64,000 nt of DNA from Modestobacter sp. DSM 44400 (lineage in GTDB: Bacteria > Actinomycetota > Actinomycetes > Mycobacteriales > Geodermatophilaceae): the NCBI RefSeq assembly GCF_900107175.1, contig NZ_FNOZ01000010.1, positions 1 through 64,000 of the forward strand. Direction: 5' to 3'. Position 1 is the first letter of the stretch; each line of letters starts with the position of its first letter. Below the pieces are notes generated by a model that saw only the letters and a program-made list of their open reading frames with translations, was not told the DNA's origin and ran no database searches. Position numbers and translations under genes: made by a program. Below, one piece after another: positions 1-64,000 of the stretch.

Positions 1-321
1 GAGGAACTCCGGGCGCTGCTGGCCTGCGCCCGCCGCGGCGGACACCGGCACGAGATCTCGACCCGGCTGCACCGGTTCAACGCCTGGTGCGCCGACTCCC
101 GCTTGCCCGAGCTCGAGCGGCTGGCCGGCACGATCGAGGCCTGGTGGCCCGAGGTGCTGGGCTTCCTGCAGACCGGCCTCACCAACGCCGGCACCGAGGC
201 CACGAACCGGACCGTGAAGACCGCCGCGCGCACCGCCTACGGCTTCCGCAACCTCGAGAATCAGCGCCGCCGAGTACGGTTCGCCTGCACTCGGCGACAG
301 CGCCGGGTCACCGTCTGCTGA
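1..321 (+). mobile_element. ISL3-type transposase, C-terminal fragment
   Basis: The first reading frame is open from the window edge to a TGA at 319-321, giving about 106 residues. It ends with a TNAGTEATNRTVK block followed by an arginine-rich tail. That block matches the last catalytic-acid region of ISL3-type DDE transposases, in which the Glu of 'GTEATNR' would be the third acidic residue. The remainder of the element lies outside the window, so its ends and completeness cannot be judged. It borders a group of defence-type genes, which suggests a mobile or recombined boundary. The family assignment rests on motif recognition only. Confidence 0.7.
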
Positions 322-380
322 GGGTCATTTCCCCCTCAAGTTCGAAGAGCCCGCATCGAGGCTGGCCAGATCATGGACCG

Positions 381-2270
381 TCAGCCGATGAGCTGATCCA
401 GGAACCGCTGCGTCTCGGGATCCGTCGAGTGCACGTAGACCCCGCGCAGCCCGCGGGTCAGCAGCACCTTGTAGACGTTGCGCACCAGCACATCGAAGTC
501 AGCGTCGCTGACGGTCTTTGTGTTCCGGAAGTCCGGGTCGCGGTTGGCCTTGCGGACGGCGACCCACCGGTCGTCCCGCCACACCAGGTCCGGTCCCAGC
601 AGGACCCCGTTCCACTCGTACTCGAAGCCCTGGGCGGTGTAGACGCACCCCACCTGACCGAAGCCGCGCTCGTCGCTGGCCCAGAGCGCGGCCGGTGGTG
701 CGTCGCCGACCGACCGGTCACCCTTCAGGTTCCACGGCCTGGACCATTCGCCGATCTGCACGTCCAGGACCAGGGAGCCGTCCTTGCGCGGGTCGCTCCA
801 CGGCCAGCAGTAGCCGGCCGCCATCCGGGCGTTCTGGTGCGCGGTGAGCTTCTCCGCCAGCACCGCCTCCATGGCCGACGGGGACGGCGCCGTCCGCACC
901 TCGAACCGCTCGTCGCCCGCCCACTTCTCCGGACCCCCGGGGGCCAGACCGAGCAGCCGCTCCACCCAGTCGACGTAGGCGGCGCTGCCGCCGGAGCGGT
1001 ACTGGGTCGACAAGTCGATCCGGTGGACGTCGAGGCCGCGCTCGCGGGCGTGCTTCTCGATGTCCTCGATGGTGCCCATCTCGCCGGGCCGGACGACCTG
1101 GTTCTGGTCGAGCAGGAAGACCGGCACCCGCGCGGCGTCGATGAGCTCGTCGACCTGGCGCTTCGCCTCCGTCCGCAGGGCGGCGGGCGTGTACCGGTTG
1201 ACCGACGTCTCGCGGATCCGGTGGGCCTCATCAGCGATCAGCACGTCGAGGCCGTTGCGCTCGGCGTCCATGAACTGGTTGAAGTACCGGAAGAGGGCGC
1301 GCGTCCGCGGAGCACGGTGCCCAGCCACGTTGCGGAGCGTCTGGGTGAAGGAGCGGGAACCGGTCGCGTGCACCACACGCACACCGCGCCGACCGAGCTC
1401 TCCGAGCAGGGACAGTGCGATGACGCTCTTACCGCTGCCCGGGCCGCCCGAGACGATCACGACGCTCTTGTGGTCACCGCGGCGGGCCTTCTCCACCTCG
1501 TGCAGGACGAGGTCGAAGGCGACGCGCTGCTCGTCGAGAAGCACGAACTGCTCGCGCGTGCGGATCTCCTCGGCGGCCACGGCGAGGAGTTGCTTGCTGG
1601 GTGCGACGGAGGAGCGGAGCAATCGGTCGGCGTGCACGGAGGCGTTGGTGGGGGAGAGCCGGCCGCGCAGGTAGTCGAGGAACGCACCCCGGTCCCGCCC
1701 CGTGAAGAGCCGGCCGAGCTCGTCCTGCGGGTAGCCGCGCAGTGCGGCCGTCCCGTCGTCCAGCGAGTTGTGCAGGTAGGCGGCGCCGGCCAGGACGTCC
1801 GTGGTGCCGTGCAGGACGTGCACGAAGTCCAGGAGGTACTCCCCGTACGCCCGGACCTGGGCGACGGGATGCAGCACCGGGCGGGGGCCGTAGGTCGGCT
1901 GCAGCACCAGTTCGGCTTCCCCCTCGAAGAGGGAGGCCTGCGTCCACTGCTTGAGCTCGAGGACGACGTAGGACGGGCCGCCGCGGCCCGGGTGTTCACC
2001 GGCGAGGACGACGTCGATCCGCTTGCTCGACAGGGGGAGCTGGTACTCGGCGAGGACCTCGACGCCGCCCAGGCCGGCTTGCTCCAAGTCCGCGGCGAGC
2101 GCGGCGAGGCTGGCGTCCCAGGAGCGGGCCTCGGCGGGAGAAGCCGTGCGGTTCATGTGGGTGCGCATCTGGGTGGCGAGGGTGGTGCCGAGTCGCCCGG
2201 CCTGCGAGAGCACGGCGAGACCGGACGCGGAGGTACGAAGGAGTGGCAAGGACCTGTCCCCGAGCAGCAC
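381..2270 (-). CDS. DUF2075-family helicase/nuclease-like protein
   Basis: A 629-residue protein with a GTG start. An N-terminal nuclease-like region has Asp86 followed by a hydrophobic strand and E105-L-K107, a D...E-x-K arrangement seen in PD-(D/E)XK-type folds. A P-loop ATPase follows, with Walker A GGPGSGKS at about residues 275-282 and a DEAH Walker B at 347-350. The C-terminus ('TAQGFEYEWNGV', 'KVLLTRGLRGVYV') is typical of DUF2075, a family related to superfamily-1 helicases and found in many phage-defence neighbourhoods. Its substrate is unknown. It lies between a transposase remnant and another helicase-nuclease gene on the same strand, consistent with a small defence island. Upstream, TATGGT near 2330-2340 could be a -10 element. 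The exact start is uncertain. Confidence 0.8.
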   Translation of the reverse strand: MLLGDRSLPLLRTSASGLAVLSQAGRLGTTLATQMRTHMNRTASPAEARSWDASLAALAADLEQAGLGGVEVLAEYQLPLSSKRIDVVLAGEHPGRGGPSYVVLELKQWTQASLFEGEAELVLQPTYGPRPVLHPVAQVRAYGEYLLDFVHVLHGTTDVLAGAAYLHNSLDDGTAALRGYPQDELGRLFTGRDRGAFLDYLRGRLSPTNASVHADRLLRSSVAPSKQLLAVAAEEIRTREQFVLLDEQRVAFDLVLHEVEKARRGDHKSVVIVSGGPGSGKSVIALSLLGELGRRGVRVVHATGSRSFTQTLRNVAGHRAPRTRALFRYFNQFMDAERNGLDVLIADEAHRIRETSVNRYTPAALRTEAKRQVDELIDAARVPVFLLDQNQVVRPGEMGTIEDIEKHARERGLDVHRIDLSTQYRSGGSAAYVDWVERLLGLAPGGPEKWAGDERFEVRTAPSPSAMEAVLAEKLTAHQNARMAAGYCWPWSDPRKDGSLVLDVQIGEWSRPWNLKGDRSVGDAPPAALWASDERGFGQVGCVYTAQGFEYEWNGVLLGPDLVWRDDRWVAVRKANRDPDFRNTKTVSDADFDVLVRNVYKVLLTRGLRGVYVHSTDPETQRFLDQLIG

Positions 2271-2553
2271 GTATCAACGTGCGGTGGGGCCATGTCCAAG
2301 GAACGGAAGCCAGTCGAACCGCTTTCATCGCTACCATAGACGCCGTGGCGGTCGCTCGCAGTCACCGATACTGACGACGCGGGTGACGGTCCGTTGGACC
2401 TCTTAAGCGCTTCCTGTTCATCGTCGAGGTAGTTGGAGGTAGATGAACGCCTCAGTCAATCGACCCTGACGCTGGCCGCCCCTTCTCGGATCACGGCGCT
2501 CCGCCCAGAGCGGCTGTCCAGTAGCTGGTCAGTCGGCGGCGGCTGAGCTGCGA

Positions 2554-5500
2554 TCACGCCACCTTCGCCGTCGCAAAAATGTCCGCTGGAAGGGCATGGT
2601 CCAGTTGCCACAGGATCCGCATCGGCCGTTCACCAGTGTGCGAGGCATAAGACATCGGGCCTGCATACAGGTAGGGCGGCGTCCCTAGGGTTCCGTCGGC
2701 GGTCTTGGTCTCGCGGACGAACAGGTGCACGGACGTCCCCATGCTCCGGTGGTTGGTGTACCGCTGCCCAGTGGTCGACGCCTGTGCTGTCGCGTTCTGC
2801 GACTCCCACTGGAACAGCGTCGGCGAGATGGCGTGGTCGGCGTACATCGTCGTGGGAGAGAAGTGCGCCTCTGTCTTCACCAGCGTCACGAAGAAGACGT
2901 CCGCCCGGTCCCCAGGCACCCAACGGACGCCAGAGCCCCAGGTCCCGTTAAGGTCCTCCATCCCGAAGGCGGCCAGCGCCTCGTCGCGGCTGTACCGCGC
3001 GTGCACGTGTAGCGGGCGCGGACCGGCGACCTCCAGTGCCGGAGTGACTCGATGGATGCGTTCCTGCAGCACACCGGTCAACTCGCCCAGTTCATCGGCT
3101 CGGCCCCGATTGGCAAGCAAGCGCTGAAGACTCGCCTCGATCCCGCTGAACGGCAACCGGGCTCCGTTGAGCGAGAAGTGCAGCATCGCGGCGAGCCGGC
3201 GGATCCGCTCGGTCATTTCGACTCCGTCGGAGAGCGACTGGGCAAGTGCACGGATGAACTGCAGCCGCTCCAGGTCGTCGATGTGCAGCATCCGACCGAA
3301 GGCCGCGCCCAGCGCCTTGTCGTCCGGACCGGGCGGGGGGTTCTCCCAACCGGCAGCTCGCTTGAGGTCCAGCCAGCTACGGCCGTCACCGCGGTAGAGG
3401 TCTTCGACCTCAATGCCGGTCTCAGCCAGGAAGTCGGCCATGCTCGGCGCCTCCTGCCGGCGTGCCTCGCTGACCAGTCCCTTCCACGAGACGGTGAGCG
3501 ACTGCTTGATGTTGGCGAGCACGATGTCCTCGGCCACCCGGTCGAGCTCGATGTGACAACCGGCGGGCAGTGTGGGGAAGCCCTGCACCACGTCGCGCTG
3601 CAGCCCTCGTCGAGACGCCCCCGTCAGCGCCCGGAAGCGGATGTCGAAGCGGAACTCTTGGTGCTGCGCCCCGATGAAGTCGAGCACCGTCAGGCAGGCC
3701 TTGCCCTCGGACAAGCGGAGACCGCGTCCGAGTTGCTGGAGGAAGACCGTCGCACTCTCCGTCGGGCGCAGGAACAGCACCGTGTCGACGGTCGGCAGGT
3801 CGATGCCCTCGTTAAACAGGTCGACGGTGAAGAGGACGTTCACCTTGCCGTCGCGCAGCGCGGTCAGCGCCGCCGCCCGCTCGTCGGTGCCGGTGTGCCA
3901 GGTGATTGCGAGGCTCGGGATGCCTGCGTCGGTGAACCGCTCGGCCATGAACTGGGCGTGCTGGGTGCTCACGCAGAAGCCGAGTGCCCGCATCCGCCCG
4001 GGGTCCTCGATCTTGTCCTGGACCGCCTGCAGGATGAGGCGCACTCGGCGATCGTCGCTTGTGTAGACGTTGCTCAGTTCGGCGACGTCGTAGCCGCTGC
4101 CGCGCTTCCAGCGCAGTTGGGTGAGCGCGATGTCGTCGTGGACGCCGAAGTACTGGAACGGCGCCAGCAGCCCCTGGTCCAGCGCCTCCCAGAGCCGCAG
4201 TTCGATCGAGGTCCGGCCGTCGAACCAGCTGCGGACGTCGGCACCGTCGGTGCGCTCTGGCGTTGCCGTCAGGCCGAGGAGCACCTTGGGCTTCAGGTGT
4301 TCGAGCAGCCGGCGGTAGGTGGCCGCCATCGCGTGGTGGAACTCGTCGACGACGATCAAGTCGAAGCGCGCGGGGTCGAGTGCCGTGAGGTCCAGCTGCG
4401 CCAGCGACTGCACGGAGGCGAAGACATGTCGCCACTCCCGCGGACGTTCGCCATCTACCAGGAGCTCACCGAAGTCCCCGCGGCGCAGGACGTGCCGGAA
4501 GGTCGACCGGCTCTGGGTCAGCAGTTCCTTGCGGTGGGCGACGAAGAGGACCGTCTCTGCGGTTTCCGCCGTCCGAAGTCGCCGATAGTCCAGCGCTGAG
4601 ACGACTGTCTTGCCGGTGCCCGTCGCCATCACGACGAGGTTGCGCCAGCGGTCGTGGATCGTCCGCTCGGCCTCGAGTTCGTCGAGGATCTCCTGCTGAT
4701 AGCCGAAGGGGCGGACGTCGAGGGTCGAGATCTCCAAGGGGAGGTCCTTGCTGCTGCCTCCCCGCTCGGTGCTCAGGGCCTGGCGCAGTCGGTCGCCGTC
4801 CCGGGCCGGCTCGTAGCCCTCGAACGATGGGTCCTCCCAGTAACTGTCGAACGTGTCTCCGAAGGTTTGGAGCAGGTGCGCTTGCTCGACGTTCGAGAGC
4901 CGGACGTTCCACTCCAGCCCATCGGTCAGTGCCGGCGCGGACAGGTTGGACGAGCCCACGTAGCCAGTCGACATGCCGGTTGCTCGGTGGAAGAGCCAGG
5001 CCTTGGCGTGCAGTCGCGTCGTCCTCGTCTCGTAAGAGATCTTCACTTCGGCGCCGAGCTCGACGAGTCGGTCGAGAGCTCGTTGGTCGGTGGCGCCGAT
5101 GTACGTCGTCGTGATGACGCGCATACGGCCGCCCCGCCCCCGGAGGTCGGCAAGGCCCTTTTCCAAGATGCGCAGGCCCTGCCACTTGATGAAGGCGCAC
5201 AGCAGGTCGACGCGGTCGGCGGAGGCCAGTTCCCGATTGACCTCGTGCCCGATGCGGGGTTGACCACGGCCGTTGACCAGCAACGCGCTGGCGGTAAGTG
5301 GAATCTCGGGTCGCACGGGGAAGGCGATCGGCCCCGGAGCTGCGGGCGGGTCGACCACCGCGAGCATAGATCGGCCGGGTGCGGCGACTCCGTCCTTAGC
5401 GGCCGCTTTCGGCGCCAGCGCTTCGACGGCGTCGATGATGCTGTTGGCCAGATCGACCTGTCGGGCCACGCCGGCCTGATCGTCACCGCCTGTGATGCGA

Positions 5501-5664
5501 AGGGCGCGGCTGACCAGCCCGGTGACGTGTCGAGTGAGTGCCTCGTGCGCTTCGCCGGGATCCAGCGCCGCCAGTTGCACGAGCGACGCATCCGTCGTCG
5601 ACAGCTGCTCGGCCAGCTCCGTCGTGACCAGGTGCTCGTAGATTCCCGTGCGTACGTCCCCCAT
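2554..5664 (-). CDS. PLD nuclease-helicase with DUF3427 domain
   Basis: A 1036-residue multidomain protein. After an alpha-helical N-terminus there is a phospholipase D-type nuclease domain (about residues 130-285) with the HKD signature HAKAWLF (His219, Lys221) and G-S-S-N at 237-240. A superfamily-2 helicase core follows, with ATGTGKT at 347-353, DEFH at 440-443 and 'QQLGRGLRLSEGK' as motif VI. The C-terminal 300 residues match DUF3427. This architecture is widespread in bacterial defence islands and is thought to couple DNA or RNA unwinding to cleavage. It starts 43 bp downstream of the broken HNH restriction gene on the same strand, so the two probably formed an operon. The reading frame is intact. 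Confidence 0.87.
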   Translation of the reverse strand: MGDVRTGIYEHLVTTELAEQLSTTDASLVQLAALDPGEAHEALTRHVTGLVSRALRITGGDDQAGVARQVDLANSIIDAVEALAPKAAAKDGVAAPGRSMLAVVDPPAAPGPIAFPVRPEIPLTASALLVNGRGQPRIGHEVNRELASADRVDLLCAFIKWQGLRILEKGLADLRGRGGRMRVITTTYIGATDQRALDRLVELGAEVKISYETRTTRLHAKAWLFHRATGMSTGYVGSSNLSAPALTDGLEWNVRLSNVEQAHLLQTFGDTFDSYWEDPSFEGYEPARDGDRLRQALSTERGGSSKDLPLEISTLDVRPFGYQQEILDELEAERTIHDRWRNLVVMATGTGKTVVSALDYRRLRTAETAETVLFVAHRKELLTQSRSTFRHVLRRGDFGELLVDGERPREWRHVFASVQSLAQLDLTALDPARFDLIVVDEFHHAMAATYRRLLEHLKPKVLLGLTATPERTDGADVRSWFDGRTSIELRLWEALDQGLLAPFQYFGVHDDIALTQLRWKRGSGYDVAELSNVYTSDDRRVRLILQAVQDKIEDPGRMRALGFCVSTQHAQFMAERFTDAGIPSLAITWHTGTDERAAALTALRDGKVNVLFTVDLFNEGIDLPTVDTVLFLRPTESATVFLQQLGRGLRLSEGKACLTVLDFIGAQHQEFRFDIRFRALTGASRRGLQRDVVQGFPTLPAGCHIELDRVAEDIVLANIKQSLTVSWKGLVSEARRQEAPSMADFLAETGIEVEDLYRGDGRSWLDLKRAAGWENPPPGPDDKALGAAFGRMLHIDDLERLQFIRALAQSLSDGVEMTERIRRLAAMLHFSLNGARLPFSGIEASLQRLLANRGRADELGELTGVLQERIHRVTPALEVAGPRPLHVHARYSRDEALAAFGMEDLNGTWGSGVRWVPGDRADVFFVTLVKTEAHFSPTTMYADHAISPTLFQWESQNATAQASTTGQRYTNHRSMGTSVHLFVRETKTADGTLGTPPYLYAGPMSYASHTGERPMRILWQLDHALPADIFATAKVA

Positions 5665-5707
5665 GTGCTGAACGTAGCCGGACGGTTACCGGGCCGGCGT
5701 GAACAAT

Positions 5708-6606
5708 TCAGCCCGCGAGCGGCAACCTTTGGAAGACCTGTTCGCGATGCCACCGGACGTGCGGCTCGGCGGGCAGCGGTGTGCCGGGACGCGCACTCTA
5801 GGGCCGACCGTGCAGGTCGTAGACGGCGCGACCGTGCGGCGTCCGAGCGGAGAAGCGCTGCGACACGACGATGGCGAGGTCGCCGTCGAGACCGAGGACC
5901 CCTCGGTCGAAGAGCTTGTGGTGGAGCATGCAGAGGGCCATCCCGTTGCCCATCGAGTCCGGCCCGTCGAGAGCGAACCAGCGGACGTGCGCCGCCTCGA
6001 TGCCGATCGGAACGCCGCCGGCCTGGCCGTCGAACCCGCAGAAGGTGCACTGCCGGTCCCGCGCCTCGAGGATCGCGGCCCGCCAGCTCGCGTCCCGCCG
6101 ACGTTCGACCACCGCAGTTGGCTCGGACGCCTTCGTGACCGCGCCCACCTCGGGGTCGAAGCCGACCGCCAGCAGGACGTCGCCCGCCACGGTGGGCGGG
6201 AAGTGACTGTCGACCAAACCCCGCGCGATGGCCGGCACGCGAGCCGGCTCGCGGCGGAGCAGCTCCTCCAGTGCTGACTCGAACTGCCCGGGTGACGCCC
6301 TCACGGAGGGGCCGCAGGTTGTCCATGGGCAGGTCCCGGTCGAGCGTCCACACGCCGTCCGCCCGCAGGCGGCTGAAGGGGTAGGCGGCGCTTTGCGCGG
6401 GGCCGGTGGTGGACGGCGGACCGAAGTCGGCGATCAGCTTGGCGAGCTGTGTCCCGGCTATCCGACTCGGCCCCGTGGCCGCCAAGCGCCCGAGCGCTAG
6501 GAGTACGAGCGACGGCTTGTGCAGCGAGCGACGGCCGTCGCGCTGGTTGCCGGAGGCTCGCGAGCCGCTCGAGGATCGGCTCGTCGGTCGTCTCGGGGCT
6601 CGCCAT
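5708..6606 (-). pseudogene. Broken sulfur-binding-domain HNH restriction endonuclease
   Basis: The conceptual product resembles the SBD-HNH type IV endonucleases that cut phosphorothioated DNA. Its N-terminus (ILERLASLRQ... SLHKPSLVLLALGRL... YPFSRLRADGVW) is the sulfur-binding half. Its C-terminus has the HNH core 'CTFCGFDGQ...IEAAHVRWFALDGPDSMGNG MALCMLHHKLFD'. The gene is read in three frames: ATG at 6606, a +1 shift near 6545-6550, and a second +1 shift near 6300. An in-frame TAG at 5798-5800 interrupts the last 30 codons, after which the expected tail ('PAEPHVRWHREQVF') continues to TGA at 5708. It could be a genuine pseudogene or contain sequence errors. No dnd genes are visible. It lies directly upstream of the PLD-helicase-DUF3427 gene. 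Confidence 0.75.
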
Positions 6607-6741
6607 GCCCCTCACTATCGGCGTCCGCGGGCAGCCGTTCGGCAAGGCTGACTGTGTGTCGCTCGGTGGCCGCCGGGGCGACTCCGCCCCCCGTGGGAGG
6701 GAACCCCTCTTCCGTTGTGATGAAGCACGCCGGACGGTCAG

Positions 6742-7455
6742 GTGGTGACCGAGGACCAGTCCCGCCCGTGGCTCCTTCCGGAGAGCACCACGGATCAGCC
6801 GGCGGCCGTGTCCGTCGCTGAGGCGTCGGTCAGCTATGGCTTCGATCTGGCCGCGCACCGGCCGGGTCAACTGGTGCGCGAGCAAGCCATGGCGGCTCGA
6901 GAGGCTGCCCCGGTCCGCTCCGTTCTGGCGCGACTTCTTGGTGTCCACACTGAGGAGCGAGCCTGGCGGATCGGTGCCGACGGTGAGGAGATGGTTGCCG
7001 CCGCGGTGCAGAAGTTGATCCGGCGGGATCCGCTCTGGCGCATCGTGCATGCCATCCCCGTCGGCCCGCGGGGCTCCGACATCGACCACCTCGTCATCGG
7101 GCCGGGCGGTGTCTTCACGCTTAACGCGAAGCACCATCCCGGTGCGCGGATCTGGGTCGGTGGCGGGACGTTCATCGTGAACGGCGTGCGGCAGCCGTAC
7201 ATCCGGAACAGTCGACACGAGGCGGCCCGGGCGTCCCGACTGCTCAGCAGCGCCCGTGGTGCCCCCGTCGACGTGACCGGCGTCGTCGTACCGGTGAACG
7301 CCAAGGCCGTGACGATCAAGACGCCGTCGGCCGACGTGCACGTCGTCGCACGACGGCGGCTGCGGCACTGGCTCCGGAGCCGCGAGCAGGTGCTCGACGA
7401 CGAGATGATAGATCTGGTCTACGCGCACGCTCGGGACTCGAGCACCTGGCAGTAG
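6742..7455 (+). CDS. NERD domain protein
   Basis: A 237-residue protein with a GTG start and TAG stop. After about 75 poorly conserved residues there is a NERD (nuclease-related) domain with 'GADGEE' followed by 'DIDHLVIGPGGVFTLNAKHH', the conserved acid-strand-lysine pattern of this PD-(D/E)XK-related fold. No helicase or kinase domain is fused to it. No membrane segment or signal peptide is evident. It is transcribed away from the broken HNH gene and may belong to the same defence-like group. Its function is unknown beyond a presumed nucleic-acid role. Confidence 0.75.
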   Translation: MVTEDQSRPWLLPESTTDQPAAVSVAEASVSYGFDLAAHRPGQLVREQAMAAREAAPVRSVLARLLGVHTEERAWRIGADGEEMVAAAVQKLIRRDPLWRIVHAIPVGPRGSDIDHLVIGPGGVFTLNAKHHPGARIWVGGGTFIVNGVRQPYIRNSRHEAARASRLLSSARGAPVDVTGVVVPVNAKAVTIKTPSADVHVVARRRLRHWLRSREQVLDDEMIDLVYAHARDSSTWQ

Positions 7456-7510
7456 TCGAGCCTGCGGCGCGCCGTTTGCCCGTCCCGTTGCCTCGGGCAA
7501 CGACAGGGTC

Positions 7511-8536
7511 ATGGAGATGCGCACGCTCGGCCGCACCGGCGTCAAGGTCAGCCCGCTCTGCCTCGGGGCGATGATGTTCGGCGCCTGGGGCAACACCGAC
7601 CATGAGGAGTCCGTCCGGATCATCCACGCCGCCCTCGACGCCGGAATCAACTTCGTCGACACCGCCGACGTCTACTCGGCCGGCGAGTCCGAGGAGATCG
7701 TCGGCAAGGCGCTGGCCGGCGGACGGCGGGAGAACGTCGTCCTCGCCACCAAGGCGCACGGCCCGATGGGCGAGGACCCCAACCAGCAGGGCAACAACCG
7801 CCGCTGGCTGGTGCAGGAGGTCGAGCACAGCCTGCGCCGGCTGCAGACCGATCACATCGACCTCTACCAGATCCACCGCCCGGCGGAGGACACCGACGTC
7901 GAGGAGACGCTCGACGCGCTCACCGACCTCCAGCGGGCCGGCAAGATCCGCTACTTCGGCTCCTCGACCTTCCCGCCGTCCCAGATCGTCCAGGCGCAGT
8001 GGGCCGCGGAGAAGCGGCACAGCGGCCGCTTCGTCACCGAGCAGCCGCCCTACTCGATGCTGGTCCGCGGCATCGAGGCCGAGGTGCTGCCGGTCTGCCA
8101 GCAGTACGGCATGGGCACCCTGGTCTGGAGCCCGCTGGCCGGCGGCTGGCTGTCGGGGAAGTGGCGCAAGGGCCAGGACGCCCCCAGCAGCACCCGGTCG
8201 GACCGCATCCCGGGCCGCTACGACCTGTCCGACCCGGTCAACCAGCGCAAGCTCGACGCCGCCGACGCGCTCGCCCAGCTCGCCGACGACAACAAGATGA
8301 GCCTGGTGGAGATGGCCATCGCCTTCACCCTCCGGCACCCCGGCGTCACTTCGGCGATCATCGGCCCCCGCACCATGGACCAGTTGACCAGCCAGCTGCC
8401 TGCCGCGGACGTCGTGCTGTCCGACGAGGTGCTCGACGCCATCGACCGGATCGTTCCGCCGGGCACCAACATCCGGGCCGACGACGCCGGCTACCAGCCG
8501 CCGTGGATCGCCGACGCGTCGCTGCGTCGCCGCTGA
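7511..8536 (+). CDS. Aldo/keto reductase
   Basis: A 341-residue NADPH-dependent oxidoreductase of the AKR superfamily (YghZ/Tas-like). The catalytic tetrad is visible as Asp50 and Tyr55 (FVDTADVYS), Lys81 (ATKAHG) and His122 (YQIHRP). The C-terminal cofactor loop 'SAIIGPRTMDQL' is present. The length is normal for the family. The start is ATG at 7511, with an alternative ATG two codons later. It is a monocistronic-looking gene between the NERD gene and a decayed region. The physiological substrate cannot be deduced; such enzymes reduce aldehydes and ketones in the cytosol. Confidence 0.9.
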   Translation: MEMRTLGRTGVKVSPLCLGAMMFGAWGNTDHEESVRIIHAALDAGINFVDTADVYSAGESEEIVGKALAGGRRENVVLATKAHGPMGEDPNQQGNNRRWLVQEVEHSLRRLQTDHIDLYQIHRPAEDTDVEETLDALTDLQRAGKIRYFGSSTFPPSQIVQAQWAAEKRHSGRFVTEQPPYSMLVRGIEAEVLPVCQQYGMGTLVWSPLAGGWLSGKWRKGQDAPSSTRSDRIPGRYDLSDPVNQRKLDAADALAQLADDNKMSLVEMAIAFTLRHPGVTSAIIGPRTMDQLTSQLPAADVVLSDEVLDAIDRIVPPGTNIRADDAGYQPPWIADASLRRR

Positions 8537-8575
8537 GCACCTCCGTCGGAGCGCCGCACGCGCGATGATGGCGGC

Positions 8576-9125
8576 GTGCCATCGGGCTCCCCGGTCGGTT
8601 CCGGCACGGCGCTCGCACCGCTCGCCGGTGAGGAGCACGTCTGCGCCTCGGGCCCCTTCGCCTTCGCCTTCGCCGAGTACGCCATCGACCGTGCCACGGC
8701 AACCATCGCCGAGATCCCGGCCCGGGCACGCCAGCTGTTCGGGTCGATCGACGAGGCTGCGGTCCGACGACGTCGGGACGGCGGCTGGTCGGCGATCGAG
8801 TACCTCTGTCACCTTGCACGACGTCTACGCCACCTTCACCATCCGGCTGCACCGGGCGCGGGCCGAGGACGACCCGGCCCTCGAGCCGATGCTCAATGAC
8901 CTGCGGGCTCGGCGCTTCGGCTACCGCGACGCTGCCGTCGATCCCGCCCTCGATCAGTTGCACGTCGCGGGCTTCCTCGCGGAGGTTGCGCGGATCCGGC
9001 TCGACGACTGGGCGCGGCCGGTCCACCGCCTGCCCGATGAGCACCGCAGCGCCCTGTGGCTGGTCCGCCAGGCGGCGCACGAGAACGCTCACCACCTCCA
9101 CGACATCGCCGAGGTGTCGCGAGAG
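8576..9125 (+). pseudogene. Frameshifted DinB/DfsB-family protein, 3' end replaced
   Basis: The first part (GTG start at 8576; 'EYAIDRATATIAEIPARARQLFG...GGWSAIEYLCHL') is the N-terminus of a DinB-like four-helix-bundle protein. At about 8813-8816 one extra G shifts the frame. The expected sequence (HDVYATFTIRLHRARAEDD ... WLVRQAAHENAHHLHDI) continues in the next frame. Near 9118-9127 the similarity changes abruptly to the second half of 6-phosphogluconate dehydrogenase with no stop codon between. The gene therefore lacks its own terminus. DinB-like proteins often act as thiol-dependent metalloenzymes; this copy is unlikely to be functional as written. Confidence 0.7.
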
Positions 9126-9914
9126 TTCGAGCAGTGGAACAAGGGCGAGCTCGAGTCCTACCTGATCGAGATCACCGCCGAGGTGCTCCGCCAGACCGAC
9201 GCGAAGACCGGCCGACCGCTGGTCGACGTGATCGTCGACCAGGCCGGCTCCAAGGGCACCGGGGTGTGGACGGTGCAGAACTCCGTCGGGCTGGGCGTGC
9301 CCGTCGGTGGCATCGCCGAGGCGGTGTTCGCCCGGGCGGTCTCCTCCAAGCCCGAGCAGCGCGCGGCCGTGCAGTCGGTGCTCCGGAGCCGCCCGGAGGT
9401 CCAGGAGGCGGGCGAGGGCTTCGAGGACGACGTCCAGAAGGCGCTGTACGCCTCCAAGATCGTCGCCTACGCCCAGGGCTTCGACGCGATCATCGCCGGC
9501 GCCCGCGAGTACGGGTGGGACATCGACAAGGGCGCGATCGCCAGGATCTGGCGCGGCGGCTGCATCATCCGGGCCCAGTTCCTCAACCGGATCGTCGAGG
9601 CCTACGAGCGGGACGCGACGATCGCCAGCCTGCTCGAGGACGAGTTCTTCGCCGCGGCCGTCGCCGCCGGCGAGGCGGCCTGGCGTCGCATCGTGTCGAA
9701 GGCCGCCCTCTCCGGGATCCCGGTGCCCGGGTTCGCCTCAGCGCTCAGCTACTACGACTCGCTGACCGCTGAGCGCCTCCCCGCGGCGCTGATCCAGGGG
9801 CAGCGCGACTTCTTCGGCGCGCACACCTACCGGCGGGTCGACGCGGACGGCGTCTTCCACACCCTCTGGTCGGGGGACCGGTCGGAGATCGAGACGGTGC
9901 CCTCGACGCACTGA
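9118..9914 (+). pseudogene. gnd: 6-phosphogluconate dehydrogenase, C-terminal half only
   Basis: The reading frame from about 9118 to TGA at 9914 encodes about 260 residues of the all-helical C-terminal domain of decarboxylating 6-phosphogluconate dehydrogenase. Visible blocks are 'WNKGELESYLIEITAEVL', 'DVIVDQAGSKGTG-WTVQNSVGLGVPVGGIAEAVFARA', 'RGGCIIRAQFLNRI' and the terminal 'HTLWSGDRSEIE'. The Rossmann NADP-binding domain and substrate residues of the first 200-220 residues are absent; a DinB-type sequence sits there instead, in frame. As written it cannot be an active pentose-phosphate enzyme. A deletion joining two genes, or an assembly collapse, would explain it. A full gnd would have to exist elsewhere. 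Confidence 0.8.
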
Positions 9915-9928
9915 CCCGGCCCGCCGGT

Positions 9929-10373
9929 TCACCGCCGCCGCAGGGCGAAGACCCCCCAGCCCAGGTGCGGGCGGAGGTGCCGCACGTAGCGCAGCGGCGC
10001 CTCGTCCAGCTCCGCCCGCATCGCGCCGGCCAGTTCGTCGCCGGGGTGGGCGTCCAGCCAGGTGCGGGTCGGGGCCCATTGGGCAGCGACGTAGCGGTCC
10101 CGGCTGTCCTCGTCGGCGAGCACCATCTCGATCACGTCCCAGCCGTGCCTGCCGAACAGGCCGACGAGCCCCGGAAGGTCGGCGTAGTCGTCGCGGGACG
10201 TGGCGGAGCAGTCCTCGACGGTCTCCTGGTCGGGCGGGTCCACCCGCCAGAACGGCTCGCCGACCAGCACCGTCCCGCCCGGACGCAGCTCCACCGCCGT
10301 GAGAGCTGCCTCGACCAGCTGCTCGCGGGCGCTCTTGCCGCGTTCTTGGTGCTCTTGCGGCCCTGCAGCACCG
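9929..10373 (-). pseudogene. SAM-dependent methyltransferase, C-terminal fragment
   Basis: The frame encodes 'REQLVEAALTAVELRPGGTV LVGEPFWRVDPPDQ' through 'YVRHLRPHLGWGVFALRRR', the post-Rossmann half of a class I methyltransferase. The region that should hold the glycine-rich SAM-binding motif is missing: upstream of about 10373 the frame lacks similarity and runs into the start of the RNase AS gene on the other strand. GTG at 10294 could initiate a 121-residue remnant, but that would not bind SAM. It adjoins the DinB-gnd chimera, so 8.6-10.4 kb is a cluster of truncated genes. Confidence 0.6.
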
Positions 10374-10418
10374 GAAGAGCACCAGCAACGGCGCAGGAGC
10401 GGCGCCTACGGTGACCCG

Positions 10419-10910
10419 GTGAGCGTGCGGCGGTTCTTCTACGACACCGAGTTCATCGAGGACGGCACCACCATCGACCTGGTGTCGATCGGGGTGGTCG
10501 ATGAGACCGGGCGGGAGTTCTACGCCGTCAGCACCGAGTTCGACCCGGACAAGGCCATCCCGTGGGTGCGGCGCAACGTGCTGGACCAGCTGCCGTCCCC
10601 GGCGGACAAGGCCTGGCGCAGCCGGCAGCGGATCCGGGAGGACCTGCTGTCCTTCCTCACCGCGCCCGGTGCGGAGATCGAGCTGTGGGCCTGGTTCGCC
10701 GCCTACGACCACGTGGCGCTGGCCCAGCTGTGGGGCGCGATGCCCACCCTGCCACGTCCGATCCCACGGTTCACCCGCGAGCTGCGCCAGCGCTGGGACG
10801 ACGTCGGCCGCCCCGAGCTGCCGCCCAAGCCCAGCGGGTCGCACGACGCCCTGGTCGACGCCCGCTACAACCATGAGCGCTGGACGATCATGGAAGCTGC
10901 CCGGATCTGA
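10419..10910 (+). CDS. 3'-5' exoribonuclease AS (Rv2179c-like)
   Basis: A 163-residue protein starting at GTG 10419. It has the DEDD-type exonuclease motifs 'FFYDTEFIEDG' (Asp and Glu, motif I), 'WAWFAAYDHVAL' (motif II Asp) and 'HDALVDARYN' (His and Asp, motif III). This matches RNase AS of M. tuberculosis (Rv2179c), a DnaQ-fold enzyme that removes 3' adenylate-rich tails. It stands close to class II DAHP synthase and PknL genes, the same neighbourhood as in mycobacteria. The end faces the chemoreceptor gene, with an inverted repeat between the two. Confidence 0.9.
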   Translation: MSVRRFFYDTEFIEDGTTIDLVSIGVVDETGREFYAVSTEFDPDKAIPWVRRNVLDQLPSPADKAWRSRQRIREDLLSFLTAPGAEIELWAWFAAYDHVALAQLWGAMPTLPRPIPRFTRELRQRWDDVGRPELPPKPSGSHDALVDARYNHERWTIMEAARI

Positions 10911-10920
10911 CGGCCCCGAT

Positions 10921-10976
10921 GGCCCCGCTGCAGGGCCCCGCCGCGAGCTCGCCAGGGGTGGGCAGCAGCGGGGTCC
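10921..10976. terminator. Possible bidirectional terminator between convergent genes
   Basis: The 70-bp gap between the convergent RNase AS and chemoreceptor genes has arms GGCCCCGCTGC (10921-10931) and GCAGCGGGGTCC (10965-10976), which pair with one interruption around a 33-nt loop that is itself GC-rich. There is a short TT tract only. This is a plausible but weak stem-loop terminator. Confidence 0.4.
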
Positions 10977-10980
10977 TTCC

Positions 10981-13176
10981 TCAGACGGTGAAGACGCCGA
11001 TCAGCCGGGTGAGCTGACCGGACAGCTCGTCGAGCTGCCGGGCCGCGGTGCGGGCCGAGTCGACGTCGGCCGCGGTGCGGTCGGCGTCGGTGCTCACCGC
11101 GGTCATCGTGTCCGACACCGAGGTGGCGCCGTCGGCCACCGAGACGACGCTGCGGCTGAGTTCCTGGGTGACCGCGGTCTGCTCCTCCACCGCGCTGGCG
11201 ATGGTGGTCTGGTGGTCGTTCATCTCCCGGATGACGCCGACGATCTGGCTGATCGACCCCACAGCGGCGCTGGTGTCGGCCTGGATCGACCGCACCCGGT
11301 GGTGGATCTCCTCGCTGGCCCGGGACGCCTCCTGGGCCAGTTCCTTGACCTCGGTGGCGACCACGGCGAAGCCCTTGCCGGCCTCGCCGGCGCGCGCGGC
11401 CTCGATGGTGGCGTTGAGCGCCAGCAGGTTGGTCTGCTCGGCGACGGCCGAGATGACCTTCACGACGTCACTGATCTCCGCCGAGCTCGCGCCCAGCGCG
11501 GCGATCGCGGTCTCGGTCGAGGCGGCCAGGTCGACCGCGCCGCGGCCGACGTTCGCCGCGTCGGTGGCGCTGCGGGCGATCTCGCGGATCGAGGCGCCCA
11601 TCTGCTCGGCGCCGGCCGCGGCCGAGGACACGCCGGTGCTGATGTCAGCGGCCGCAGTCTGGGCGGAGCGCGCCTGGTCCCGGCTGCGCCCGACCCGGTC
11701 GCTGAGCCCCTCGGCGACCCGGGCGACCCCGGAGGCCGAGGTGGCCAGGGCGGCGGCGCACTGCCCGATCTCCCGGATGGTGCCGGCCACCTTGTCCACG
11801 AACCGGTTGAACGCTCCGGCCAGCTCGCCGACCTCGTCCTGGGCGGAGTCGTCGACCCGCTGGGTCAGGTCGCCCTCGCCGTCGGCGATCTCGGCCATCC
11901 GACGCCGCAACACCTCCAGCGGCGCGGTGAGGCGCCGGCCGAACCACCAGGCCAGGCCGATGCCGGCCACCGCCACCAGCAGGGCGGCGATCACCAGGGC
12001 GGTGACCATGGAGCTGCGGCCGTCGTCCAGGCGCTGGATCGGGCCGGCGAAGTCGCTGTCCCGGGCGTCGACGGCGATCACCCAGTCCCACGGCTTGTAG
12101 TACGCGACCTGGACGGTGTGCGGGCCGGTGTCGGGGTCCTCGTAGCGGACCGTCGTCTGCTGACCGTCGGCCAGCGCGGTCGCCGCCGTCACGACGTCCT
12201 GGATGTAGGGCTTGCCATTGGCGTCGGTGGCGTCCAGCAGCGACGTGCCGTCGGTCGAGCCGTCCTTGCTGACCAGCACGGTGCCGGCCCGGTCACCGGT
12301 ACCGCCGAGCACCCACACCGCGCCGTGCTCACCGGCGGTGGTGCTCTGCAGGCTCTGACGCAGCGCGGGCAGGTTCTCCTGCTTCACGCCGACGTAGAGG
12401 ACGCCGACAACGTTCCCGCCGTCACCGACGATGGGGGTGTAGGCGGTGACGTACCAGGAGTTCACCACGTAGGCGGTGCCCCGGTAGGTCTGACCGGACA
12501 GGACGGCGGCCACCACGGCGTTCGGCGTGCCGTCGGCGCCGGTCGCCGGGATGTAGGTGCCGATGGCCCGGGTGCCGACGGCGCTGGCGACGTCGGTGGC
12601 GACCCGGAGCATGTCCCCGGCGTCGTTCATCCGCTGGAAGACGGTCACCGTGCCGCCGACGAGCGACTCGATCTGGTCGACCACGGGGGTGGGCGTCGAC
12701 AGGTCGGTGTTCTGGCCGAGCCACGTCCCACCGACCAGGGCCTTGGGGAGGCTGACCGGGGTCACCTCTCCGGTGAACTGGTTTTTGGCGTCCCAGTCCA
12801 CGGTGCCCTGCCGGCTGCTTCCGATCGACATGCCACCCGACTGCGCCAGCACGTACTGGGCAACGTTCAGGTTCGAGTCAACTACCGCCGCGGTGGACTC
12901 GCCCTGCGTGGCCACGACGTCCTGGACGCCGTCGGTGATCCGGGCGACGCTGTCGTCGACCAGCGCGCCCACGTCGGTCCGCGCGGCCTCGGCGAACGCG
13001 CCGCTCTGCCACACGCTCACGCCCACCATCGCGACGCTCGTCGCCGCGATGCTGGCAACGGTCAGCGCCACCACCTTCGTCCTGATGCCCCTGCGCACGA
13101 TCGCTCCCTGGCCCTGCATCCCCAGCGGGCTGTTCCCCGCCGCTCGCCTGCACTTCTCGGCAGGGGGGCCGATCAT
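10981..13176 (-). CDS. Methyl-accepting chemotaxis protein
   Basis: A 731-residue transmembrane chemoreceptor. The order is: a first membrane helix (about residues 33-55); an extracellular Cache-type sensor domain (about 60-380) with '[15 protein letters not shown]', '[15 protein letters not shown]' and '[17 protein letters not shown]'; a second membrane helix (about 385-410, ending AWWFGRRL); HAMP (about 410-462); and a cytoplasmic signalling domain whose tip is '[23 protein letters not shown]'. The family is MCP with a Cache3/Cache2-like sensor. No che genes are nearby, so it probably feeds a chemosensory system encoded elsewhere. ATG at 13119 is a likely alternative start, because the first 19 residues look non-conserved. 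Confidence 0.9.
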
Positions 13177-13197
13177 CGGTACCGAACCGGCCGGAGC

Positions 13198-13995
13198 TCA
13201 GCCGAACAGCCGTCGCCACAGCTCCGGCCGGTCGCGGAGCAGCTCGGCCAGGGTGCGTGCCGGCCGGCCGGTCAGCTCCGGAACGACGTCGGTCACCCGG
13301 GCCAGCTCCCCGGCGGCGATCGCGGTGTAGCTGGTCACCCAGCCCTCCACCTCCCAGTCGGGGCGCCCGGAGGGACGGCGGGTAGCCCCGCGCCTCCGCC
13401 ACCGTCTGCGGCCGGTAGGTGACCGGCCGGCCGGACACCTCGGTGAGCACGGCGGCGGCCTGCGCCAGGGTCAGCAGCTCGGGCCCGGTGACGTCCAGGG
13501 TGCGACCGTCCAGCGCCGGATCGCCCGAGCGCAGCACCGTGGTCGCGACGTCGGCGCAGTCGTCGCGGGCCACGAAGCCGGCTGCGCCGTCGCCGGCGGG
13601 CGCCGCGATCACCGCCCCGCCGTCCTCGGGGGTGGCGAAGAACGGCACGAAGTCGGCGTACATCGCGTTCCGCAGCGCCGTCCAGCGCAGGCCGGAGGCC
13701 GCCAGCCGCTCCTCGGTGGCGGCGTGCTGCCTCGCCAGGGTGGAGGTGGCGTCGGGGGCCGCGCCGAGGAAGGAGGTGTAAACCACCCGCCGCACCCGGC
13801 AGCCGCCGCAGCGTCCACCGCCGTGAGGTGCTGGGTCAGCCGGTCCTCGGCCTCGGCGGCGGAGACCAGGAACAGCGTGTCCACCCCGCTCAGCGCGGCG
13901 GTCAGCCCACGCCCGTCGGCGTAACCGCCGGGCGCCTCGACGACCCGCCCACCGAGGGCGCCGGTCACCCCGGTGAGAGCGACCACGCTGCTCAT
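13198..13995 (-). pseudogene. NmrA/QorB-like NAD(P)-binding protein, decayed
   Basis: The start (ATG 13995) gives 'SSVVALTGVTGALGGRVV', a Rossmann glycine motif. About 30 family residues are then missing before 'PGGYADGRGLTAALSGVDTLFLVSA'. A frameshift near 13800 (GCCGGG/GTGCGG) is needed to reach 'RRVVYTSFLGAAPDATSTLARQHAATEE', and another near 13370 to reach 'WEVEGWVTSYTAIAAGELARV ... LWRRLFG' and TGA at 13198. The intact family reduces quinones or senses NADP redox state. With one deletion and two frameshifts it is unlikely to be made, unless the sequence contains errors. Confidence 0.75.
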
Positions 13996-14070
13996 CACTG
14001 CTCTCCTGCTCGGTGGGACATCATGTGCCTCCCAACCCGCGCACCACCGGCATCGCTTCCCGGAGGCGAC

Positions 14071-16467
<2,397 letters not shown>

Positions 16468-16468
<1 letters not shown>

Positions 16469-16569
16469 TGGACACAGCTCCGCTGGGGAGCCGGTACGGC
16501 TACGCCGTGCTGAAGGAGACCGGATGCACCTATCTCCGGTGCCGGAACGGAACGGCTACGCCGTGCTGA
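16468..16569 (+). CDS. Small peptide ORF 1 (GYAVLKET unit, read-through form)
   Basis: The ATG overlaps the DAHP synthase stop. The first 18 residues are MDTAPLGSRYGYAVLKET, the same length and C-terminal GYAVLKET as the next ORF. Where the second unit ends in ACC-TGA-TG, this one reads ACC-GGA-TG, so a single T-to-G change would have removed the stop and added 15 residues (GCTYLRC...). It is unrecognised. It could be a RiPP-like precursor, a regulatory leader or a coupling peptide. The 26-bp repeat shared with unit 2 makes recent tandem duplication likely. Expression is not shown. Confidence 0.45.
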
Positions 16570-16577
16570 AGGAGACC
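16496..16577 (+). repeat. 26-bp direct repeat pair
   Basis: An identical 26-bp segment occurs at 16496-16521 and 16552-16577 (begins ACGGCTACGCC, ends GGAGACC), 56 bp apart. It encodes GYAVLKET in both peptide ORFs and contains the GAAGGAG ribosome-binding sequence. Confidence 0.9.
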
Positions 16578-16580
16578 TGA
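16524..16580 (+). CDS. Small peptide ORF 2 (18 aa, ends GYAVLKET)
   Basis: ATG at 16524 to TGA at 16578-16580 encodes MHLSPVPERNGYAVLKET. It shares Met1, Pro5, Arg9 and all of residues 11-18 with the preceding unit. The TGA overlaps the ATG of the threonine aldolase gene, and GAAGGAGAC just before it would serve as the aldolase ribosome-binding site. The repeated DNA therefore doubles as coding sequence and Shine-Dalgarno. The function is unknown; it may simply carry the ribosome-binding site, or it may be a genuine short peptide. Confidence 0.45.
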   Translation: MHLSPVPERNGYAVLKET

Positions 16581-17620
16581 TGTACACCATCGACAGGCAC
16601 GGCCCCAGCAACACTGCCGGCGCGATCGACCTGCGCTCGGACACCCTGACCCGGCCCACCCCGGCGATGCGCCGGGCGATGGCCGAAGCCGAGGTCGGCG
16701 ACGACGTCTACCGCGAGGACCCGACGGTCAACGCACTGGAGGAGCGGGTCGCCGAGCTGTTCGGCCACGAGGCCGCGCTCTTCGTCCCCTCCGGAACCAT
16801 GGGCAATCAGATCGGCCTGCGGCTGGTCTGCGAGCCGGGCCAGGAGGTGCTCGGGGACGCCGACGCGCACATCCTCACCTACGAGATGGGTGCTGCGGCC
16901 GCGCTGTTCGGGCTGTCCTCGCGCACCGTGGTGACCGGCGGTCGGCTCTCGGCCGACCAGCTCATCGCCCAGGTCCGGCCGAAGGGCGACTGGCACCTGA
17001 CCGCCACCGCGGCCGTCGCGGTGGAGAACACGCACAACCGGGGCGGCGGGCTCGTCCAGCCACTGGACGAGCTGGAGAAGCTGTTCAGCTGGTCCCGCGG
17101 CGCTGACGTGGCCGTGCACCTCGACGGGGCCCGGATCTGGAACGCACACGTCGCCTCCGGCGTCCCGCTGGCCACCTACGGCCGGCTCGCCGACACCGCC
17201 TCGGTCTGCCTGTCCAAGGGCCTGGGCGCTCCGATCGGCTCGGTGCTGGTCGCCGGCGCCGCACGGATCGCCACCGGCCGGCTGTGGCGCAAGCGCCTGG
17301 GCGGCGGGATGCGGCAGGCCGGCGTGCTGGCCGCTGCGATGCAGTACGCGCTGGACCACCACGTCGAGCGGCTGGCCGAGGACCACGAGCACGCGAGGCT
17401 GCTGGCCGAGCGGCTGGGCGTCGACCCGGCGACGGTGGAGACGAACATGGTGGTCGTGGACGACGTCGAGGCGCCGCTGGTCGCCGAGGCCGCGAAGGCC
17501 CAAGGCGTGCTGGTCGGTCAGGTCAGCGCGCGGCGGATCCGCCTGGTCACCCACCTGGACGTCGACCGGGACGGCGTCGAGCGCGCCGCCAAGGTGCTGG
17601 GCGAGCTCATCGCACGCTGA
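16580..17620 (+). CDS. Threonine aldolase family PLP enzyme
   Basis: A 346-residue fold-type I PLP enzyme of the beta-eliminating lyase/threonine aldolase family (low-specificity L-threonine aldolase or GntG-like). 'IDLRSDTLTRPT' at the N-terminus and the PLP lysine in 'SVCLSKGLGAPIGS' (Lys213) are family hallmarks, as is 'HLDGARIWNA' (Asp182 for the pyridine nitrogen). The likely reaction is threonine or allo-threonine to glycine and acetaldehyde. The start ATG 16580 overlaps the stop of the 18-residue peptide, so it is probably the last gene of the pfkA-aroG-peptide unit. A strong hairpin follows its stop. Confidence 0.9.
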   Translation: MYTIDRHGPSNTAGAIDLRSDTLTRPTPAMRRAMAEAEVGDDVYREDPTVNALEERVAELFGHEAALFVPSGTMGNQIGLRLVCEPGQEVLGDADAHILTYEMGAAAALFGLSSRTVVTGGRLSADQLIAQVRPKGDWHLTATAAVAVENTHNRGGGLVQPLDELEKLFSWSRGADVAVHLDGARIWNAHVASGVPLATYGRLADTASVCLSKGLGAPIGSVLVAGAARIATGRLWRKRLGGGMRQAGVLAAAMQYALDHHVERLAEDHEHARLLAERLGVDPATVETNMVVVDDVEAPLVAEAAKAQGVLVGQVSARRIRLVTHLDVDRDGVERAAKVLGELIAR

Positions 17621-17651
17621 CCCGAGCCGCCATTACTGCTGAGGAGGCGAA

Positions 17652-17685
17652 CACGAGGCGATCCAGCGGCGCCGGTCGCCTCGTG
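17652..17685. terminator. Bidirectional stem-loop terminator
   Basis: A perfect 10-bp inverted repeat, CACGAGGCGA (17652-17661) and TCGCCTCGTG (17676-17685), has a 14-nt loop and is followed by GTCTTTCC. It lies between the convergent threonine aldolase and subtilase genes, the expected place for a shared rho-independent-like terminator. Confidence 0.65.
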
Positions 17686-17725
17686 ATCCTGCGTCTTTCC
17701 AGCAGTGCTGGCGGAGCTGCGGGGA

Positions 17726-18734
17726 TCAGTAGTTGCTGAACAGCAGGTCGTTGTTCGCCGTCCGGGTCGTCTTCACCGCGTCCTTGGTGGTCAGCGCCTT
17801 GACCGCGCTGCTCACGGTGGCCGGCGACGCCGTGTTGTTGCTCTGCAGGTAGAGCGCTGCCACGCCGGTCACGTACGGGGTGGCCATCGACGTCCCGCTG
17901 ATCGTATTGATGGCGCCCGTGTACCAGTCGCTGGTGATCTCGACGCCGGGGGCGAAGAGGTCGACGCACCTGCCGTAGTTGCTGAAGTAGGCCGGTGCAT
18001 CGCTGCGGTCGCTCGCGGCGACCGTCAGAGCAGCCGTCACCTGTGGTCGGCCGTCACCCAGTCGATCCCGGCGATGACCCCGGAGGTGTTCCCGCTGCCG
18101 CTGCAGTCCTGCGCCCGGACGGCGACCAGGCGGACATCCTTGGCGATGCCGTAGGTCGTTCCGCCCACCGTGCCGGCAACGTGGGTGCCGTGGACCGTTG
18201 CAGTCCGCGGCGCCGTCACTGGCCTTGACCGCGTCGTACCCGGGGACCGCCCGGCCGTCGAAGTCGGTGTGCCCGAACGCGATGCCGGTGTCGATGATGT
18301 AGGCAGTCACCCCGGCGCCGGTGAGGTTGTAGTTGTAGAAGCCGATGTAGCTGGCGTCGGTGGATAGCGCGCCGCGCTGGTCGGTCCGGTCCAGGCCCCA
18401 GGTCGCCGCGCTCTGCGTGCTGCTCGCCTGCACCAACGGGTCCGCCTCAACGGCGACGACGCCGGGGAGCTCGGGAAGTCGGTCGGCAGCAGCCGGGGAA
18501 GCGTGACGGCGAAGCCGTTCAGTGCTGCGGTGTAGAGGTGGTCGACCGTCCACCGATGCCCTCTGCGCGGTGGGCGACGGCGGCCGGCGCGGTGCCCGGG
18601 GCGACGGTGACGATGTAGGTGACCCGGGGGTCGTCGGCGGGACCGCCGGGGGCGGCTGCGGCGGGACCGGCGGTGACGCCGATCCCGGTGACGGCGAGGG
18701 CGGCGATGGCGGTGGCGGTCCTGCTGAGGTGCAC
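17726..18734 (-). pseudogene. Subtilase (S8) with I9 propeptide, multiply frameshifted
   Basis: A GTG at 18734 starts a signal peptide ('TATAIAALAVTGIGVTAGPAAAA') and an inhibitor I9 propeptide ('DPRVTYIVTVAPGTA'). The protein then jumps frames: 'TVDHLYTAALNGFAVTLP', then 'ADRLPELPGVVAVEAD', catalytic Asp in '[12 protein letters not shown]', then in another frame catalytic His in '[11 protein letters not shown]', and back to 'YFSNYGRCVDLFAPG' and catalytic Ser in 'GTSMATPYVTG'. About 35 residues around the oxyanion-hole Asn are absent. At least four frame changes plus a deletion make it non-functional as written. The intact family is a secreted proteinase K/aqualysin-type serine protease. Confidence 0.8.
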
Positions 18735-18833
18735 GGCAGCTCTTCTCTGTCGGATACGTTCAGAAACGGCGCAGGCACCGCGAGTCAAGCCGCACCGTGC
18801 CGCCGAGTGACGTAAGCGCGCCGACCGGAGGGC

Positions 18834-19718
18834 TCAAACGGGCAGCAGCGCGCCGTCGCGCAGGGCCGTGAGCAGGGCGATGTCCCTGGCGTGCCCGTCG
18901 TCCTCGCTCGGGGTCTCCACGACCACCGGCACACCGGCCAGTTCCGGGTGAGCGAGCAGCTCGGCGAACGGGGCGGTACCGATCGACCCGGCGCCGATCG
19001 TGGTGTGCCGGTCCCGGGTGGAGCCGCAGGCGTCCAGGGAGTCGTTGGCGTGCACCAGGCCGAGCCGACCGGTGCCCACGGTGGCCACCAGTGCGTCCAG
19101 GGTGGCCGCCATTCCGCCGGGTGTGACCAGGTCGTGCCCGGCCGCCCAGGCATGGCAGGTGTCGAAGCAGACCCCGACCGCCGGGTGGAAGTCGAGTGCG
19201 GCCAGGTAGGGACCCAGGTCCTGCACGGTGGCGGCGAGGGACCTCCCGCCCCCAGCGGTGGGCTCGACCAGCAGCCGGGGCCCACCTGAGGGCAGCGCGT
19301 CGAGCACCGGTAGCAGCCGCTCGTGCAACTGGGCCAGCGCGGCCTCGTAGCGGTCCTCGCCGACCGCGGAGCCGGCGTGCACCACCACGCCGGCGCAGCC
19401 GAGCTGGACCCCGCGGGCCAGCGTGTGCGCGATCGTGGCGATCGACTGCTCGACGGTGGCCTCGCTGGGCGAGCCGACGTTGACCAGGTAGGGCGTGTGG
19501 ATGAACGTGGGCACCCCGCGCTCAGCGCAGCCGGCGGTGAAGGCGGCGTCCTGCCGGGGGTCCCCGGCGCTGGGCTTCCAGCCGCGCGGGTTGCCGACGA
19601 ACACCTGGACGGCGCGGGCCGCGTCGGCGTCGGCGCAGGCCAGACCGCCCTTCGCGAGCCCGCCTCGGATCTGGACGTGCGCCCCGATCGGGGGCAGGGC
19701 ACGGCTGGGGGAGGTCAC
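18834..19718 (-). CDS. nfo: Deoxyribonuclease IV (endonuclease IV, AP endonuclease)
   Basis: A 294-residue TIM-barrel AP endonuclease of base excision repair. Typical metal-ligand segments are 'HTPYLVN', 'VVHAGSAVG', 'LLVEPTAGGG', 'VCFDTCHAWAAG', 'LVHANDSLDACGS.RDRHTTIGAGSIG' and 'VVETPSEDD'. The length matches the family (280-300). It ends the minus-strand run that begins with the PASTA kinase; only 10 bp separate them, suggesting cotranscription. The start ATG 19718 agrees with the conserved N-terminal 'IGAHVQIRGG'. Confidence 0.93.
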   Translation of the reverse strand: MTSPSRALPPIGAHVQIRGGLAKGGLACADADAARAVQVFVGNPRGWKPSAGDPRQDAAFTAGCAERGVPTFIHTPYLVNVGSPSEATVEQSIATIAHTLARGVQLGCAGVVVHAGSAVGEDRYEAALAQLHERLLPVLDALPSGGPRLLVEPTAGGGRSLAATVQDLGPYLAALDFHPAVGVCFDTCHAWAAGHDLVTPGGMAATLDALVATVGTGRLGLVHANDSLDACGSTRDRHTTIGAGSIGTAPFAELLAHPELAGVPVVVETPSEDDGHARDIALLTALRDGALLPV

Positions 19719-19728
19719 GAGCAGCAGA

Positions 19729-21762
19729 TCACTTGAAGCTGAGCAGCAGACGGACCGTGGTGCCCTCGTCGACGACCTCGTCCTTCTTCGGGCTCTGCTG
19801 GAACACCTTGTCCCCGACGATGAAGGTCTGGGTGTCGGCCTTGAGCCCGACTGCCGCCAGGGCGGCCACGGCCTCGTCCTTGCTCATGCCCTTGACGTCC
19901 GGCACGGAGACCCGCGGCACGCCCACGGACACCGTGATGGTCACCGTGCTGCCGTAGGGCTGCGGGTCGGCCGACGGCGACGGGTCGACCGCCATGACCG
20001 CGCCCTTGGGCACGTCGCCGCTGCGGCCCTCCGACGTCTGCACGGTGAAGCCGAGGTCCTTCAGGATCTTCGTGGCGGCCTTGGGGTCCTGGCCGACGAC
20101 GTTGGGCACCTCGACCGGCGCGCGCCCCTCGCTGACCACCGCGGTCACCGGGTCGCCGCGCTTGAGCTGGGCACCGGGCGCCGGCTCGAAACGGATGACA
20201 CTGCCCGCGGGCACCGACTGGTCGTAGTCCTGGGCCGTCGTGAGGGTCACCGGCACCTCGGCGAGCGCCGTCTTCACCGCGTCCAGGGGCTGTCCAACCA
20301 GGGTCGGGTCGACGGTGAACCGCTCCTGCCCCTTGGACACGACCAGCGTCACGTCGGTGCCGCGGATCAGCCGGCCGCCGGAGGGGTCGGCGGAGATGAC
20401 GATGCCCTCGGGGACGCCCTCGCTGAACTGCTCCTCGCCGAACGCGGGGTCCAGCCCGGCCTCCTGCAGCCGGCCGATGGCGTTCTCCTGCGCCTGCCCC
20501 ACCAGCGACGGGACGTCCGTCCAGCGGCCCGAGCCCAGCCACCAGCCGATCGCGCCGACGGTGACGGCCAGCAGCAGCAGGACGGCCATGCCCAGGCGGA
20601 AGCGCCGCTTCCGGATGTGCGGCGGCACCCCGGTGCGCAGCGCGGCGGAGCGCGACGCGACCGAGGGCCGCGCGCCGGACACGTGTGTGGTCGGGCCGGC
20701 GCCCATGCCCGGCAGCACGGTGGTGCCCCGCCCGCCGTCCCGGCCGCGCGGTGCCCGGGACGGCGGCAGCACCTCGGTGCGCGGGTCGTCGTCGCGGCCG
20801 GAGCTGCTGGGCTGGCGGGGACGGGAAGCGGTGGGGCGGTTGGTCGGGCGCAGTGTGCCCGGGCCGCCGGCGGCCTGCCCGGTGGGCACCGGCACGCGGG
20901 CCAGGCCCAGGTCGGCGCGCACGTGGGCGATCTCGGCGAGCAGCGCACCGGCGTCCAGCGGCCGGGAGGCCGGGTCGCGGCGGGTCGCCCGGGCGACGAG
21001 CTCGTCGGCCTGCCGCGGCACGGTCGGCACCTCGGTCGAGGGCGCGGGGACGTCGTGGTGCACGTGCTGGTAGGCCACCGCCAGGGCGCTGTCGCCGCCG
21101 TAGGGCGGGTGCCCGGTGAGCAGCTCGAACAGCATGACCCCGGCGGCGTAGACGTCGCTGCGGGCGTCGCTGCGCCCGCGCTCGAGCTGCTCGGGGGAAA
21201 GGTAGGCGACCGTGCCGATGAGCACGCCGCCGGTGTGGCTGGTCTGCCCGGTGCCGGCCGCGGCCCGGGCCAGGCCGAAGTCGGCCACCTTGACCTGGCC
21301 GTCGGTGGAGATGAGCACGTTCTCCGGCTTGACGTCGCGGTGCACGATGCCGGCCCGGTGGGCGGCGGTGAGCCCGCTGAGCACCGGCTCCAGGACGGCG
21401 AACGCCTCGCCGACGGTCAACCGACCGCGGGCCTGCAGCAGGTCGCGCAGCGTGCGGCCGCGGATGAGTTCCATGACCAGGTAGACCAGGCCCTGGTCGC
21501 TGCCCTGGTCGCTGACCGAGACGACGTTGGGGTGGCTGAGCATCGCCGCGGCGCGGGCCTCACGGGTGAACCGGGCGACGAAGGCCGGGTCGTGCGCCAG
21601 GTGCTCGGCCATCACCTTGACCGCGACGGTGCGGTGCAGCCGCAGGTCGGTGGCGGAGTAGACGGTGGACATGCCGCCGCGTGCCAGGTGCTCCTCGAGG
21701 CGGTAGCGCCCCTCGAGCACGAGGCCGACCACGGGGTCGGTCACGACGGTCTCCACGGGCAC
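19729..21762 (-). CDS. PASTA-domain serine/threonine protein kinase (PknL-like)
   Basis: A 677-residue Stk1-type kinase. The kinase domain (about residues 18-280) has 'LARGGMSTVYSATD' (P-loop), 'VAVKVM' (Lys), 'IVHRDVKPENVL' (HRD), 'VADFGLARA' (DFG) and 'GTVAYLSPEQ'. A long Pro/Arg/Ser juxtamembrane segment, one membrane helix ('LGMAVLLLLAVTVGAIGWWL') and four extracellular PASTA domains follow, the first starting 'VPSLVGQAQENA' and the last 'VPDVKGMSKDEAV'. PASTA repeats bind muropeptides and lipid II. Proximity to an Rv2175c homologue matches the mycobacterial PknL-Rv2175c pair. TAGACT at 21764-21769 is a -10 that would place a leaderless start at the second GTG (21756). Confidence 0.93.
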   Translation of the reverse strand: MPVETVVTDPVVGLVLEGRYRLEEHLARGGMSTVYSATDLRLHRTVAVKVMAEHLAHDPAFVARFTREARAAAMLSHPNVVSVSDQGSDQGLVYLVMELIRGRTLRDLLQARGRLTVGEAFAVLEPVLSGLTAAHRAGIVHRDVKPENVLISTDGQVKVADFGLARAAAGTGQTSHTGGVLIGTVAYLSPEQLERGRSDARSDVYAAGVMLFELLTGHPPYGGDSALAVAYQHVHHDVPAPSTEVPTVPRQADELVARATRRDPASRPLDAGALLAEIAHVRADLGLARVPVPTGQAAGGPGTLRPTNRPTASRPRQPSSSGRDDDPRTEVLPPSRAPRGRDGGRGTTVLPGMGAGPTTHVSGARPSVASRSAALRTGVPPHIRKRRFRLGMAVLLLLAVTVGAIGWWLGSGRWTDVPSLVGQAQENAIGRLQEAGLDPAFGEEQFSEGVPEGIVISADPSGGRLIRGTDVTLVVSKGQERFTVDPTLVGQPLDAVKTALAEVPVTLTTAQDYDQSVPAGSVIRFEPAPGAQLKRGDPVTAVVSEGRAPVEVPNVVGQDPKAATKILKDLGFTVQTSEGRSGDVPKGAVMAVDPSPSADPQPYGSTVTITVSVGVPRVSVPDVKGMSKDEAVAALAAVGLKADTQTFIVGDKVFQQSPKKDEVVDEGTTVRLLLSFK

Positions 21763-21853
21763 GAGTCTAGGAGCGGATCGCCGTCACCTGACCGAACGAC
21801 GCGGGTACGCGGAGACCCGGTGGCCAAAGTGGCCACATTGGCCCCAGGGGGTG

Positions 21854-23035
21854 TCACCGGGCGCGGACGACGGTGTCCCGGGGCACCGTGGCGACGTCGG
21901 GGAGACCACACAGCACCATGGTGTGGGCGAGCTCCGCGGACAGCCCGGTGATCACCGACGCCACGCCGTCGGCGCCCCCGGTGGCCAGGCCCCAGACGGT
22001 GGGCCGGCCGAGGAACACCGCGCGGGCACCCAGGGCAAGGGCCACGAGCACGTCGGAGCCGTGCCGGATGCCGCCGTCGGCGTACACCTCCACCTCGTCC
22101 CCGACCGACTCCACCACCTCGGGCAGGGCGTACGCGCTGGACACCGCCGGGTCGACCTGCCGGCCGCCGTGGGTCGACACCCAGACCGCGGACGCGCCGG
22201 CCTCGACGCAGCTCGTCGCGTCGTCGCCGCGCAGCACGCCCTTCACCACCACCGGCAGTCCGGACACGTCGGCGAAGCGGCCGATCTCGTCGAAGGTCCA
22301 GGTCGGCGTCTCCATCGCCTGCAGCCGCGGCTGCTCGTCGGTGACGAGTGGGTGGTTGGCCAGCCGCAGCCCGGCCGGCAGGACGAAGTCGCTGGCCAGG
22401 TCGCGGCGGCGGCGGCCCAGCAGCGGCAGGTCGACGGTGAGCACCAGGGCTCGGTAACCGGCGTCGCCGGCCCGGCGGGCGAGGTCGTCGGTGTGGCCGG
22501 GGGAGTGCAGCCGGTAGAGCTGGAACCACGAGGGCGCGGCCGGGGCGCTCGCGGCGACATCCTCCAGCGAGGAGTTGGCGCTGGTCGATACGGTCATCAG
22601 CGCCCCGGCCGCCGCCGCGCCGGCCGCGGTGGCCCGCTCGCCGTCCGGGTGCGCCATGCCCTGGTAGGCCCACGGCGCCACCCCGATCGGCGTGGCCACC
22701 TCGCTGCCCAGCAGCGTGGTGCCCAGCTGCGCCGCGGCGATGCCCCGCAGCACCCGGGGCCGCAGCCGCCACTCCTGCCAGGCGTCGGCGGCCTCGGCCA
22801 GCGTCGTCTCGGTCTCCGCGCCGCCGGCGTAGTAGCCGAAGACGTCGGCGGGCAGCAGCGCGCGGGCGCGCGCCTCCAGCCGGTCGAGGTCGAGATAGGG
22901 CGGCTTCCGCTCGGGGTCGTCGCGGGTCGCCGGGGCGACGGCGGTATCGCTTTCCGGCGCAGGGGCTGTCCGCTGCCGGTGGGTCAGGGTCGGCCGTTGC
23001 TCCGGGGTGTCTGCCGGGCCGTGGGTGCTCGCCAT
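21854..23035 (-). CDS. FMN-dependent alpha-hydroxy-acid oxidase (lactate monooxygenase-like)
   Basis: A 393-residue (S)-2-hydroxy-acid oxidising flavoprotein. Key segments are 'DVFGYYAGGAETETTL' at the FMN face, 'YQGMAHPDGE', 'VVVKGVLRGDDA' (Lys), catalytic His-Arg in 'VSTHGGRQVDPA' and 'VYADGGIRHGSDVLVALALGARAVFLGRP'. It is closest to lactate 2-monooxygenase/lactate oxidase. ATG 23035 lies inside a palindrome that also contains the start of the divergent Rv2175c-like gene, so the two are probably coregulated. Upstream in-frame codons to 23203 lie under the neighbouring gene and are not used. The substrate is inferred. Confidence 0.88.
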   Translation of the reverse strand: MASTHGPADTPEQRPTLTHRQRTAPAPESDTAVAPATRDDPERKPPYLDLDRLEARARALLPADVFGYYAGGAETETTLAEAADAWQEWRLRPRVLRGIAAAQLGTTLLGSEVATPIGVAPWAYQGMAHPDGERATAAGAAAAGALMTVSTSANSSLEDVAASAPAAPSWFQLYRLHSPGHTDDLARRAGDAGYRALVLTVDLPLLGRRRRDLASDFVLPAGLRLANHPLVTDEQPRLQAMETPTWTFDEIGRFADVSGLPVVVKGVLRGDDATSCVEAGASAVWVSTHGGRQVDPAVSSAYALPEVVESVGDEVEVYADGGIRHGSDVLVALALGARAVFLGRPTVWGLATGGADGVASVITGLSAELAHTMVLCGLPDVATVPRDTVVRAR

Positions 23036-23052
23036 AGGCTGACAGCCTATGG
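23032..23052. promoter_or_regulatory. Palindrome holding two divergent leaderless promoters
   Basis: Arms CCATAGGCT (23032-23040) and AGCCTATGG (23044-23052) are perfect inverted copies around GAC. Each arm contains the ATG of one divergent gene and, read from the other side, a TAGGCT -10 hexamer ending 8 nt before the other ATG. Both transcripts would be leaderless and the promoters overlap fully, so only one could be occupied at a time. A repressor could also bind the symmetric site. Confidence 0.65.
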
Positions 23053-23372
23053 ACACGCTCACCCCCGCGGAGGTCGCCGAGCAGCTCGGCGTCTCGGCCA
23101 ACAAGGTTCGCCAGCTGATCGCCGAGCGGAAGCTCATGGCCGTGCCCGGCAGCGGCAACAGCAAGATTCCCACGGACTTCCTGCAGGACGGGCACATCCT
23201 CAAGCACCTGCCCGGTCTGCTGACCGTCCTCTATGACGGCCGGTTCACCGACGAGGAGGCGTTCGCGTGGCTGTTCCGGGCCGACGACTCGCTCCCCGGC
23301 ACCCCGGTGCAGGCGCTGCGGGACGACCGGCACACCGAGGTCACCCGCCGCGCCCAGGCCCTGGCGCTGTAG
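23049..23372 (+). CDS. Rv2175c-like winged-helix DNA-binding protein
   Basis: A 107-residue protein with an N-terminal excisionase/MerR-type helix-turn-helix ('LTPAEVAEQLGVSANKVRQL') and a conserved C-terminal 'IPTDFLQDG.ILKHLPGLLTVL', as in Rv2175c of M. tuberculosis. There the protein is a substrate of the kinase PknL, which lowers its DNA binding after phosphorylation near the N-terminus; Thr3 and Thr5 here are candidates. The gene is 1.3 kb from the PknL-like kinase, separated only by the FMN oxidase gene. It starts within the shared palindrome, so it may control its own and the oxidase promoter. It ends with TAG. Confidence 0.9.
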   Translation: MDTLTPAEVAEQLGVSANKVRQLIAERKLMAVPGSGNSKIPTDFLQDGHILKHLPGLLTVLYDGRFTDEEAFAWLFRADDSLPGTPVQALRDDRHTEVTRRAQALAL

Positions 23373-23397
23373 TCCCGACCGTGCCGGCCCCCCGCTG

Positions 23398-23832
23398 ATG
23401 GCGCACCTGACCTATCTCGGGCTGCTGGTCGGCTGCCTGGTGGTCACAGCGCCGCTGGAGGTGCTGCTCGGCGTGCGGGTCTACGCCCGCTGGCGCCGGC
23501 TGCTGCTGGCGGTGCTGCCGGAGTTCATGGTCTTCGTGGCCTGGGTGCTCTACGCCATCGCCGCCGGGCACTGGGACTACAGCGCCACGCGCACCCTCGG
23601 CGTCCGGCTGCCCGGTGGGATGCCGCCGGAGGAGTTGCTGTTCTTCCTGGTCGTCCCGGTGTGCGCGGTGCTGGCCTTCGAGGCGGTGCGGAAGGTGACC
23701 GGCTGGGAGGCCGGCTACCCCGCGCCCGACGACAGCCCCGGGACCATCGCAGCGAGGAACGAGCGAGGAGCGGACCGGGGCGCGCAGTCGGGCCAGTCGG
23801 GCCAGTCGGGCCAGTCGGAGGCCGACCGGTGA
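23398..23832 (+). CDS. crtYc: Lycopene cyclase subunit, domain A (CrtYc)
   Basis: A 144-residue membrane protein with three hydrophobic helices and the heterodimeric lycopene cyclase motif 'GGMPPEELLFFLVVPV'. Together with the next gene it should form beta- or epsilon-ring lycopene cyclase. The hydrophilic C-terminus carries four near-identical GQS triplets encoded by a 9-bp tandem repeat and is poorly conserved. The stop overlaps the start of crtYd by four bases (GTGA), implying coupled translation and equal subunit amounts. Confidence 0.88.
   Translation: MAHLTYLGLLVGCLVVTAPLEVLLGVRVYARWRRLLLAVLPEFMVFVAWVLYAIAAGHWDYSATRTLGVRLPGGMPPEELLFFLVVPVCAVLAFEAVRKVTGWEAGYPAPDDSPGTIAARNERGADRGAQSGQSGQSGQSEADR
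23785..23820 (+). repeat. 9-bp tandem repeat in crtYc 3' end
   Basis: Three copies of CAGTCGGGC and a fourth partial copy (23785-23820) encode GQSGQSGQS in the cytoplasmic tail of CrtYc. Copy number could vary without shifting the frame. Confidence 0.85.
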
Positions 23833-24176
23833 CGTACTCCGCGCTCGCCGTCCTCGCCGTGGTCGCCGTCGTGGTGGTGGACCTGGTCGTCTACCGCACC
23901 CGGCTGGTCACCCGCCGGGTCTTCTGGGTGGCCTACGTGATCGTGCTGTTCTTCCAGCTGCTGATGAACGGCGTGCTCACCGGGCTGGACGTGGTCACCT
24001 ACGACCCGTCGGTCATCTGGGGCCTGCGCATCGCCTACGCGCCGGTCGAGGACCTGCTGTTCGGCTTCGCCATGGTGACTCTCACCCTGGCCAGCTGGGC
24101 GGCGGTCAACCGGCGGGCGAACACGGCCAGGCGGCGGGGCTTCGACACCCGCACCCGCCGGTCGAGCACCCGGTAG
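23829..24176 (+). CDS. crtYd: Lycopene cyclase subunit, domain B (CrtYd)
   Basis: A 115-residue protein with three membrane helices and the conserved 'IWGLRIAYAPVEDLLFGFAMVTLTLASW' region of the second lycopene cyclase domain (E-x-L-L-F-F/G). The start is GTG 23829, overlapping crtYc. Its last 142 bp lie opposite the 3' end of the convergent phytoene synthase gene; the arginine-rich tail 'ARRRGFDTRTRRSSTR' is the antisense of crtB coding sequence and is unlike normal family C-termini. It ends with TAG. Confidence 0.87.
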   Translation: MTYSALAVLAVVAVVVVDLVVYRTRLVTRRVFWVAYVIVLFFQLLMNGVLTGLDVVTYDPSVIWGLRIAYAPVEDLLFGFAMVTLTLASWAAVNRRANTARRRGFDTRTRRSSTR

Positions 24177-24976
24177 TCGGCCCGCTCGATCGCGGTGAGG
24201 ATGCCGCCGTAGAGGTCGGTGGCGGCGCGGACGCAGTCCCGGGACTCCGCGGCGAGCAGGGGGGTGCCCGGCGCCGCGTCGTCGTAGCGGCGGCGGGTGA
24301 GGGCCACCATCTCCCGCATCAGCTCGCGGAACCGGGCGTCGAAGCGCTTGGCGGCCAACTGCTCGCGGGTCACGCCGTGCGCGGCCATCAGGTCCGCGGG
24401 CAGGTAGACCCGGCCGCGGTCGACGTCCTCGCCGACGTCGCGCAGGAAGTTGGTCAGCTGGAAGGCCTCGCCCAGGGCGATGGCGTGCGGCGCCGCCTCC
24501 TCCCGGGCCACGCCGGGGGCGGTGCCGAGCACCGGCAGTACCTGGAGCCCGATCACTGACGCCGACCCCCACATGTAGCGGTCCAGGGCGTCCAGGTCGG
24601 CGTAGCCGGTGACATCGAGGTCGCTGGTCATCGCGGCCAGGAAGTCGACCAGGTGCTCGACGGGGATGTCGTAGCGGCGCACGGTGTGCACCAGCGCCAG
24701 CCGTACCGGGTCGGTCGACCAGCCGGCATCGAGCTCCTCCAGCGCGGCCCGCGACCACGCGGCGAGGTCACCGGCCGGGTCGTCGCCGGGGACGTCGACC
24801 AGGTCGTCGGCGGTGCGGGCGGCGGCGTAGAGCGCGTGCACGGCCGGACGCCGGTCGGGGGTGAGCAGCCGGGTGGCCAGGTGGTAGCTCTTGCCGTGCT
24901 CGGCGGCGATCGCCGCGCAGTGCCGGTAGGCGGCGTCCAGGGTCGCCTGCCGCTCGGCCTGGGTGGGCGCGCTCAT
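24035..24976 (-). CDS. crtB: Phytoene synthase
   Basis: A 313-residue squalene/phytoene synthase joining two geranylgeranyl diphosphates to phytoene. The two metal-binding Asp motifs are 'ARTADDLVDVPGDD' and 'NFLRDVGEDVDRGRVYLP'. ATG 24976 overlaps the stop of crtI by four bases. It is the last gene of the minus-strand idsA/crtE-crtI-crtB operon. Its 3' end runs 142 bp into crtYd on the other strand; the terminal residues 'AKPNSRSSTGA' are probably an extension beyond the ancestral stop. Confidence 0.93.
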   Translation of the reverse strand: MSAPTQAERQATLDAAYRHCAAIAAEHGKSYHLATRLLTPDRRPAVHALYAAARTADDLVDVPGDDPAGDLAAWSRAALEELDAGWSTDPVRLALVHTVRRYDIPVEHLVDFLAAMTSDLDVTGYADLDALDRYMWGSASVIGLQVLPVLGTAPGVAREEAAPHAIALGEAFQLTNFLRDVGEDVDRGRVYLPADLMAAHGVTREQLAAKRFDARFRELMREMVALTRRRYDDAAPGTPLLAAESRDCVRAATDLYGGILTAIERADYRVLDRRVRVSKPRRLAVFARRLTAAQLARVRVTMAKPNSRSSTGA

Positions 24977-26487
24977 GCCGGCACAGGGCCGGTGATCCGC
25001 TCGGCGGCCAGCCGGCCGCTGATCACCACCATCGGGACGCCGACCCCCGGCTGTACCGACGACCCGGCCAGCACCACGTTCTCCGGGCCGCTGCGAGGCA
25101 GGGTCGGCGGGCGGAACGGACCGGTCTGTCCGAAGGTGTGGGCCAGCGCGAACGGGGTGCCCGCTGCCATGCCCAGCGCCGCCCAGTCGACCGGCGTCAG
25201 CACCTCCTCGACCTCGATGGCGCCGGTGAGCCCGGTCCAGCCGCGGGCCTCCAGCGTGGCCAACACCTCGTCCCGGTAGCGCGGGGTCAGCCGCGGCCAG
25301 TCCAGGTCGGGGTTGCCGCCGCTGCGGGGGTCGAGGTTCGGCGTCGGGGCGACCACGCTGAGCACCTGCCCACCGGCCGGGGCGAGCGAGCGGTCGGTGA
25401 CCGACGGCATGCTGACCAGCAGACTCGGGTCGCTCATCGGCCGGCCGTCGCGGGTGAGTTCGCGGAACACCTGCTCCCAAGAGTCGCCGAAGCTGATCGT
25501 GTGGTGCGCCTGCCCGGGCAGCTCGGCGCGCACGCCCAGGTGCAGCGCCACGCAGGACGGCGAGTAGACCGGCCGGCGCGGAGGCCGCAGCCCCGGCACC
25601 AGCAGGTGCGGCTGGTCGACGGTGACCACCACGGCGTCGGCGGGCAGCCGCTCCCCGCCCTCGAGGCAGACCCCGGTGACCCGCCGTCCGGACACCTCGA
25701 GCTGCTCGGCGTAGGCGCCGTAGCGGAACTCCGCCCCGGCGTCGGTGGCCGCGGCGGCCATCGCGGCCGGGACGGCGGCGATCCCGCCCTGCGGGTGCCA
25801 CACGCCGGCGCCGATGTCCAGCTGGGCGATGACGGCGTAGGCGGCGATCGCCCGGAACGGCGAGACCCCGGCGTAGAGGGCCTGGAAGCTGAACAGCCGG
25901 CGCAGCCGGTCGTCGGTGAAATACCGGTCGACGTGCCGGGCCAGGGTGCGGAAGCCGCCCAGCCGGGCCAGCGCGACCAGCTCAGGGCCGAGCAGGTCCA
26001 GCGGGGAGTCGAGGTTGCGGTCGATGAACACCGGCAGCTGGATGCGGTGCAGCTCGGCCAGGTGGGCCAGGTAGCGGCGCAGCTCGACGGCCTGGGCGGG
26101 GCCGCAGACCCGTTCCACCTCGGCGGCGAAGGCCTCGGGGTCGGCGTGCACGTCCAGGGCCGAGCCGTCGGCGTACTGCGCCCGGTAGGTGGTCGCCAGC
26201 GGGGTGAGGGTCACCCGGTCGGCGAGCCGTTCGCCGACGGCGGCCAGCGCGTCGTCGACCAGCTCGGGGGCGGTGAACACCGAGGGGCCGGTGTCCAGCG
26301 AGTACCCGGCCCGCTCGACCCGGCCGGCGCGGCCGCCGGGGCAGGCGGCGCGGTCGACGACCGTCACCTCCCGGCCGGCGCCCCGCAGTCGCAGCGCGGC
26401 CGACAGCCCGGCCAGTCCGGCGCCCACGACGACGACCCGGTCGGTGCGGCCGGGGACGGTGCGGATCCCGCGGGTCGGCAGTCTCAT
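24973..26487 (-). CDS. crtI: Phytoene desaturase
   Basis: A 504-residue CrtI-type flavoprotein that dehydrogenates phytoene to lycopene. An N-terminal dinucleotide motif 'VVVGAGLAGLSAALRLRGAG', the 'DTGPSVFTAPEL' substrate-domain segment and the C-terminal 'AGSSVQPGVGVPMVVISGRLAAERI' signature are present. It overlaps crtB downstream and the prenyl synthase upstream by four bases each, a tightly coupled operon. Lycopene would then be cyclised by CrtYc/CrtYd and modified by products of the 47.5-51 kb operon. Confidence 0.93.
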   Translation of the reverse strand: MRLPTRGIRTVPGRTDRVVVVGAGLAGLSAALRLRGAGREVTVVDRAACPGGRAGRVERAGYSLDTGPSVFTAPELVDDALAAVGERLADRVTLTPLATTYRAQYADGSALDVHADPEAFAAEVERVCGPAQAVELRRYLAHLAELHRIQLPVFIDRNLDSPLDLLGPELVALARLGGFRTLARHVDRYFTDDRLRRLFSFQALYAGVSPFRAIAAYAVIAQLDIGAGVWHPQGGIAAVPAAMAAAATDAGAEFRYGAYAEQLEVSGRRVTGVCLEGGERLPADAVVVTVDQPHLLVPGLRPPRRPVYSPSCVALHLGVRAELPGQAHHTISFGDSWEQVFRELTRDGRPMSDPSLLVSMPSVTDRSLAPAGGQVLSVVAPTPNLDPRSGGNPDLDWPRLTPRYRDEVLATLEARGWTGLTGAIEVEEVLTPVDWAALGMAAGTPFALAHTFGQTGPFRPPTLPRSGPENVVLAGSSVQPGVGVPMVVISGRLAAERITGPVPA

Positions 26488-27617
26488 GCGGTGCGCGTGG
26501 TCGCCGCGACGGCCAGCGCGTCGAGGGCGGCGCGCGCGTCCGAGGCGATCGGGGCCTCGGCGATGGCGGTGCGGGCCAGCACGGTGCGCTCGGCGATCCG
26601 CTCCTCGACCCGGGCGCGGGCGCCGGTGCCCTCGATCAGTTCGCGGAGTGCCCGCAGCTCGTCCGGGCCGGCCGCGGGGTCGCCGAGGCAGTCGGTGAGC
26701 AGCTGCCGGCCGGCTGCGTCGGCCTGCTCCTCGGCGAGGGCGATGAGCAGGGTCTGCTTGCCCTCGCGCAGGTCGTCGTCAGCGGACTTGCCGGTCACCG
26801 CGGGATCGCCGAACACGCCCAGCACGTCGTCCCGGAGCTGGAAGGCCTCGCCGAGCGGGAGGCCGATGTCGGTGTAGACCGCGGCCGTCTTCGGACCCGC
26901 GCCGGCGATCGCGGCACCGAGCTGCAGCGGGCGCTGGACGGTGTACCCGGCGCTCTTGTAACGGGCCACGGTAAGTGCGCCGCCGGGACCGGGCAGCCCG
27001 CCGGCGGCCCGCAGTAGGTCCAGGTACTGACCGGCGGTCACCTCGGTGCGCATGGTGTCCCAGACGGTGCGGGCCCGGCCGAGCGCCGGTGCGCTGATCC
27101 TCGAGCAGCGCAGCAGCTCGTCGGACCACACCAGCGCCAGGTCGCCGACCAGGATCGCCGCGCCCACGCCGAAGGAGTCGCCGTCACCGGTCAGGTCCCC
27201 GTCCCCGTGTCGGGTGGCAAAGCCGATGTGGGTGGCCGGGCGGCCGCGGCGGGTGAGAGCGCCGTCCATGACGTCGTCGTGGACCAGGGCGCTGGCGTGG
27301 AAGAGCTCCAGGGCGGCGACCGCACGCAGGACGGCGGAATCGTCCTCGGCTGGTCCGGGGGCGTCGGCGGCCACGCCGCGCCACCCCCAGTAGGCGAACA
27401 GCGGGCGCAGCCGCTTCCCTCCGGCGGCCAGGGCGCAGAGCTCGTCGCCGACGGGCGTCAGCGTCGGATCCATGTCGGCCAGGGTGGCCCGCTGCGTCTG
27501 GAGGAAGTCGCCGAGGGCCGCCGCGACGGCGCCACGGATGCGGTCGAGGTCGGCCGCGGCCAGCGGAGGAGCCGGGGGGCGGGGAGAGGGCTCGCGGTGC
27601 TGCGTGCCGACGGTCAC
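26484..27617 (-). CDS. crtE: Geranylgeranyl/polyprenyl diphosphate synthase
   Basis: A 377-residue all-helical prenyl transferase. The first aspartate-rich motif is '[20 protein letters not shown]' and the second '[20 protein letters not shown]'; 'GGKRLRP' binds isopentenyl diphosphate. It should supply C20 diphosphate for phytoene synthase. It is the first gene of the carotenoid operon and lies where idsA2 (Rv2173) lies in mycobacteria. The GTG start at 27617 is chosen because upstream codons lack conservation and overlap the metF promoter region. Confidence 0.92.
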
Positions 27618-27790
27618 CCGGCCAGTATCGTCCAACTCGGTCGAACGATGCCTGGTCACCGGGGACGGGCCCCCGCTCGCGCCGCGTTGCGCGTTCGTCG
27701 GTCGCCTTGGCCCGTGGTGCACCACGTGGAAAGCGGCAGGACGGCGTGCAACGCGGGGACGGCGTGCGGGCGCACGTACTCTCTGCGGTC

Positions 27791-28696
27791 GTGACCGGCA
27801 CCGTGCGCGAGCTGCTCGACCAGCAGCGGCCGACGTGGTCCTTCGAGTTCTTCCCACCCAAGGACGCCGCGGCCGAGGCCCAGCTGTGGACGGCGCTGCG
27901 CCAGCTGGAGCGGCTGCGCCCCTCGTTCGTCTCCGTCACCTACGGCGCCGGCGGCTCCACCCGCGAGGGCACCGTCGCGGTGACCGAGCGGATCGCCGCG
28001 GAGACCACGATGCTGCCGCTGGCCCACCTGACCGCCGTCGACCACAGCGTCGCCGAGCTGCGGCACGTGGTGAGCCGGCTGGCCGCGGCCGGGGTGCGCA
28101 ACCTGCTCGCGTTGCGCGGCGACCCGCCCGGCGCCGACCCACAGGCCGAGTGGGTGGCCCATCCGCAGGGGCTGCGCTACGCCGCCGAGCTGGTGGAGCT
28201 GATCAAGTCGATCGGCGACTTCTCCGTCGGCGTCGCGGCCTTTCCCGAGCGGCACCCGCGGTCGGTGGACTTCGAGACCGACACCGAGATGTTCGTGGCC
28301 AAGTGCCGGGCCGGCGCCGACTTCGCCATCACCCAGATGTTCTTCCAGGTCGAGGACTACCTGCGGCTGCGGGACCGGGTGTCCGGCCGCGGCTGCGACG
28401 TCCCGGTGATCGCCGGCGTCATGCCGGTGACCAGCGCTCGGCAGATCGCCCGGATCGTCCAGCTGTCGGGTCAGGCGTTCCCGACCGAGCTGGCCGACCG
28501 CTTCACCGCCCTTTCCGGCGACCGCCCGGAGGACAAGCGCGCGGTGCGCGACCTGGGGGTCGAGGTGGCCACCGGGATGTGCCGGGAGCTGCTGGCCGAG
28601 GGTGTGCCCGGGATCCACTTCATCACCATGAACCGCTCGACGGCGACCCGGGAGGTCTACGCCAACCTGGTGCCGGCTCGGGTTCCGGTTCCCTGA
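27791..28696 (+). CDS. metF: Methylenetetrahydrofolate reductase
   Basis: A 301-residue TIM-barrel flavoprotein that reduces 5,10-methylene- to 5-methyl-tetrahydrofolate for methionine synthesis. Conserved segments are '[10 protein letters not shown]' (catalytic Glu), '[15 protein letters not shown]', 'LLALRGDPP', '[12 protein letters not shown]', '[16 protein letters not shown]' and '[13 protein letters not shown]'. The start is GTG 27791. It is divergent from the prenyl synthase gene with 173 bp between them. It corresponds to Rv2172c in mycobacterial gene order. Confidence 0.93.
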
Positions 28697-28737
28697 GCCG
28701 CGCAGCGGTGGCGGCCCCGGTGCGCCAAGGTGGCCTG

Positions 28738-29140
28738 ATGCAGCTGTCGGGTGCGGTGGTGCTGGTCACCGGGGCCAGCCGAGGGATCGGTCGGGCCACC
28801 GCTGAGCTGCTGGCGGCCCGCGGCGTGCACGTTGTCTGCGTCGGCCGGGACGAAGCGGCCCTGCAGGAGGTCGCGGGGCGGTGCGGCGGCACGGTGCTCG
28901 TCGCCGACCTGAGCGCGGCCGACGCGGCCGACCGGGTGGTGGATGAGACGCTGGACCGGCTCGGGCGGTTGGACGCCGTCGTCGCGAATGCCGGAGTCGG
29001 CCATGCCGGCCCGGTCGCCACGATGGCCGCCGAGCAGGTCGCAGAACTGGTCGAGGTGAACGTGCGGGCGCCGCTGCTGCTGGCCGGCGCCGCCGTCGCG
29101 GCCTTCGCGGCCTTCGCGGCCTTCGCCGAGCAGACCCGCA
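28738..29140 (+). pseudogene. Short-chain dehydrogenase, N-terminal part only
   Basis: ATG 28738 opens an SDR with 'VLVTGASRGIGRATAEL' (TGxxxGxG), 'VVANAGVGHAGPVA' (NAG motif) and 'VNVRAPLLLAGAA'. The catalytic Ser-Tyr-Lys half is missing. Similarity ends in a 9-bp tandem repeat (GCGGCCTTC, 29098-29127), and the frame then runs without a stop into the antitoxin gene that follows. A toxin-antitoxin module therefore replaced the 3' half. The remaining Rossmann domain cannot be catalytic. Confidence 0.8.
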
Positions 29141-29141
29141 G

Positions 29142-29165
29142 GCAATGCGATGCACTATGTATTGC
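29142..29165. promoter_or_regulatory. Possible antitoxin operator/promoter
   Basis: An AT-rich patch in otherwise GC-rich DNA has GCAAT (29142-29146) and ATTGC (29161-29165) as inverted arms around TATGTAT, 23 bp before the antitoxin ATG. Toxin-antitoxin operons are usually autoregulated at such sites; this assignment is inferred. Confidence 0.35.
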
Positions 29166-29187
29166 ACCGCCGGGTACGCTGCTCGGC

Positions 29188-29442
29188 ATGGGATCACTGC
29201 TGCAGATCCGCAACGTGCCCGACGAGGCGCGGGAAGCTCTCAAGGCGCGGGCGGCCGCCCGCGGCGAGTCGCTCAACACCTACCTCCTCGGCCTGCTCCA
29301 GCGTGACGTGGCACGGCCGACGGTCCAAGAGGTGTTCGACCGTGCTGCCCGACGAGTGGAGCAGGCGCAGGAGTCAGTCGTCGAGGCGCTCGCCGAGGAG
29401 CGTGCGGGACGCGAGGCCGAGCTGAGGTCCCGGCCGGCGTGA
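29188..29442 (+). CDS. FitA/VapB-type ribbon-helix-helix antitoxin
   Basis: An 84-residue protein. The N-terminal 'LLQIRNVPDEAREALKARAAARGESLNTYLLGLL' is the Arc/MetJ-type ribbon-helix-helix of FitA-like antitoxins. The C-terminal helix ('RAARRVEQAQESVVEALAEER') would wrap the toxin. Its TGA overlaps the GTG of the PIN toxin, the usual antitoxin-first, translationally coupled arrangement. It was inserted behind, and in frame with, a truncated SDR gene. Confidence 0.85.
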   Translation: MGSLLQIRNVPDEAREALKARAAARGESLNTYLLGLLQRDVARPTVQEVFDRAARRVEQAQESVVEALAEERAGREAELRSRPA

Positions 29443-29828
29443 TCGTGGTCGACTGCTCGGCGCTGGTCGACGTCCTCAGCGGGGCTGCCGGAACCGAGGA
29501 GCTGCGGGCCCGCCTGGCCGGCGACGAGCTGAGCGCACCGCAGTTGTTGGACTACGAGGTCGTTTCGGCCCTCCGAGGGATGCTGCGCCGCGGCAGCATC
29601 ACCGCCGGGCGAGCCGCGAACGTGTTGACCGACTACCAGAGCTTGGCGGTGGAGCGATGGCCCGCCGACGACGCCCTGCGGCGCCGCGCGCTGCAACTCC
29701 GTGACGACGTGACTGCATACGACGCGGCCTACGTGGCGCTGGCCGAGGCGCTGGACTGTCCGCTGATCACCCGCGATGCGCGGCTCGCCCGATCGAGCGG
29801 TCACGGCGTCGTGATCCAGGTGCACTGA
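29439..29828 (+). CDS. PIN-domain ribonuclease toxin (VapC/FitB-like)
   Basis: A 129-residue PIN domain. Acidic active-site residues appear in 'VVDCSALVDVLSG' (Asp4 with Asp9), 'LDYEVVSALRG' (Glu), 'TAYDAAYVALAEAL' (Asp) and 'LITRDARLARS'. It would act as an RNA endonuclease held inactive by the preceding ribbon-helix-helix antitoxin, with which it overlaps by four bases. The length and motifs are complete, so it is probably functional. Confidence 0.88.
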   Translation: MIVVDCSALVDVLSGAAGTEELRARLAGDELSAPQLLDYEVVSALRGMLRRGSITAGRAANVLTDYQSLAVERWPADDALRRRALQLRDDVTAYDAAYVALAEALDCPLITRDARLARSSGHGVVIQVH

Positions 29829-29838
29829 CAGCGGAGCG

Positions 29839-30000
29839 CTACGGCTCCCGGGCCTCGTCCTCACGAACCACCTCGGATGTGGCAGCGATCCGGCGCAGGT
29901 CGTCGGTCTGGTCAACTCCGGCGGTCGCGGCGTCGAGCTTGCCGGCGAGTTCCTCGAACCGCTGTGCGGCCCGCTCGATCACATCGTCTGCGTGTTGCAT
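29839..30000 (-). CDS. Small HTH-protein-like ORF, probably C-terminally truncated
   Basis: ATG 30000, preceded by a strong GGAGG eight bases upstream, opens a 53-residue ORF (MQHADDVIERAAQRFEELAG ... DDLRRIAATSEVVREDEAREP). It looks like the first half of a small actinobacterial protein that normally continues into a helix-turn-helix, which is absent here. It overlaps the 3' end of the HsdM frame in another frame. The strong ribosome-binding site favours a real gene, but the function is unknown. Confidence 0.45.
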   Translation of the reverse strand: MQHADDVIERAAQRFEELAGKLDAATAGVDQTDDLRRIAATSEVVREDEAREP

Positions 30001-31866
30001 CGGGCTCACCTCCATCATGGATCAGCCGGTCGACGTAGGCGTCGACGTCCTCGACCAGGGGCACCTTCCCGTTGTCGCGGAGGTCTGGATCGGGCAGTGC
30101 CTCGCCCTTCTTGTTTGCGACAACCGGCGCGTCCGGATCAGTCACCGCGGCCGCCGCCAGCACGGCCTTCTTCAGCCCTGGTGCCAGTCCGATCTGTTTG
30201 CGCGCGGTACAGGCATTCAGCAGCCGCTCGGTGAAGGCCGCCTCGGTCTCCTCCGCCGTCCCGACCAGGTCGGTCAGCGCGCCGAGCAGCGCCTCGTGGG
30301 TGCGCCGGGCGTCGTCGTCCCCAACCGACAGCGCGACCACCGGCTTGGCCGAGGCGACGGCTTCGACAATCTCCGCGGTGACCGTCCACCGCCGGCGCAG
30401 CGGCCGCTCGACGGTGATCCGGCGGAAGCCGAACGTGTCGTTGTCGAAGACCTTCACCCGGTCGTCGGCGAGTAAGGGGGCGTCGGCGGAGAGCCGGGTG
30501 ACCGCGGCGATGTGGTCGTCGTCCAGCAGCTTGCGCTTGTCACCCAGTGACTTGCGCATCTTCGACCACTCGCCGCGGGCGTCGATCAGCGCGACCGTGC
30601 CCCGCCTCTCGGGGCGCTTGCGGTTGGTGACGATCCAGACGTAGGTGCTGATCCCGGTGTTGTAGAACAACTGGTCGGGCAGCGCGACGATGCCTTCCAG
30701 CCAGTCGTTCTCGATGATCCAGCGGCGGATGTTGCTCTCCCCGGACTCGGCGGCGCCGGCGAACAGCGGGCTGCCGGAGAAGACGATTGCCACCCGGCTG
30801 CCGCCGTCCTCGGGCGCCTTCATCCGGGCGATCATCTGCTGCAGGGACAGCAGACTGCCGTCGGAGACGCGGGGGAGCCCGGCGCCGAAGCGTCCGTCCA
30901 TGCCCAACGACGCGGCCTCGGCCTTGATCGTCGTGGCGGACTTGTTCCAGTCGACGCCGAACGGCGGGTTGGCGAGTGCGTAGTCGAAGCGTTTGTCCGC
31001 GTGCCCGTCGGCGGTGAGCGTGTTGCCCAGCACGATCCGCTCGGGGTCCTGACCTCGGATGAGCAGGTCGGACCGGGCGATGGCCCAGGTCTCGGGATTG
31101 ATCTCCTGGCCGAACATCTCCGGCCGGGCCTTGGCGTCGAGTCGGGTCAGGTACTGGTCGGAGATGTTGAGCATGCCGCCGGTGCCGCACGCCGGGTCGT
31201 AGATCGACCGGACCGGCGCGGCGCCGGTGAGCACGTCGGAGTCCTCGCTGAACAGCAGGTTGACGATCAGCCGGATGACCTCGCGCGGGGTGAAGTGCTC
31301 ACCGGCCGTCTCATTGGAGAGCTCGGAGAACCGGCGCAGCAACTCCTCGAAGACGTAGCCCATCGCGTGGTTCGGCACGACCTCGGGACGCAGGTCCAGG
31401 CCGGCGAACTTGCCGAGCACCAGGTACAGCAGGCCCGCCTCGTCCGGCCGGCTGATCTGTTCGTCGAACCGGTACTTCTCCAACACCTCGGCCGCGCCGG
31501 GGGAGAAGGCGCCGATGTAGGCGCGCAGCTGGTCGGCCAGGTTGTCGGGGGAGCCCAGCAGTGTGGCGAAGGTCAGCGGGCTGGTGTTGTAGCAGGCACC
31601 CCAGCGGCGTCCTTGAGCAGCACGTCCGGGGTGTCGGTGATGGCCTTGAGCTGCTCGGCGCGGGCCAGGACGGCGGGCTTGCTCTTGTCCAGGACGGCGT
31701 CCAGCCGGCGCAGCACCAGCAGCGGAAGGATCACGCCGCGGTACTCGGCCGGCTTGTAGTCGCCGCGCAGCAGGTCGGCCACCTGCCACACGAACTGAAC
31801 CTTGCCCTCGAAACCCTGCCCGCGTGTTCTCCCGCTCGTCGCTACCAGCAAGCAGCCGCTCCCCAC
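29912..31866 (-). pseudogene. hsdM: Type I restriction-modification methylase subunit HsdM, broken
   Basis: The N-terminus ('FEGKVQFVWQVADLLRGDYKPAEYRGVILPLLVLRRLD') is in one frame. Near 31600 a one-base shift is needed to continue into 'YNTSPLTFATLLGSPDNLADQL' and the methylase core with 'YDPACGTGGMLN' (SAM) and 'ALANPPFGVDW' (NPPF catalytic). The C-terminus stops resembling HsdM at 'EDVDAYVDR', lacking the last ~100 family residues. No hsdS or hsdR is present. As written it is a frameshifted, truncated orphan N6-adenine methylase, probably the relic of a type I system. Confidence 0.85.
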
Positions 31867-31951
31867 CTCCGGTGAGTGGCCGCTCGCGGCAGGTTACGAC
31901 TTCTCGGTGTCTCGGTGTCTCGGTTCTGCGGCGCGCGCTGGTGACCGTGGT

Positions 31952-32183
31952 TCAGCTCTCGTCCAGATGCTCGGTACGTGGCCCGCGCAGTTCGTCGATG
32001 TAGTCGCTGCCCGATTGCGCACGGGCACCCCAGGCATCCGCGGAGGCGCGCAGCGCCGCCAGCCGCTGCTCGAGTGTGCGCCCGCCGTACTGCCGCCCGC
32101 CGGATCAACGCCGAGCGTGATGCGCCGGTACGCGACACGGCTGCGGCCAGCAGGTCGGCTTCCTCGTCGTCCAGATAGATCTG
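31952..32183 (-). pseudogene. Ribbon-helix-helix antitoxin remnant
   Basis: In the 520-bp gap between HsdM and the next toxin-antitoxin pair, the minus strand encodes 'QIYLDDEEADLLAAAVSRTGASRSALIRRA' in one frame and, after a shift near 32085, 'GGRTLEQRLAALRASADAWGARAQSGSDYIDELRG' ending in TGA at 31952. This is a CopG/VapB-type antitoxin without start codon or partner toxin. The flanking bases 32190-32380 and 31870-31950 show nothing else recognisable. Confidence 0.6.
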
Positions 32184-32385
32184 GGGCCGGCGACACCGTC
32201 AACGTAGATCGGAAGATGTCCCGAGGTGACCGTTGGATCTGGACGAGCAGGCGGCCGATGAGTCAACAGTCCGGCCGCCGGGACCGAGCTGGGCGAGTCT
32301 CTTGCCCCGGCTCATCGTCGCGTCCGCGAGGCAGGGCCGGATGTCGGAGTAGTCGACGAGGCCATCGCGGCTTCGCGGCTGATGA

Positions 32386-32763
32386 TCAGTACGGCGCGCG
32401 CAGGTCGTGAAACATCGGGAAGTGCCGGACGTTCCGCGTGAGCAGGCGAGAACTGGTGCGGATGGCCGTCGCAGCGATGGCAAGGTCGGCACTGTCAATC
32501 GTGTGATGACTGGGAAGCCAACGTCGGCCGAGCGCTCCGGCGTCCTCGGCCACGTCGGCATCAACCGGATGCCACACGAGGGTCGACAGCAGCGAGCGGG
32601 TGGCGTCCTCCTCTGCCGGACGCATTCCAGCGAGAACCTCCAGGCGGGTGATCTCACTGGCCTGCAGCGGAGCAGCCATACGTTCCCCCTCCAGAACCGC
32701 CGCGGCCTGCTCATGGCCCCGCAGGTAGTCGATCAATATTGACGTATCGACCAGGGCCGTCAC
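32386..32763 (-). CDS. vapC: PIN-domain toxin VapC
   Basis: A 125-residue PIN ribonuclease toxin. 'ALVDTSILIDYLRG' (Asp5 and Asp11 region), 'EITRLEVLAGMRP' (Glu), 'IDSADLAIAATAI' (Asp) and 'LLTRNVRHF' are the four conserved blocks. The GTG start overlaps the stop of the vapB gene by four bases. The set is complete and probably functional, under the palindromic operator upstream of vapB. Confidence 0.9.
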   Translation of the reverse strand: MTALVDTSILIDYLRGHEQAAAVLEGERMAAPLQASEITRLEVLAGMRPAEEDATRSLLSTLVWHPVDADVAEDAGALGRRWLPSHHTIDSADLAIAATAIRTSSRLLTRNVRHFPMFHDLRAPY

Positions 32764-33011
32764 GAGCCGAGCGGCAGACGTGACCCGGAGCGCAGCTGAT
32801 CAACCCATGCGGCGCCGTCGAGGTCGTGGTCCTTCCACGAGCCGAACGCCTGACGCATCGCGGCGAGGTCATCGTCACTGGACCGCTCTGTGCCGTAGAC
32901 GGCTTCGACCGCATCCCGGATGAGGGCGGAGATCGACTTGCCGGTACGGGCTGCCGCCGTGTCGAGGGCGCGACGTTCCTCGCTGGTCAGCGAGATCTGA
33001 GTCCGCATCAT
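32760..33011 (-). CDS. vapB: Ribbon-helix-helix antitoxin VapB
   Basis: An 83-residue antitoxin with an N-terminal CopG-like DNA-binding fold ('RTQISLTSEERRALDTAAARTGKSISALIRDAVEAVYG') and an acidic/tryptophan C-terminus ('FGSWKDHDLDGAAWVDQLRSGSRL') typical of VapC-neutralising tails. Two ATG codons are adjacent at 33009-33011 and 33006-33008. The first lies inside the 18-bp palindromic operator, consistent with autoregulation of a leaderless or short-leader transcript. Confidence 0.9.
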   Translation of the reverse strand: MMRTQISLTSEERRALDTAAARTGKSISALIRDAVEAVYGTERSSDDDLAAMRQAFGSWKDHDLDGAAWVDQLRSGSRLPLGS

Positions 33012-33028
33012 GATGTAACGTTACATCA
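33011..33028. promoter_or_regulatory. Perfect 18-bp palindromic vapBC operator
   Basis: TGATGTAACGTTACATCA (33011-33028) is a perfect palindrome in AT-rich sequence overlapping the first vapB codon. Its TGTAAC/GTTACA core is the kind of site bound by VapB ribbon-helix-helix dimers. It also separates vapBC from the remains of a Phd/RelE-type module on the other strand. Confidence 0.75.
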
Positions 33029-33221
33029 CCAGGGTGGCCGTCGGGCCGTCGTGTTCCTCGAGCGCTACGGCCGGCGTGCTGCCGTGCTGCTCAGCCCAGA
33101 GCGATACGAGCAGTTGATGGACGCCCTGGAAGAGACCGAGGACGTCGCAGCCTTCGACGCGGCCATGGCCGAAGAAGGCCCGAACATCCCGTGGGACCAG
33201 GTCAAGGTGGATCTCGGCTGG
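33027..33221 (+). pseudogene. Phd/YefM-type antitoxin fragment, 5' end missing
   Basis: The frame reads 'GRRAVVFLERYGRRAAVLLSPERYEQLMDALEETEDVAAFDAAMAEEGPNIPWDQVKVDLGW', the C-terminal two thirds of a Phd-family antitoxin. The DNA-binding N-terminus and start codon are lost where the vapBC operator begins. The usual stop after 'DLGW' is also missing, so the frame continues under the toxin gene. It is probably inactive; vapBC may have been inserted here. Confidence 0.65.
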
Positions 33222-33820
33222 GCACGAGCGCCTACCGGATCGAGGTCCACCCGGCGGCGGCGCGAGCGCTCCGGAAGCTCGACCCGTCGGTTCGACCACG
33301 TATTCAGGGGGCGATCGCCCTGCTGGCTCAGGATCCCCGTCCGCCTTCCGCCCGTGCCCTTGCCGGGCGGCCCGGCTTCCGGATTCGGGTCGGCGACTAC
33401 CGCATCATCTACACCGTCCACGACGACGTGCTGGTGGTGGTGGTCATCGTCGTCGCGCTCGGTCATCGCCGCGAGGTCTCTGACCGTGCACCGGTGGGCG
33501 GTCCCGCCGGAACGACCCCCGGGTGCGACGGCCGGAGCGCCGGTCCGCTAGACCTCAGCACATGCAACTCGAGGTGGTCACCAAGTCAGGCACCATCCGC
33601 GGCGCGGCCAGCGGCCCGGCGGTCGCCTTCAAGGGCATTCCGTACGCCGCGCCGCCGTTCGGTGACCTGCGCTTCGCCGCGCCGGTGCCGGTGCCGAGCT
33701 GGGACGGCGTGCGGGACTGCACCGAGTACGGCCCCACCGCACCGAAACCGCTCTATCCCGCGCCGGTGGACCTGCTGTTGCCCGAGCCGGTGGTCCTGGG
33801 TGAGGACGTGCTCAACCTGA
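33191..33820 (+). CDS. RelE/ParE-type toxin, C-terminally extended
   Basis: From GTG 33191 the frame gives 'SAYRIEVHPAAARALRKLDPSVRPRIQGAIALLAQDPRPPSARALAGRPGFRIRVGDYRIIYTVHDDVLVVVVIVVALGHRREV', a full RelE-fold mRNA interferase with 'GDYRIIY' and the C-terminal 'HRREV'. The family normally stops right after that, near 33485. Here it runs on to 33820, over the start of the esterase gene, so the native stop was lost or shifted by an indel. The native start (overlapping the antitoxin stop) also appears altered. Confidence 0.5.
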   Translation: MGPGQGGSRLGTSAYRIEVHPAAARALRKLDPSVRPRIQGAIALLAQDPRPPSARALAGRPGFRIRVGDYRIIYTVHDDVLVVVVIVVALGHRREVSDRAPVGGPAGTTPGCDGRSAGPLDLSTCNSRWSPSQAPSAARPAARRSPSRAFRTPRRRSVTCASPRRCRCRAGTACGTAPSTAPPHRNRSIPRRWTCCCPSRWSWVRTCST

Positions 33821-35052
33821 ACGTGTGGACCCCGGACCCGTCGGCCGACGGCTTGTCGGTGCTGGTGTGGATCCACGGCGGGGCGTTCGTCAACGGCTCC
33901 GGGGCGGTGCCGCAGTACGACGGGACCGCGTTCGCCCGGGACGGCGTCGTCCTCGTGACCATCAACTACCGGCTGGGCGTCGACGGCTTCCTGCACTTCG
34001 ACGACGGCGGCCCGGCGAACCGCGGGCTGCTGGACCAGGTGGCCGCGCTGGAGTGGGTGCGCGACAACATCGCGGCGTTCGGCGGCGACCCGGATCGGGT
34101 GACGATCGCCGGGGAGTCGGCCGGCGCGATGAGCGTGACGTCGCTGCTGTCGATGCCGCGGGCAGCCGGGCTGTTCTCCCGGGCGGTGGCCCAGAGCGGG
34201 GCCGGGCACCACGCGCTGTCCGCGGGGACGGCACGGCGGGTGGCCGGGTACCTGGCCGAGCGGCTCGGGGTACCGCTGACGCGGGAGGCGCTGGCGGCGG
34301 TGCCGATCCCCGAGCTGGTGGCGGCCCAGCAGGCGTTGTCCCAGGAGGCGGCTACGGCACCCGATCCCGCCCGCTGGGCCGAGATCACGCTCAACTCGAT
34401 GGTCTTCGAGCCGGTGATCGACGGCGACGTCCTGCCTTCCCTGCCGATCACCGCGATCACGGCCGGTGCCGACTCCGAGGTCGACCTGCTGGTGGGCACC
34501 AACACCGACGAGCACGCGCTCTTCCTCGTGCCGAACGGTGTCGTCGACCTCGTGAACGAGGACCTGCTGCGCATGGCACTGGCGGGCTACGGCGTGCCGG
34601 TGGACGCCGTGATCGATGCCTACCGGGCCGATACGCCGTCGGCCACGCCCGGCGAGCTGCTCATCAAGGCGGCCACGGACTGGTTCTTCCGGGTGCCGGC
34701 GGTCCGGCTGGCGGAGGCGCGGGCGGTCGCGCCGGGGCAGACGTTCATGTACGAGTTCTCGTGGCCGAGCCCGCAGTTCGGCGGGCGGCTCGGAGCCTGC
34801 CACGCCCTGGAGTTGGCGTTCGTCTTCGACACCCTGGCAAGTGAGGGGGTGAAGCCGATGGCGGGACCCTCCGCCCCGCAGCACCTGGCCGATGCGATGC
34901 ACGCCGCCTGGGTGGCGTTCGTGCAGACCGGTGACCCGGGCTGGCCGGCCTATGACGTCCCGAAGCGCCCGGTGCAAGCGTTCGGGGATCTCACCGCGGT
35001 GGTCCCGGACCCGCGGCCGGAGCAGCGTGCGCTGTGGGACGGCGTCCGGTAG
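33562..35052 (+). CDS. Type B carboxylesterase
   Basis: A 496-residue alpha/beta-hydrolase. The oxyanion hole is 'VWIHGGAFVNGSG', the nucleophile elbow 'IAGESAGAMSV' (Ser), the acid in 'GTNTDEHALF' (Glu) and the base in 'LGACHALELAFVF' (His), all typical of the carboxylesterase/para-nitrobenzyl esterase family. The ATG at 33562 fits the conserved 'VVTKSGTIRGA' start. There is no signal peptide, so it is probably cytosolic. It is flanked on both sides by toxin-antitoxin remnants. It ends with TAG. Confidence 0.93.
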   Translation: MQLEVVTKSGTIRGAASGPAVAFKGIPYAAPPFGDLRFAAPVPVPSWDGVRDCTEYGPTAPKPLYPAPVDLLLPEPVVLGEDVLNLNVWTPDPSADGLSVLVWIHGGAFVNGSGAVPQYDGTAFARDGVVLVTINYRLGVDGFLHFDDGGPANRGLLDQVAALEWVRDNIAAFGGDPDRVTIAGESAGAMSVTSLLSMPRAAGLFSRAVAQSGAGHHALSAGTARRVAGYLAERLGVPLTREALAAVPIPELVAAQQALSQEAATAPDPARWAEITLNSMVFEPVIDGDVLPSLPITAITAGADSEVDLLVGTNTDEHALFLVPNGVVDLVNEDLLRMALAGYGVPVDAVIDAYRADTPSATPGELLIKAATDWFFRVPAVRLAEARAVAPGQTFMYEFSWPSPQFGGRLGACHALELAFVFDTLASEGVKPMAGPSAPQHLADAMHAAWVAFVQTGDPGWPAYDVPKRPVQAFGDLTAVVPDPRPEQRALWDGVR

Positions 35053-35095
35053 GCAGGCTCGCGAGACACGACGCGTTTGCGCGATCAGGCCGGGG

Positions 35096-35377
35096 TCACC
35101 AGCCCCAGCGTCGGAAGTACGTGCGATACCGCCGGGCGTCGCGGGTGATCAACGTCAACCCCGCCACGGCGGCATGCGCGCCGATGTAGAAGTCCGGCGG
35201 CGGGGAACGTAGCTCACCGCCGCGGCGGCGGTAGGCGGTGAACGCTTGCGCTGCCAGAAACCCCGCTGCATACGGCAACGCAGCACGCCGGAACGTCGTC
35301 TCCGGGAGGGCCGCATCCAGCTCTTCGACGCGGTCGTAGCCGGCCGCGAACTCGGCGTAGACGAGCGGGTCGATCAC
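35096..35377 (-). pseudogene. PIN-domain toxin VapC, N-terminus missing
   Basis: The frame gives 'VIDPLVYAEFAAGYDRVEELDAALPETTFRRAALPYAAGFLAAQAFTAYRRRGG', then 'PDFYIGAHAAVAGLTLITRDARRYRTYF', the central and C-terminal parts of a PIN toxin including the last Asp motifs. The first ~45 residues with the leading catalytic Asp are missing. GTG 35377 could start only a truncated protein. It is preceded by the head of an AbrB-type antitoxin, so one deletion seems to have removed the junction of both genes. Confidence 0.7.
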
Positions 35378-35417
35378 CTCTGGCCCCGACCGCGGGGCAG
35401 CTGCCAGCGCGGCCCGT

Positions 35418-35522
35418 GACCCCGTCCTCCACGACGAACTTCACCTCCGTCTCCGGTAGCAGCCCGAACTCGTCGCGAATGCTGCGCGGGATGGTGACCT
35501 GCCCTTTGCTCGTGATCCGCAT
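35418..35522 (-). pseudogene. AbrB/VapB-type antitoxin, C-terminus missing
   Basis: ATG 35522 opens 'MRITSKGQVTIPRSIRDEF GLLPETEVKFVVEDG', a SpoVT/AbrB swapped-hairpin DNA-binding domain. After about 35 residues similarity stops where the truncated VapC frame takes over, so the toxin-binding tail is gone. The pair was probably a VapBC system destroyed by a small deletion. The DNA-binding domain could still be made as a fusion to out-of-frame sequence. Confidence 0.7.
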
Positions 35523-35622
35523 GACTGGAAGCGTGATTACGTCGCCGGGGGTTGCCCGGTGCGCAGGATGTACGGCGGCCGCGACGGTGAACCAGTCGGC
35601 GCGCTGCGACGTACGGTGAGTC

Positions 35623-36744
35623 GTGGCCCAGCGTGCAGGAGGAGCGGGGCGCCGCTGGGCGCTCGTGGTCGCCGCGGTCGCCGTCCTGCTCGCGCTGCCC
35701 GCCCTGATCGGCGCGTTGCCCGCCTCGGACGCCGGCACCTCGGCTCCCGACCTGCGGGACCGCGCACTGGCCTCGTCCGACGTCGCCTTCACCGGTTACG
35801 CGCAGGCCGCCGGCGGGCTCACCCTGCCGGTAGGCGACCAGCTCACCTCCGTCGCCGACCTGCTCAGCGACCGGACGACGATGCGCGCCTGGTACCGCGC
35901 CCCCGACGACTGGCGGGTCGACGTCGTCTCGGCCACCGGCGAGACCGGGGTGCACCGCGACGCCTCGGGCACCTGGACCTGGCGGTACGAGGACGACGTC
36001 GCCTCCCGGGCTGCCGCCCTGCCGCTGTCGTTGCCCACCGCGCCGGACCTGCTGCCCAGTGTACTGGGCCGCCGGCTGCTGTCCGAGGCCGCCGACGGGG
36101 AGCTCTCCCGCCTCGGCGCCGAGCGGGTGGCCGGCCGCGACGCCCTGGGCCTGCGGATCACCCCTTCCGACGCCGCCGCATCGGTGTCCCGGGTCGACGT
36201 CTGGGTCGACGCCGAGAGTGGCATCCCGCTGGGCGTCCAGGTCTCCGGCGGCCAGACCGGCGGAGGAGAGCCGGCCGTGGACACCAGCTTTCTGAGCCTG
36301 GACCTGGTCACCCCGGCGGCCTCGGTCACCGCGTTCACCCCGCCGCCGGGCGCCGACGTCCGGCGCGACCAGCAGCAGGCGGACCTGCTGGACACCGGCC
36401 GTCAGTACGCCGCCGTCCAGCTGCCCGCGACCCTGGCCGGACTGCCGGGCCGGGCGGTCGACGGCACCCCGGGCGCGGTCGGCGTCTACGGCCGCGGGGT
36501 CACCCTGCTCGCCGTCTCGGTGCTGCCCGGCCGGGCCGCGTCCCCGCTGCGCGACACCCTGGTGGTCGCCCCCGGCGCGGTCGTCGACGATCTCGGCGTC
36601 CGCATCGCGGCCGGCCCGCTGGGCCTGATGCTGGTCGACAACGGGAACCGCGGCACCTGGCTGCTGGCCGGCACGGTCGACCTGGACGCGCTCGCCACCG
36701 CCGCGGCGGAGCTGCCCGCGCCCCCGAGGAGAGGAGACCGGTGA
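35623..36744 (+). CDS. Secreted LolA/RseB-like protein
   Basis: A 373-residue protein starting at GTG 35623. It has an N-terminal hydrophobic helix ('WALVVAAVAVLLALPALIGAL') serving as signal anchor, then an outer-membrane-lipoprotein-carrier/sigma-E regulator type fold ('RDRALASSDVAFTGYAQAAGGLTLP', 'WRVDVVSATGETGVHRDASGTWTWRYEDD'). The fold forms a half-barrel that binds hydrophobic ligands. Its stop overlaps the ABC ATPase start, and the permease follows, so the three probably form an exporter with an extracytoplasmic accessory protein. The substrate is unknown. Confidence 0.75.
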   Translation: MAQRAGGAGRRWALVVAAVAVLLALPALIGALPASDAGTSAPDLRDRALASSDVAFTGYAQAAGGLTLPVGDQLTSVADLLSDRTTMRAWYRAPDDWRVDVVSATGETGVHRDASGTWTWRYEDDVASRAAALPLSLPTAPDLLPSVLGRRLLSEAADGELSRLGAERVAGRDALGLRITPSDAAASVSRVDVWVDAESGIPLGVQVSGGQTGGGEPAVDTSFLSLDLVTPAASVTAFTPPPGADVRRDQQQADLLDTGRQYAAVQLPATLAGLPGRAVDGTPGAVGVYGRGVTLLAVSVLPGRAASPLRDTLVVAPGAVVDDLGVRIAAGPLGLMLVDNGNRGTWLLAGTVDLDALATAAAELPAPPRRGDR

Positions 36745-37679
36745 CCGCTGCGGTGATCGCGACGCAGGGACTGGTCAAGCGGTACGGCCAGGTGCGGGCC
36801 GTGGACGGCATCGACCTCGACGTCCGGGCCGGTGACGTGTACGGCTTCCTGGGCGCCAACGGGTCGGGCAAGACAACGACGGTCCGGATGCTGCTCGGCC
36901 TGGTGCTGCCCACCTCCGGAGAGGTCCAGCTGCTCGGTGAGCGGATGCCGAAGGCGGCGCGGAGGGTGCTGCCCCGGGTCGGCGCGCTGATCGAGTCGCC
37001 CGCCGCCTACGGGCACCTGTCCGGGCGGGCGAACCTCACGCTGCTGGACGCCGCAGGACCGGGTGGATCGCGCCGCACCCGGCGGCCCCGGGTCGACGAG
37101 GTGCTCGAGCAGGTCGGCCTGGCCGGGGTCGGACGGCGGCCGGTAAAGGCCTACTCGCTGGGCATGCGGCAGCGGCTGGGGCTGGCCGGTGCGCTGCTGC
37201 GCCGTCCGGAGCTGCTGGTCCTGGACGAGCCGACCAACGGGCTGGACCCGCAGGGCATCCACGAGGTCCGCGACCTGCTCCTGGAGCTGCACCGCGCCGG
37301 CACCACCGTCTTCCTCTCCAGCCACCTGCTGGCCGAGGTGGAGCAGCTGTGCAGCCGGGTCGGGGTGCTCGACCGCGGCCGGCTGGTGCTGCAGGACGAC
37401 CTGGCCACCCTCACCGCGCCGACCGGGGCCACGGTCGTGGAGACCCCGGACCCGCAGCGGGTGCGTGCCGCGCTGGACGGCCGGGTGCTCTCGACCGACG
37501 GGGTGCGGGCCATCGTCCGGGGGGCCGACCCGGCGGAGGTCAACGCCGCGCTGGTCGCCGCCGGCGTCCCGGTCACCGGCCTGGCCCTGCAGCGTCCGTC
37601 GCTGGAGGAGGTCGTGCTGGCCGCCGCGGGCGGTAGCGCCGACCGGGTGGACGGCACCGAGGGGAGGACCCGCCGGTGA
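36741..37679 (+). CDS. ABC transporter ATP-binding protein
   Basis: A 312-residue ATPase with Walker A 'GANGSGKTTTV', signature 'YSLGMRQRLGLA', Walker B 'LLVLDEPTNGLDP' and switch His in 'VFLSSHLL'. The subfamily resembles CcmA/DrrA-type exporters. The GTG start overlaps the upstream gene and the TGA overlaps the permease start, each by four bases. It energises export together with the following permease. Confidence 0.93.
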   Translation: MTAAVIATQGLVKRYGQVRAVDGIDLDVRAGDVYGFLGANGSGKTTTVRMLLGLVLPTSGEVQLLGERMPKAARRVLPRVGALIESPAAYGHLSGRANLTLLDAAGPGGSRRTRRPRVDEVLEQVGLAGVGRRPVKAYSLGMRQRLGLAGALLRRPELLVLDEPTNGLDPQGIHEVRDLLLELHRAGTTVFLSSHLLAEVEQLCSRVGVLDRGRLVLQDDLATLTAPTGATVVETPDPQRVRAALDGRVLSTDGVRAIVRGADPAEVNAALVAAGVPVTGLALQRPSLEEVVLAAAGGSADRVDGTEGRTRR

Positions 37680-38485
37680 TCGCCGTCGAGCTGTCCAAGA
37701 TGTTCCGCCGGCCGCGCACGTGGGTGACGATCGGGCTGCTCAACGGGCTGCCGGTGCTCGTCGCCGTCCTGCTGGCACTCACCGACCTGGCGCCGCGGCC
37801 GGGGGAGGGTCCGCCGTTCCTGTCCGCCGTCCTGACCAATGGCACGCTGTACCCGCTGGCCGCGCTGGCCATCGTGCTGCCGCTGTTCCTGCCGATCGCG
37901 GTCGCCCTGATCGCCGGCGACGCCGTCGCCGGTGAGGCCCAGGCCGGCACGCTGCGCTACCTGCTGGCCCGCCCGGCCGGCCGCACTCGGCTGCTGGTGG
38001 CCAAGCTGGTCTCGGTCTTCGCCTTCGTGCTGGTCACCGTGCTGGTGGTCGCCGCGGTCGGCTACCTGGTCGGCCAGGTGTTCTTCGAGGTGCAGCCGCT
38101 CGGCGGGACCGCGCTGTCGGGCACCTCGCTGACCCCGGCCCAGATCGCCGGCCGCACGGTGCTGTCGATCGGCTACGTCACCGTCTCCATGCTCGGGGTG
38201 GCCGCCTTCGCGCTGTTCTTCTCCACGCTCACCGACTCCCCGCTGGCCGCGATGATCGGCGCGCTGGCGGTGCTCATCGCCTCCTCGCTGCTATTCACCC
38301 TGGACGCCGCCTCCTCCATCGCGCCCTACCTGCCGACCCGCTACTGGCTGGCGTTCGTCGACTTCTTCCGCGACCCGATCCTCTGGAGGGACATCGTCCG
38401 CGGCCTGGCGTTGCAGGCCGTCTACGTCGCGGTGCTGCTCGGGGCTGCCTGGGCGAACTTCGCCACCAAGGACATCACCAGCTAG
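37676..38485 (+). CDS. ABC transporter permease (ABC-2 type)
   Basis: A 269-residue integral membrane protein with six hydrophobic segments, among them 'ALAIVLPLFLPIAVALIAGDAV' and 'VFAFVLVTVLVVAAVGYLVGQVFF'. The 'GEAQAGTLRYLLARP.GRTRLL' cytoplasmic loop is typical of ABC-2 exporters, where it couples to the ATPase. GTG 37676 overlaps the ATPase stop. It ends with TAG; its last four bases overlap the convergent reductase gene. Confidence 0.9.
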   Translation: MIAVELSKMFRRPRTWVTIGLLNGLPVLVAVLLALTDLAPRPGEGPPFLSAVLTNGTLYPLAALAIVLPLFLPIAVALIAGDAVAGEAQAGTLRYLLARPAGRTRLLVAKLVSVFAFVLVTVLVVAAVGYLVGQVFFEVQPLGGTALSGTSLTPAQIAGRTVLSIGYVTVSMLGVAAFALFFSTLTDSPLAAMIGALAVLIASSLLFTLDAASSIAPYLPTRYWLAFVDFFRDPILWRDIVRGLALQAVYVAVLLGAAWANFATKDITS

Positions 38486-39045
38486 GCGCGCCGCACCCGG
38501 TGGTGCAGGTGGACGACCCCGCTGCCGAACCGGTGCTCGTCGAGCAGCTCCAGGTCCAGCCGGACGCCGGCGGGCAGGACCGGGGTGCCGCCGCCCACCA
38601 CGACGGGGTGGACGAACAGGTGCACCTGGTCGACCAGGCCGGCCCGGAACGCCGCGGCGGCCAGCCCGGGGCCGCCCACGCTGAGGTGCCGGGCCGCCTC
38701 GGCCTTGAGCCGACGTACCGCGTCCGGGTCGAAGACCCGCTCGAGCCGGGTGCGGGCACTGGACACCGCCGGCAGCGTCGTGGAGTAGACGACCTTGTCG
38801 GCGGCCCGCCAGACCGCGGCGTAATCGCGGACGACGGCCGGCTGGTCGGGCCCCGTGGGCATCGTCTCCCAAGCCACCATCACCTCGTACATCCGGCGGC
38901 CGTAGCGATACGTGCCGATCGCCCGCTCCTGCTCGTTGACGACGGCGTGCAGCTCCTCGTCTGGCTCGGCCCAGTCGACGCGGCCGTCGGCGTCGGCGAC
39001 CATGCCGTCCAGCGAGGTGATCGCCGAGTAGACGAGCTCAGCCAC
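38482..39045 (-). CDS. Dihydrofolate reductase family protein (RibD C-terminal-like)
   Basis: A 187-residue protein with 'LVYSAITSLDGMVADADGRVDW' (substrate/NADPH region), 'RYGRRMYEVMVAWE' and 'HLSVGGPGLAAAAFRAGLVDQVHLFVHPVVVGGG', the RibD_C/YyaP-type reductase fold. Its substrate is unknown; family members are NADPH-dependent reductases of pteridine or deaminated pyrimidine-like compounds. It overlaps the next gene upstream by eight bases, indicating coupled expression of two paralogues. Confidence 0.87.
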   Translation of the reverse strand: MAELVYSAITSLDGMVADADGRVDWAEPDEELHAVVNEQERAIGTYRYGRRMYEVMVAWETMPTGPDQPAVVRDYAAVWRAADKVVYSTTLPAVSSARTRLERVFDPDAVRRLKAEAARHLSVGGPGLAAAAFRAGLVDQVHLFVHPVVVGGGTPVLPAGVRLDLELLDEHRFGSGVVHLHHRVRRA

Positions 39046-39607
39046 GGGGTGTCACCGGTGAACCGGCGAACTCGACGCACTCCAACCCGGCCGGGCCGCC
39101 GTCGAAGGCGTCGTAGAGCCGCTCGCCGCCGCCCAGCAGCACGGGCACCACAGTCACGTGCAGCTCGTCGACCGGACCGGCCCGCAGGTACTGCCGGACG
39201 GTGTCCGCCCCGCCGCCGAGCCGGACGTCGGCGTCCCCGGCTGCTGCGCAGGCCTGCGCCAGGGCCGCCTCGATGCCGTCGGTCACGAAGGTGAACGTCG
39301 TCCCGCCGGCCATGGTCAGCGGCGGCCGTGGATGGGAGGTCAGCACGAACACCGGGTCGGGGTGCGGCGGGTCCTCGCCCCACCAGCCGGTCCACTGCTC
39401 GTCCGGCCGGTCTCGATCGCGGTCGATGACGCCCGGGGCGCTGTCGGCGCCGGGCTCGCCCAGCATCGCCCGGCCGGTCGGGGTGGCGAAGACCCACCCC
39501 TGCAGTCGTTCACCGTCCACCCCCAGCGGGTGAGCGAGGTCCTGGCCGGGCCCGGCGGCGTAGCCGTCCACCGAGATCGAGAGGTTGTGCACCCGCAGTC
39601 GCGGCAC
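39038..39607 (-). CDS. Dihydrofolate reductase family protein, internal deletion likely
   Basis: A 189-residue paralogue of the preceding gene, starting at GTG 39607 ('PRLRVHNLSISVDGYAAGPGQ'). It continues with 'QWTGWWGEDPPHPDPVFVLTSHPRPPLTMAGGTTFTFVTDG' and 'VRLGGGADTVRQYLRAGPVDELHVTVVPVLLGGGERL'. Compared with relatives, the segment that normally reads like 'GAxIMGRNxFGPxRGPW' between 'LGEPGADS' and 'DEQWTGWW' is missing and replaced by 'APGVIDRDRDRP', about 20 residues short. Activity may be impaired. It is divergent from the UAG-containing CMD gene with 82 bp between. Confidence 0.8.
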   Translation of the reverse strand: MPRLRVHNLSISVDGYAAGPGQDLAHPLGVDGERLQGWVFATPTGRAMLGEPGADSAPGVIDRDRDRPDEQWTGWWGEDPPHPDPVFVLTSHPRPPLTMAGGTTFTFVTDGIEAALAQACAAAGDADVRLGGGADTVRQYLRAGPVDELHVTVVPVLLGGGERLYDAFDGGPAGLECVEFAGSPVTPRG

Positions 39608-39676
39608 GGTTGTCTCCTCTGCCTGGTCGAGTCGGAGGTCAGACCGCCGGGGTGGCCGGAAGTCATCGGCGCCGTC

Positions 39677-39682
39677 TAGGTT
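39677..39682 (+). promoter_or_regulatory. -10 element for leaderless CMD-family gene
   Basis: TAGGTT at 39677-39682 ends seven bases before the ATG at 39690, the spacing of leaderless actinobacterial transcripts. No ribosome-binding sequence lies between. No clear -35 was identified. Confidence 0.45.
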
Positions 39683-39689
39683 GGCCGGC

Positions 39690-40289
39690 ATGGCCCGCCT
39701 GCCCCTCGTGGACTCCAACGACGAGAACGCCGACCCGCTGGCCCGGGAGGTGCTCAAGGCCGTCGCGGCCGCGCGCGGCCGCAGCGTCGACCCCGCCGTC
39801 TACCGGGCGGTGGCCAACCACCCCAAGGCGCTGCAGAAGATGGTCGAGTTCGGCACCGTCGTGTACTTCCAGAACTCGATGACCCCGGCTCAGCGGGAGC
39901 TCGCCTACCTGACCGCCTCGGTCACCAACGAGTGCCATTACTAGATCCCCACGCACGTGCTGCTCGGTCGGGCGGCGGGGTTGACGGAGGAGAAGCTGGC
40001 CCACCTGGGGGACGACCCGCTCCCCGACGGGCTGTACGCGGCAGACGAGGCGGCGATCGTTCGGTACGCGCAGCGGTCCACCCGGATGGACGTGATCGAC
40101 GACCGCACGTACGGCGACCTGTCCGCGCACTTCACGCCCGAGCAGATCATCGAGATCTGCTTCACCGTGGGCCTGTCCAACATGATCAACCGGTTCCACG
40201 CCACCTTTCTCACCGAGGTGGACCCGGACACCCGGGAGGCACTGGCCCCCAGCTGCCCGCTGGCCTACCCGGAGGTGCCGGAGCCCTGA
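39690..40289 (+). CDS. CMD/AhpD-like redox protein with in-frame UAG at CxxC (candidate selenoprotein)
   Basis: One frame runs from ATG 39690 to TGA 40289 (199 residues) except for a single TAG at 39942-39944. The product is a carboxymuconolactone decarboxylase/AhpD-like all-helical protein: 'SMTPAQRELAYLTASVTNECHY', TAG, 'IPTHVLLGRAAGLTEEKLAHLGDD'. The family motif is E-C-x-x-C-x-x-x-H and the TAG is exactly its second cysteine. Changing a cysteine codon (TGC/TGT) to TAG needs two substitutions, and both flanks remain conserved. A hairpin with a GGU-containing apex follows. UAG has been reported to encode selenocysteine in Geodermatophilus and Blastococcus, so C-x-x-Sec is the best reading. 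Such proteins act as thiol peroxidases or reductases. Without recoding, an 84-residue fragment would result. Confidence 0.8.
39947..39980 (+). promoter_or_regulatory. SECIS-like hairpin after UAG (CMD gene)
   Basis: In the mRNA, CCCC (39947-39950) can pair with GGGG (39977-39980). Above an 8-nt asymmetric bulge, GCUGC (39959-39963) pairs with GCGGC (39972-39976), leaving loop UCGGUCGG. The GGU in the apex lies 22-24 nt after UAG, close to the spacing of the E. coli fdhF SECIS, where SelB reads a loop GGU. The pairing was made by eye. Confidence 0.55.
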
Positions 40290-40601
40290 TGCTCGTGCGG
40301 CGGGATCACCCCCGGCGCAGCTCGCTCGCGCCCGCTCGGATCGCCGGGCACCCCGTGCTGGTCATCGGCTACGTCACCGTCTTGCTGCCTTCCGCGACGC
40401 CGAGGATCACTCCTGCGCTACCGGCCTGCGCCGAGGATGGACGGTGGCACCTAGGCACCCTGCACACGGAAGAGACCAGTGTCCCGGGCCGTTCATCGCG
40501 GGCACGACCTCTGGCGTGGCCGCAGAGGCTTCCCGTTGCGGCATGCGATCGAGCCGCAAGCATCACTCCGGTATCAACAGTGATGCCATCAACGCACGCC
40601 G

Positions 40602-40715
40602 ATGACCCTGCGTCGGTCCGATGCCGAGGCCGATGCTCTCCGCCGGAGAGCCAAGCTGGCGTCGAGGTCGATGCAAGACGTCGCCCGGGAGCCTGACCGC
40701 GCAGGGCCGGCAACG
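40602..40715 (+). pseudogene. Ribbon-helix-helix antitoxin remnant
   Basis: ATG 40602 opens 'MTLRRSDAEADALRRRAKLASRSMQDVARE', a CopG/FitA-like N-terminus. Similarity ends after about 32 residues, and no toxin follows before the MFS gene. Upstream, ATCAAC is repeated at 40576-40581 and 40589-40594 within an AT-richer patch that could be the former operator. The rest of the 440-bp gap (40290-40600) shows nothing recognisable. Confidence 0.5.
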
Positions 40716-40732
40716 GGCCGCTGGATCGACGG

Positions 40733-42025
40733 ATGCGACGGTCTTCGAGGGCCACCAGCTTCAATGACCTCGTGGAACAGAAGAAGGAGGCCGTGCACCC
40801 CGCTGCCGCGATCCCCGGGGACGGCGCGGTGCGCACCGGCCGCGGCGGTCCCGGCCAGTGGCGCTGGCCGGCGCTGGCGATGTTCACGGTCGGCTACGGC
40901 GCGAACCAGTTCGTGCCGCTGCTCGCTGTCTACCGGCGTGACCTGGGGCTGTCCGACGCCGCCGCGACCGCCGTCTTCGGGGTCTACGCCCTGGGCCTGG
41001 TCCCCGGGTTCCTGATCGGCGGCCCGGCCAGCGACCGCCACGGACGGCGACGGATCATGATCGCCTCGGCCGCGCTGTCGCTGCTCGCCACCGCCGTCCT
41101 GATCACCGGGCACTGGGGGGTGGCCGGCCTCTACGCCGGGCGGCTGCTCACCGGCGTCGTCTCCGGCACGGCCTTCACCGTCGGGACGGCGTGGGTCAAG
41201 GAACTGTCCGGCGGTTCTGTCGGCACCGCGGCCCGCCGCTCGGCGCTCGCCCTGACCGCCGGCTTCGGGGTCGGCCCACTCGTCGCCGGGCCGCTGGCGG
41301 AGTGGGCCCCGTTCCCGACCGTGCTGCCCTACCTGCTCCACCTGGTGCTCGCCGGCGTCGCCCTGGCGCTCCTGCCCCGGGCAGCCGAGACGCGGCCGGC
41401 CGGCTCGTCGGGGAGCGGCCGCCCGCGGATCATCCCCCAGGCGGCGCGCTCGGGCCGCTTCCCCCGGATCGTCGCGCCGATGGCACCGTGGGTCTTCGGC
41501 AGCGTCACGATCGTCTTCACCACCCTCCCCGCGCACGGCGTCCAGGCCCTTCCCCGGCTGGGCGTGGCCTTTCCCGGACTCCTGGCGGCCTTCGCGCTGG
41601 CCGCCGGCCTCGGTGGTCAGCGCGCGGGGCAGCGGCTGCACCAGGCGTCGGCGGCCCGCGGGGACGTCCGGGGCCCGGCCATCGGGCTGGCGGTTATCGT
41701 CGTGGGTTACCTGGCCGCGGCGCTGGCCACCGCCCGTCCCGGCCTCCTCACCGTTCTCGCCGCGGCCCTGATCCTCGGCAGCGGGTACGGGGTGTGCCTG
41801 GTCGTCGGCCTGCGCGAGGTCGAGCGGCTCGCCGCGCCAGCGGAACTCGGGGGACTGATCGCCCTCTACTACAGCCTGGCCTACCTGGGGCTGGCGATTC
41901 CCTACCTCCTGGCGCTCGCTGCACCGCACCTCGGCTACCCAGCCGCGCTGGTCGTCGCGGCTGCGGCCGCGGCGGTGACCCTCGTCGCCGTGCTGGTGCA
42001 AGGGCACCGCACCCCCGCCCGGTAG
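40733..42025 (+). CDS. Major facilitator superfamily transporter
   Basis: A membrane protein of up to 430 residues with 12 predicted helices and the MFS loop motif 'GGPASDRHGRRRIMIASA' between helices 2 and 3. 'LTGVVSGTAFTVGTAWVKEL' fits helix 4-5. The substrate is unknown, with drug-efflux-like members closest by appearance. The start is uncertain: ATG 40733, GTG 40793 after GAAGGAGG, or GTG 40829. The first 45 residues are not conserved. It ends with TAG, one base before the stop of the convergent lipase gene. Confidence 0.88.
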   Translation: MRRSSRATSFNDLVEQKKEAVHPAAAIPGDGAVRTGRGGPGQWRWPALAMFTVGYGANQFVPLLAVYRRDLGLSDAAATAVFGVYALGLVPGFLIGGPASDRHGRRRIMIASAALSLLATAVLITGHWGVAGLYAGRLLTGVVSGTAFTVGTAWVKELSGGSVGTAARRSALALTAGFGVGPLVAGPLAEWAPFPTVLPYLLHLVLAGVALALLPRAAETRPAGSSGSGRPRIIPQAARSGRFPRIVAPMAPWVFGSVTIVFTTLPAHGVQALPRLGVAFPGLLAAFALAAGLGGQRAGQRLHQASAARGDVRGPAIGLAVIVVGYLAAALATARPGLLTVLAAALILGSGYGVCLVVGLREVERLAAPAELGGLIALYYSLAYLGLAIPYLLALAAPHLGYPAALVVAAAAAAVTLVAVLVQGHRTPAR

Positions 42026-42026
42026 G

Positions 42027-42836
42027 TCAGCTACGGCGCAGCCGGGCGCAGTCGGCGGGCCCCAGCTCGACCGGCGGGCCGGCGGCCAGCTCGGCGAGCA
42101 CGATGCCCTGCACGACCGGATCGGCGGGCAGCTGCCCGTGCGCGACGCGGGAGTCGGCGCACACCGACTGCACGGGGAGCTCCACCGCGCCGTCGAGCCG
42201 GGCGGACTCCGGCGGGGTGACCGTCTGGTCGGCCGTGGACCACAGCGACACCCAGGTAGGCCCCGCCGGGGTCTCGTCGCCGGCGTTGAGCCGGGCCAGC
42301 AGGCCGCTGTCGGTGGTCAGCTGCTGGCAGCCTACCGGGCACTGGCTGGGCGCGAGCCCGGCGCCGAGGTCGGCCAGCGTGGTGCCGTGGTGCGGGGACC
42401 CCAGGGTGAGGATGCGGCGGGCCTGCGTGGCTCCGCCGTCCGCGGCCCACAACCGGGCGATCACGCCGCCCGCGGAGTAGCCGACGACGTCGACGCTCGC
42501 GGCGCCGGTCCGGGCCAGCGCGTCGTCGACGGCGGTGGCCAGTACGTCGGCCGCGGCCTGCAGGTCGCCGGTGCCGTCCCCGGGGACGGCGACGACGCTG
42601 GCGTCCCGGCCGGCGGCGGTGAGCCGGTCGGCGAGCAGTTGCAGGGAACGGGTGGAGCCGCCGTAGCCGGGCATCAGCAGCACGGGACCGGGCTGCTCCT
42701 GGGACACCGGCGTCGGGTCGTCGGCGGTCAGCCGCGGGACCAGCACCGCGCCGACGACCGCGACCACGGCGACCACGAGGACGGCGAGCAGGCCCAGCAC
42801 GAGGCGGCGGCGGGCGGGGGAGAGGCCGGCGAACAC
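42027..42836 (-). CDS. Secreted/anchored alpha-beta hydrolase (lipase class 2-like)
   Basis: A 269-residue protein with an N-terminal membrane anchor ('RLVLGLLAVLVVAVVAVVGAVLV'). An extracellular lipase fold follows: 'VLLMPGYGGSTRSLQLLADRL' (oxyanion turn), nucleophile 'VDVVGYSAGGVIARLW', 'TLGSPHHGT' and C-terminal His in 'ADSRVAHGQLPAD'. Two pairs of cysteines (CPVGC; 'QSVC.ADS' and 'PADC') suit an exported protein. It is probably a triacylglycerol lipase or esterase at the cell surface. Confidence 0.85.
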   Translation of the reverse strand: MFAGLSPARRRLVLGLLAVLVVAVVAVVGAVLVPRLTADDPTPVSQEQPGPVLLMPGYGGSTRSLQLLADRLTAAGRDASVVAVPGDGTGDLQAAADVLATAVDDALARTGAASVDVVGYSAGGVIARLWAADGGATQARRILTLGSPHHGTTLADLGAGLAPSQCPVGCQQLTTDSGLLARLNAGDETPAGPTWVSLWSTADQTVTPPESARLDGAVELPVQSVCADSRVAHGQLPADPVVQGIVLAELAAGPPVELGPADCARLRRS

Positions 42837-42877
42837 GCCCCCACTGTCCCCGCTCTGGCTGTGCGGAGCAGTGGCTG

Positions 42878-43585
42878 GTGGACTGGACGCGTGCAGCGGA
42901 ACGCGGGGCCGGGGTGCTGAGCCGCGACGAGTACCTGGCGGCCTGGGCCGGCTGGCACGGCGGCACCGACCCGGCCGACAGCCGGCTGGTGCACGGCTGG
43001 CTCACCCTGGCCTACACGCTGGCCCGGCCCTTCGGCGGGCGCTCGCCCCTGCTGGCGACCGCGCTGGGGCTGATCGTGGCCGCCGCCGCCGTCGGCCCGG
43101 CGGTGGCCGGCGGGGGATGGCTGATCGCCGCCGGGCTGCTGGTCGGCCTCTCGGGCCTGCTGGACTCCCTGGACGGCGCCCTGGCGATCGCCGGGGGGAC
43201 GGCGTCCCGGCGGGGCTTCGTGCTGGACTCCGCCGTCGACCGGCTGACCGAGGTCGCCTACGCCGTTGCGCTGTGGAGCGCCGGGGCGCCGGGCTGGTTG
43301 GCCGCCGCGTTCGGTGCGCTGTGCTGGCTGCCGGACTACCTGCGGGCCCGCGCGGGGCAGGCCGGGGTGTCCGAGACCGGGGCCATCTCGGCGTGGGAGC
43401 GCCCGACCCGGGTGGCGATGGCCGGCTTCACCCTCGGTGGCGCCGGGGTGCTCGCCGTCCTCCGTGCCGGCGGTCCGGACGCCGCCGACTGGGTCGTCAC
43501 CTGCGGCGCCGCCGTCGGCTGCCTGCTCGGGGTGCTCGGCACCGCCCAGCTCGGCGTCCAGCTGCGGCGGGCGCTGGCCGACTGA
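42878..43585 (+). CDS. CDP-alcohol phosphatidyltransferase family protein
   Basis: A 235-residue membrane protein. The catalytic motif is 'LDSLDGALAIAGGTASRRGFVLDSAVDRL', which fits D-x2-D-G-x2-A-x9-G-x3-D-x3-D, but Ile replaces the usual Arg after Ala. Such enzymes transfer a phospho-alcohol from CDP-diacylglycerol or similar donors in phospholipid synthesis. The acceptor is unknown. It is divergent from the lipase gene; the start may be ATG/GTG near 42878-42914. The Arg substitution makes the exact reaction less certain. Confidence 0.85.
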   Translation: MDWTRAAERGAGVLSRDEYLAAWAGWHGGTDPADSRLVHGWLTLAYTLARPFGGRSPLLATALGLIVAAAAVGPAVAGGGWLIAAGLLVGLSGLLDSLDGALAIAGGTASRRGFVLDSAVDRLTEVAYAVALWSAGAPGWLAAAFGALCWLPDYLRARAGQAGVSETGAISAWERPTRVAMAGFTLGGAGVLAVLRAGGPDAADWVVTCGAAVGCLLGVLGTAQLGVQLRRALAD

Positions 43586-43688
43586 GCGTCCGGCCGGGCC
43601 GTCTCCTACGCTGGTGCCGCCCCGGCGCTCATGCCTGCTCCGGGGTCTGTCGGGCGACGAGCCCCCGTCTGCAGGGAGAGTCGTCCCG

Positions 43689-44666
43689 ATGCCCGTCGTC
43701 GTGACCGGTTCCATCGCCACCGACCACTTGATGACCTTCCCCGGAAAGTTTACCGACCAGTTCGTCGAGGGCCAGATGGAGAACGTCTCGCTCTCCTTCC
43801 TCGTCGACGACCTCGTGCAGCACCGCGGCGGCGCGGGCGCGAACATGGCCTACGGTCTGGCATTGCTCGGCATGGCGCCGGTGCTGGTCGGCGCGGTGGG
43901 CAACGACTTCGACGACTACGAGGCCTGGCTGACCCGGCACGGGGTGGACACCGGCAGCGTGCACTGGTCCGACGTCAAGCACACCGCCCGCTTCACCTGC
44001 ACCACCGACGCCGCCAACAACCAGATCGCGTCCTTCTACTCGGGCGCGATGAGTGAGGCCTCGCTCATCGAGCTCGCCCCCGTGGAGAAGCGCGTCGGCC
44101 CGCTCGACCTGGTCATCGTCGGCCCGAACGACCCGACGGCGATGGTCCAGCACACCCAGGAGTGCCGGGACCGCGGCTACCCGTTCCTCGCCGACCCCTC
44201 CCAGCAGTTGGCCTGGGCCGACGGGGAGATGATCCGCGGACTGGTCGCCGGCGCGGACCTGCTGTTCACCAACGAGTACGAGCACGCGCTGCTGCTGCAG
44301 AAGACCGGCTGGACGGCCGACGAGGTGCTCGCCCGGGTCGGCACCTGGGTAACGACCCGGGCGGCCAACGGCGTGCGGGTCGACCGCGCGGGGGAGGAGC
44401 CGATCGAGGTGATCGCCGTCCCGGAGACCAAGCCGGTGGAGCCCACCGGTGGCGGCGACGCCCTGCGTGCGGGCTTCGTCGCCGCCCGCCAGTGGGGGCT
44501 GGGCCTGGAGCGGGCCACCCAGGTCGGCTCGGCCGTGGCCACCGCCGCGATCGAGGTCATCGGCACCCAGGAGTACAGCCTGCCGACGGGGCCGTTCCTG
44601 GAGCGCTTCGCCGCTGCGTTCGGTGGCGACGCCGCCGACGAGGTGGCCCCGCACCTCCCCGCCTGA
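43689..44666 (+). CDS. PfkB-family sugar/nucleoside kinase (adenosine kinase-like)
   Basis: A 325-residue ribokinase-fold enzyme. 'HRGGAGANMAYGLALLG' (substrate Gly-Gly) and the C-terminal 'PTGGGDALRAGFVAA' (anion hole and catalytic Asp) are the two PfkB signatures. The 'ITTDHLMTFPGKF'-like N-terminus (here 'SIATDHLMTFPGKFTDQF') is typical of actinobacterial adenosine kinase (Rv2202c type). It would phosphorylate adenosine to AMP in purine salvage. It ends one base from the convergent flavin reductase stop. Confidence 0.9.
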   Translation: MPVVVTGSIATDHLMTFPGKFTDQFVEGQMENVSLSFLVDDLVQHRGGAGANMAYGLALLGMAPVLVGAVGNDFDDYEAWLTRHGVDTGSVHWSDVKHTARFTCTTDAANNQIASFYSGAMSEASLIELAPVEKRVGPLDLVIVGPNDPTAMVQHTQECRDRGYPFLADPSQQLAWADGEMIRGLVAGADLLFTNEYEHALLLQKTGWTADEVLARVGTWVTTRAANGVRVDRAGEEPIEVIAVPETKPVEPTGGGDALRAGFVAARQWGLGLERATQVGSAVATAAIEVIGTQEYSLPTGPFLERFAAAFGGDAADEVAPHLPA

Positions 44667-44667
44667 G

Positions 44668-45324
44668 TCAGTCGCCTCTGACCTGCTCCCCGATGGAGGG
44701 GTCCTCGGCCCACTTCCGGTAGGGAATCCGGCGGATCTCCTTGACCTCGCCGATGGTCGACCACTCGTTGCCGCCCAGCCGGGCCAGCGGCCGCAGCTGA
44801 TCGATCCGGGCCCGACCGTCGCGGACGGCGGTCTCCCAGACCGACACGTGCACCACCCGCCCGAAGACGACGGTGCTGTCGCCCAGCCGCAGCGTCGAGT
44901 GCAGGGCGCACTCGAGCGAGACCGGGGACTGGGCCACCCGCGGCACGCTCACCGTGTCGCTGGGCTCCAGCCGCACCCCGGTGTGCTCGGCCTCGCTCTC
45001 CCCGGCGGGGAAGTCCGTGCCAGTCGCGTTCACCCGCTCGAAGAGCGCCTCGGGGGTCAGGTTGACGGTGAACTCTCCGGTGGCCTCCGCGTTGCGCAGC
45101 GAGTCCTTGCGGCCCACCGAGGTGAACTGCACGATCGGCGGGTCGACGCAGGCCACCGTGTAGAAGGAGTGCGGGGCCAGATTGTGCACGCCTTCGGCGG
45201 ACTGGGTGACCACCCAGGCGATCGGCCGGGGCACCACGACGGAGTTGAGCACGCGGTAGAAGGCGCCGGTGTCCATCTCGGCCGGGTCGAAGGAGACGCG
45301 CTGCGGGCTGCTCTGCACGGTCAC
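44668..45324 (-). CDS. Flavin reductase-like (FMN-binding split barrel) protein
   Basis: A 218-residue flavin-binding split-barrel protein: 'FYRVLNSVVVPRPIAWVVTQSAEGVHNLAPHSFY' and 'FTVNLTPEALFERVNATG', then 'VFGRVVHVSVWE'. These proteins use FMN and NAD(P)H as oxidoreductases or flavin suppliers. It lies 44 bp downstream of the UAG-containing thioredoxin-like gene on the same strand, so the two may form a redox operon. The GTG at 45324 is one of two close candidates (also 45318). Confidence 0.85.
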   Translation of the reverse strand: MTVQSSPQRVSFDPAEMDTGAFYRVLNSVVVPRPIAWVVTQSAEGVHNLAPHSFYTVACVDPPIVQFTSVGRKDSLRNAEATGEFTVNLTPEALFERVNATGTDFPAGESEAEHTGVRLEPSDTVSVPRVAQSPVSLECALHSTLRLGDSTVVFGRVVHVSVWETAVRDGRARIDQLRPLARLGGNEWSTIGEVKEIRRIPYRKWAEDPSIGEQVRGD

Positions 45325-45368
45325 CTGCCCATCGTCGTCCACGCCTCCCGGGGTGGCGCGGCCGGCTA

Positions 45369-46024
45369 CTACCGGTCCGGCGGGTGCTCGGCCCGCCACT
45401 CGTCGAACGCGCCGAGGAAGGACTCGGCCATCCGCTGCTCGGTGGCGAGCTGCTCGCGGTCCCGCTCGTCGACCATCCGTTCGCCCAGCGCCATCGTGTT
45501 GAAGCGGATGGCCCGGAAGTAGGTGATGAAGCTGGCGGGCCGGAACGCGCGCTTGGACGGCTGCGGTTCGACGCCGTCGGGAGCCCAGGGATCGGGCGTG
45601 GGCAGCGCCGGCAGGCCCAGTGCCTCCACCGCGCTCAGCACCGGTTCGTCGTCGACCCGGTCGGTGAAGTCCCGGGACAGCTCGCGGAATACCTCCCGGC
45701 CGTCCGGGGCCACGGCCAGCACGATCGACCGGAAGATCGAGGCATCGGTGTCCCAGGCGCCCAGCGGCTTGGCGAGCCGCTCGCCGTCGGGGTCACTGAC
45801 CCAGCGGAAGGGCAGGAACCACGTCCTGTTCATGGCGAGCTGGGCCTCGGGAGGGTCGACCGAGGCGAACACCACCTCGGTGCCGGCGGCGGACAGGCGG
45901 GACAGGGACCGGGCCAGGCGAACCGCCTGGCGCAGCAGTAGGGCTACCAATCGCCGCGCAGACCGACCAGTAGGAGGGCGGCGCGCTCGTCGGAACGCAG
46001 GGCGAGCAGGTCGTCGCTGTTCAT
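45369..46024 (-). CDS. Thioredoxin-like/AhpC-TSA-like protein with UAG at the CxxC (candidate selenoprotein)
   Basis: ATG 46024 opens 'MNSDDLLALRSDERAALLL VGLRGDW', then TAG (45946-45944), then PYC. This is the D-W-C-P-Y-C active site of a thioredoxin-fold redoxin with UAG in place of the first, nucleophilic cysteine. The rest ('LRQAVRLARSLSRLSAAGTEVVFASVDPPEAQLAMNRTWFLPFRWVSDPDGERLAK' to TGA at 45369) is conserved but one base out of frame: the sequence reads TACTGCTGCGCC where TACTGC-C-TGCGCC is expected. A perfect hairpin with a GGU at its apex follows the TAG, as in bacterial SECIS elements. About 218 residues. It is probably a Sec-x-x-Cys thiol oxidoreductase, provided the single-base shift is an error or is tolerated. 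Confidence 0.75.
45913..45931 (-). promoter_or_regulatory. SECIS-like hairpin after UAG (thioredoxin-like gene)
   Basis: On the mRNA strand, GCCAGGCG (45931-45924) and CGCCTGGC (45920-45913) form a perfect 8-bp stem with loop GUU; opening the top pair gives loop GGUUC. The GGU lies 20-22 nt after the UAG (21-23 if the apparently missing base is restored). Stem length, spacing and apical GU match the minimal bacterial SECIS recognised by SelB. Confidence 0.7.
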
Positions 46025-46104
46025 CCCCCGACGGTAGGGGCGCCGCGGCCACCCTGCAGGTCGGAACGCGGCGACCTGCACCGGAGCCGGCCACGCGCCG
46101 GCGA

Positions 46105-46956
46105 TCAGGAGCGGCGCGCGTCCCGCAGTTCCAGCGTGCAGCACTTGACGCTGCCGCCGGCCTTGAGCAGCTCGGACAGGTCGACGCCGATGGGCAGCCA
46201 GCCGCGCTCGGCCAGCTGGGCGCTCAGCGCGCCCGCGGCGCTGGGGAGCACGACGTGCCGGCCGTCGGAGACCGCGTTCAGCCCCAGCACGGCCGCGTCG
46301 GCCTCGCTCGCCTCGACGGAGTCGGGGAACAGCGTGCGGACGACGCCCTGGCTGCCCGGGCTGAAGGCGCCGGGGTACCAGGCGATGGTGTGGTCGTCCA
46401 GGACGGCCACGGCGGTGTCCAGGTGGTAGAAGCGCGGGTCGGCGAGCTCCAGGGTGATCACCGGGCGGCCGAAGAACTCCTGTGCCTCACGGTGGGCGGC
46501 GACGTCGGTGCGGAAGCCGGTCCCGGCCAGCACGAGGTCTCCGACGACCAGGAAGTCGCCCTCGCCCTCGTTGACGTGCCGCGGGATGTGCACGTCGGCG
46601 TACCCCGCCCGCTGCAGGAAGACGCGGTGCAGCTCCGCCTCGCGCTGCCGTTCGGGGTGGGCGAAGGAGGCGCCGAAGGCCCGGCCGTCCAGCACCAGCG
46701 CGCCGTTGGCGGCGAACACCATGTCGGGCAGGTCGGCGGCCGGGGTCAGGACGTCGACCCGGTGGCCGAGGCGCTCGTAGACGGCCACGAGCTCGCCCCA
46801 CTGGCGGAGTGCGAGGTCGAGGTCGACCGGGCCGCCGGGCCGCATCCACGGGTTGATCGCGTACCGGACGTCGAAGTGGGTGGGCGGGCACATGACGTAG
46901 TGCCGAGGGCGGGCGACCCGTTCGAGGGCGGGCGCGGGCAGGGTGGCGGTGGACAC
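46105..46956 (-). CDS. Dimethylarginine dimethylaminohydrolase-family amidinohydrolase
   Basis: A 283-residue pentein-fold hydrolase: 'RHYVMCPPTHFDVRYAINPWM', 'DMVFAANGALVLDG', 'HVNEGEGDFLVVGDLVLAGTGFRT', 'DPRFYHLDTAVAVLDD' (catalytic His) and C-terminal 'GGSVKCCTLEL' (nucleophile Cys). Members hydrolyse methylarginines to citrulline or act on related guanidines; many Actinobacteria pair them with ornithine aminotransferase and an Lrp regulator. The Lrp gene is divergent here but no aminotransferase is adjacent. The start is GTG 46956. It may be the first gene of an operon with the UAG redoxin and flavin reductase. Confidence 0.88.
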   Translation of the reverse strand: MSTATLPAPALERVARPRHYVMCPPTHFDVRYAINPWMRPGGPVDLDLALRQWGELVAVYERLGHRVDVLTPAADLPDMVFAANGALVLDGRAFGASFAHPERQREAELHRVFLQRAGYADVHIPRHVNEGEGDFLVVGDLVLAGTGFRTDVAAHREAQEFFGRPVITLELADPRFYHLDTAVAVLDDHTIAWYPGAFSPGSQGVVRTLFPDSVEASEADAAVLGLNAVSDGRHVVLPSAAGALSAQLAERGWLPIGVDLSELLKAGGSVKCCTLELRDARRS

Positions 46957-47030
46957 GGCGACTCCGGGCAGAGCAGGGCTGGGGGCACTGGGAACGCTAG
47001 GGCCGCGACTACGCGCAGTCGATCCCTCGA

Positions 47031-47082
47031 TGTTGCGCGCTCGCGGTGATCCGTTGCGTCTGGTGGGTGTCGAGCGCAACAT
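47031..47082. promoter_or_regulatory. Inverted repeats between ddaH-like and lrp genes
   Basis: TGTTGCGC (47031-47038) and GCGCAACA (47075-47082) are perfect inverted arms, with another GTTGCG between them (near 47053). The distal arm touches the Lrp-family start codon. Repeated half-sites of this kind suit an Lrp/AsnC octamer controlling both divergent genes. Confidence 0.5.
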
Positions 47083-47536
47083 GTGTGGCGTGAGTATCGT
47101 CGACGACATCGACCGCGGCATCGTGGCCTTCCTCCGGCGGGACGGGCGCGCGACCTTCGCCGAGATCGGGGCGGCGGTGGGCCTGTCGGCCCCGGCGACC
47201 AAGCGCCGGGTGGACCGGCTGGTCGCCGACGGCGCGATCAGCGGGTTCACCGCGATCGTCGACCCGCACGCGCTCGGCTGGGACACCGAGGCCTACGTCG
47301 AGGTCGCCTACAACGGGGTGGTCTCGCCGTCGCGGCTGCGGGCGGACTACACGGGGATCGCCGAGGTGGTCAGCGCCTGGACGGTGTCGGGCGTCGCCGA
47401 TGCCGTGGTGCACGTGCTGGCCCGCGACGTGCGGCACCTGGAGGAGACGATCCAGCGGATCCGCGGGCTGCCGGACGTGACCGGCACGCAGACCGAGATC
47501 GTGCTGTCGCGGCTGTTCCAGCGCAGCCCGGACTGA
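47081..47536 (+). CDS. Lrp/AsnC-family transcriptional regulator
   Basis: A 151-residue regulator: an N-terminal helix-turn-helix ('DIDRGIVAFLRRDGRATFAEIGAAVGLSAPATKRRVDRLVADGAI') and a C-terminal RAM ligand-binding domain ('AYVEVAYNGVVSPSRLRADYTGIAEVVSAWTVSGVADAVVHVLARD'). By position it probably controls the divergent amidinohydrolase gene in response to an amino acid, perhaps arginine-related. The start may be ATG 47081 or GTG 47090; the first lies within the inverted repeat. Confidence 0.92.
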   Translation: MCGVSIVDDIDRGIVAFLRRDGRATFAEIGAAVGLSAPATKRRVDRLVADGAISGFTAIVDPHALGWDTEAYVEVAYNGVVSPSRLRADYTGIAEVVSAWTVSGVADAVVHVLARDVRHLEETIQRIRGLPDVTGTQTEIVLSRLFQRSPD

Positions 47537-47556
47537 GCCCGGCGGGCTCGCGCGGG

Positions 47557-48687
47557 TCAGCCGTGATGGGAGCCGGGGCCGGGGAGCGGCCGGCCACGCC
47601 ACTGCAGCTCGCCGCGTCGCCGCCCGTGCAGTGACCGGGCGACGAGCACGTCGAGGAGCAGCACGGAGGCCGGGTGCGCCAGCGCATCGGGCCAGACCCG
47701 CCCGCCCGTGCCGGCGGCGGTCACCGCCCGGCCGGCGACGCCCGCGGCGTAGCCGACCAGCCCGGCACGGGAGCCGGTGAGGGCGGCCAGCGGCGGGAGC
47801 AGCCACACCGTGCTCAGCACCAGCGCCGCCACGGCCGCGGCCGCGGGCCGGCCACCGACGGCCGACCACAGCGACTTGGCGTAGCCGTCCCGGACGCCGG
47901 GCCAGTCGTCGTACATCCGGCAGGCGGCCAGTGTGGAACCGTCCACGACGACGCCGCGCCCACCGGATGCCTTGACCGCACGCAGCAGCGCGACATCCTC
48001 GATCACCTCGCCGCGCACGGCTGAATGCCCGCCGGCCCGGGCGTAGGCGGCGGCGCGCACCACCAGGAACTGGCCGTTGGCGGCGGCGAGCGAGGGGCGC
48101 GCGGAGCGCTCGGCCAGCCGCAGCGGCAGCAGCGTGGCCCACAACCACTGCTGCAGTGGCTGCACCAGGCGCTCGGCTCCGCTGCCGGCCAGCTGCCGCG
48201 GCCATGGCGACACCAGGTCCAGGTCGTGGGCCCGCAGCAACGCGACGGCCGACGCGAGCGCGTCGGGCATCAGTCGCACGTCGGCGTCCAGGAAGACCAG
48301 CACCTCGGCGTCCCCGGCCGCGGCGGCGCCCTGCGCGCAGGCGTTCGGTTTGCCCAGCCAGCCCGGGCCCGGCGGCGTCCCGCGCAGCAGCTGGACCCGC
48401 GGGTCACCGACGGCGGCGACCAGGTCGGCCGTGCCGTCGGTGGAGCCGTCGTCGACGACCAGGACCTGCAGGTCGGGCACGCCGCGCTGGTCGAGCACCG
48501 CGGCCAGGCAGTCGGTCACGTGCTCGGCCTCGTCCCGGACCGGCAGGACGGCGGCCACCCGGCCGGTCACCGCCGGCGCCGGGACGACGGGCCGGCGCAG
48601 CAGCCGGGTGTTCACCGCGGCGTGCAGCGCCCCGGCCACCGACAGGCCCGCGCAGGCCCGGACCAGACCGCGTCCCCAGCGCCTCAC
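47557..48687 (-). CDS. Glycosyltransferase family 2, carotenoid-associated
   Basis: A 376-residue GT-A glycosyltransferase. 'AAVLPVRDEAEHVTDCLAAVL' and 'VLVVDDGSTDGTADLV' bind the nucleotide sugar, 'VLVFLDADVRLMPDALASAV' holds the DxD, 'EVIEDVALLRAVKASGGRG' supplies the base, and 'VQPLQQWLWATLLPL' fits the QxxRW-like region. Two or three C-terminal membrane helices follow. The GTG start overlaps the CruF-like gene by four bases, and the CrtO/CrtI-like gene precedes that. It probably glycosylates a hydroxylated carotenoid (CruC/CruG-type role). Confidence 0.85.
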   Translation of the reverse strand: MRRWGRGLVRACAGLSVAGALHAAVNTRLLRRPVVPAPAVTGRVAAVLPVRDEAEHVTDCLAAVLDQRGVPDLQVLVVDDGSTDGTADLVAAVGDPRVQLLRGTPPGPGWLGKPNACAQGAAAAGDAEVLVFLDADVRLMPDALASAVALLRAHDLDLVSPWPRQLAGSGAERLVQPLQQWLWATLLPLRLAERSARPSLAAANGQFLVVRAAAYARAGGHSAVRGEVIEDVALLRAVKASGGRGVVVDGSTLAACRMYDDWPGVRDGYAKSLWSAVGGRPAAAAVAALVLSTVWLLPPLAALTGSRAGLVGYAAGVAGRAVTAAGTGGRVWPDALAHPASVLLLDVLVARSLHGRRRGELQWRGRPLPGPGSHHG

Positions 48688-49520
48688 CGGCCGTGGGCCC
48701 AGCGGCGTGTGCTGATCCCGAGCGCGACCACGACCGGCACCGACAGCAGCGCCCCCCAGGCCGCCGACCCGGGCAGCCCGAGCCAGCCGGCGTGCGCCAG
48801 CGCTCCGCCCAGCGTCATCCAGCCGAGCACCAGCAGCGGCGGGCCGTCGCCGGCGGTGGGTGCCGGGGGCGCTGCCGGGATGGCCGTCCGGGCGACCAGC
48901 GCGTCGAGCAGGGGCATAAGTACCAGCCCGGCCAGCAGCCAGCCGGCGAGGTTGGTCAGCGGGACCGTGTCGATGCCGGGCAGCCCCGGGGTCGGATGCT
49001 TCCAGCGCCAGTAGCCGGCCTGCACCATCTGCGGGTCCAGCACGACGTCCCAGGCGGCGAAGACGTAGGCGGCGACGAGCACCCGCAGCAACGGACGGCG
49101 GCCGGCCCGGACCCGGGCGGTCAGCCGGACGGCCAGCACCCAGCTGGGCCAGGCCATCATCAGCCAGGCCAGCGGCACCAGGAACGGGACGCCGACAACC
49201 GTCGGTCCCAGCGCATCGCTGTAGGAGTACTCGCCGTAGGGGAAGCCGGTGGACAGGCCGAGGGCCTCGGCGAACACCGCGACCCCCGCCACGGTGACCA
49301 GCACGCCCAGCCCGGTGCGCCACCCGCGGCCGACCGTGGCGGCGACGATCGAGACGCCGGCGCCCAGCAGCACGATCGACCAGCTCACCGCGTCGCGCGC
49401 CGCGCCGTCGGTCAGCGGATAGGCGATGGCGGTGAGCACGACGGCGCCGGCGAGCACCCAGGGCAGCACGCGCGCCCGAAAGGCTCCGGTCCGGACAGCC
49501 GGTGCCGCCACGCTGGTCAT
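48684..49520 (-). CDS. Carotenoid 1',2'-hydratase-like membrane protein (CruF family)
   Basis: A 278-residue polytopic membrane protein of the CruF/DUF422 family, with 'GFPYGEYSYSDALGPTVVGVPFLVPLAWLMMAWPSW' and 'AAWDVVLDPQMVQAGYWRWK', the two conserved blocks with acidic and His/Trp residues. CruF adds water to the terminal psi-end double bond of acyclic or monocyclic carotenoids, creating the hydroxyl used for glycosylation. It overlaps both neighbours by four bases. This suggests a monocyclic or acyclic 1'-hydroxy carotenoid glycoside as product. Confidence 0.85.
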   Translation of the reverse strand: MTSVAAPAVRTGAFRARVLPWVLAGAVVLTAIAYPLTDGAARDAVSWSIVLLGAGVSIVAATVGRGWRTGLGVLVTVAGVAVFAEALGLSTGFPYGEYSYSDALGPTVVGVPFLVPLAWLMMAWPSWVLAVRLTARVRAGRRPLLRVLVAAYVFAAWDVVLDPQMVQAGYWRWKHPTPGLPGIDTVPLTNLAGWLLAGLVLMPLLDALVARTAIPAAPPAPTAGDGPPLLVLGWMTLGGALAHAGWLGLPGSAAWGALLSVPVVVALGISTRRWAHGR

Positions 49521-51163
49521 CGCCGGCGGAGCCCGCGCAGTCGCCGTCCGAGCTCGGCCCGGGCGCGGGCGGCCGCCGTCCGGTCGGCGAGCACCACGCG
49601 CGCCGCGGTCCGGCCGGAGTTGCCCGAGACCCCGCCGCCGGGGTGCGTGGAGGCGCCGGTCAGGTAGAGCCCCGCCAGCCCGGGGACACGGTGGCCGGAC
49701 AGTGCTGGCGTCGGCCGGAAGGCGAACATGCTGGCCAGCCCCATCTCCACGTGCATGACGTTGCCACGGGGCAGGGACAGTTCCCGCTCCAGCTGCAGCG
49801 GGGTCTGCACGTACAGCTGCTGTACCGAGGCGGCGAAGCCAGGTGCGTACCGGTCGACGGCGGCGATCAGCTGCCGCGCGGCCGGTTCGGCCAGCGCGTC
49901 CCAGTCACCCCCGTCGGCGAGGGTGTACGGATACCACTGCCCCCAGACGGTGACCACGTGCTGACCGGCGGGGGCGAGTGTCGGATCGCTCGCGCTGAAG
50001 GACATGGCCAGCGGCACCGGCTCCCGCGGCAGTTCGCCGGCCTGCCAGTCGCCGTGCGCGCGGGCCAGCTGCGCCCGGTCGGTGCACAGCAGTTGCAGTC
50101 CATGTAACGCCTCGTCGCCGACCGCGCCCGGATAGGCCGGCAGCGCGTCGGTCAGCGCCCGCACGACCAGGCCGAAGCCATTGCCCACCGGCGGGTCGGC
50201 ATCGGCCAGCGCGGGGGGTGCGTCGTCCCCGGCCAGCGCCCGGGTGGCCAGCAGGTGGCAGGCGGCCACCACGATCGGCGCGGGAATCCGCCGTCCGGAG
50301 ACGGTCTGCACGCCGACGACCCGGCGCTCCCCGGGAGGGCCCTCGACGAGCAGTCGCGCAGCGCCGTCGCCCAGGGTGACCCGGCCGCCGTCGGCGGCCA
50401 GTCGCGCGGCCAGCGCCTGGGTCAACCCGCCGGACCCACCGACCGGGTGGCCGGGCGGAACGTCGTGCAGCAGCGCGACCCAGCCGACCATCGCCGCCGT
50501 GCCGGGCTCAGACATCGGCGGCCCCGACTGGGCGCCGAACCAGGCCAGCGCGGCCTTGAGCCGCTCACTGGTGAACCAGCGGTCGAGCAGTGCGTCGCCG
50601 GAGCCGAGGAAGTCGGTGGCGATCTCGCCGCCGGGGGTTCGGGGCTGCCCGCGCCGGGGTGCGCCGACCGGCCAGAGGTGCCGGACCAGCCGGGCCGGGC
50701 TGGGCCGGTCGCCGAAGGCCCGGACGACGGCGGCGCTGCGGGGGCCCCAGACCTGGACGAACCGCCGGTAGGCCGCGGCGTCGGCCGGACCGCAGGCAGC
50801 CTCGATCGAGGCGCAGGTGGCGTCCAGGTCGACGGAGAAGACCAGCGGCCGGCCGGCCGGTCCCGGATGACCCGGCGTGGGTGCGGGGGCGAAGCCCCAG
50901 GGATCGCAGTCGAGGTAGCGCAGGCCGTACCGCTCGAGTTCGAGCTCCTCGACGACCCCGCTGTGCCGGATGATCACGTGCGCGCTGGAGCCGCGGTCGA
51001 CCCGCACGCCCGGCCAGCGCTCGACGGTGGAGACCGCGCCGCCGAGCACCTCGTCGGACTCCACGACCTCCACCCGCAGCCCGGCCCGGGCCAGGTGGCA
51101 GGCGGCGACCAGCCCGTTGTGCCCGGCGCCGACGACGACGGCGTCGACGGCGGTGGGCCCCAT
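49517..51163 (-). CDS. CrtO/CrtI-like carotenoid oxidoreductase
   Basis: A 548-residue FAD/NAD(P)-binding protein of the phytoene-desaturase superfamily: 'VVVGAGHNGLVAACHLARAGLRVEVVES' at the N-terminus and 'GLAGLYLTGASTHPGGGVSGNSGRTAARVVL' at the C-terminus. The latter resembles CrtO-type beta-carotene ketolases or CrtD-type 3,4-desaturases more than CrtI. It is the first gene of the CruF-glycosyltransferase operon, so it likely ketolates or desaturates the end group before hydration and glycosylation. Which of these cannot be decided from sequence alone. Confidence 0.85.
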   Translation of the reverse strand: MGPTAVDAVVVGAGHNGLVAACHLARAGLRVEVVESDEVLGGAVSTVERWPGVRVDRGSSAHVIIRHSGVVEELELERYGLRYLDCDPWGFAPAPTPGHPGPAGRPLVFSVDLDATCASIEAACGPADAAAYRRFVQVWGPRSAAVVRAFGDRPSPARLVRHLWPVGAPRRGQPRTPGGEIATDFLGSGDALLDRWFTSERLKAALAWFGAQSGPPMSEPGTAAMVGWVALLHDVPPGHPVGGSGGLTQALAARLAADGGRVTLGDGAARLLVEGPPGERRVVGVQTVSGRRIPAPIVVAACHLLATRALAGDDAPPALADADPPVGNGFGLVVRALTDALPAYPGAVGDEALHGLQLLCTDRAQLARAHGDWQAGELPREPVPLAMSFSASDPTLAPAGQHVVTVWGQWYPYTLADGGDWDALAEPAARQLIAAVDRYAPGFAASVQQLYVQTPLQLERELSLPRGNVMHVEMGLASMFAFRPTPALSGHRVPGLAGLYLTGASTHPGGGVSGNSGRTAARVVLADRTAAARARAELGRRLRGLRRR

Positions 51164-51171
51164 GACGGTGA

Positions 51172-51753
51172 TCAGTCCCTCGGCGACGGTGGGCGGAGCG
51201 GCAGCCGGACGCCGAGGATGGCGAAGGGGCGGGCATCGCCGGGGAAGTGGTAGCCGCGGGCCAGGTCGACGAAGCCGTCAGCGCGGTAGAGCCGGAACGC
51301 CTTGGTGTCGGTGTCCGGGGTGCTCAGCAGCGCGGCCGGCTGGTCGAGGTCCTCCAGCAGGGCGTGCAGCAACTGGCGGCCCAGGCCCCGGCTCTGCTGG
51401 TCGGGGAGCACATGCAGCTCACACACCTCGAAGGCGCCGGGCAGCCACTGCTTGACGGTGCGCCGGTCCAGCGCCTGGCGGACCTGGTCGTGCCACCACT
51501 GACCGGAGGCGACCAGATAGCCGTAGCCGAATCCGACCAGCCGTTCGCCGCCCTCCGGGGTCTCGACGAACGCGCCGACGGCGCGAAAACCCTCCCGCTC
51601 GGTGTGCTGGATCGCGTAGCCGTACCGGCCGGCGACGACGGAGTCGCCGTAGCCCATCGCCGCGCCGTAGATGGCCAGCACCTCGTGCAGGTGGTCACGC
51701 ATCCAGGGGGTCGGCAGGCTGGTGACCCGGGTCGCCGGTGCCGTGCCGGTCAT
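51172..51753 (-). CDS. GNAT-family N-acetyltransferase
   Basis: A 193-residue acetyltransferase with the acetyl-CoA loop 'VLPDQQSRGLGRQLLHALLED' (Q-x-x-G-x-G) and 'AFRLYRADGFVDL' in the last strand-helix. The start ATG 51753 overlaps the stop of the YbaK gene by four bases. It ends 9 bp before the CrtO/CrtI-like start on the same strand. The substrate is unknown. Confidence 0.87.
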   Translation of the reverse strand: MTGTAPATRVTSLPTPWMRDHLHEVLAIYGAAMGYGDSVVAGRYGYAIQHTEREGFRAVGAFVETPEGGERLVGFGYGYLVASGQWWHDQVRQALDRRTVKQWLPGAFEVCELHVLPDQQSRGLGRQLLHALLEDLDQPAALLSTPDTDTKAFRLYRADGFVDLARGYHFPGDARPFAILGVRLPLRPPSPRD

Positions 51754-52274
51754 CGGGCAGCCACCTGCGGCTCGTCCACCGGCGGGCCGACCGGGCCCGG
51801 ACCGACCTCGGCCGGGGTGCCGGCGGTCAGGCGCAGCAGCTCGTCGTAGGTGGTGGGGAAGACGGCGTGCGGATGGCCTGCGGCGGCCCACACCCGCTCG
51901 TGGCGGACCAGCTCGACGTCGACCAGTGTGCCGATCGGCGCCGGATGGCCGATCGGTGCGACCCCGCCGATGGCCTGGCCGGTGTGCCGGCGGACGAAGT
52001 CGGGAGTCGCCCGAGTGATCCGGGCGACACCCAGCAGCGCGGCGACTGCGGCCTCGTCGACCCGGTGGGCGCCGCTGGCGAGGACGAGGAGGGGCTCGCC
52101 GTCGACGTCGAAGACCAGGCTGTTGGCGATGGCGCCCACCGCGACGCCGAGCTGCGCGGCGGCCGTGGCGGCGGTGCGGGCGCTGTCGGGGAGCTCGCGC
52201 ACCTGGCCGGGAGCGCCGGCCGCACGCAGCAGTCGCGTGACCTCGGCGACCCTGGGGTGTTCCGACGGGGGCAT
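51750..52274 (-). CDS. YbaK/EbsC-family aminoacyl-tRNA editing protein
   Basis: A 174-residue YbaK-fold protein: 'RTAATAAAQLGVAVGAIANSLVFDVDGEPLLVLASG', 'RHTGQAIGGVAPIGHPAPIGTLVDVEL' and 'AAGHPHAVFPTTYDELLRLT'. Family members hydrolyse mischarged Cys- or Ala-tRNA(Pro). It is the first gene of a coupled pair with the acetyltransferase. The length is normal for the family. Confidence 0.9.
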   Translation of the reverse strand: MPPSEHPRVAEVTRLLRAAGAPGQVRELPDSARTAATAAAQLGVAVGAIANSLVFDVDGEPLLVLASGAHRVDEAAVAALLGVARITRATPDFVRRHTGQAIGGVAPIGHPAPIGTLVDVELVRHERVWAAAGHPHAVFPTTYDELLRLTAGTPAEVGPGPVGPPVDEPQVAAR

Positions 52275-52346
52275 GCCCGGATCCTTCCACCGGCACTGGG
52301 CGCGTGCCGCACCCGGTTCACCTGCCCGCTTGCGGGACTGCTGCTC

Positions 52347-52772
52347 CTACTCCGCCGGAGCCAGCTGCACGCCCACCGATCGCGCTCCTGCCCGCAGTCG
52401 CTGGTCCCACACTGCGAACAGGGTGTCGGCGGCGCCGACGGCGAGCAGGCTGGCCAGGTGCACCGCATCGGCGCCGCGCAGCGCGTGTCGGCCGGCCAGC
52501 AGCCCGGCGTGCGCGGTAACGGGTGCGGTCAGCTCGACGGTCCTGATCGCCGCCCAGTACTCCTCCCAGGCCGCTTCGGCACGATCCTGATCGGCCGGCT
52601 CCAGACGATGGGCACGCCCCGCGGCGGCCAGTGCGGCACGTACTTCGGGATAGGCGAGTCGGCTGGACACCGCGGCATCGCAACCGTCCCACAGCGCGGC
52701 GGCGAGGTCGCTGCCGTCCTCCTCGACGAGGAGCTTGACGAAGGCGCTGCTGTCGAAATAGACGATGGCCAC
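52347..52772 (-). CDS. PIN-domain toxin (VapC-like)
   Basis: A 141-residue PIN ribonuclease: 'IVYFDSSAFVKLLVEEDGS' (Asp6), 'SRLAYPEVRAALAAAGRAH' (Glu), 'LRGADAVHLASLLAV' (Asp) and 'AVWDQRLRAGA' (Asp). The gene lies 5 bp downstream of a Phd-type antitoxin gene. It is complete. Together they form another toxin-antitoxin module, here next to the SOS-regulated DnaE operon. Confidence 0.88.
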   Translation of the reverse strand: MAIVYFDSSAFVKLLVEEDGSDLAAALWDGCDAAVSSRLAYPEVRAALAAAGRAHRLEPADQDRAEAAWEEYWAAIRTVELTAPVTAHAGLLAGRHALRGADAVHLASLLAVGAADTLFAVWDQRLRAGARSVGVQLAPAE

Positions 52773-52777
52773 AGCGG

Positions 52778-53041
52778 TCAGCGGCGCTCGTCGCTCACCA
52801 GCTCAGCCACCGGGCCCTGCGCGTGCACACGGTCGGCACCTCGCGCAGTGGGGCGACCAGCCCGGGGCGGTCTGCTCAAAACTCCACGCTGCACGAGCTG
52901 ATCGAGCAGCGGCGCAGTGTCGACCGGCACCAGTCGTGCCACCGGCGTGCCACGGTCGGTGACGACCACCTCCTCGCCCGCCCGGGCTCGCTCGATCCAG
53001 CTCGACAGGTCTGCACGCAAAACGCTGACGGCTACATCCAT
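52778..53041 (-). CDS. Phd/YefM-type antitoxin
   Basis: An 87-residue antitoxin starting at ATG 53041: 'VAVSVLRADLSSWIERARAGEEVVVTDRGTPVARLVPV' is the Phd/YefM N-terminal DNA-binding fold. The C-terminus ('GVLSRPPRAGRPTARG') should bind the PIN toxin encoded just downstream. An AT-rich patch, GTACATTTAC on the coding strand side, precedes the start and may hold the operator. Confidence 0.85.
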   Translation of the reverse strand: MDVAVSVLRADLSSWIERARAGEEVVVTDRGTPVARLVPVDTAPLLDQLVQRGVLSRPPRAGRPTARGADRVHAQGPVAELVSDERR

Positions 53042-53252
53042 GGGGTAAATGTACAACTCGAGAACTCGCATCCGTACGTGGCGTTCCCATGGTGGGCATG
53101 GTCCGTCGACACGAGCCTTCCTATGCGCGGAGGGAGTCGCCCTCGACTCGCGATGAGACGTCCAATGGCGGGAGGGGGGAGTGGCATCGCCTTGAAATCC
53201 TCGGTCCATTCAGTCACTGCACCGACACGGTCCCTGGACACGCCCTCTGCGC

Positions 53253-53306
53253 TTGACGCCCGGATAGCACTCCGGTCTACTTCTCGGTGTTCGAACACCT
53301 GTTCGA
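53253..53306 (+). promoter_or_regulatory. SOS promoter with perfect LexA box
   Basis: TTGACG (53253-53258), a 17-bp spacer and TCTACT (53276-53281) form a promoter. TCGAACACCTGTTCGA (53291-53306) right after it is a perfect match to the mycobacterial/actinobacterial LexA consensus TCGAAC-N4-GTTCGA. LexA here would block transcription of the downstream DUF6504-HEPN-DnaE operon. The rest of 53042-53250 shows no gene. Confidence 0.85.
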
Positions 53307-53407
53307 ACACCGGCGACCCTGTCGCCGGCCCGGGCGCCGCCTTGTGCGCTTCCCCGCCGGGCCGGCCCGGGGGCGCGCGGTGGGGCGAGAGAGTTGCGGA
53401 GTCTGTC

Positions 53408-53737
53408 ATGAGCCGAGTGCTCGTCGGGGCCGGTGGCCACGTCGGTGAAGAGGTGCAGGTCGAGCAGGGGCCGCACGGGCCGGCCCAGTTCTGGCGCGGG
53501 CAGGGCCGCTACGTCGTAGGGGAACTGCTCGACTCCTGGGTGGAGACCGCACCCTGGTGGCAGCCGGGTGAGGGCGCCGGCCGCGGCGGGGCGTCCGCCG
53601 AGCTGGTGGCCACCCGGCAGGTGTGGCGGGTCGAGGCCGTCCGGGCCGGCCGGTCGCGGATGAGTTTCGCCGGGGTGTTCGACCTGTCCTGGGAGCCGAC
53701 GGGCAACCAGTGGCTGCTCGTGCGGGTGCACGACTGA
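53408..53737 (+). CDS. DUF6504 family protein
   Basis: A 109-residue protein ('EEVQVEQGPHGPAQFWRGQGRYVVGELLDSWVE', 'ATRQVWRVEAVRAGRSRMSFAGVFDLSWEPTGNQWLLVRVHD') of the actinobacterial DUF6504 family. It usually sits directly behind the imuB-like Y-family polymerase gene and before a HEPN gene and dnaE2. Here the Y-family gene is absent and this ORF is the first behind the LexA box. The stop overlaps the next start. The role is unknown, presumably in damage-induced synthesis. Confidence 0.8.
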   Translation: MSRVLVGAGGHVGEEVQVEQGPHGPAQFWRGQGRYVVGELLDSWVETAPWWQPGEGAGRGGASAELVATRQVWRVEAVRAGRSRMSFAGVFDLSWEPTGNQWLLVRVHD

Positions 53738-54237
53738 TGGCCGCCGCTCTGTCCCTCGCCCCCGACCAGCTGCCGTTGCTCCCGCCGCTGTCGCCGGCCG
53801 CCGCTCAGTTGCTCGGGCAGGCGCACCGTGGGCTCACCGAGGCCGCCGCCAGCCGCGACGCCGGCTGGCGTTACGCGACCGCCCACCTGGCCGCGCTGCG
53901 CGGCGCCGCCGCGGTGCTCGCCACCCGGACCGGGCCGGAGACCGGCCGTCGCCGGCCACGCAGTGCCTGGGTGCTCATCAGCCAGGTCGCTCCCGAGCTG
54001 GGGGAGTGGGCAGCCTTCTTCGCCGCCGGTGCGGCCAAGCGCGCCGCCGCCGAGGCCGGGCTGTCCTCCGCCGTCACCGAGCGGGAGGCCGACGACCTGG
54101 TCCGCGACGTGGGCACCTTCCTCCGGGTCGTGGAGTCGACGATCAGCCGGCCCACGCCCGAGCCGCCGGCCGGGCGCCTGCGGTCGGTGGGCCAGCCGGG
54201 CACCGGACGCCGTTCGTCGGGCACGGGAAGGGCATGA
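53737..54237 (+). CDS. SAV_6107-like HEPN-domain protein
   Basis: A 166-residue helical protein ('LLGQAHRGLTEAAASRDAGWRYATAHLAALRGAAAVLATRTG', 'SAWVLISQVAPELGEWAAFFAAGAAKRAAAEAG') resembling the SAV_6107 HEPN family. HEPN domains include RNases and nucleotide-binding partners, but the function in this operon is unknown. The start overlaps DUF6504 and the stop overlaps dnaE, so translation of all three is coupled. Confidence 0.8.
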   Translation: MAAALSLAPDQLPLLPPLSPAAAQLLGQAHRGLTEAAASRDAGWRYATAHLAALRGAAAVLATRTGPETGRRRPRSAWVLISQVAPELGEWAAFFAAGAAKRAAAEAGLSSAVTEREADDLVRDVGTFLRVVESTISRPTPEPPAGRLRSVGQPGTGRRSSGTGRA

Positions 54238-57200
54238 GCGACCCGTTCGTCCACCTGCACGTTGCTTCCGGCTACTCGATGCGCTACGGCGCCAACCACC
54301 CCGCCGACCTGGTCGCCCGGGCCGCCGAGCACGGCATGGGGACGCTGGCGCTCACCGACCGCGACGGTCTCTACGGCGCGGTGAAGTTCGCCCTGGCCTG
54401 CCGGTCGGCAGGCATCCGGCCACTGTTCGGCGTCGACCTGGTCGTCGACCCGGTCGCCGGTGGCGAGCCGGGCGACCCGGCCGCCGGGCCGGGCGCCGGC
54501 GCGCGGCGTCCAGGTGGTCACGTCCTCTCGGCCGCTGCCGCCCGGGGGCGGGCCGACCACCCTGCCGGCCGCCGGTCCCCGGCCAGGGGCGGGGCCAGCG
54601 TCGACCCGCGGCTACCGCGGGTCACCTTCCTGGCCCGCGACGGCGCCGGCTGGGCGTCGCTGTGCCGGCTGACCAGCGCCACCCATCTCGGGGGCACCCG
54701 CGGGGAACCGGTCAGCTCGCTGACCGTCGCCGGCGCGCACGCCCCCGGGCTGCTGGCGGTGCTGGGCCCGGACTCCTCCGTGGGCCGGGCGCTCGCCGCC
54801 GGCCGCGCCGACCTGGCGCACGCCCGGCTGGCGTCCTGGCGGGCGGTGTTCGGCCCCGGTGCGCTGGTGCTGGAGGTCGTGCACCACCGCGGGCAGGGCG
54901 ACCGCTCCCGGGCGCAGGCGATGCTGCGGCTGGCCGCCGAGGCCGGGGTGCCGGCGGTGCTCACCAACGCGGTGCGCTACGTCGACGCCCTCGACGCCCC
55001 CACCGCCGACGTGCTGGACGCCGCCCGCCGGCTGGTGCCGCTCGGGCAGCGGCACGTCGACCGGCGCACCGCCGAGGGCTATCTGAAGTCGGGCAAGGAG
55101 ATGGCCACCCTCGCCGAGGAGCTCACCGGTCCCGACCGGGACGCCGCACAGCAGTTGCTGACCACCACCGCGCGGGTCGCCGAGCAGTGCGCCGTCGACA
55201 TCCGCGCCGACCTGGGCATCGGCACGGTGCGCTACCCCGAGCTCGACGTGGTCACCACCGCGGCCGAGCAGGGCATGGGGCCCTCGGCGGTGCTGCGGGC
55301 CCGCTGCGAGGCCGGCTTCGGCCGCCGGGGGATGGTGCCCTCGGCCGCGGTGCGCGAACGGCTGGAGGAGGAGTTGGCGGTGATCGACCAGCTCGGCTAC
55401 CCCTCCTACTTCCTCACCGTCGCCGACGTGGTCGGCCTGATCAAAGAGCTGCGGGTGCGGGCGGCGGCCCGTGGCTCGGGCGCCGGCAGCCTGGTCACCT
55501 ACCTGCTGGGCATCTCCGACGTCGACCCGATCCGGTACGGCCTGCTGATGGAGCGCTTCCTCTCCCCACTGCGCCACCAGCTGCCAGACATCGACATCGA
55601 CGTGGAGTCCGCCCGGCGGATGGAGGTCTACGACGCGGTGATCGCCCGCTTCGGGGCCCACCGGGTCAGCTGCATCTCGATGATGGACACCTATCGGGTG
55701 CGGCACGCGATCCGTGACGTCGGCGCCGCGCTCGGGCTGCCGGCCGGCGAGGTCGACACGGTGGCCAAGGCGTTCCCGCACATCCGGGCCAATCAGGTGC
55801 ACGCCGCGCTGCGCGACCTGCCGGAGCTGCGGGCCAGCCGGCTGGGCTCCAAGCGAAGTGGCGGTAGTGGTGATCTGGACCTGCTCTTCGACCTGGTCGC
55901 CCGGCTCGACGGCCTGCCCCGGCACATCGCCCTGCACCCGTGCGGGGTGCTGCTGTCCGACGCCACGCTGCTGGACCGCACCCCGGTCGAGAGCAGCTAC
56001 CTCGGCTATCCGATGAGCCAGTTCGACAAGGACGACGTCGAGGAGTTGGGGCTGCTCAAGCTGGACCTGCTGGGCATCCGGATGCAGTCGGCGATCGCGC
56101 ACGCCATGGACGAGGTGGCCCGGGTCGACGGGGAGCAGGTCGACATCGACGCCGTTCCGCGCGACGACCCGACGACCTTCGAGCTGATCCGCAGCACCCG
56201 GACCCTCGGCATGTTCCAGATCGAGTCACCCGGGCAGCGGGAGCTGGTCGGCAAGTTCGGTCCACAGACGTTCGAGGACCTCATCGTCGACATCTCGCTG
56301 TTCCGGCCCGGGCCGGTCAAGAGCGACATGGTCACCCCGTTCCTGATGGCCCGGAACGGCTGGCGGGCGCCGGTCTATCCGCACCCGGCGCTGCAGCCGG
56401 CGCTGGAGCAGACCGCCGGCGTGGTCGTCTTCCACGAGCAGGTGCTGCAGATCGTGTCGGTGATGACCGACTGCAGCCTGGCCGAGGCCGACGAGGTGCG
56501 CCGGGCGCTGGGGGAGAAGGACGCCCATCCGGAGGTGCGGGCCTGGTTCCTGCCCCGGGCTCTGGACAACGGCTTCGCACCTGCGGTGGCCCTGCAGGTG
56601 TGGGAGGTGCTGGTCGCCTTCGGCTCGTTCGGCTTCTGCAAGGCCCACGCCGCGGCCTTCGCGCTGCCCACCTACCAGTCGGCCTGGTTGAAGACCCACC
56701 ACACTGCGGCGTTCCTGGCCGGCGTGCTCACCCACGACCCCGGGATGTACCCCAAGCGGCTGATCCTCGACGACGCCCGCAACTTCGGGGTCCGGGTGCT
56801 GGGTCTGGACGTCAACGCCTCCACCGGCACCTACCGGCTGGAGCGGGTGGAGGAGCCGGCCGAGGAGGAGCCCGGCGCGCCGGGTCCTCGGCCGGCGTGG
56901 ATGCCGCCGGCGATGCCCGACCCGGGCCGGTACGGCATCCGGCTGTCGCTGGCCGACGTCAAGGGCATCACGGATGAGGAGGTGGCGCGCATCACCGACG
57001 GGCGGCCCTACCGCTCGCTGGCCGACTTCTGGCAGCGGGCCCGGGTATCCCGGCCGGTGGTGGAGCGGCTGGTGCTGGCCGGGGGGTTCGACTCGGTCTA
57101 CGGCTTCGAGGTGCGCGACAGCGAGGGCGGGCGGCCGGCCCGGCGCCGGGAGCAGCTGACCCGCCGCGACCTGCTCCTGCAGATCGGCGAGCTCGACCGG

Positions 57201-57959
57201 TGGAGCCGCTCCGGCGCCCGGGCTAAGAGCACCGGGCAACTGGGCCTCGACCTCTTCGCAGTCGAGGAGGCCGAGGGCGACCAGCCGGAGTTCGTCTCCA
57301 GTGGCCTCCCGGAGTTCACCGACGCCGAGCGGGTGCGGGCCGAGCTGGAGGTGCTGGGGTTGGACGCCAGCCGGCACGTGATCGAGGACTACCGGCCGTT
57401 CCTCGCTGCGCTGGGTGCCGTCCCGGCCGGTGAGCTGCTCGGCTGCCGGAGCGGGGCGGAGGTGCTGGTGGCCGGGGTGAAGGTGGCGACCCAGACCCCG
57501 CCGATCCGGTCCGGGCGCCGGGTGGTGTTCGTGACCCTGGACGACGGCACCGGGTGTGCGGACTCGACCTTCTTCGAGGACGTGCAGGGTCCCTACGCCG
57601 CGACGGTCTTCCACGGGTGGTTGCTGGTCATCCGCGGCGTGATGCGGCGCACCGGGCCGCGGGGGGTGTCGATGCGGGCGACCGGCGCCTGGGAGCTGCC
57701 GGCGCTGCACGAGGCGTGGGAGATCGGCGGCCTGGACGCGGTGGCCGAGCTGATGGCCGCGCCGGGGGCCTACACCGAGCAGGCGATCGCCGGGGCGGCT
57801 GCCTCGCACGGTCCCCGTCCGGTGGTGGTCCGGCCGGTGCTGGTACATCCGACGGGGTTCCGGATGTCGCCCTACGCCGACATCAAGCCGGCCGGCGACG
57901 ACGCCAAGATCGCCCCGCGCAAGCTGTGGCACTCCAGCCCGGGCAGTTCGGGACGCTGA
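54234..57959 (+). CDS. dnaE2: DNA polymerase III alpha-type subunit, error-prone DnaE2/ImuC-like
   Basis: A 1241-residue C-family polymerase. The N-terminal PHP domain begins 'FVHLHVASGYSMRYGANHPADLV'. The palm has 'PDIDIDVESARR' (Asp452, Asp454 and Asp456 region) and 'KLDLLGIRMQSAI'; the finger segment is 'GMFQIESPGQRELV'. The C-terminal OB fold 'VLVAGVKVATQTPPIRSGRRVVFVTLDDGTG' starts near residue 1078. The replicative clamp-binding tail is short, as in DnaE2. The ATG 54234 overlap with the HEPN gene and the upstream LexA box indicate SOS-induced translesion synthesis. DnaE2 normally needs ImuA'/ImuB; neither is in the window. A Gly/Ala/Pro-rich linker at about residues 75-120 is unusual but in frame. 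Confidence 0.88.
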   Translation: MSDPFVHLHVASGYSMRYGANHPADLVARAAEHGMGTLALTDRDGLYGAVKFALACRSAGIRPLFGVDLVVDPVAGGEPGDPAAGPGAGARRPGGHVLSAAAARGRADHPAGRRSPARGGASVDPRLPRVTFLARDGAGWASLCRLTSATHLGGTRGEPVSSLTVAGAHAPGLLAVLGPDSSVGRALAAGRADLAHARLASWRAVFGPGALVLEVVHHRGQGDRSRAQAMLRLAAEAGVPAVLTNAVRYVDALDAPTADVLDAARRLVPLGQRHVDRRTAEGYLKSGKEMATLAEELTGPDRDAAQQLLTTTARVAEQCAVDIRADLGIGTVRYPELDVVTTAAEQGMGPSAVLRARCEAGFGRRGMVPSAAVRERLEEELAVIDQLGYPSYFLTVADVVGLIKELRVRAAARGSGAGSLVTYLLGISDVDPIRYGLLMERFLSPLRHQLPDIDIDVESARRMEVYDAVIARFGAHRVSCISMMDTYRVRHAIRDVGAALGLPAGEVDTVAKAFPHIRANQVHAALRDLPELRASRLGSKRSGGSGDLDLLFDLVARLDGLPRHIALHPCGVLLSDATLLDRTPVESSYLGYPMSQFDKDDVEELGLLKLDLLGIRMQSAIAHAMDEVARVDGEQVDIDAVPRDDPTTFELIRSTRTLGMFQIESPGQRELVGKFGPQTFEDLIVDISLFRPGPVKSDMVTPFLMARNGWRAPVYPHPALQPALEQTAGVVVFHEQVLQIVSVMTDCSLAEADEVRRALGEKDAHPEVRAWFLPRALDNGFAPAVALQVWEVLVAFGSFGFCKAHAAAFALPTYQSAWLKTHHTAAFLAGVLTHDPGMYPKRLILDDARNFGVRVLGLDVNASTGTYRLERVEEPAEEEPGAPGPRPAWMPPAMPDPGRYGIRLSLADVKGITDEEVARITDGRPYRSLADFWQRARVSRPVVERLVLAGGFDSVYGFEVRDSEGGRPARRREQLTRRDLLLQIGELDRWSRSGARAKSTGQLGLDLFAVEEAEGDQPEFVSSGLPEFTDAERVRAELEVLGLDASRHVIEDYRPFLAALGAVPAGELLGCRSGAEVLVAGVKVATQTPPIRSGRRVVFVTLDDGTGCADSTFFEDVQGPYAATVFHGWLLVIRGVMRRTGPRGVSMRATGAWELPALHEAWEIGGLDAVAELMAAPGAYTEQAIAGAAASHGPRPVVVRPVLVHPTGFRMSPYADIKPAGDDAKIAPRKLWHSSPGSSGR

Positions 57960-57984
57960 GCAGCGCTGAGCAGGCGCTGAGCAG
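57954..57984 (+). repeat. Tandem CGCTGAGCAG repeat at dnaE stop
   Basis: Three copies of CGCTGAGCAG (57954-57963, 57964-57973, 57975-57984), the first containing the dnaE stop codon, give three in-phase or near-phase TGAs. The likely cause is slippage duplication. Confidence 0.75.
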
Positions 57985-58056
57985 GCACCGGCGGCACCGG
58001 CAGCGAGGCCGCCACCGAGCTAGGGGTAGGTCCGGCTGCAGCGTGGACGGCGTTGC

Positions 58057-58641
58057 TCACAGCGGCCGGACCACGTTCCCGTTCCAGATGGTGCCGGTGC
58101 CCTGGACGTGGGCCTGCAGCCCCCAGCTGGAGGTCGTGGACGTCGACCGATCCAGCTGTCTTCCACGAATCCATCGGACGCGACGGTCTCGATCAAGACG
58201 TTCCCGCGGAATCGCTGTGCGTCGATCGGCTGGCCGACCAGCCGACTCAGGTGCTCGACCGACCCGGTGGTGAGCACGTGCACTGGGGACTCGTCGCGGT
58301 GACGAATGTCCGACTCGCGGCGCAGCTGCACCGGTCGACCCACAGCCGCACTCATCAGTCGGTCGGTTGCAGCATCCCCCGCCCCGGTGGCTGGTCCCTG
58401 AGGGAACACCACCAACGGCTCACGCTGTCCATCGAGATGGGCTCGATACCTGCAGCAGCCCATCGACGCGGCGGAATCGACGGGTGGTCTCGCCGCTCAC
58501 GATGCCACCGTCGGCGGTGTAGACAGCCCAGGCACGGTCAGCGGCGAGACCGCGTTCGCCGACCTCGACCTTCGGAAGGACCTCGCCGAGCATCGACTTG
58601 ACCGGATGGTGGGCGAGCATGGACACCCGGCCGACCAGCAC
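58057..58641 (-). pseudogene. MOSC-domain protein, frameshifted
   Basis: The first frame (GTG/ATG near 58641-58620) gives the MOSC N-terminal beta-barrel 'SMLAHHPVKSMLGEVLPKVEVGERGLAADRAWAVYTADG'. After a shift near 58450 the next frame continues 'RAHLDGQREPLVVFPQGPATGAGDAATDRLMSAAVGRPVQLRRESD' and 'QRFRGNVLIETVASDGFVEDSWIG'. The tail 'GLQAHVQGTGTIWNGNVVRPL' ends in TGA 58057 in a third frame, and the catalytic Cys region is not recognisable. The intact family are molybdenum-cofactor sulfur carriers. It is broken as written. Confidence 0.7.
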
Positions 58642-58764
58642 GTCCGCGAACTACCTGTCGACGTCGCCTGCGGTCTGCACCGTGCCGTCCCCGATGGCGG
58701 CGGCGCTGGTCGCGGGCTGTTCCATGCGAGGTGACCCGCCCCGCCCGCCACTAGGCTCCGCGGG

Positions 58765-59544
58765 GTGCCATCACCTGAGCCCGCCGCCGGCGCGCAGTCC
58801 CCTGCCCGGACCGCGGCGATCTGGGCCGCGCTGTCCCCGGTGGTCGACGCCGGCACTCCGCTGCGGGTGCTGGACGTGGGCGGTGGCAGCGGCATGTTCG
58901 CCGTCCCGCTGGCCCAGCTCGGGCACGACGTCACCGTCATCGACCCCAGCGCCGACGCCCTGGCCACGCTGCACCGCCGGGCCGACACCGCCGGCGTGGG
59001 CAGCCGGGTCCGCGGCGTGCAGGGCGACGGCGACCGGATGCACGCCGTCCTCGCGGCCTCCGGCCGGGCGGTGCAGGCGGGAGCGCAGGAGGCCGGGCCG
59101 GAGGGGAACTTCGACCTCGTGCTCTGCCACTCGGTGCTCGAGGTGGTCGACGACCCGGTGAGCACGCTGCGGGAGATTGCCGCCGCCCTGCGCCCCGGCG
59201 GGCAGCTGTCCATCGCCACGGCCAACCGCGCCGGTGCAGTGCTCGCCCGCGCCGTCGCCGGCCACCCCGTGGAGGCCCGGGCGCTGCTCGACGACACCGA
59301 CCCCGCACCCGGCCGGTCCCGTCCGGCCCGCCGCCGGTTCAGCCCGCCGGAGCTGCTCGACCTGGTCACCGGCGCCGGGCTGCTGCCGGGGGAGTGGCGC
59401 GGCATCTCCGTCGTCGCCGATCTGCTCAGCGCCTCCTCCGGCGCCGCCCCGGCCGCCGTCCGCAACCTGGAACTCGCCCTGGCCGGCACCTCGCCCTACC
59501 GGGACGTCGCCACCGGTCTGCACGTGCTGGCCACTCGCCCGTGA
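58765..59544 (+). CDS. Class I SAM-dependent methyltransferase
   Basis: A 259-residue methyltransferase with 'LRVLDVGGGSGMFAVPLAQLGHDVTVID' (motif I), 'LVLCHSVLEVVDDPVSTLREIAAALRPGG' (post motifs) and 'FSPPELLDLVTGAGLLPGEWRG' near the end. The target is unknown. The GTG start at 58765 and the four-base overlap with the next gene indicate an operon with the phosphodiesterase. This pair commonly follows dnaE in related Actinobacteria. Confidence 0.88.
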   Translation: MPSPEPAAGAQSPARTAAIWAALSPVVDAGTPLRVLDVGGGSGMFAVPLAQLGHDVTVIDPSADALATLHRRADTAGVGSRVRGVQGDGDRMHAVLAASGRAVQAGAQEAGPEGNFDLVLCHSVLEVVDDPVSTLREIAAALRPGGQLSIATANRAGAVLARAVAGHPVEARALLDDTDPAPGRSRPARRRFSPPELLDLVTGAGLLPGEWRGISVVADLLSASSGAAPAAVRNLELALAGTSPYRDVATGLHVLATRP

Positions 59545-60782
59545 CGTTCCCGCCCGTCCGGCCCCGTCCCGGGTCCCGCCCTGAGCGTGCGAAGGGTGGG
59601 GAGGACGGGGTCCTTCCACTGCCCACCGACCTGGAGCGGCCGGTCTACGGGGCCGCGAACCTCGCCGACGTGCTCCCCGGCGTCGCGGCCGCCCTCGGGG
59701 TGCCGATCGCGCGCGGGGACCTCCCGGCCGACCCGCTCGACCTCACCGGCGCGCTGGCCGGCGCCCGCCGCGTCGCCGTCCTGCTCGTCGACGGGCTCGG
59801 CGCCGACCTGGTCCGGGCCCACCCGGCGCAGGCACTTGTCCTCAACCAGCTGGCCGCCCCGGCCGGGGTGCTCGGCGCCCCCTGCCCCAGCACCACCCCG
59901 GTCAGTCTCACCACCCTCGGCACCGGCCGGCCCCCCGGCGCCCACGGCGTGCTCGGCTTCGTCACCGACGTGCCCGGCGAAGACCGCACGCTCGACCACG
60001 TGCGCTGGACCGACGACCCCGACCCGTTGCAGTGGCAGGCCGTGCCCACCGTGTTCGAGCAGACCGCCGCGGCCGGGATGGCCAGCACCGTCGTCGGCCC
60101 GCACACCTTCGCCCGCTCCGGTCTGACCCGCGCGGCCTATCGCGGCGCCCACTACGCCGCCGCCTACAGCGCCGGCGACCTGGTCGCCGGTGTGCACCAG
60201 GCGCTGACCGCCGCCCCGCGGTCCCTGGTCTACGGCTACACCGCCGACCTCGACCTGACCGGCCACGTCCGCGGCGTCGACTCGCCCGCCTGGCGCAACC
60301 AGCTCGGCCTGGTCGACCGCCTGGTCGACCAGCTGGTCGCCGGCCTCCCCGACGACGGTGCGCTGCTGGTGACCGCCGACCACGGCATGCTCGACGTCCC
60401 CGAGCACACCCGCTTCGACGTCGACGACGTGCCCGAGCTGGCCGAGGGCGTCCGGGTGCTGGCCGGGGAGCCCCGCGCCCGCTACGTGCACGCCCGCCCG
60501 GGCGCCACCGACGACGTGCTCGCCACCTGGCGCGCCGCCCTCGCCCATCGGGCCTGGGTGGTCAGCCGCGAGGAGGCCATCGACAGTGGCGTGTTCGGAC
60601 CGGTCGAACCCGGGCTGGCCGCGCGGATCGGGGACGTCGTCGCCCTCGCCCGGGGCAGCTGGGCGATGGTCGCCACCCAGCGGGAACCGGTCCCCTCGCG
60701 GCTCGCCGCCCACCACGGGTCGCTGACCGCGACGGAGCTGGCGATCCCGCTGCTCATGGCCCGCGGCGCCGCGCTGGGCTGA
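59541..60782 (+). CDS. Alkaline-phosphatase-superfamily nucleotide pyrophosphatase/phosphodiesterase
   Basis: A 413-residue metal-dependent hydrolase: 'VAVLLVDGLGADLVRAH' (first metal Asp), nucleophile region 'CPSTTPVSLTTLGTGRPPGAHG' (Thr), 'YGYTADLDLTGHVRGVDS' and 'LLVTADHGMLDVPEH' (Asp-His metal ligands). The family cleaves phosphodiester or pyrophosphate bonds. No signal peptide is evident. The start overlaps the methyltransferase stop (GTGA). The first 30 residues are weakly conserved. Confidence 0.88.
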   Translation: MTFPPVRPRPGSRPERAKGGEDGVLPLPTDLERPVYGAANLADVLPGVAAALGVPIARGDLPADPLDLTGALAGARRVAVLLVDGLGADLVRAHPAQALVLNQLAAPAGVLGAPCPSTTPVSLTTLGTGRPPGAHGVLGFVTDVPGEDRTLDHVRWTDDPDPLQWQAVPTVFEQTAAAGMASTVVGPHTFARSGLTRAAYRGAHYAAAYSAGDLVAGVHQALTAAPRSLVYGYTADLDLTGHVRGVDSPAWRNQLGLVDRLVDQLVAGLPDDGALLVTADHGMLDVPEHTRFDVDDVPELAEGVRVLAGEPRARYVHARPGATDDVLATWRAALAHRAWVVSREEAIDSGVFGPVEPGLAARIGDVVALARGSWAMVATQREPVPSRLAAHHGSLTATELAIPLLMARGAALG

Positions 60783-60788
60783 CGCCGG

Positions 60789-61808
60789 TCAGGCGGATGT
60801 GGCCGGCTGCGCCACCCGCAGCTCCAGGGGGTGCCAGGTCCGCGAGCGCCCCGGCTGGGCTGCGGCGCAGGTCAGGTGGGCGGCCTGCTCTGACATGCGG
60901 CTCTCCACGGTGACCACGACGTCGCCGTCCGGGCCGGCCAGCGTGACCGCCCACCGCTCGACCCCGGCCGCGGGCGCGGGCAACGTCTGGACGCCGCGCG
61001 GCCGCAGGTCACCGACCGCCAGCAGCCCCAGCCGGCCGCGGGCGTGCTGCTGCGCGGCCTGAACGGGGGCGGACAGCCCGGCCCGCCCACGCAGCCACGG
61101 CAGCACGACCTGGCCCTGCTCAGTGGCGTAGACCAGCTCCTCGCCGTCGTCGGGCACCTGGCCGTAGACGTGCCCGTGCGGCAGCACCAGCACGTTGGCG
61201 GCGAACCGGTCGCCACCCAGGTGGCTGGTCTCCCAGACGTCGCCGGGGTCGGTCGGCAGCGACCGGGCCAGCGGCCGGCCGCGCACCGCACAGCAGACGT
61301 CGTGCGCGCCGTGGGTGCACACCAGGTAGGTCGGGGTCTGCGACGGCGTGCCCGCGCTGCCGTCCCAGGGGGCGTCCAGCAACTCGGCGTCGCTCGTCCG
61401 CGTCGACCACCACACCGTCTCCACCCCGGGCGTCGTGTCGGCCACCGCCCAGCGGTGGCCGGAGTCCGACAGCCGGTTCCCGGGACGGCGCACCAACTGG
61501 ATCCGGACGCCGGCCTCCCGCGCCCGGGCCGCCAGCCGGGGCGCGACCTGCTGGTCGAACCGGGACTCCAGCAGCGCGTCGCGCCCCCACGGGCCGGGCT
61601 GCTCCACCAGCAGCCAGCGGTGGGCCGGGGGCGCGGTGGCGGTCGGGGAGTCACCGCGCAACAGTGCCTGCACCGAGCACCGGGACGGCTCCAGCCGGCC
61701 CACCGGACGGGACGGCGCCGTCGCGGCGTCGGCGTCCCCGCTCACCCGGGCGGACAGGCGGTGCTCCGACCCCGTCGGCTGTGCCGGGATGTCACCCACG
61801 GCCCCCAT
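60789..61808 (-). CDS. Sucrase/ferredoxin-like (Suc_Fer) 2Fe-2S protein
   Basis: A 339-residue protein of the Suc_Fer family with a thioredoxin-like ferredoxin fold. The cluster cysteines appear as 'PSRCSVQ' near the N-terminus and 'VCTHGAHDVCCAVRGRPLAR' centrally, followed by 'DVWETSHLGGDRFAANVLVLPHGHVYGQV'. It overlaps the JmjC-type oxygenase gene by 17 bp on the same strand and is therefore a plausible electron donor or partner for it. Its substrate and redox role are unproven. Confidence 0.85.
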   Translation of the reverse strand: MGAVGDIPAQPTGSEHRLSARVSGDADAATAPSRPVGRLEPSRCSVQALLRGDSPTATAPPAHRWLLVEQPGPWGRDALLESRFDQQVAPRLAARAREAGVRIQLVRRPGNRLSDSGHRWAVADTTPGVETVWWSTRTSDAELLDAPWDGSAGTPSQTPTYLVCTHGAHDVCCAVRGRPLARSLPTDPGDVWETSHLGGDRFAANVLVLPHGHVYGQVPDDGEELVYATEQGQVVLPWLRGRAGLSAPVQAAQQHARGRLGLLAVGDLRPRGVQTLPAPAAGVERWAVTLAGPDGDVVVTVESRMSEQAAHLTCAAAQPGRSRTWHPLELRVAQPATSA

Positions 61809-63120
61809 CGTGCCTGTCGCCGTCCGGCCGCGGATCGGGGGTCGCGCCGGGCACGACCGCGATCGACTCGGTGACCAGCCGGCGGCCCAGCCGCACCTGC
61901 CCCTCGGGGTTCAGACCGGGCAGGTCGCCCACCCGGAGCTCGCCGGCGGCCAGCAGCCCGGCCACGGCCGGGCGGGTCGCCGCCGGCAGCTCCAGCGAAC
62001 GACGCCCGGCGATCAGGGTGACCCGGTCGCCGACGGCCTCGTGGAGCTGGAGGCGCAGCAGCGGGCGGACCTGCAGCACCGTGTCGCCGTCCAGGGCGGC
62101 GGCCGCGGCGGACTGCGCCAGCGGTGCCACCGGCTGCGGACGCACCTGGCCCCAGGTGCGGGCGCGCAGCCGGTCGGCCACGTCGGCCGGGTCGATCCGG
62201 TCCAGCCACCGGTGCAGCCCGGCCAGCACCGCGGCGACGTCCTCGGCGGCGGCGTCCGGATCGGCCAGGTCCACGCCCAGCGGCAGTGAGCCGCGCAGCT
62301 CCTCGTCCTGGGCGGCCAGGGTGCGCATCAGGTCCAGGGCGGACTCCACCGCTCCCCACCGGGTGACGGGATGGACGCCGACGGTCAGGTGGGCACTGAT
62401 CCGGCCCAGCGCGACGGCGGAGTGCAGATAGCCGCGCGGGAGGTAGAGGGCGTCGCCGGGCCGCAGCACCGTGTCGATCACCGGCGGGCGCTCCGCGGCG
62501 GCGGCGACCTCGTCCGGCCGGTCGGTCCAGGGCTGGCTGCGCAGCGGGTCGGGAAGCACCGGCTCGTGGATGGTCCAGTGCTTCTCCCCGGCCACCTGCA
62601 GCACGAACACGTCATGCACGTCGTAGTGCGGGGAGAACCCGCGCGAGGACGGCGGGGTGATGTAGGCGTTGACCTGCGTGGGATGCCCGAGGTCGGCGGC
62701 GAGCTGGCCGGCGAAGTCGATCAGCGGCGGCCAGAGCCGGTGCAGGCCCTGCAGGACCACGGTGCTGCCCTCGGCGAACAGCCGGAGCACCGCGTCGGAG
62801 GAGACCTGGTCGGCGACCTCGGCACCGGCGCCCTGCGGGCTGGTGAAGCGCGAGGGGTCGACGACGGCGCCGTCCTTGGCGATGCGCAGGAACGGGGTGC
62901 GCAGCCCGCGGGTGCTCAACAGCTCGTCGACCGCGTCGAGGGTGAGCAGGTCGGTGAAGGTGCCCCTCAGTTCCGCGGCGCTGGAGAGCAACGGCCGGCG
63001 CGACCAGTGCTCCGCGGCGAAGACCTGCGGGTCGACGCGGATGCAGCGACGCAGGGCCGGGCGGGCGCCGCCCTTCGGGGAGGACGGCGCCCGGTCCTGC
63101 GTGGTCGGGCTCGTCGTCAG
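61792..63120 (-). CDS. JmjC-like cupin oxygenase (ROX/YcfD family)
   Basis: A 2-oxoglutarate/Fe(II) oxygenase-like protein: 'FAAEHWSRRPLL' (family N-terminus), 'VNAYITPPSSRGFSPHYDVHDVFVLQVAGEKHW' with the H-x-D facial triad, 'DALYLPRGYLHSAVAL' with the distal His, then a winged-helix-like C-terminus. ROX proteins hydroxylate Arg or His in ribosomal proteins. The conserved N-terminus requires a start upstream of the TTG at 62991, and the only candidate is CTG 63120, overlapping the stop of the Asp/Gly/Ala peptide gene (CTGA). That gives about 442 residues. The overlap suggests the peptide may be its substrate. Confidence 0.85.
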   Translation of the reverse strand: MTTSPTTQDRAPSSPKGGARPALRRCIRVDPQVFAAEHWSRRPLLSSAAELRGTFTDLLTLDAVDELLSTRGLRTPFLRIAKDGAVVDPSRFTSPQGAGAEVADQVSSDAVLRLFAEGSTVVLQGLHRLWPPLIDFAGQLAADLGHPTQVNAYITPPSSRGFSPHYDVHDVFVLQVAGEKHWTIHEPVLPDPLRSQPWTDRPDEVAAAAERPPVIDTVLRPGDALYLPRGYLHSAVALGRISAHLTVGVHPVTRWGAVESALDLMRTLAAQDEELRGSLPLGVDLADPDAAAEDVAAVLAGLHRWLDRIDPADVADRLRARTWGQVRPQPVAPLAQSAAAAALDGDTVLQVRPLLRLQLHEAVGDRVTLIAGRRSLELPAATRPAVAGLLAAGELRVGDLPGLNPEGQVRLGRRLVTESIAVVPGATPDPRPDGDRHDGGRG

Positions 63121-63359
63121 GCGGAACCGTCCGCGCCGCCGTCGTGCTGGCCGGCGGCACCGCTGTCGGCAGCACCCGAGTCGGCGGGGCCTTCGGTGCC
63201 GCCCTTGGCACCGCCGTCCGCACCGCCGTCGGCACCGGCGTCCGCGCCGCCGTCCGCGCCGGCGTCCGCACCGGCGTCGTGCTGGCCGGGCTTGCCCTCG
63301 CCGGCACCGGAGTCGGCCGGGCCCTCCGTGCTGGTCATGTCGTCGTCGTCGAGCGCCAT
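63117..63359 (-). CDS. Asp/Gly/Ala-rich repeat peptide (80 aa), possible oxygenase substrate
   Basis: ATG 63359, preceded by GGAGAAG, encodes 80 residues: a short head MALDDDDMTSTEGP, then almost only D, G, A, S and E. The motif EGPADSGA occurs twice and GQHD-GAD occurs twice, with GAD/GGAD repeats between them. There is no signal peptide or hydrophobic segment. The stop overlaps the CTG start of the JmjC-type oxygenase. It is unrecognised; the repetitive Asp/His content next to a hydroxylase gene suggests a modified peptide (RiPP-like) or metal-binding protein. Confidence 0.7.
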   Translation of the reverse strand: MALDDDDMTSTEGPADSGAGEGKPGQHDAGADAGADGGADAGADGGADGGAKGGTEGPADSGAADSGAAGQHDGGADGSA

Positions 63360-63507
63360 GGCTTCTCCGATCGTCGTCCCTGCGGCCGCCGGACGGCGAC
63401 CACCCCGGCCTGTTCTACCGCGACGACCGACTCTGCACACCTGCGGACCGCGCGCCGGTGGACGGTACCCAGCGTTTCTCGTTGTGCGCGGGGGGTAGCG
63501 CCTGCGG

Positions 63508-64000
63508 GTGTCGACCTCGCTGGACGCCGGTGAACAGGGCCGGGTCCAGCGCCAGGACGCCGTCTCGCGCGCGGCCTCGTCGTTCGTGGATCTCCTCGAT
63601 GCCGGCTGGTCCCTCCCGCTGCCAGGCTCCGGCGCCACCCTGCAGCGGTGGCGGGCCCTCGCCGAGCTCGGAGAACGCGACCTGCCGCTGGCCCGGCTGG
63701 CCGAGGGCCACGCCGACGCCCTGGCCGTCCTGGCCGACCTGGGGTTGCCCGTCCTGCCCCCGGGCGCGCGGCTGGGCGTCTGGGCGGCCGAGCCGCCCGG
63801 TCCCGCGGTGGTCGCCACCGAGGGGTCCGGCGGCTGGCGCCTGGACGGCCCCAAGTGCTGGTGCTCCGGCGCGCGGGTGCTCACCGGGGCACTGGTGACC
63901 GCGCAGGCACCGGACGGCCGACGGCTGTCCTCGTCGACCTGACCGCCGACGGCGTGCGGCCGGACCCGGGGGTCTGGGTCAACCCGGGGATGGCCGGCAG
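63508..64000 (+). CDS. Acyl-CoA dehydrogenase-like protein, N-terminal part (frameshifted, runs off window)
   Basis: GTG 63508 opens 'AVSRAASSFVDLLDAGWSLPLPGSGATLQRWRALAELGERDLPLARLAEGHADALAVLADLG' and the flavin-domain strand 'VVATEGSGGWRLDGPKCWCSGARVLTGALVTAQAPDGR', typical of acyl-CoA dehydrogenase-fold proteins (about the first 145 residues). The frame ends early at 63942, but the expected continuation 'VLVDLTADGVRPDPGVWVNPGMAG' follows in another frame to the window end, so one base appears to be missing near 63920. The substrate is unknown. Confidence 0.7.

Follow-up and report, generated by a model that had tools for sequence, protein, structure and literature searches.

Bacterial SECIS elements of the E. 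coli fdhF type are hairpins that lie close behind the Sec codon and present a GGU-containing apex. UAG-encoded selenoproteins of the Geodermatophilaceae have reportedly been described by Mukai et al. in 2016. The relevant parts of the Secmarker paper (PMC5330540) place tRNA-Sec(CUA) in three Geodermatophilaceae genomes, name FDHs and UGSC-motif proteins as UAG selenoproteins of this family, and include an AhpC of Blastococcus saxobsidens DD2 whose Sec is encoded by TAG. Thus, UAG-programmed selenoproteins in relatives, mentioned in the initial annotation of the present locus, are on record for the Geodermatophilaceae in that source, and since an AhpC is among them, the recoding itself is not new. 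Prx-like thiol:disulfide oxidoreductases (PF00578) with a UxxC motif are listed as predicted selenoproteins in a recent review (PMC13188914).

The locus under study lies in a window of 64,000 nt from Modestobacter sp. DSM 44400. As far as the passages of the cited papers go, it has in common with the published system the family, the CUA anticodon of tRNA-Sec and UAG as the putative Sec codon. Set beside the Blastococcus AhpC, to which it is likened by description and not residue by residue, the window copy belongs to Modestobacter and has a displaced frame. The assignment to AhpC-TSA by Pfam and the UxxC motif are shared with the Prx-like selenoproteins in what PMC13188914 lists, but here the Sec codon would be UAG. 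The element behind it resembles the fdhF SECIS in distance and GGU apex, whereas the stop codon is UAG and the stem and bulge differ. What the present analysis adds is a codon/anticodon comparison in two genes, a UAG gene beside selA, the use of UAG as Sec codon and terminator in one gene, and a repeated loss of frame. In the literature covered, by searches not specific to either, no description of a solute-binding selenoprotein or of the frame loss was found.

The UAG locus and the decoding machinery

On the minus strand, the frame from position 46024 reads MNSDDLLALRSDERAALLLVGLRGDW, followed by TAG at 45946-45944 and by PYC. The ATG at 46024 opens a run of 26 codons up to TAG, in the context RGDW-UAG-PYC; the frame with GDW-TAG-PYC, as initially annotated, was recovered unchanged when the sequence was re-read. 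Start and UAG are 25 to 27 codons apart in the 41 relatives' loci compared (26 in the window), and the Cys of PYC (C30) is invariant across 17 aligned relatives. The features of the locus are as follows.

45944..46024, minus strand: N-terminal coding part, from the ATG to the Sec codon (ends RGDW-UAG); by reading of the frame
45944..45946, minus strand: UAG as putative selenocysteine, nucleophile position of U-x-x-C; by the column in family and outside copies and the genome's own tRNA-Sec with CUA
45935..45943, minus strand: PYC, closing part of U-P-Y-C, its Cys being presumably the resolving one; by sequence and the invariance of C30
45913..45931, minus strand: SECIS-like hairpin, GCCAGGCG-GTT-CGCCTGGC; by the position of the GGTY apex and silent-site conservation
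45929..45930, minus strand: short C run, the point of frame displacement; one base under 28 of 30 family copies, with the same deficit in genome G029
45369..45929, minus strand: -1 frame with the conserved tail of the peroxiredoxin-like product, up to its terminator TAG 45371-45369; by the match of relatives and dN/dS
44668..45399, minus strand: flavin-reductase-like neighbour, overlapping the tail; by Pfam PF01613 (86.2 bits)

One gene of the window contains two UAGs, the putative Sec codon at 45944-45946 (codon 27) and the terminator at 45369-45371. If UAG has both roles, context must tell the two apart. The terminator is TAG in 15 of the 30 family copies, the window included. A flavin-reductase-like gene also adjoins the UAG gene in all seven other copies from the same genus in the family set (tblastn on the loci).

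The product had been called a thioredoxin-like Sec-x-x-Cys oxidoreductase. While the motif stands, the class is better given as peroxiredoxin-like (AhpC-TSA), on the basis of Pfam and of the predicted fold. Two relatives match the AhpC-TSA domain above its cut-off of 26 bits (L028, 41.8 bits; G133, 33.4 bits), the window tail by itself scores 20.8 bits, below that cut-off, and the fold is predicted to be peroxiredoxin-like with the nucleophile at the start of a helix. NCBIfam gave nothing at E 1 or better for L028, an intact relative, and only weak matches far below cut-off for G133. From sequence and model together, we infer that the locus encodes a Prx-like thiol:disulfide oxidoreductase, with predicted redox activity.

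It had been proposed to search the genome for selC with a CUA anticodon, selA, selB and selD; all four were found in the window's own assembly (5.0 Mb, 99.93% complete). The tRNA-Sec matches Rfam RF01852 with 66.9 bits (cut-off 47) and has the anticodon CUA (CTA in DNA). The selA, selB and selD matches (421.7, 283.2 and 386.3 bits, each above the curated cut-off) lie on the contig of this tRNA, within about 10 kb. The gene order on that contig (C78; positions 9175-14319 of the extracted locus L006) is selC(CUA), a solute-binding protein gene with an in-frame TAG, selA and selB. ARAGORN labels the CUA tRNA as tRNA-Pyl, a label that was rejected on the Rfam tRNA-Sec score. A second selB-like match occurs on another contig of the genome (C104) with 206.9 bits, under the cut-off.

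Sec codons and tRNA-Sec anticodons across genomes

A search of 112 genomes of the family gave a match in 33. The gene proper is present in 30 of these, the other three (G028, G038 and G057) having weak partial matches only. All 30 copies have TAG at the Sec column and all 30 genomes have a tRNA-Sec with CUA. The gene is a single open frame in 28 copies and is displaced in two, those of the window (G000) and of G029. Thirteen loci taken from named genomes all have TAG too, one of them (L022) with a displaced frame; at least five of the thirteen (L015, L019, L020, L022 and L025) are apparently also in the family set, so they are not independent of it. The initial annotation would have been undermined by unrelated stop codons and an unconserved hairpin. 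The other genomes instead keep both UAG and the hairpin sequence.

Outside the family, the column is occupied by UGA or Cys, in line with the expectation that an alignment of homologues would show Cys, UGA-Sec or UAG there. The order sample (397 genomes, family members included) gave 55 matches and a single full-length ortholog outside the family, G133, which is 56% identical, has TGA at the column and comes from a genome with tRNA-Sec UCA. Eight more distant matches from the order were read: seven have a Cys motif, RG-x-WCPYC, and no motif was found in the eighth (L165). In the phylum sample (396 genomes, 59 with a match), 19 loci besides the window were read and have, at the exact column, TGA in 18 and TGC in one, bringing the orthologs read outside the family to 19 with TGA and one with TGC. 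The window's own genome also has, on contig C113 (L159), a distant Cys paralog with RGSWCPYC.

Codons and anticodons go together. A tRNA-Sec above cut-off was found in 17 of the 19 phylum genomes read, with UCA in all 17, and in 18 of the 19 UGA genomes, again with UCA every time. Among copies whose tRNA-Sec was read, no mismatch occurs (30 UAG-CUA, 18 UGA-UCA). No tRNA-Sec was found in G612, which has the Cys copy, nor in G548, which has a TGA copy; the latter case counts against the pattern.

For 64 of the 112 family genomes the tRNA-Sec anticodon was determined, with CUA only in 56, UCA only in seven (three in genus g6, one in g7 and three in g8) and both in one, G059, where tRNA-Sec(UCA) and tRNA-Sec(CUA) stand in the same genome (L155 and L141). 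The family's use of UAG would accompany a switch of its tRNA-Sec from the anticodon UCA to CUA within the family, matched by the Sec codons; this direction is suggested by UCA being the more widespread. Since every CUA genome read comes from a single family, the codon/anticodon match reflects about one switch for each gene; related as the genomes are, the 48 matching cases come near to a single switch and do not count as independent events.

The hairpin and the displaced frame

Counting from the first base after TAG, the window copy has GCCAGGCG at +13 to +20 (45931-45924), the loop GTT at +21 to +23 (45923-45921) and the 3' arm CGCCTGGC at +24 to +31 (45920-45913). These coordinates agree with the perfect 8-bp stem, the GUU loop and the GGU 20-22 nt after UAG reported initially, GGU being at +20 to +22. 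In the 28 intact UAG copies, GGTY (GGUC or GGUU) is invariably at +21; it is at +20 in the two displaced copies. Of 19 UGA copies (18 from the phylum and G133), 13 have GGTY at +21 and six have it elsewhere or not at all, while GU at +22/+23, read by eye, is found in 18 of the 19 and is absent from that place in the Cys copy.

Silent variation over codons +1 to +11 amounts to 0.161 bits, as compared to 0.649 bits in 74 other comparable columns, and nine of these eleven codons have no silent variation in the 28 intact copies. None of 20000 amino-acid-matched draws was as low as 0.161 bits (eight of the eleven codons had matches to draw from). Folding energy gave a different picture. The window hairpin is ordinary for GC-rich DNA relative to shuffles (z from -1.0 to -1.9), and 29 relatives measured against codon-shuffled controls gave z between -0.71 and +0.90. 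Hairpin energy, no better than in either control, was dropped as SECIS evidence, which thus consists of position and conservation and not of stability. The stem has 7 bp in 20 of the 28 intact copies and a G-U pair in eight; its variation there is confined to a one-sided C/T change turning G-C into G-U. Among 31 copies, only the two displaced ones have a perfect 8-bp stem.

In the 0 frame, the window copy stops 37 residues after UAG (about 45832); it is the -1 frame that stays open through the conserved tail, from about 45929 to TAG 45371-45369. A frameshift would be needed for the deposited copy to yield a full-length protein. At the hairpin foot, a CCC run is present in 28 of the 30 family copies; the window and G029 (Blastococcus sp. 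CT_GayMR19) are each one C short. The missing base noted initially is thus real in the assembly, but it falls a few bases beyond the position right after PYC that it had been given, in the C run at 45930-45929. As to the suggestion of a sequence error, the same deficit in a second genome, of another genus, means that it need not be a private one. In the four intact copies counted, runs of at least three number 26-34 per copy, this one included. No slippery motif was recognized by eye.

The two displaced copies are not sisters in a tree of the tail, where the window copy falls in a clade that excludes G029 with a support of 0.82; in this tail-only tree the support is 0.09 for the pairing of the window copy and 0.65 for its genus. 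The tails of both are still under selection. Their pairwise dN/dS against the five nearest relatives is 0.23-0.37 in the window copy and 0.25-0.27 in that of G029, inside the range of the six intact copies compared. Relaxed selection in the tail is not consistent either, N/S of the displaced copy exceeding that of its partner in three of nine branch triples. Each copy also differs silently from all 28 intact ones at one codon that does not vary among them (G000, GTT for GTC at +8; G029, GCT for GCC at +11). These changes are a weak hint of real decay, weak because both displaced copies are also on rather long branches. ORFs were compared with two same-genus genomes as a measure of frame errors: 3 of 23 and 2 of 29 are split, against 6 of 62 between the relatives, hence no excess. 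These are stop-to-stop ORFs, in which included neighbours cause splits; one split is at 61330-63443. The corresponding comparison for G029 matched only three and one genes and was uninformative.

We are highly confident that the locus is a UAG-Sec U-x-x-C peroxiredoxin-like gene decoded by way of SelB and the hairpin, with its frame displaced in the window copy. Judged from the sequences, the UAG is very likely selenocysteine; this reading, proposed at the outset for a Sec-x-x-Cys oxidoreductase, gains support from column conservation, the CUA tRNA and the machinery genes, Sec insertion being what they point to. The nucleophile of the AhpC-TSA oxidoreductase would be a selenocysteine in U-x-x-C, encoded by UAG. 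Sec-tRNA(CUA) would be made by SelA using selenophosphate from SelD, and SelB would bring it to UAG by binding the hairpin just downstream. UAGs lacking such a hairpin, the terminator of this gene included, would still stop translation. On this account the deposited window sequence would be a non-working selenoprotein gene and the intact relatives should work; the one-base displacement at the hairpin foot would most likely mark a recent null allele or an assembly error.

Alternatively, a Cys peroxiredoxin gene might be in decay here, with the UAG as an ordinary nonsense mutation and the missing base as a further lesion. The displaced frame of the window copy and the silent change at an invariant codon in each displaced copy could be taken in this sense, but all 30 family copies have UAG at this column, 19 of the 20 orthologs read elsewhere have UGA there, and the tail has a dN/dS of 0.23-0.37, as in intact copies; we consider a pseudogene very improbable. 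That the CUA tRNA inserts pyrrolysine, as the ARAGORN label tRNA-Pyl for its anticodon might suggest, can scarcely be credited in view of the Rfam tRNA-Sec score (66.9 bits, cut-off 47), the orthologs with UGA or Cys at the column, and the presence of selA, selB and selD on the contig of this tRNA.

For the putative UAG-Sec gene of the window, a young null allele or a hairpin-associated assembly error is likeliest. We tentatively put foremost a real, recurrent loss, whereby the near-palindrome would promote a deletion by template switching, completing the stem at the cost of the frame, the selenoprotein being lost repeatedly at its own SECIS. This would fit the identical deficit of two copies that the tail tree does not join as sisters (clade support 0.82), their perfect 8-bp stems as opposed to 7 bp or a G-U pair in intact copies, and the silent changes in the hairpin region. 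On the other hand, there are two cases only, the tree comes from the tail alone and has supports of 0.09 and 0.65 at the window's pairing and genus, and the outcome would be no different with plain slippage or an artefact. Ranking after it, and quite possible in its turn, is an error of sequencing or assembly, the strain's UAG-Sec gene being intact and the base having been lost at a GC-rich perfect hairpin. The tail shows no clear relaxation of selection, only two of 30 copies are displaced, both at one run among 26-34, and the perfect 8-bp stem is confined to these two of 31 copies; the assembler coverage value of 138.7 for the G029 genome and the silent change that each copy has in the hairpin region, at a codon otherwise without variation, argue to the contrary. 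Decidedly unlikely is a displaced frame that is real and used, ribosomes held at the strengthened hairpin after Sec insertion at UAG shifting -1 into the tail. If true, such coupled frameshifting would unite Sec recoding and a frameshift at one signal in two non-sister lineages. Should the repeated base loss at the foot of the SECIS be real, it would point to a way in which genes of this kind may disappear.

Other genes with an in-frame UAG

The gene between selC and selA encodes a family-5 solute-binding protein (PF00496, 130.3 bits when read through), with TAG in the context GEGHW-UAG-VIDEPGPW. Its close copies have TAG in four other CUA genomes (G096, G063, G111 and G048) and TGA in G074, where tRNA-Sec is UCA. 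By its sequence, this gene beside selA is a candidate second UAG selenoprotein. With UGA/UCA and UAG/CUA genomes available for two different genes, the route of the Sec-codon switch becomes directly testable. A close but split copy occurs in G058.

A more distant paralog of the solute-binding gene was read at nine loci, with TAG in eight and TAA in one. The TAA copy, in G075 (L156 / L094, contig C70), has a further internal stop, and the genome's tRNA-Sec is UCA. This copy may be a pseudogene, contamination or something else; standing in a UCA genome, it counts against the codon/anticodon match. The paralog in the window's own genome (L178, contig C115) likewise has TAG at the Sec column; about 170 codons further on, its frame is displaced.

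The own genome also contains a molybdopterin oxidoreductase gene (L176, contig C98) with one in-frame TAG, in the context NQARI-UAG-HSSTVP. Its motif suggests that the product is probably a formate dehydrogenase.
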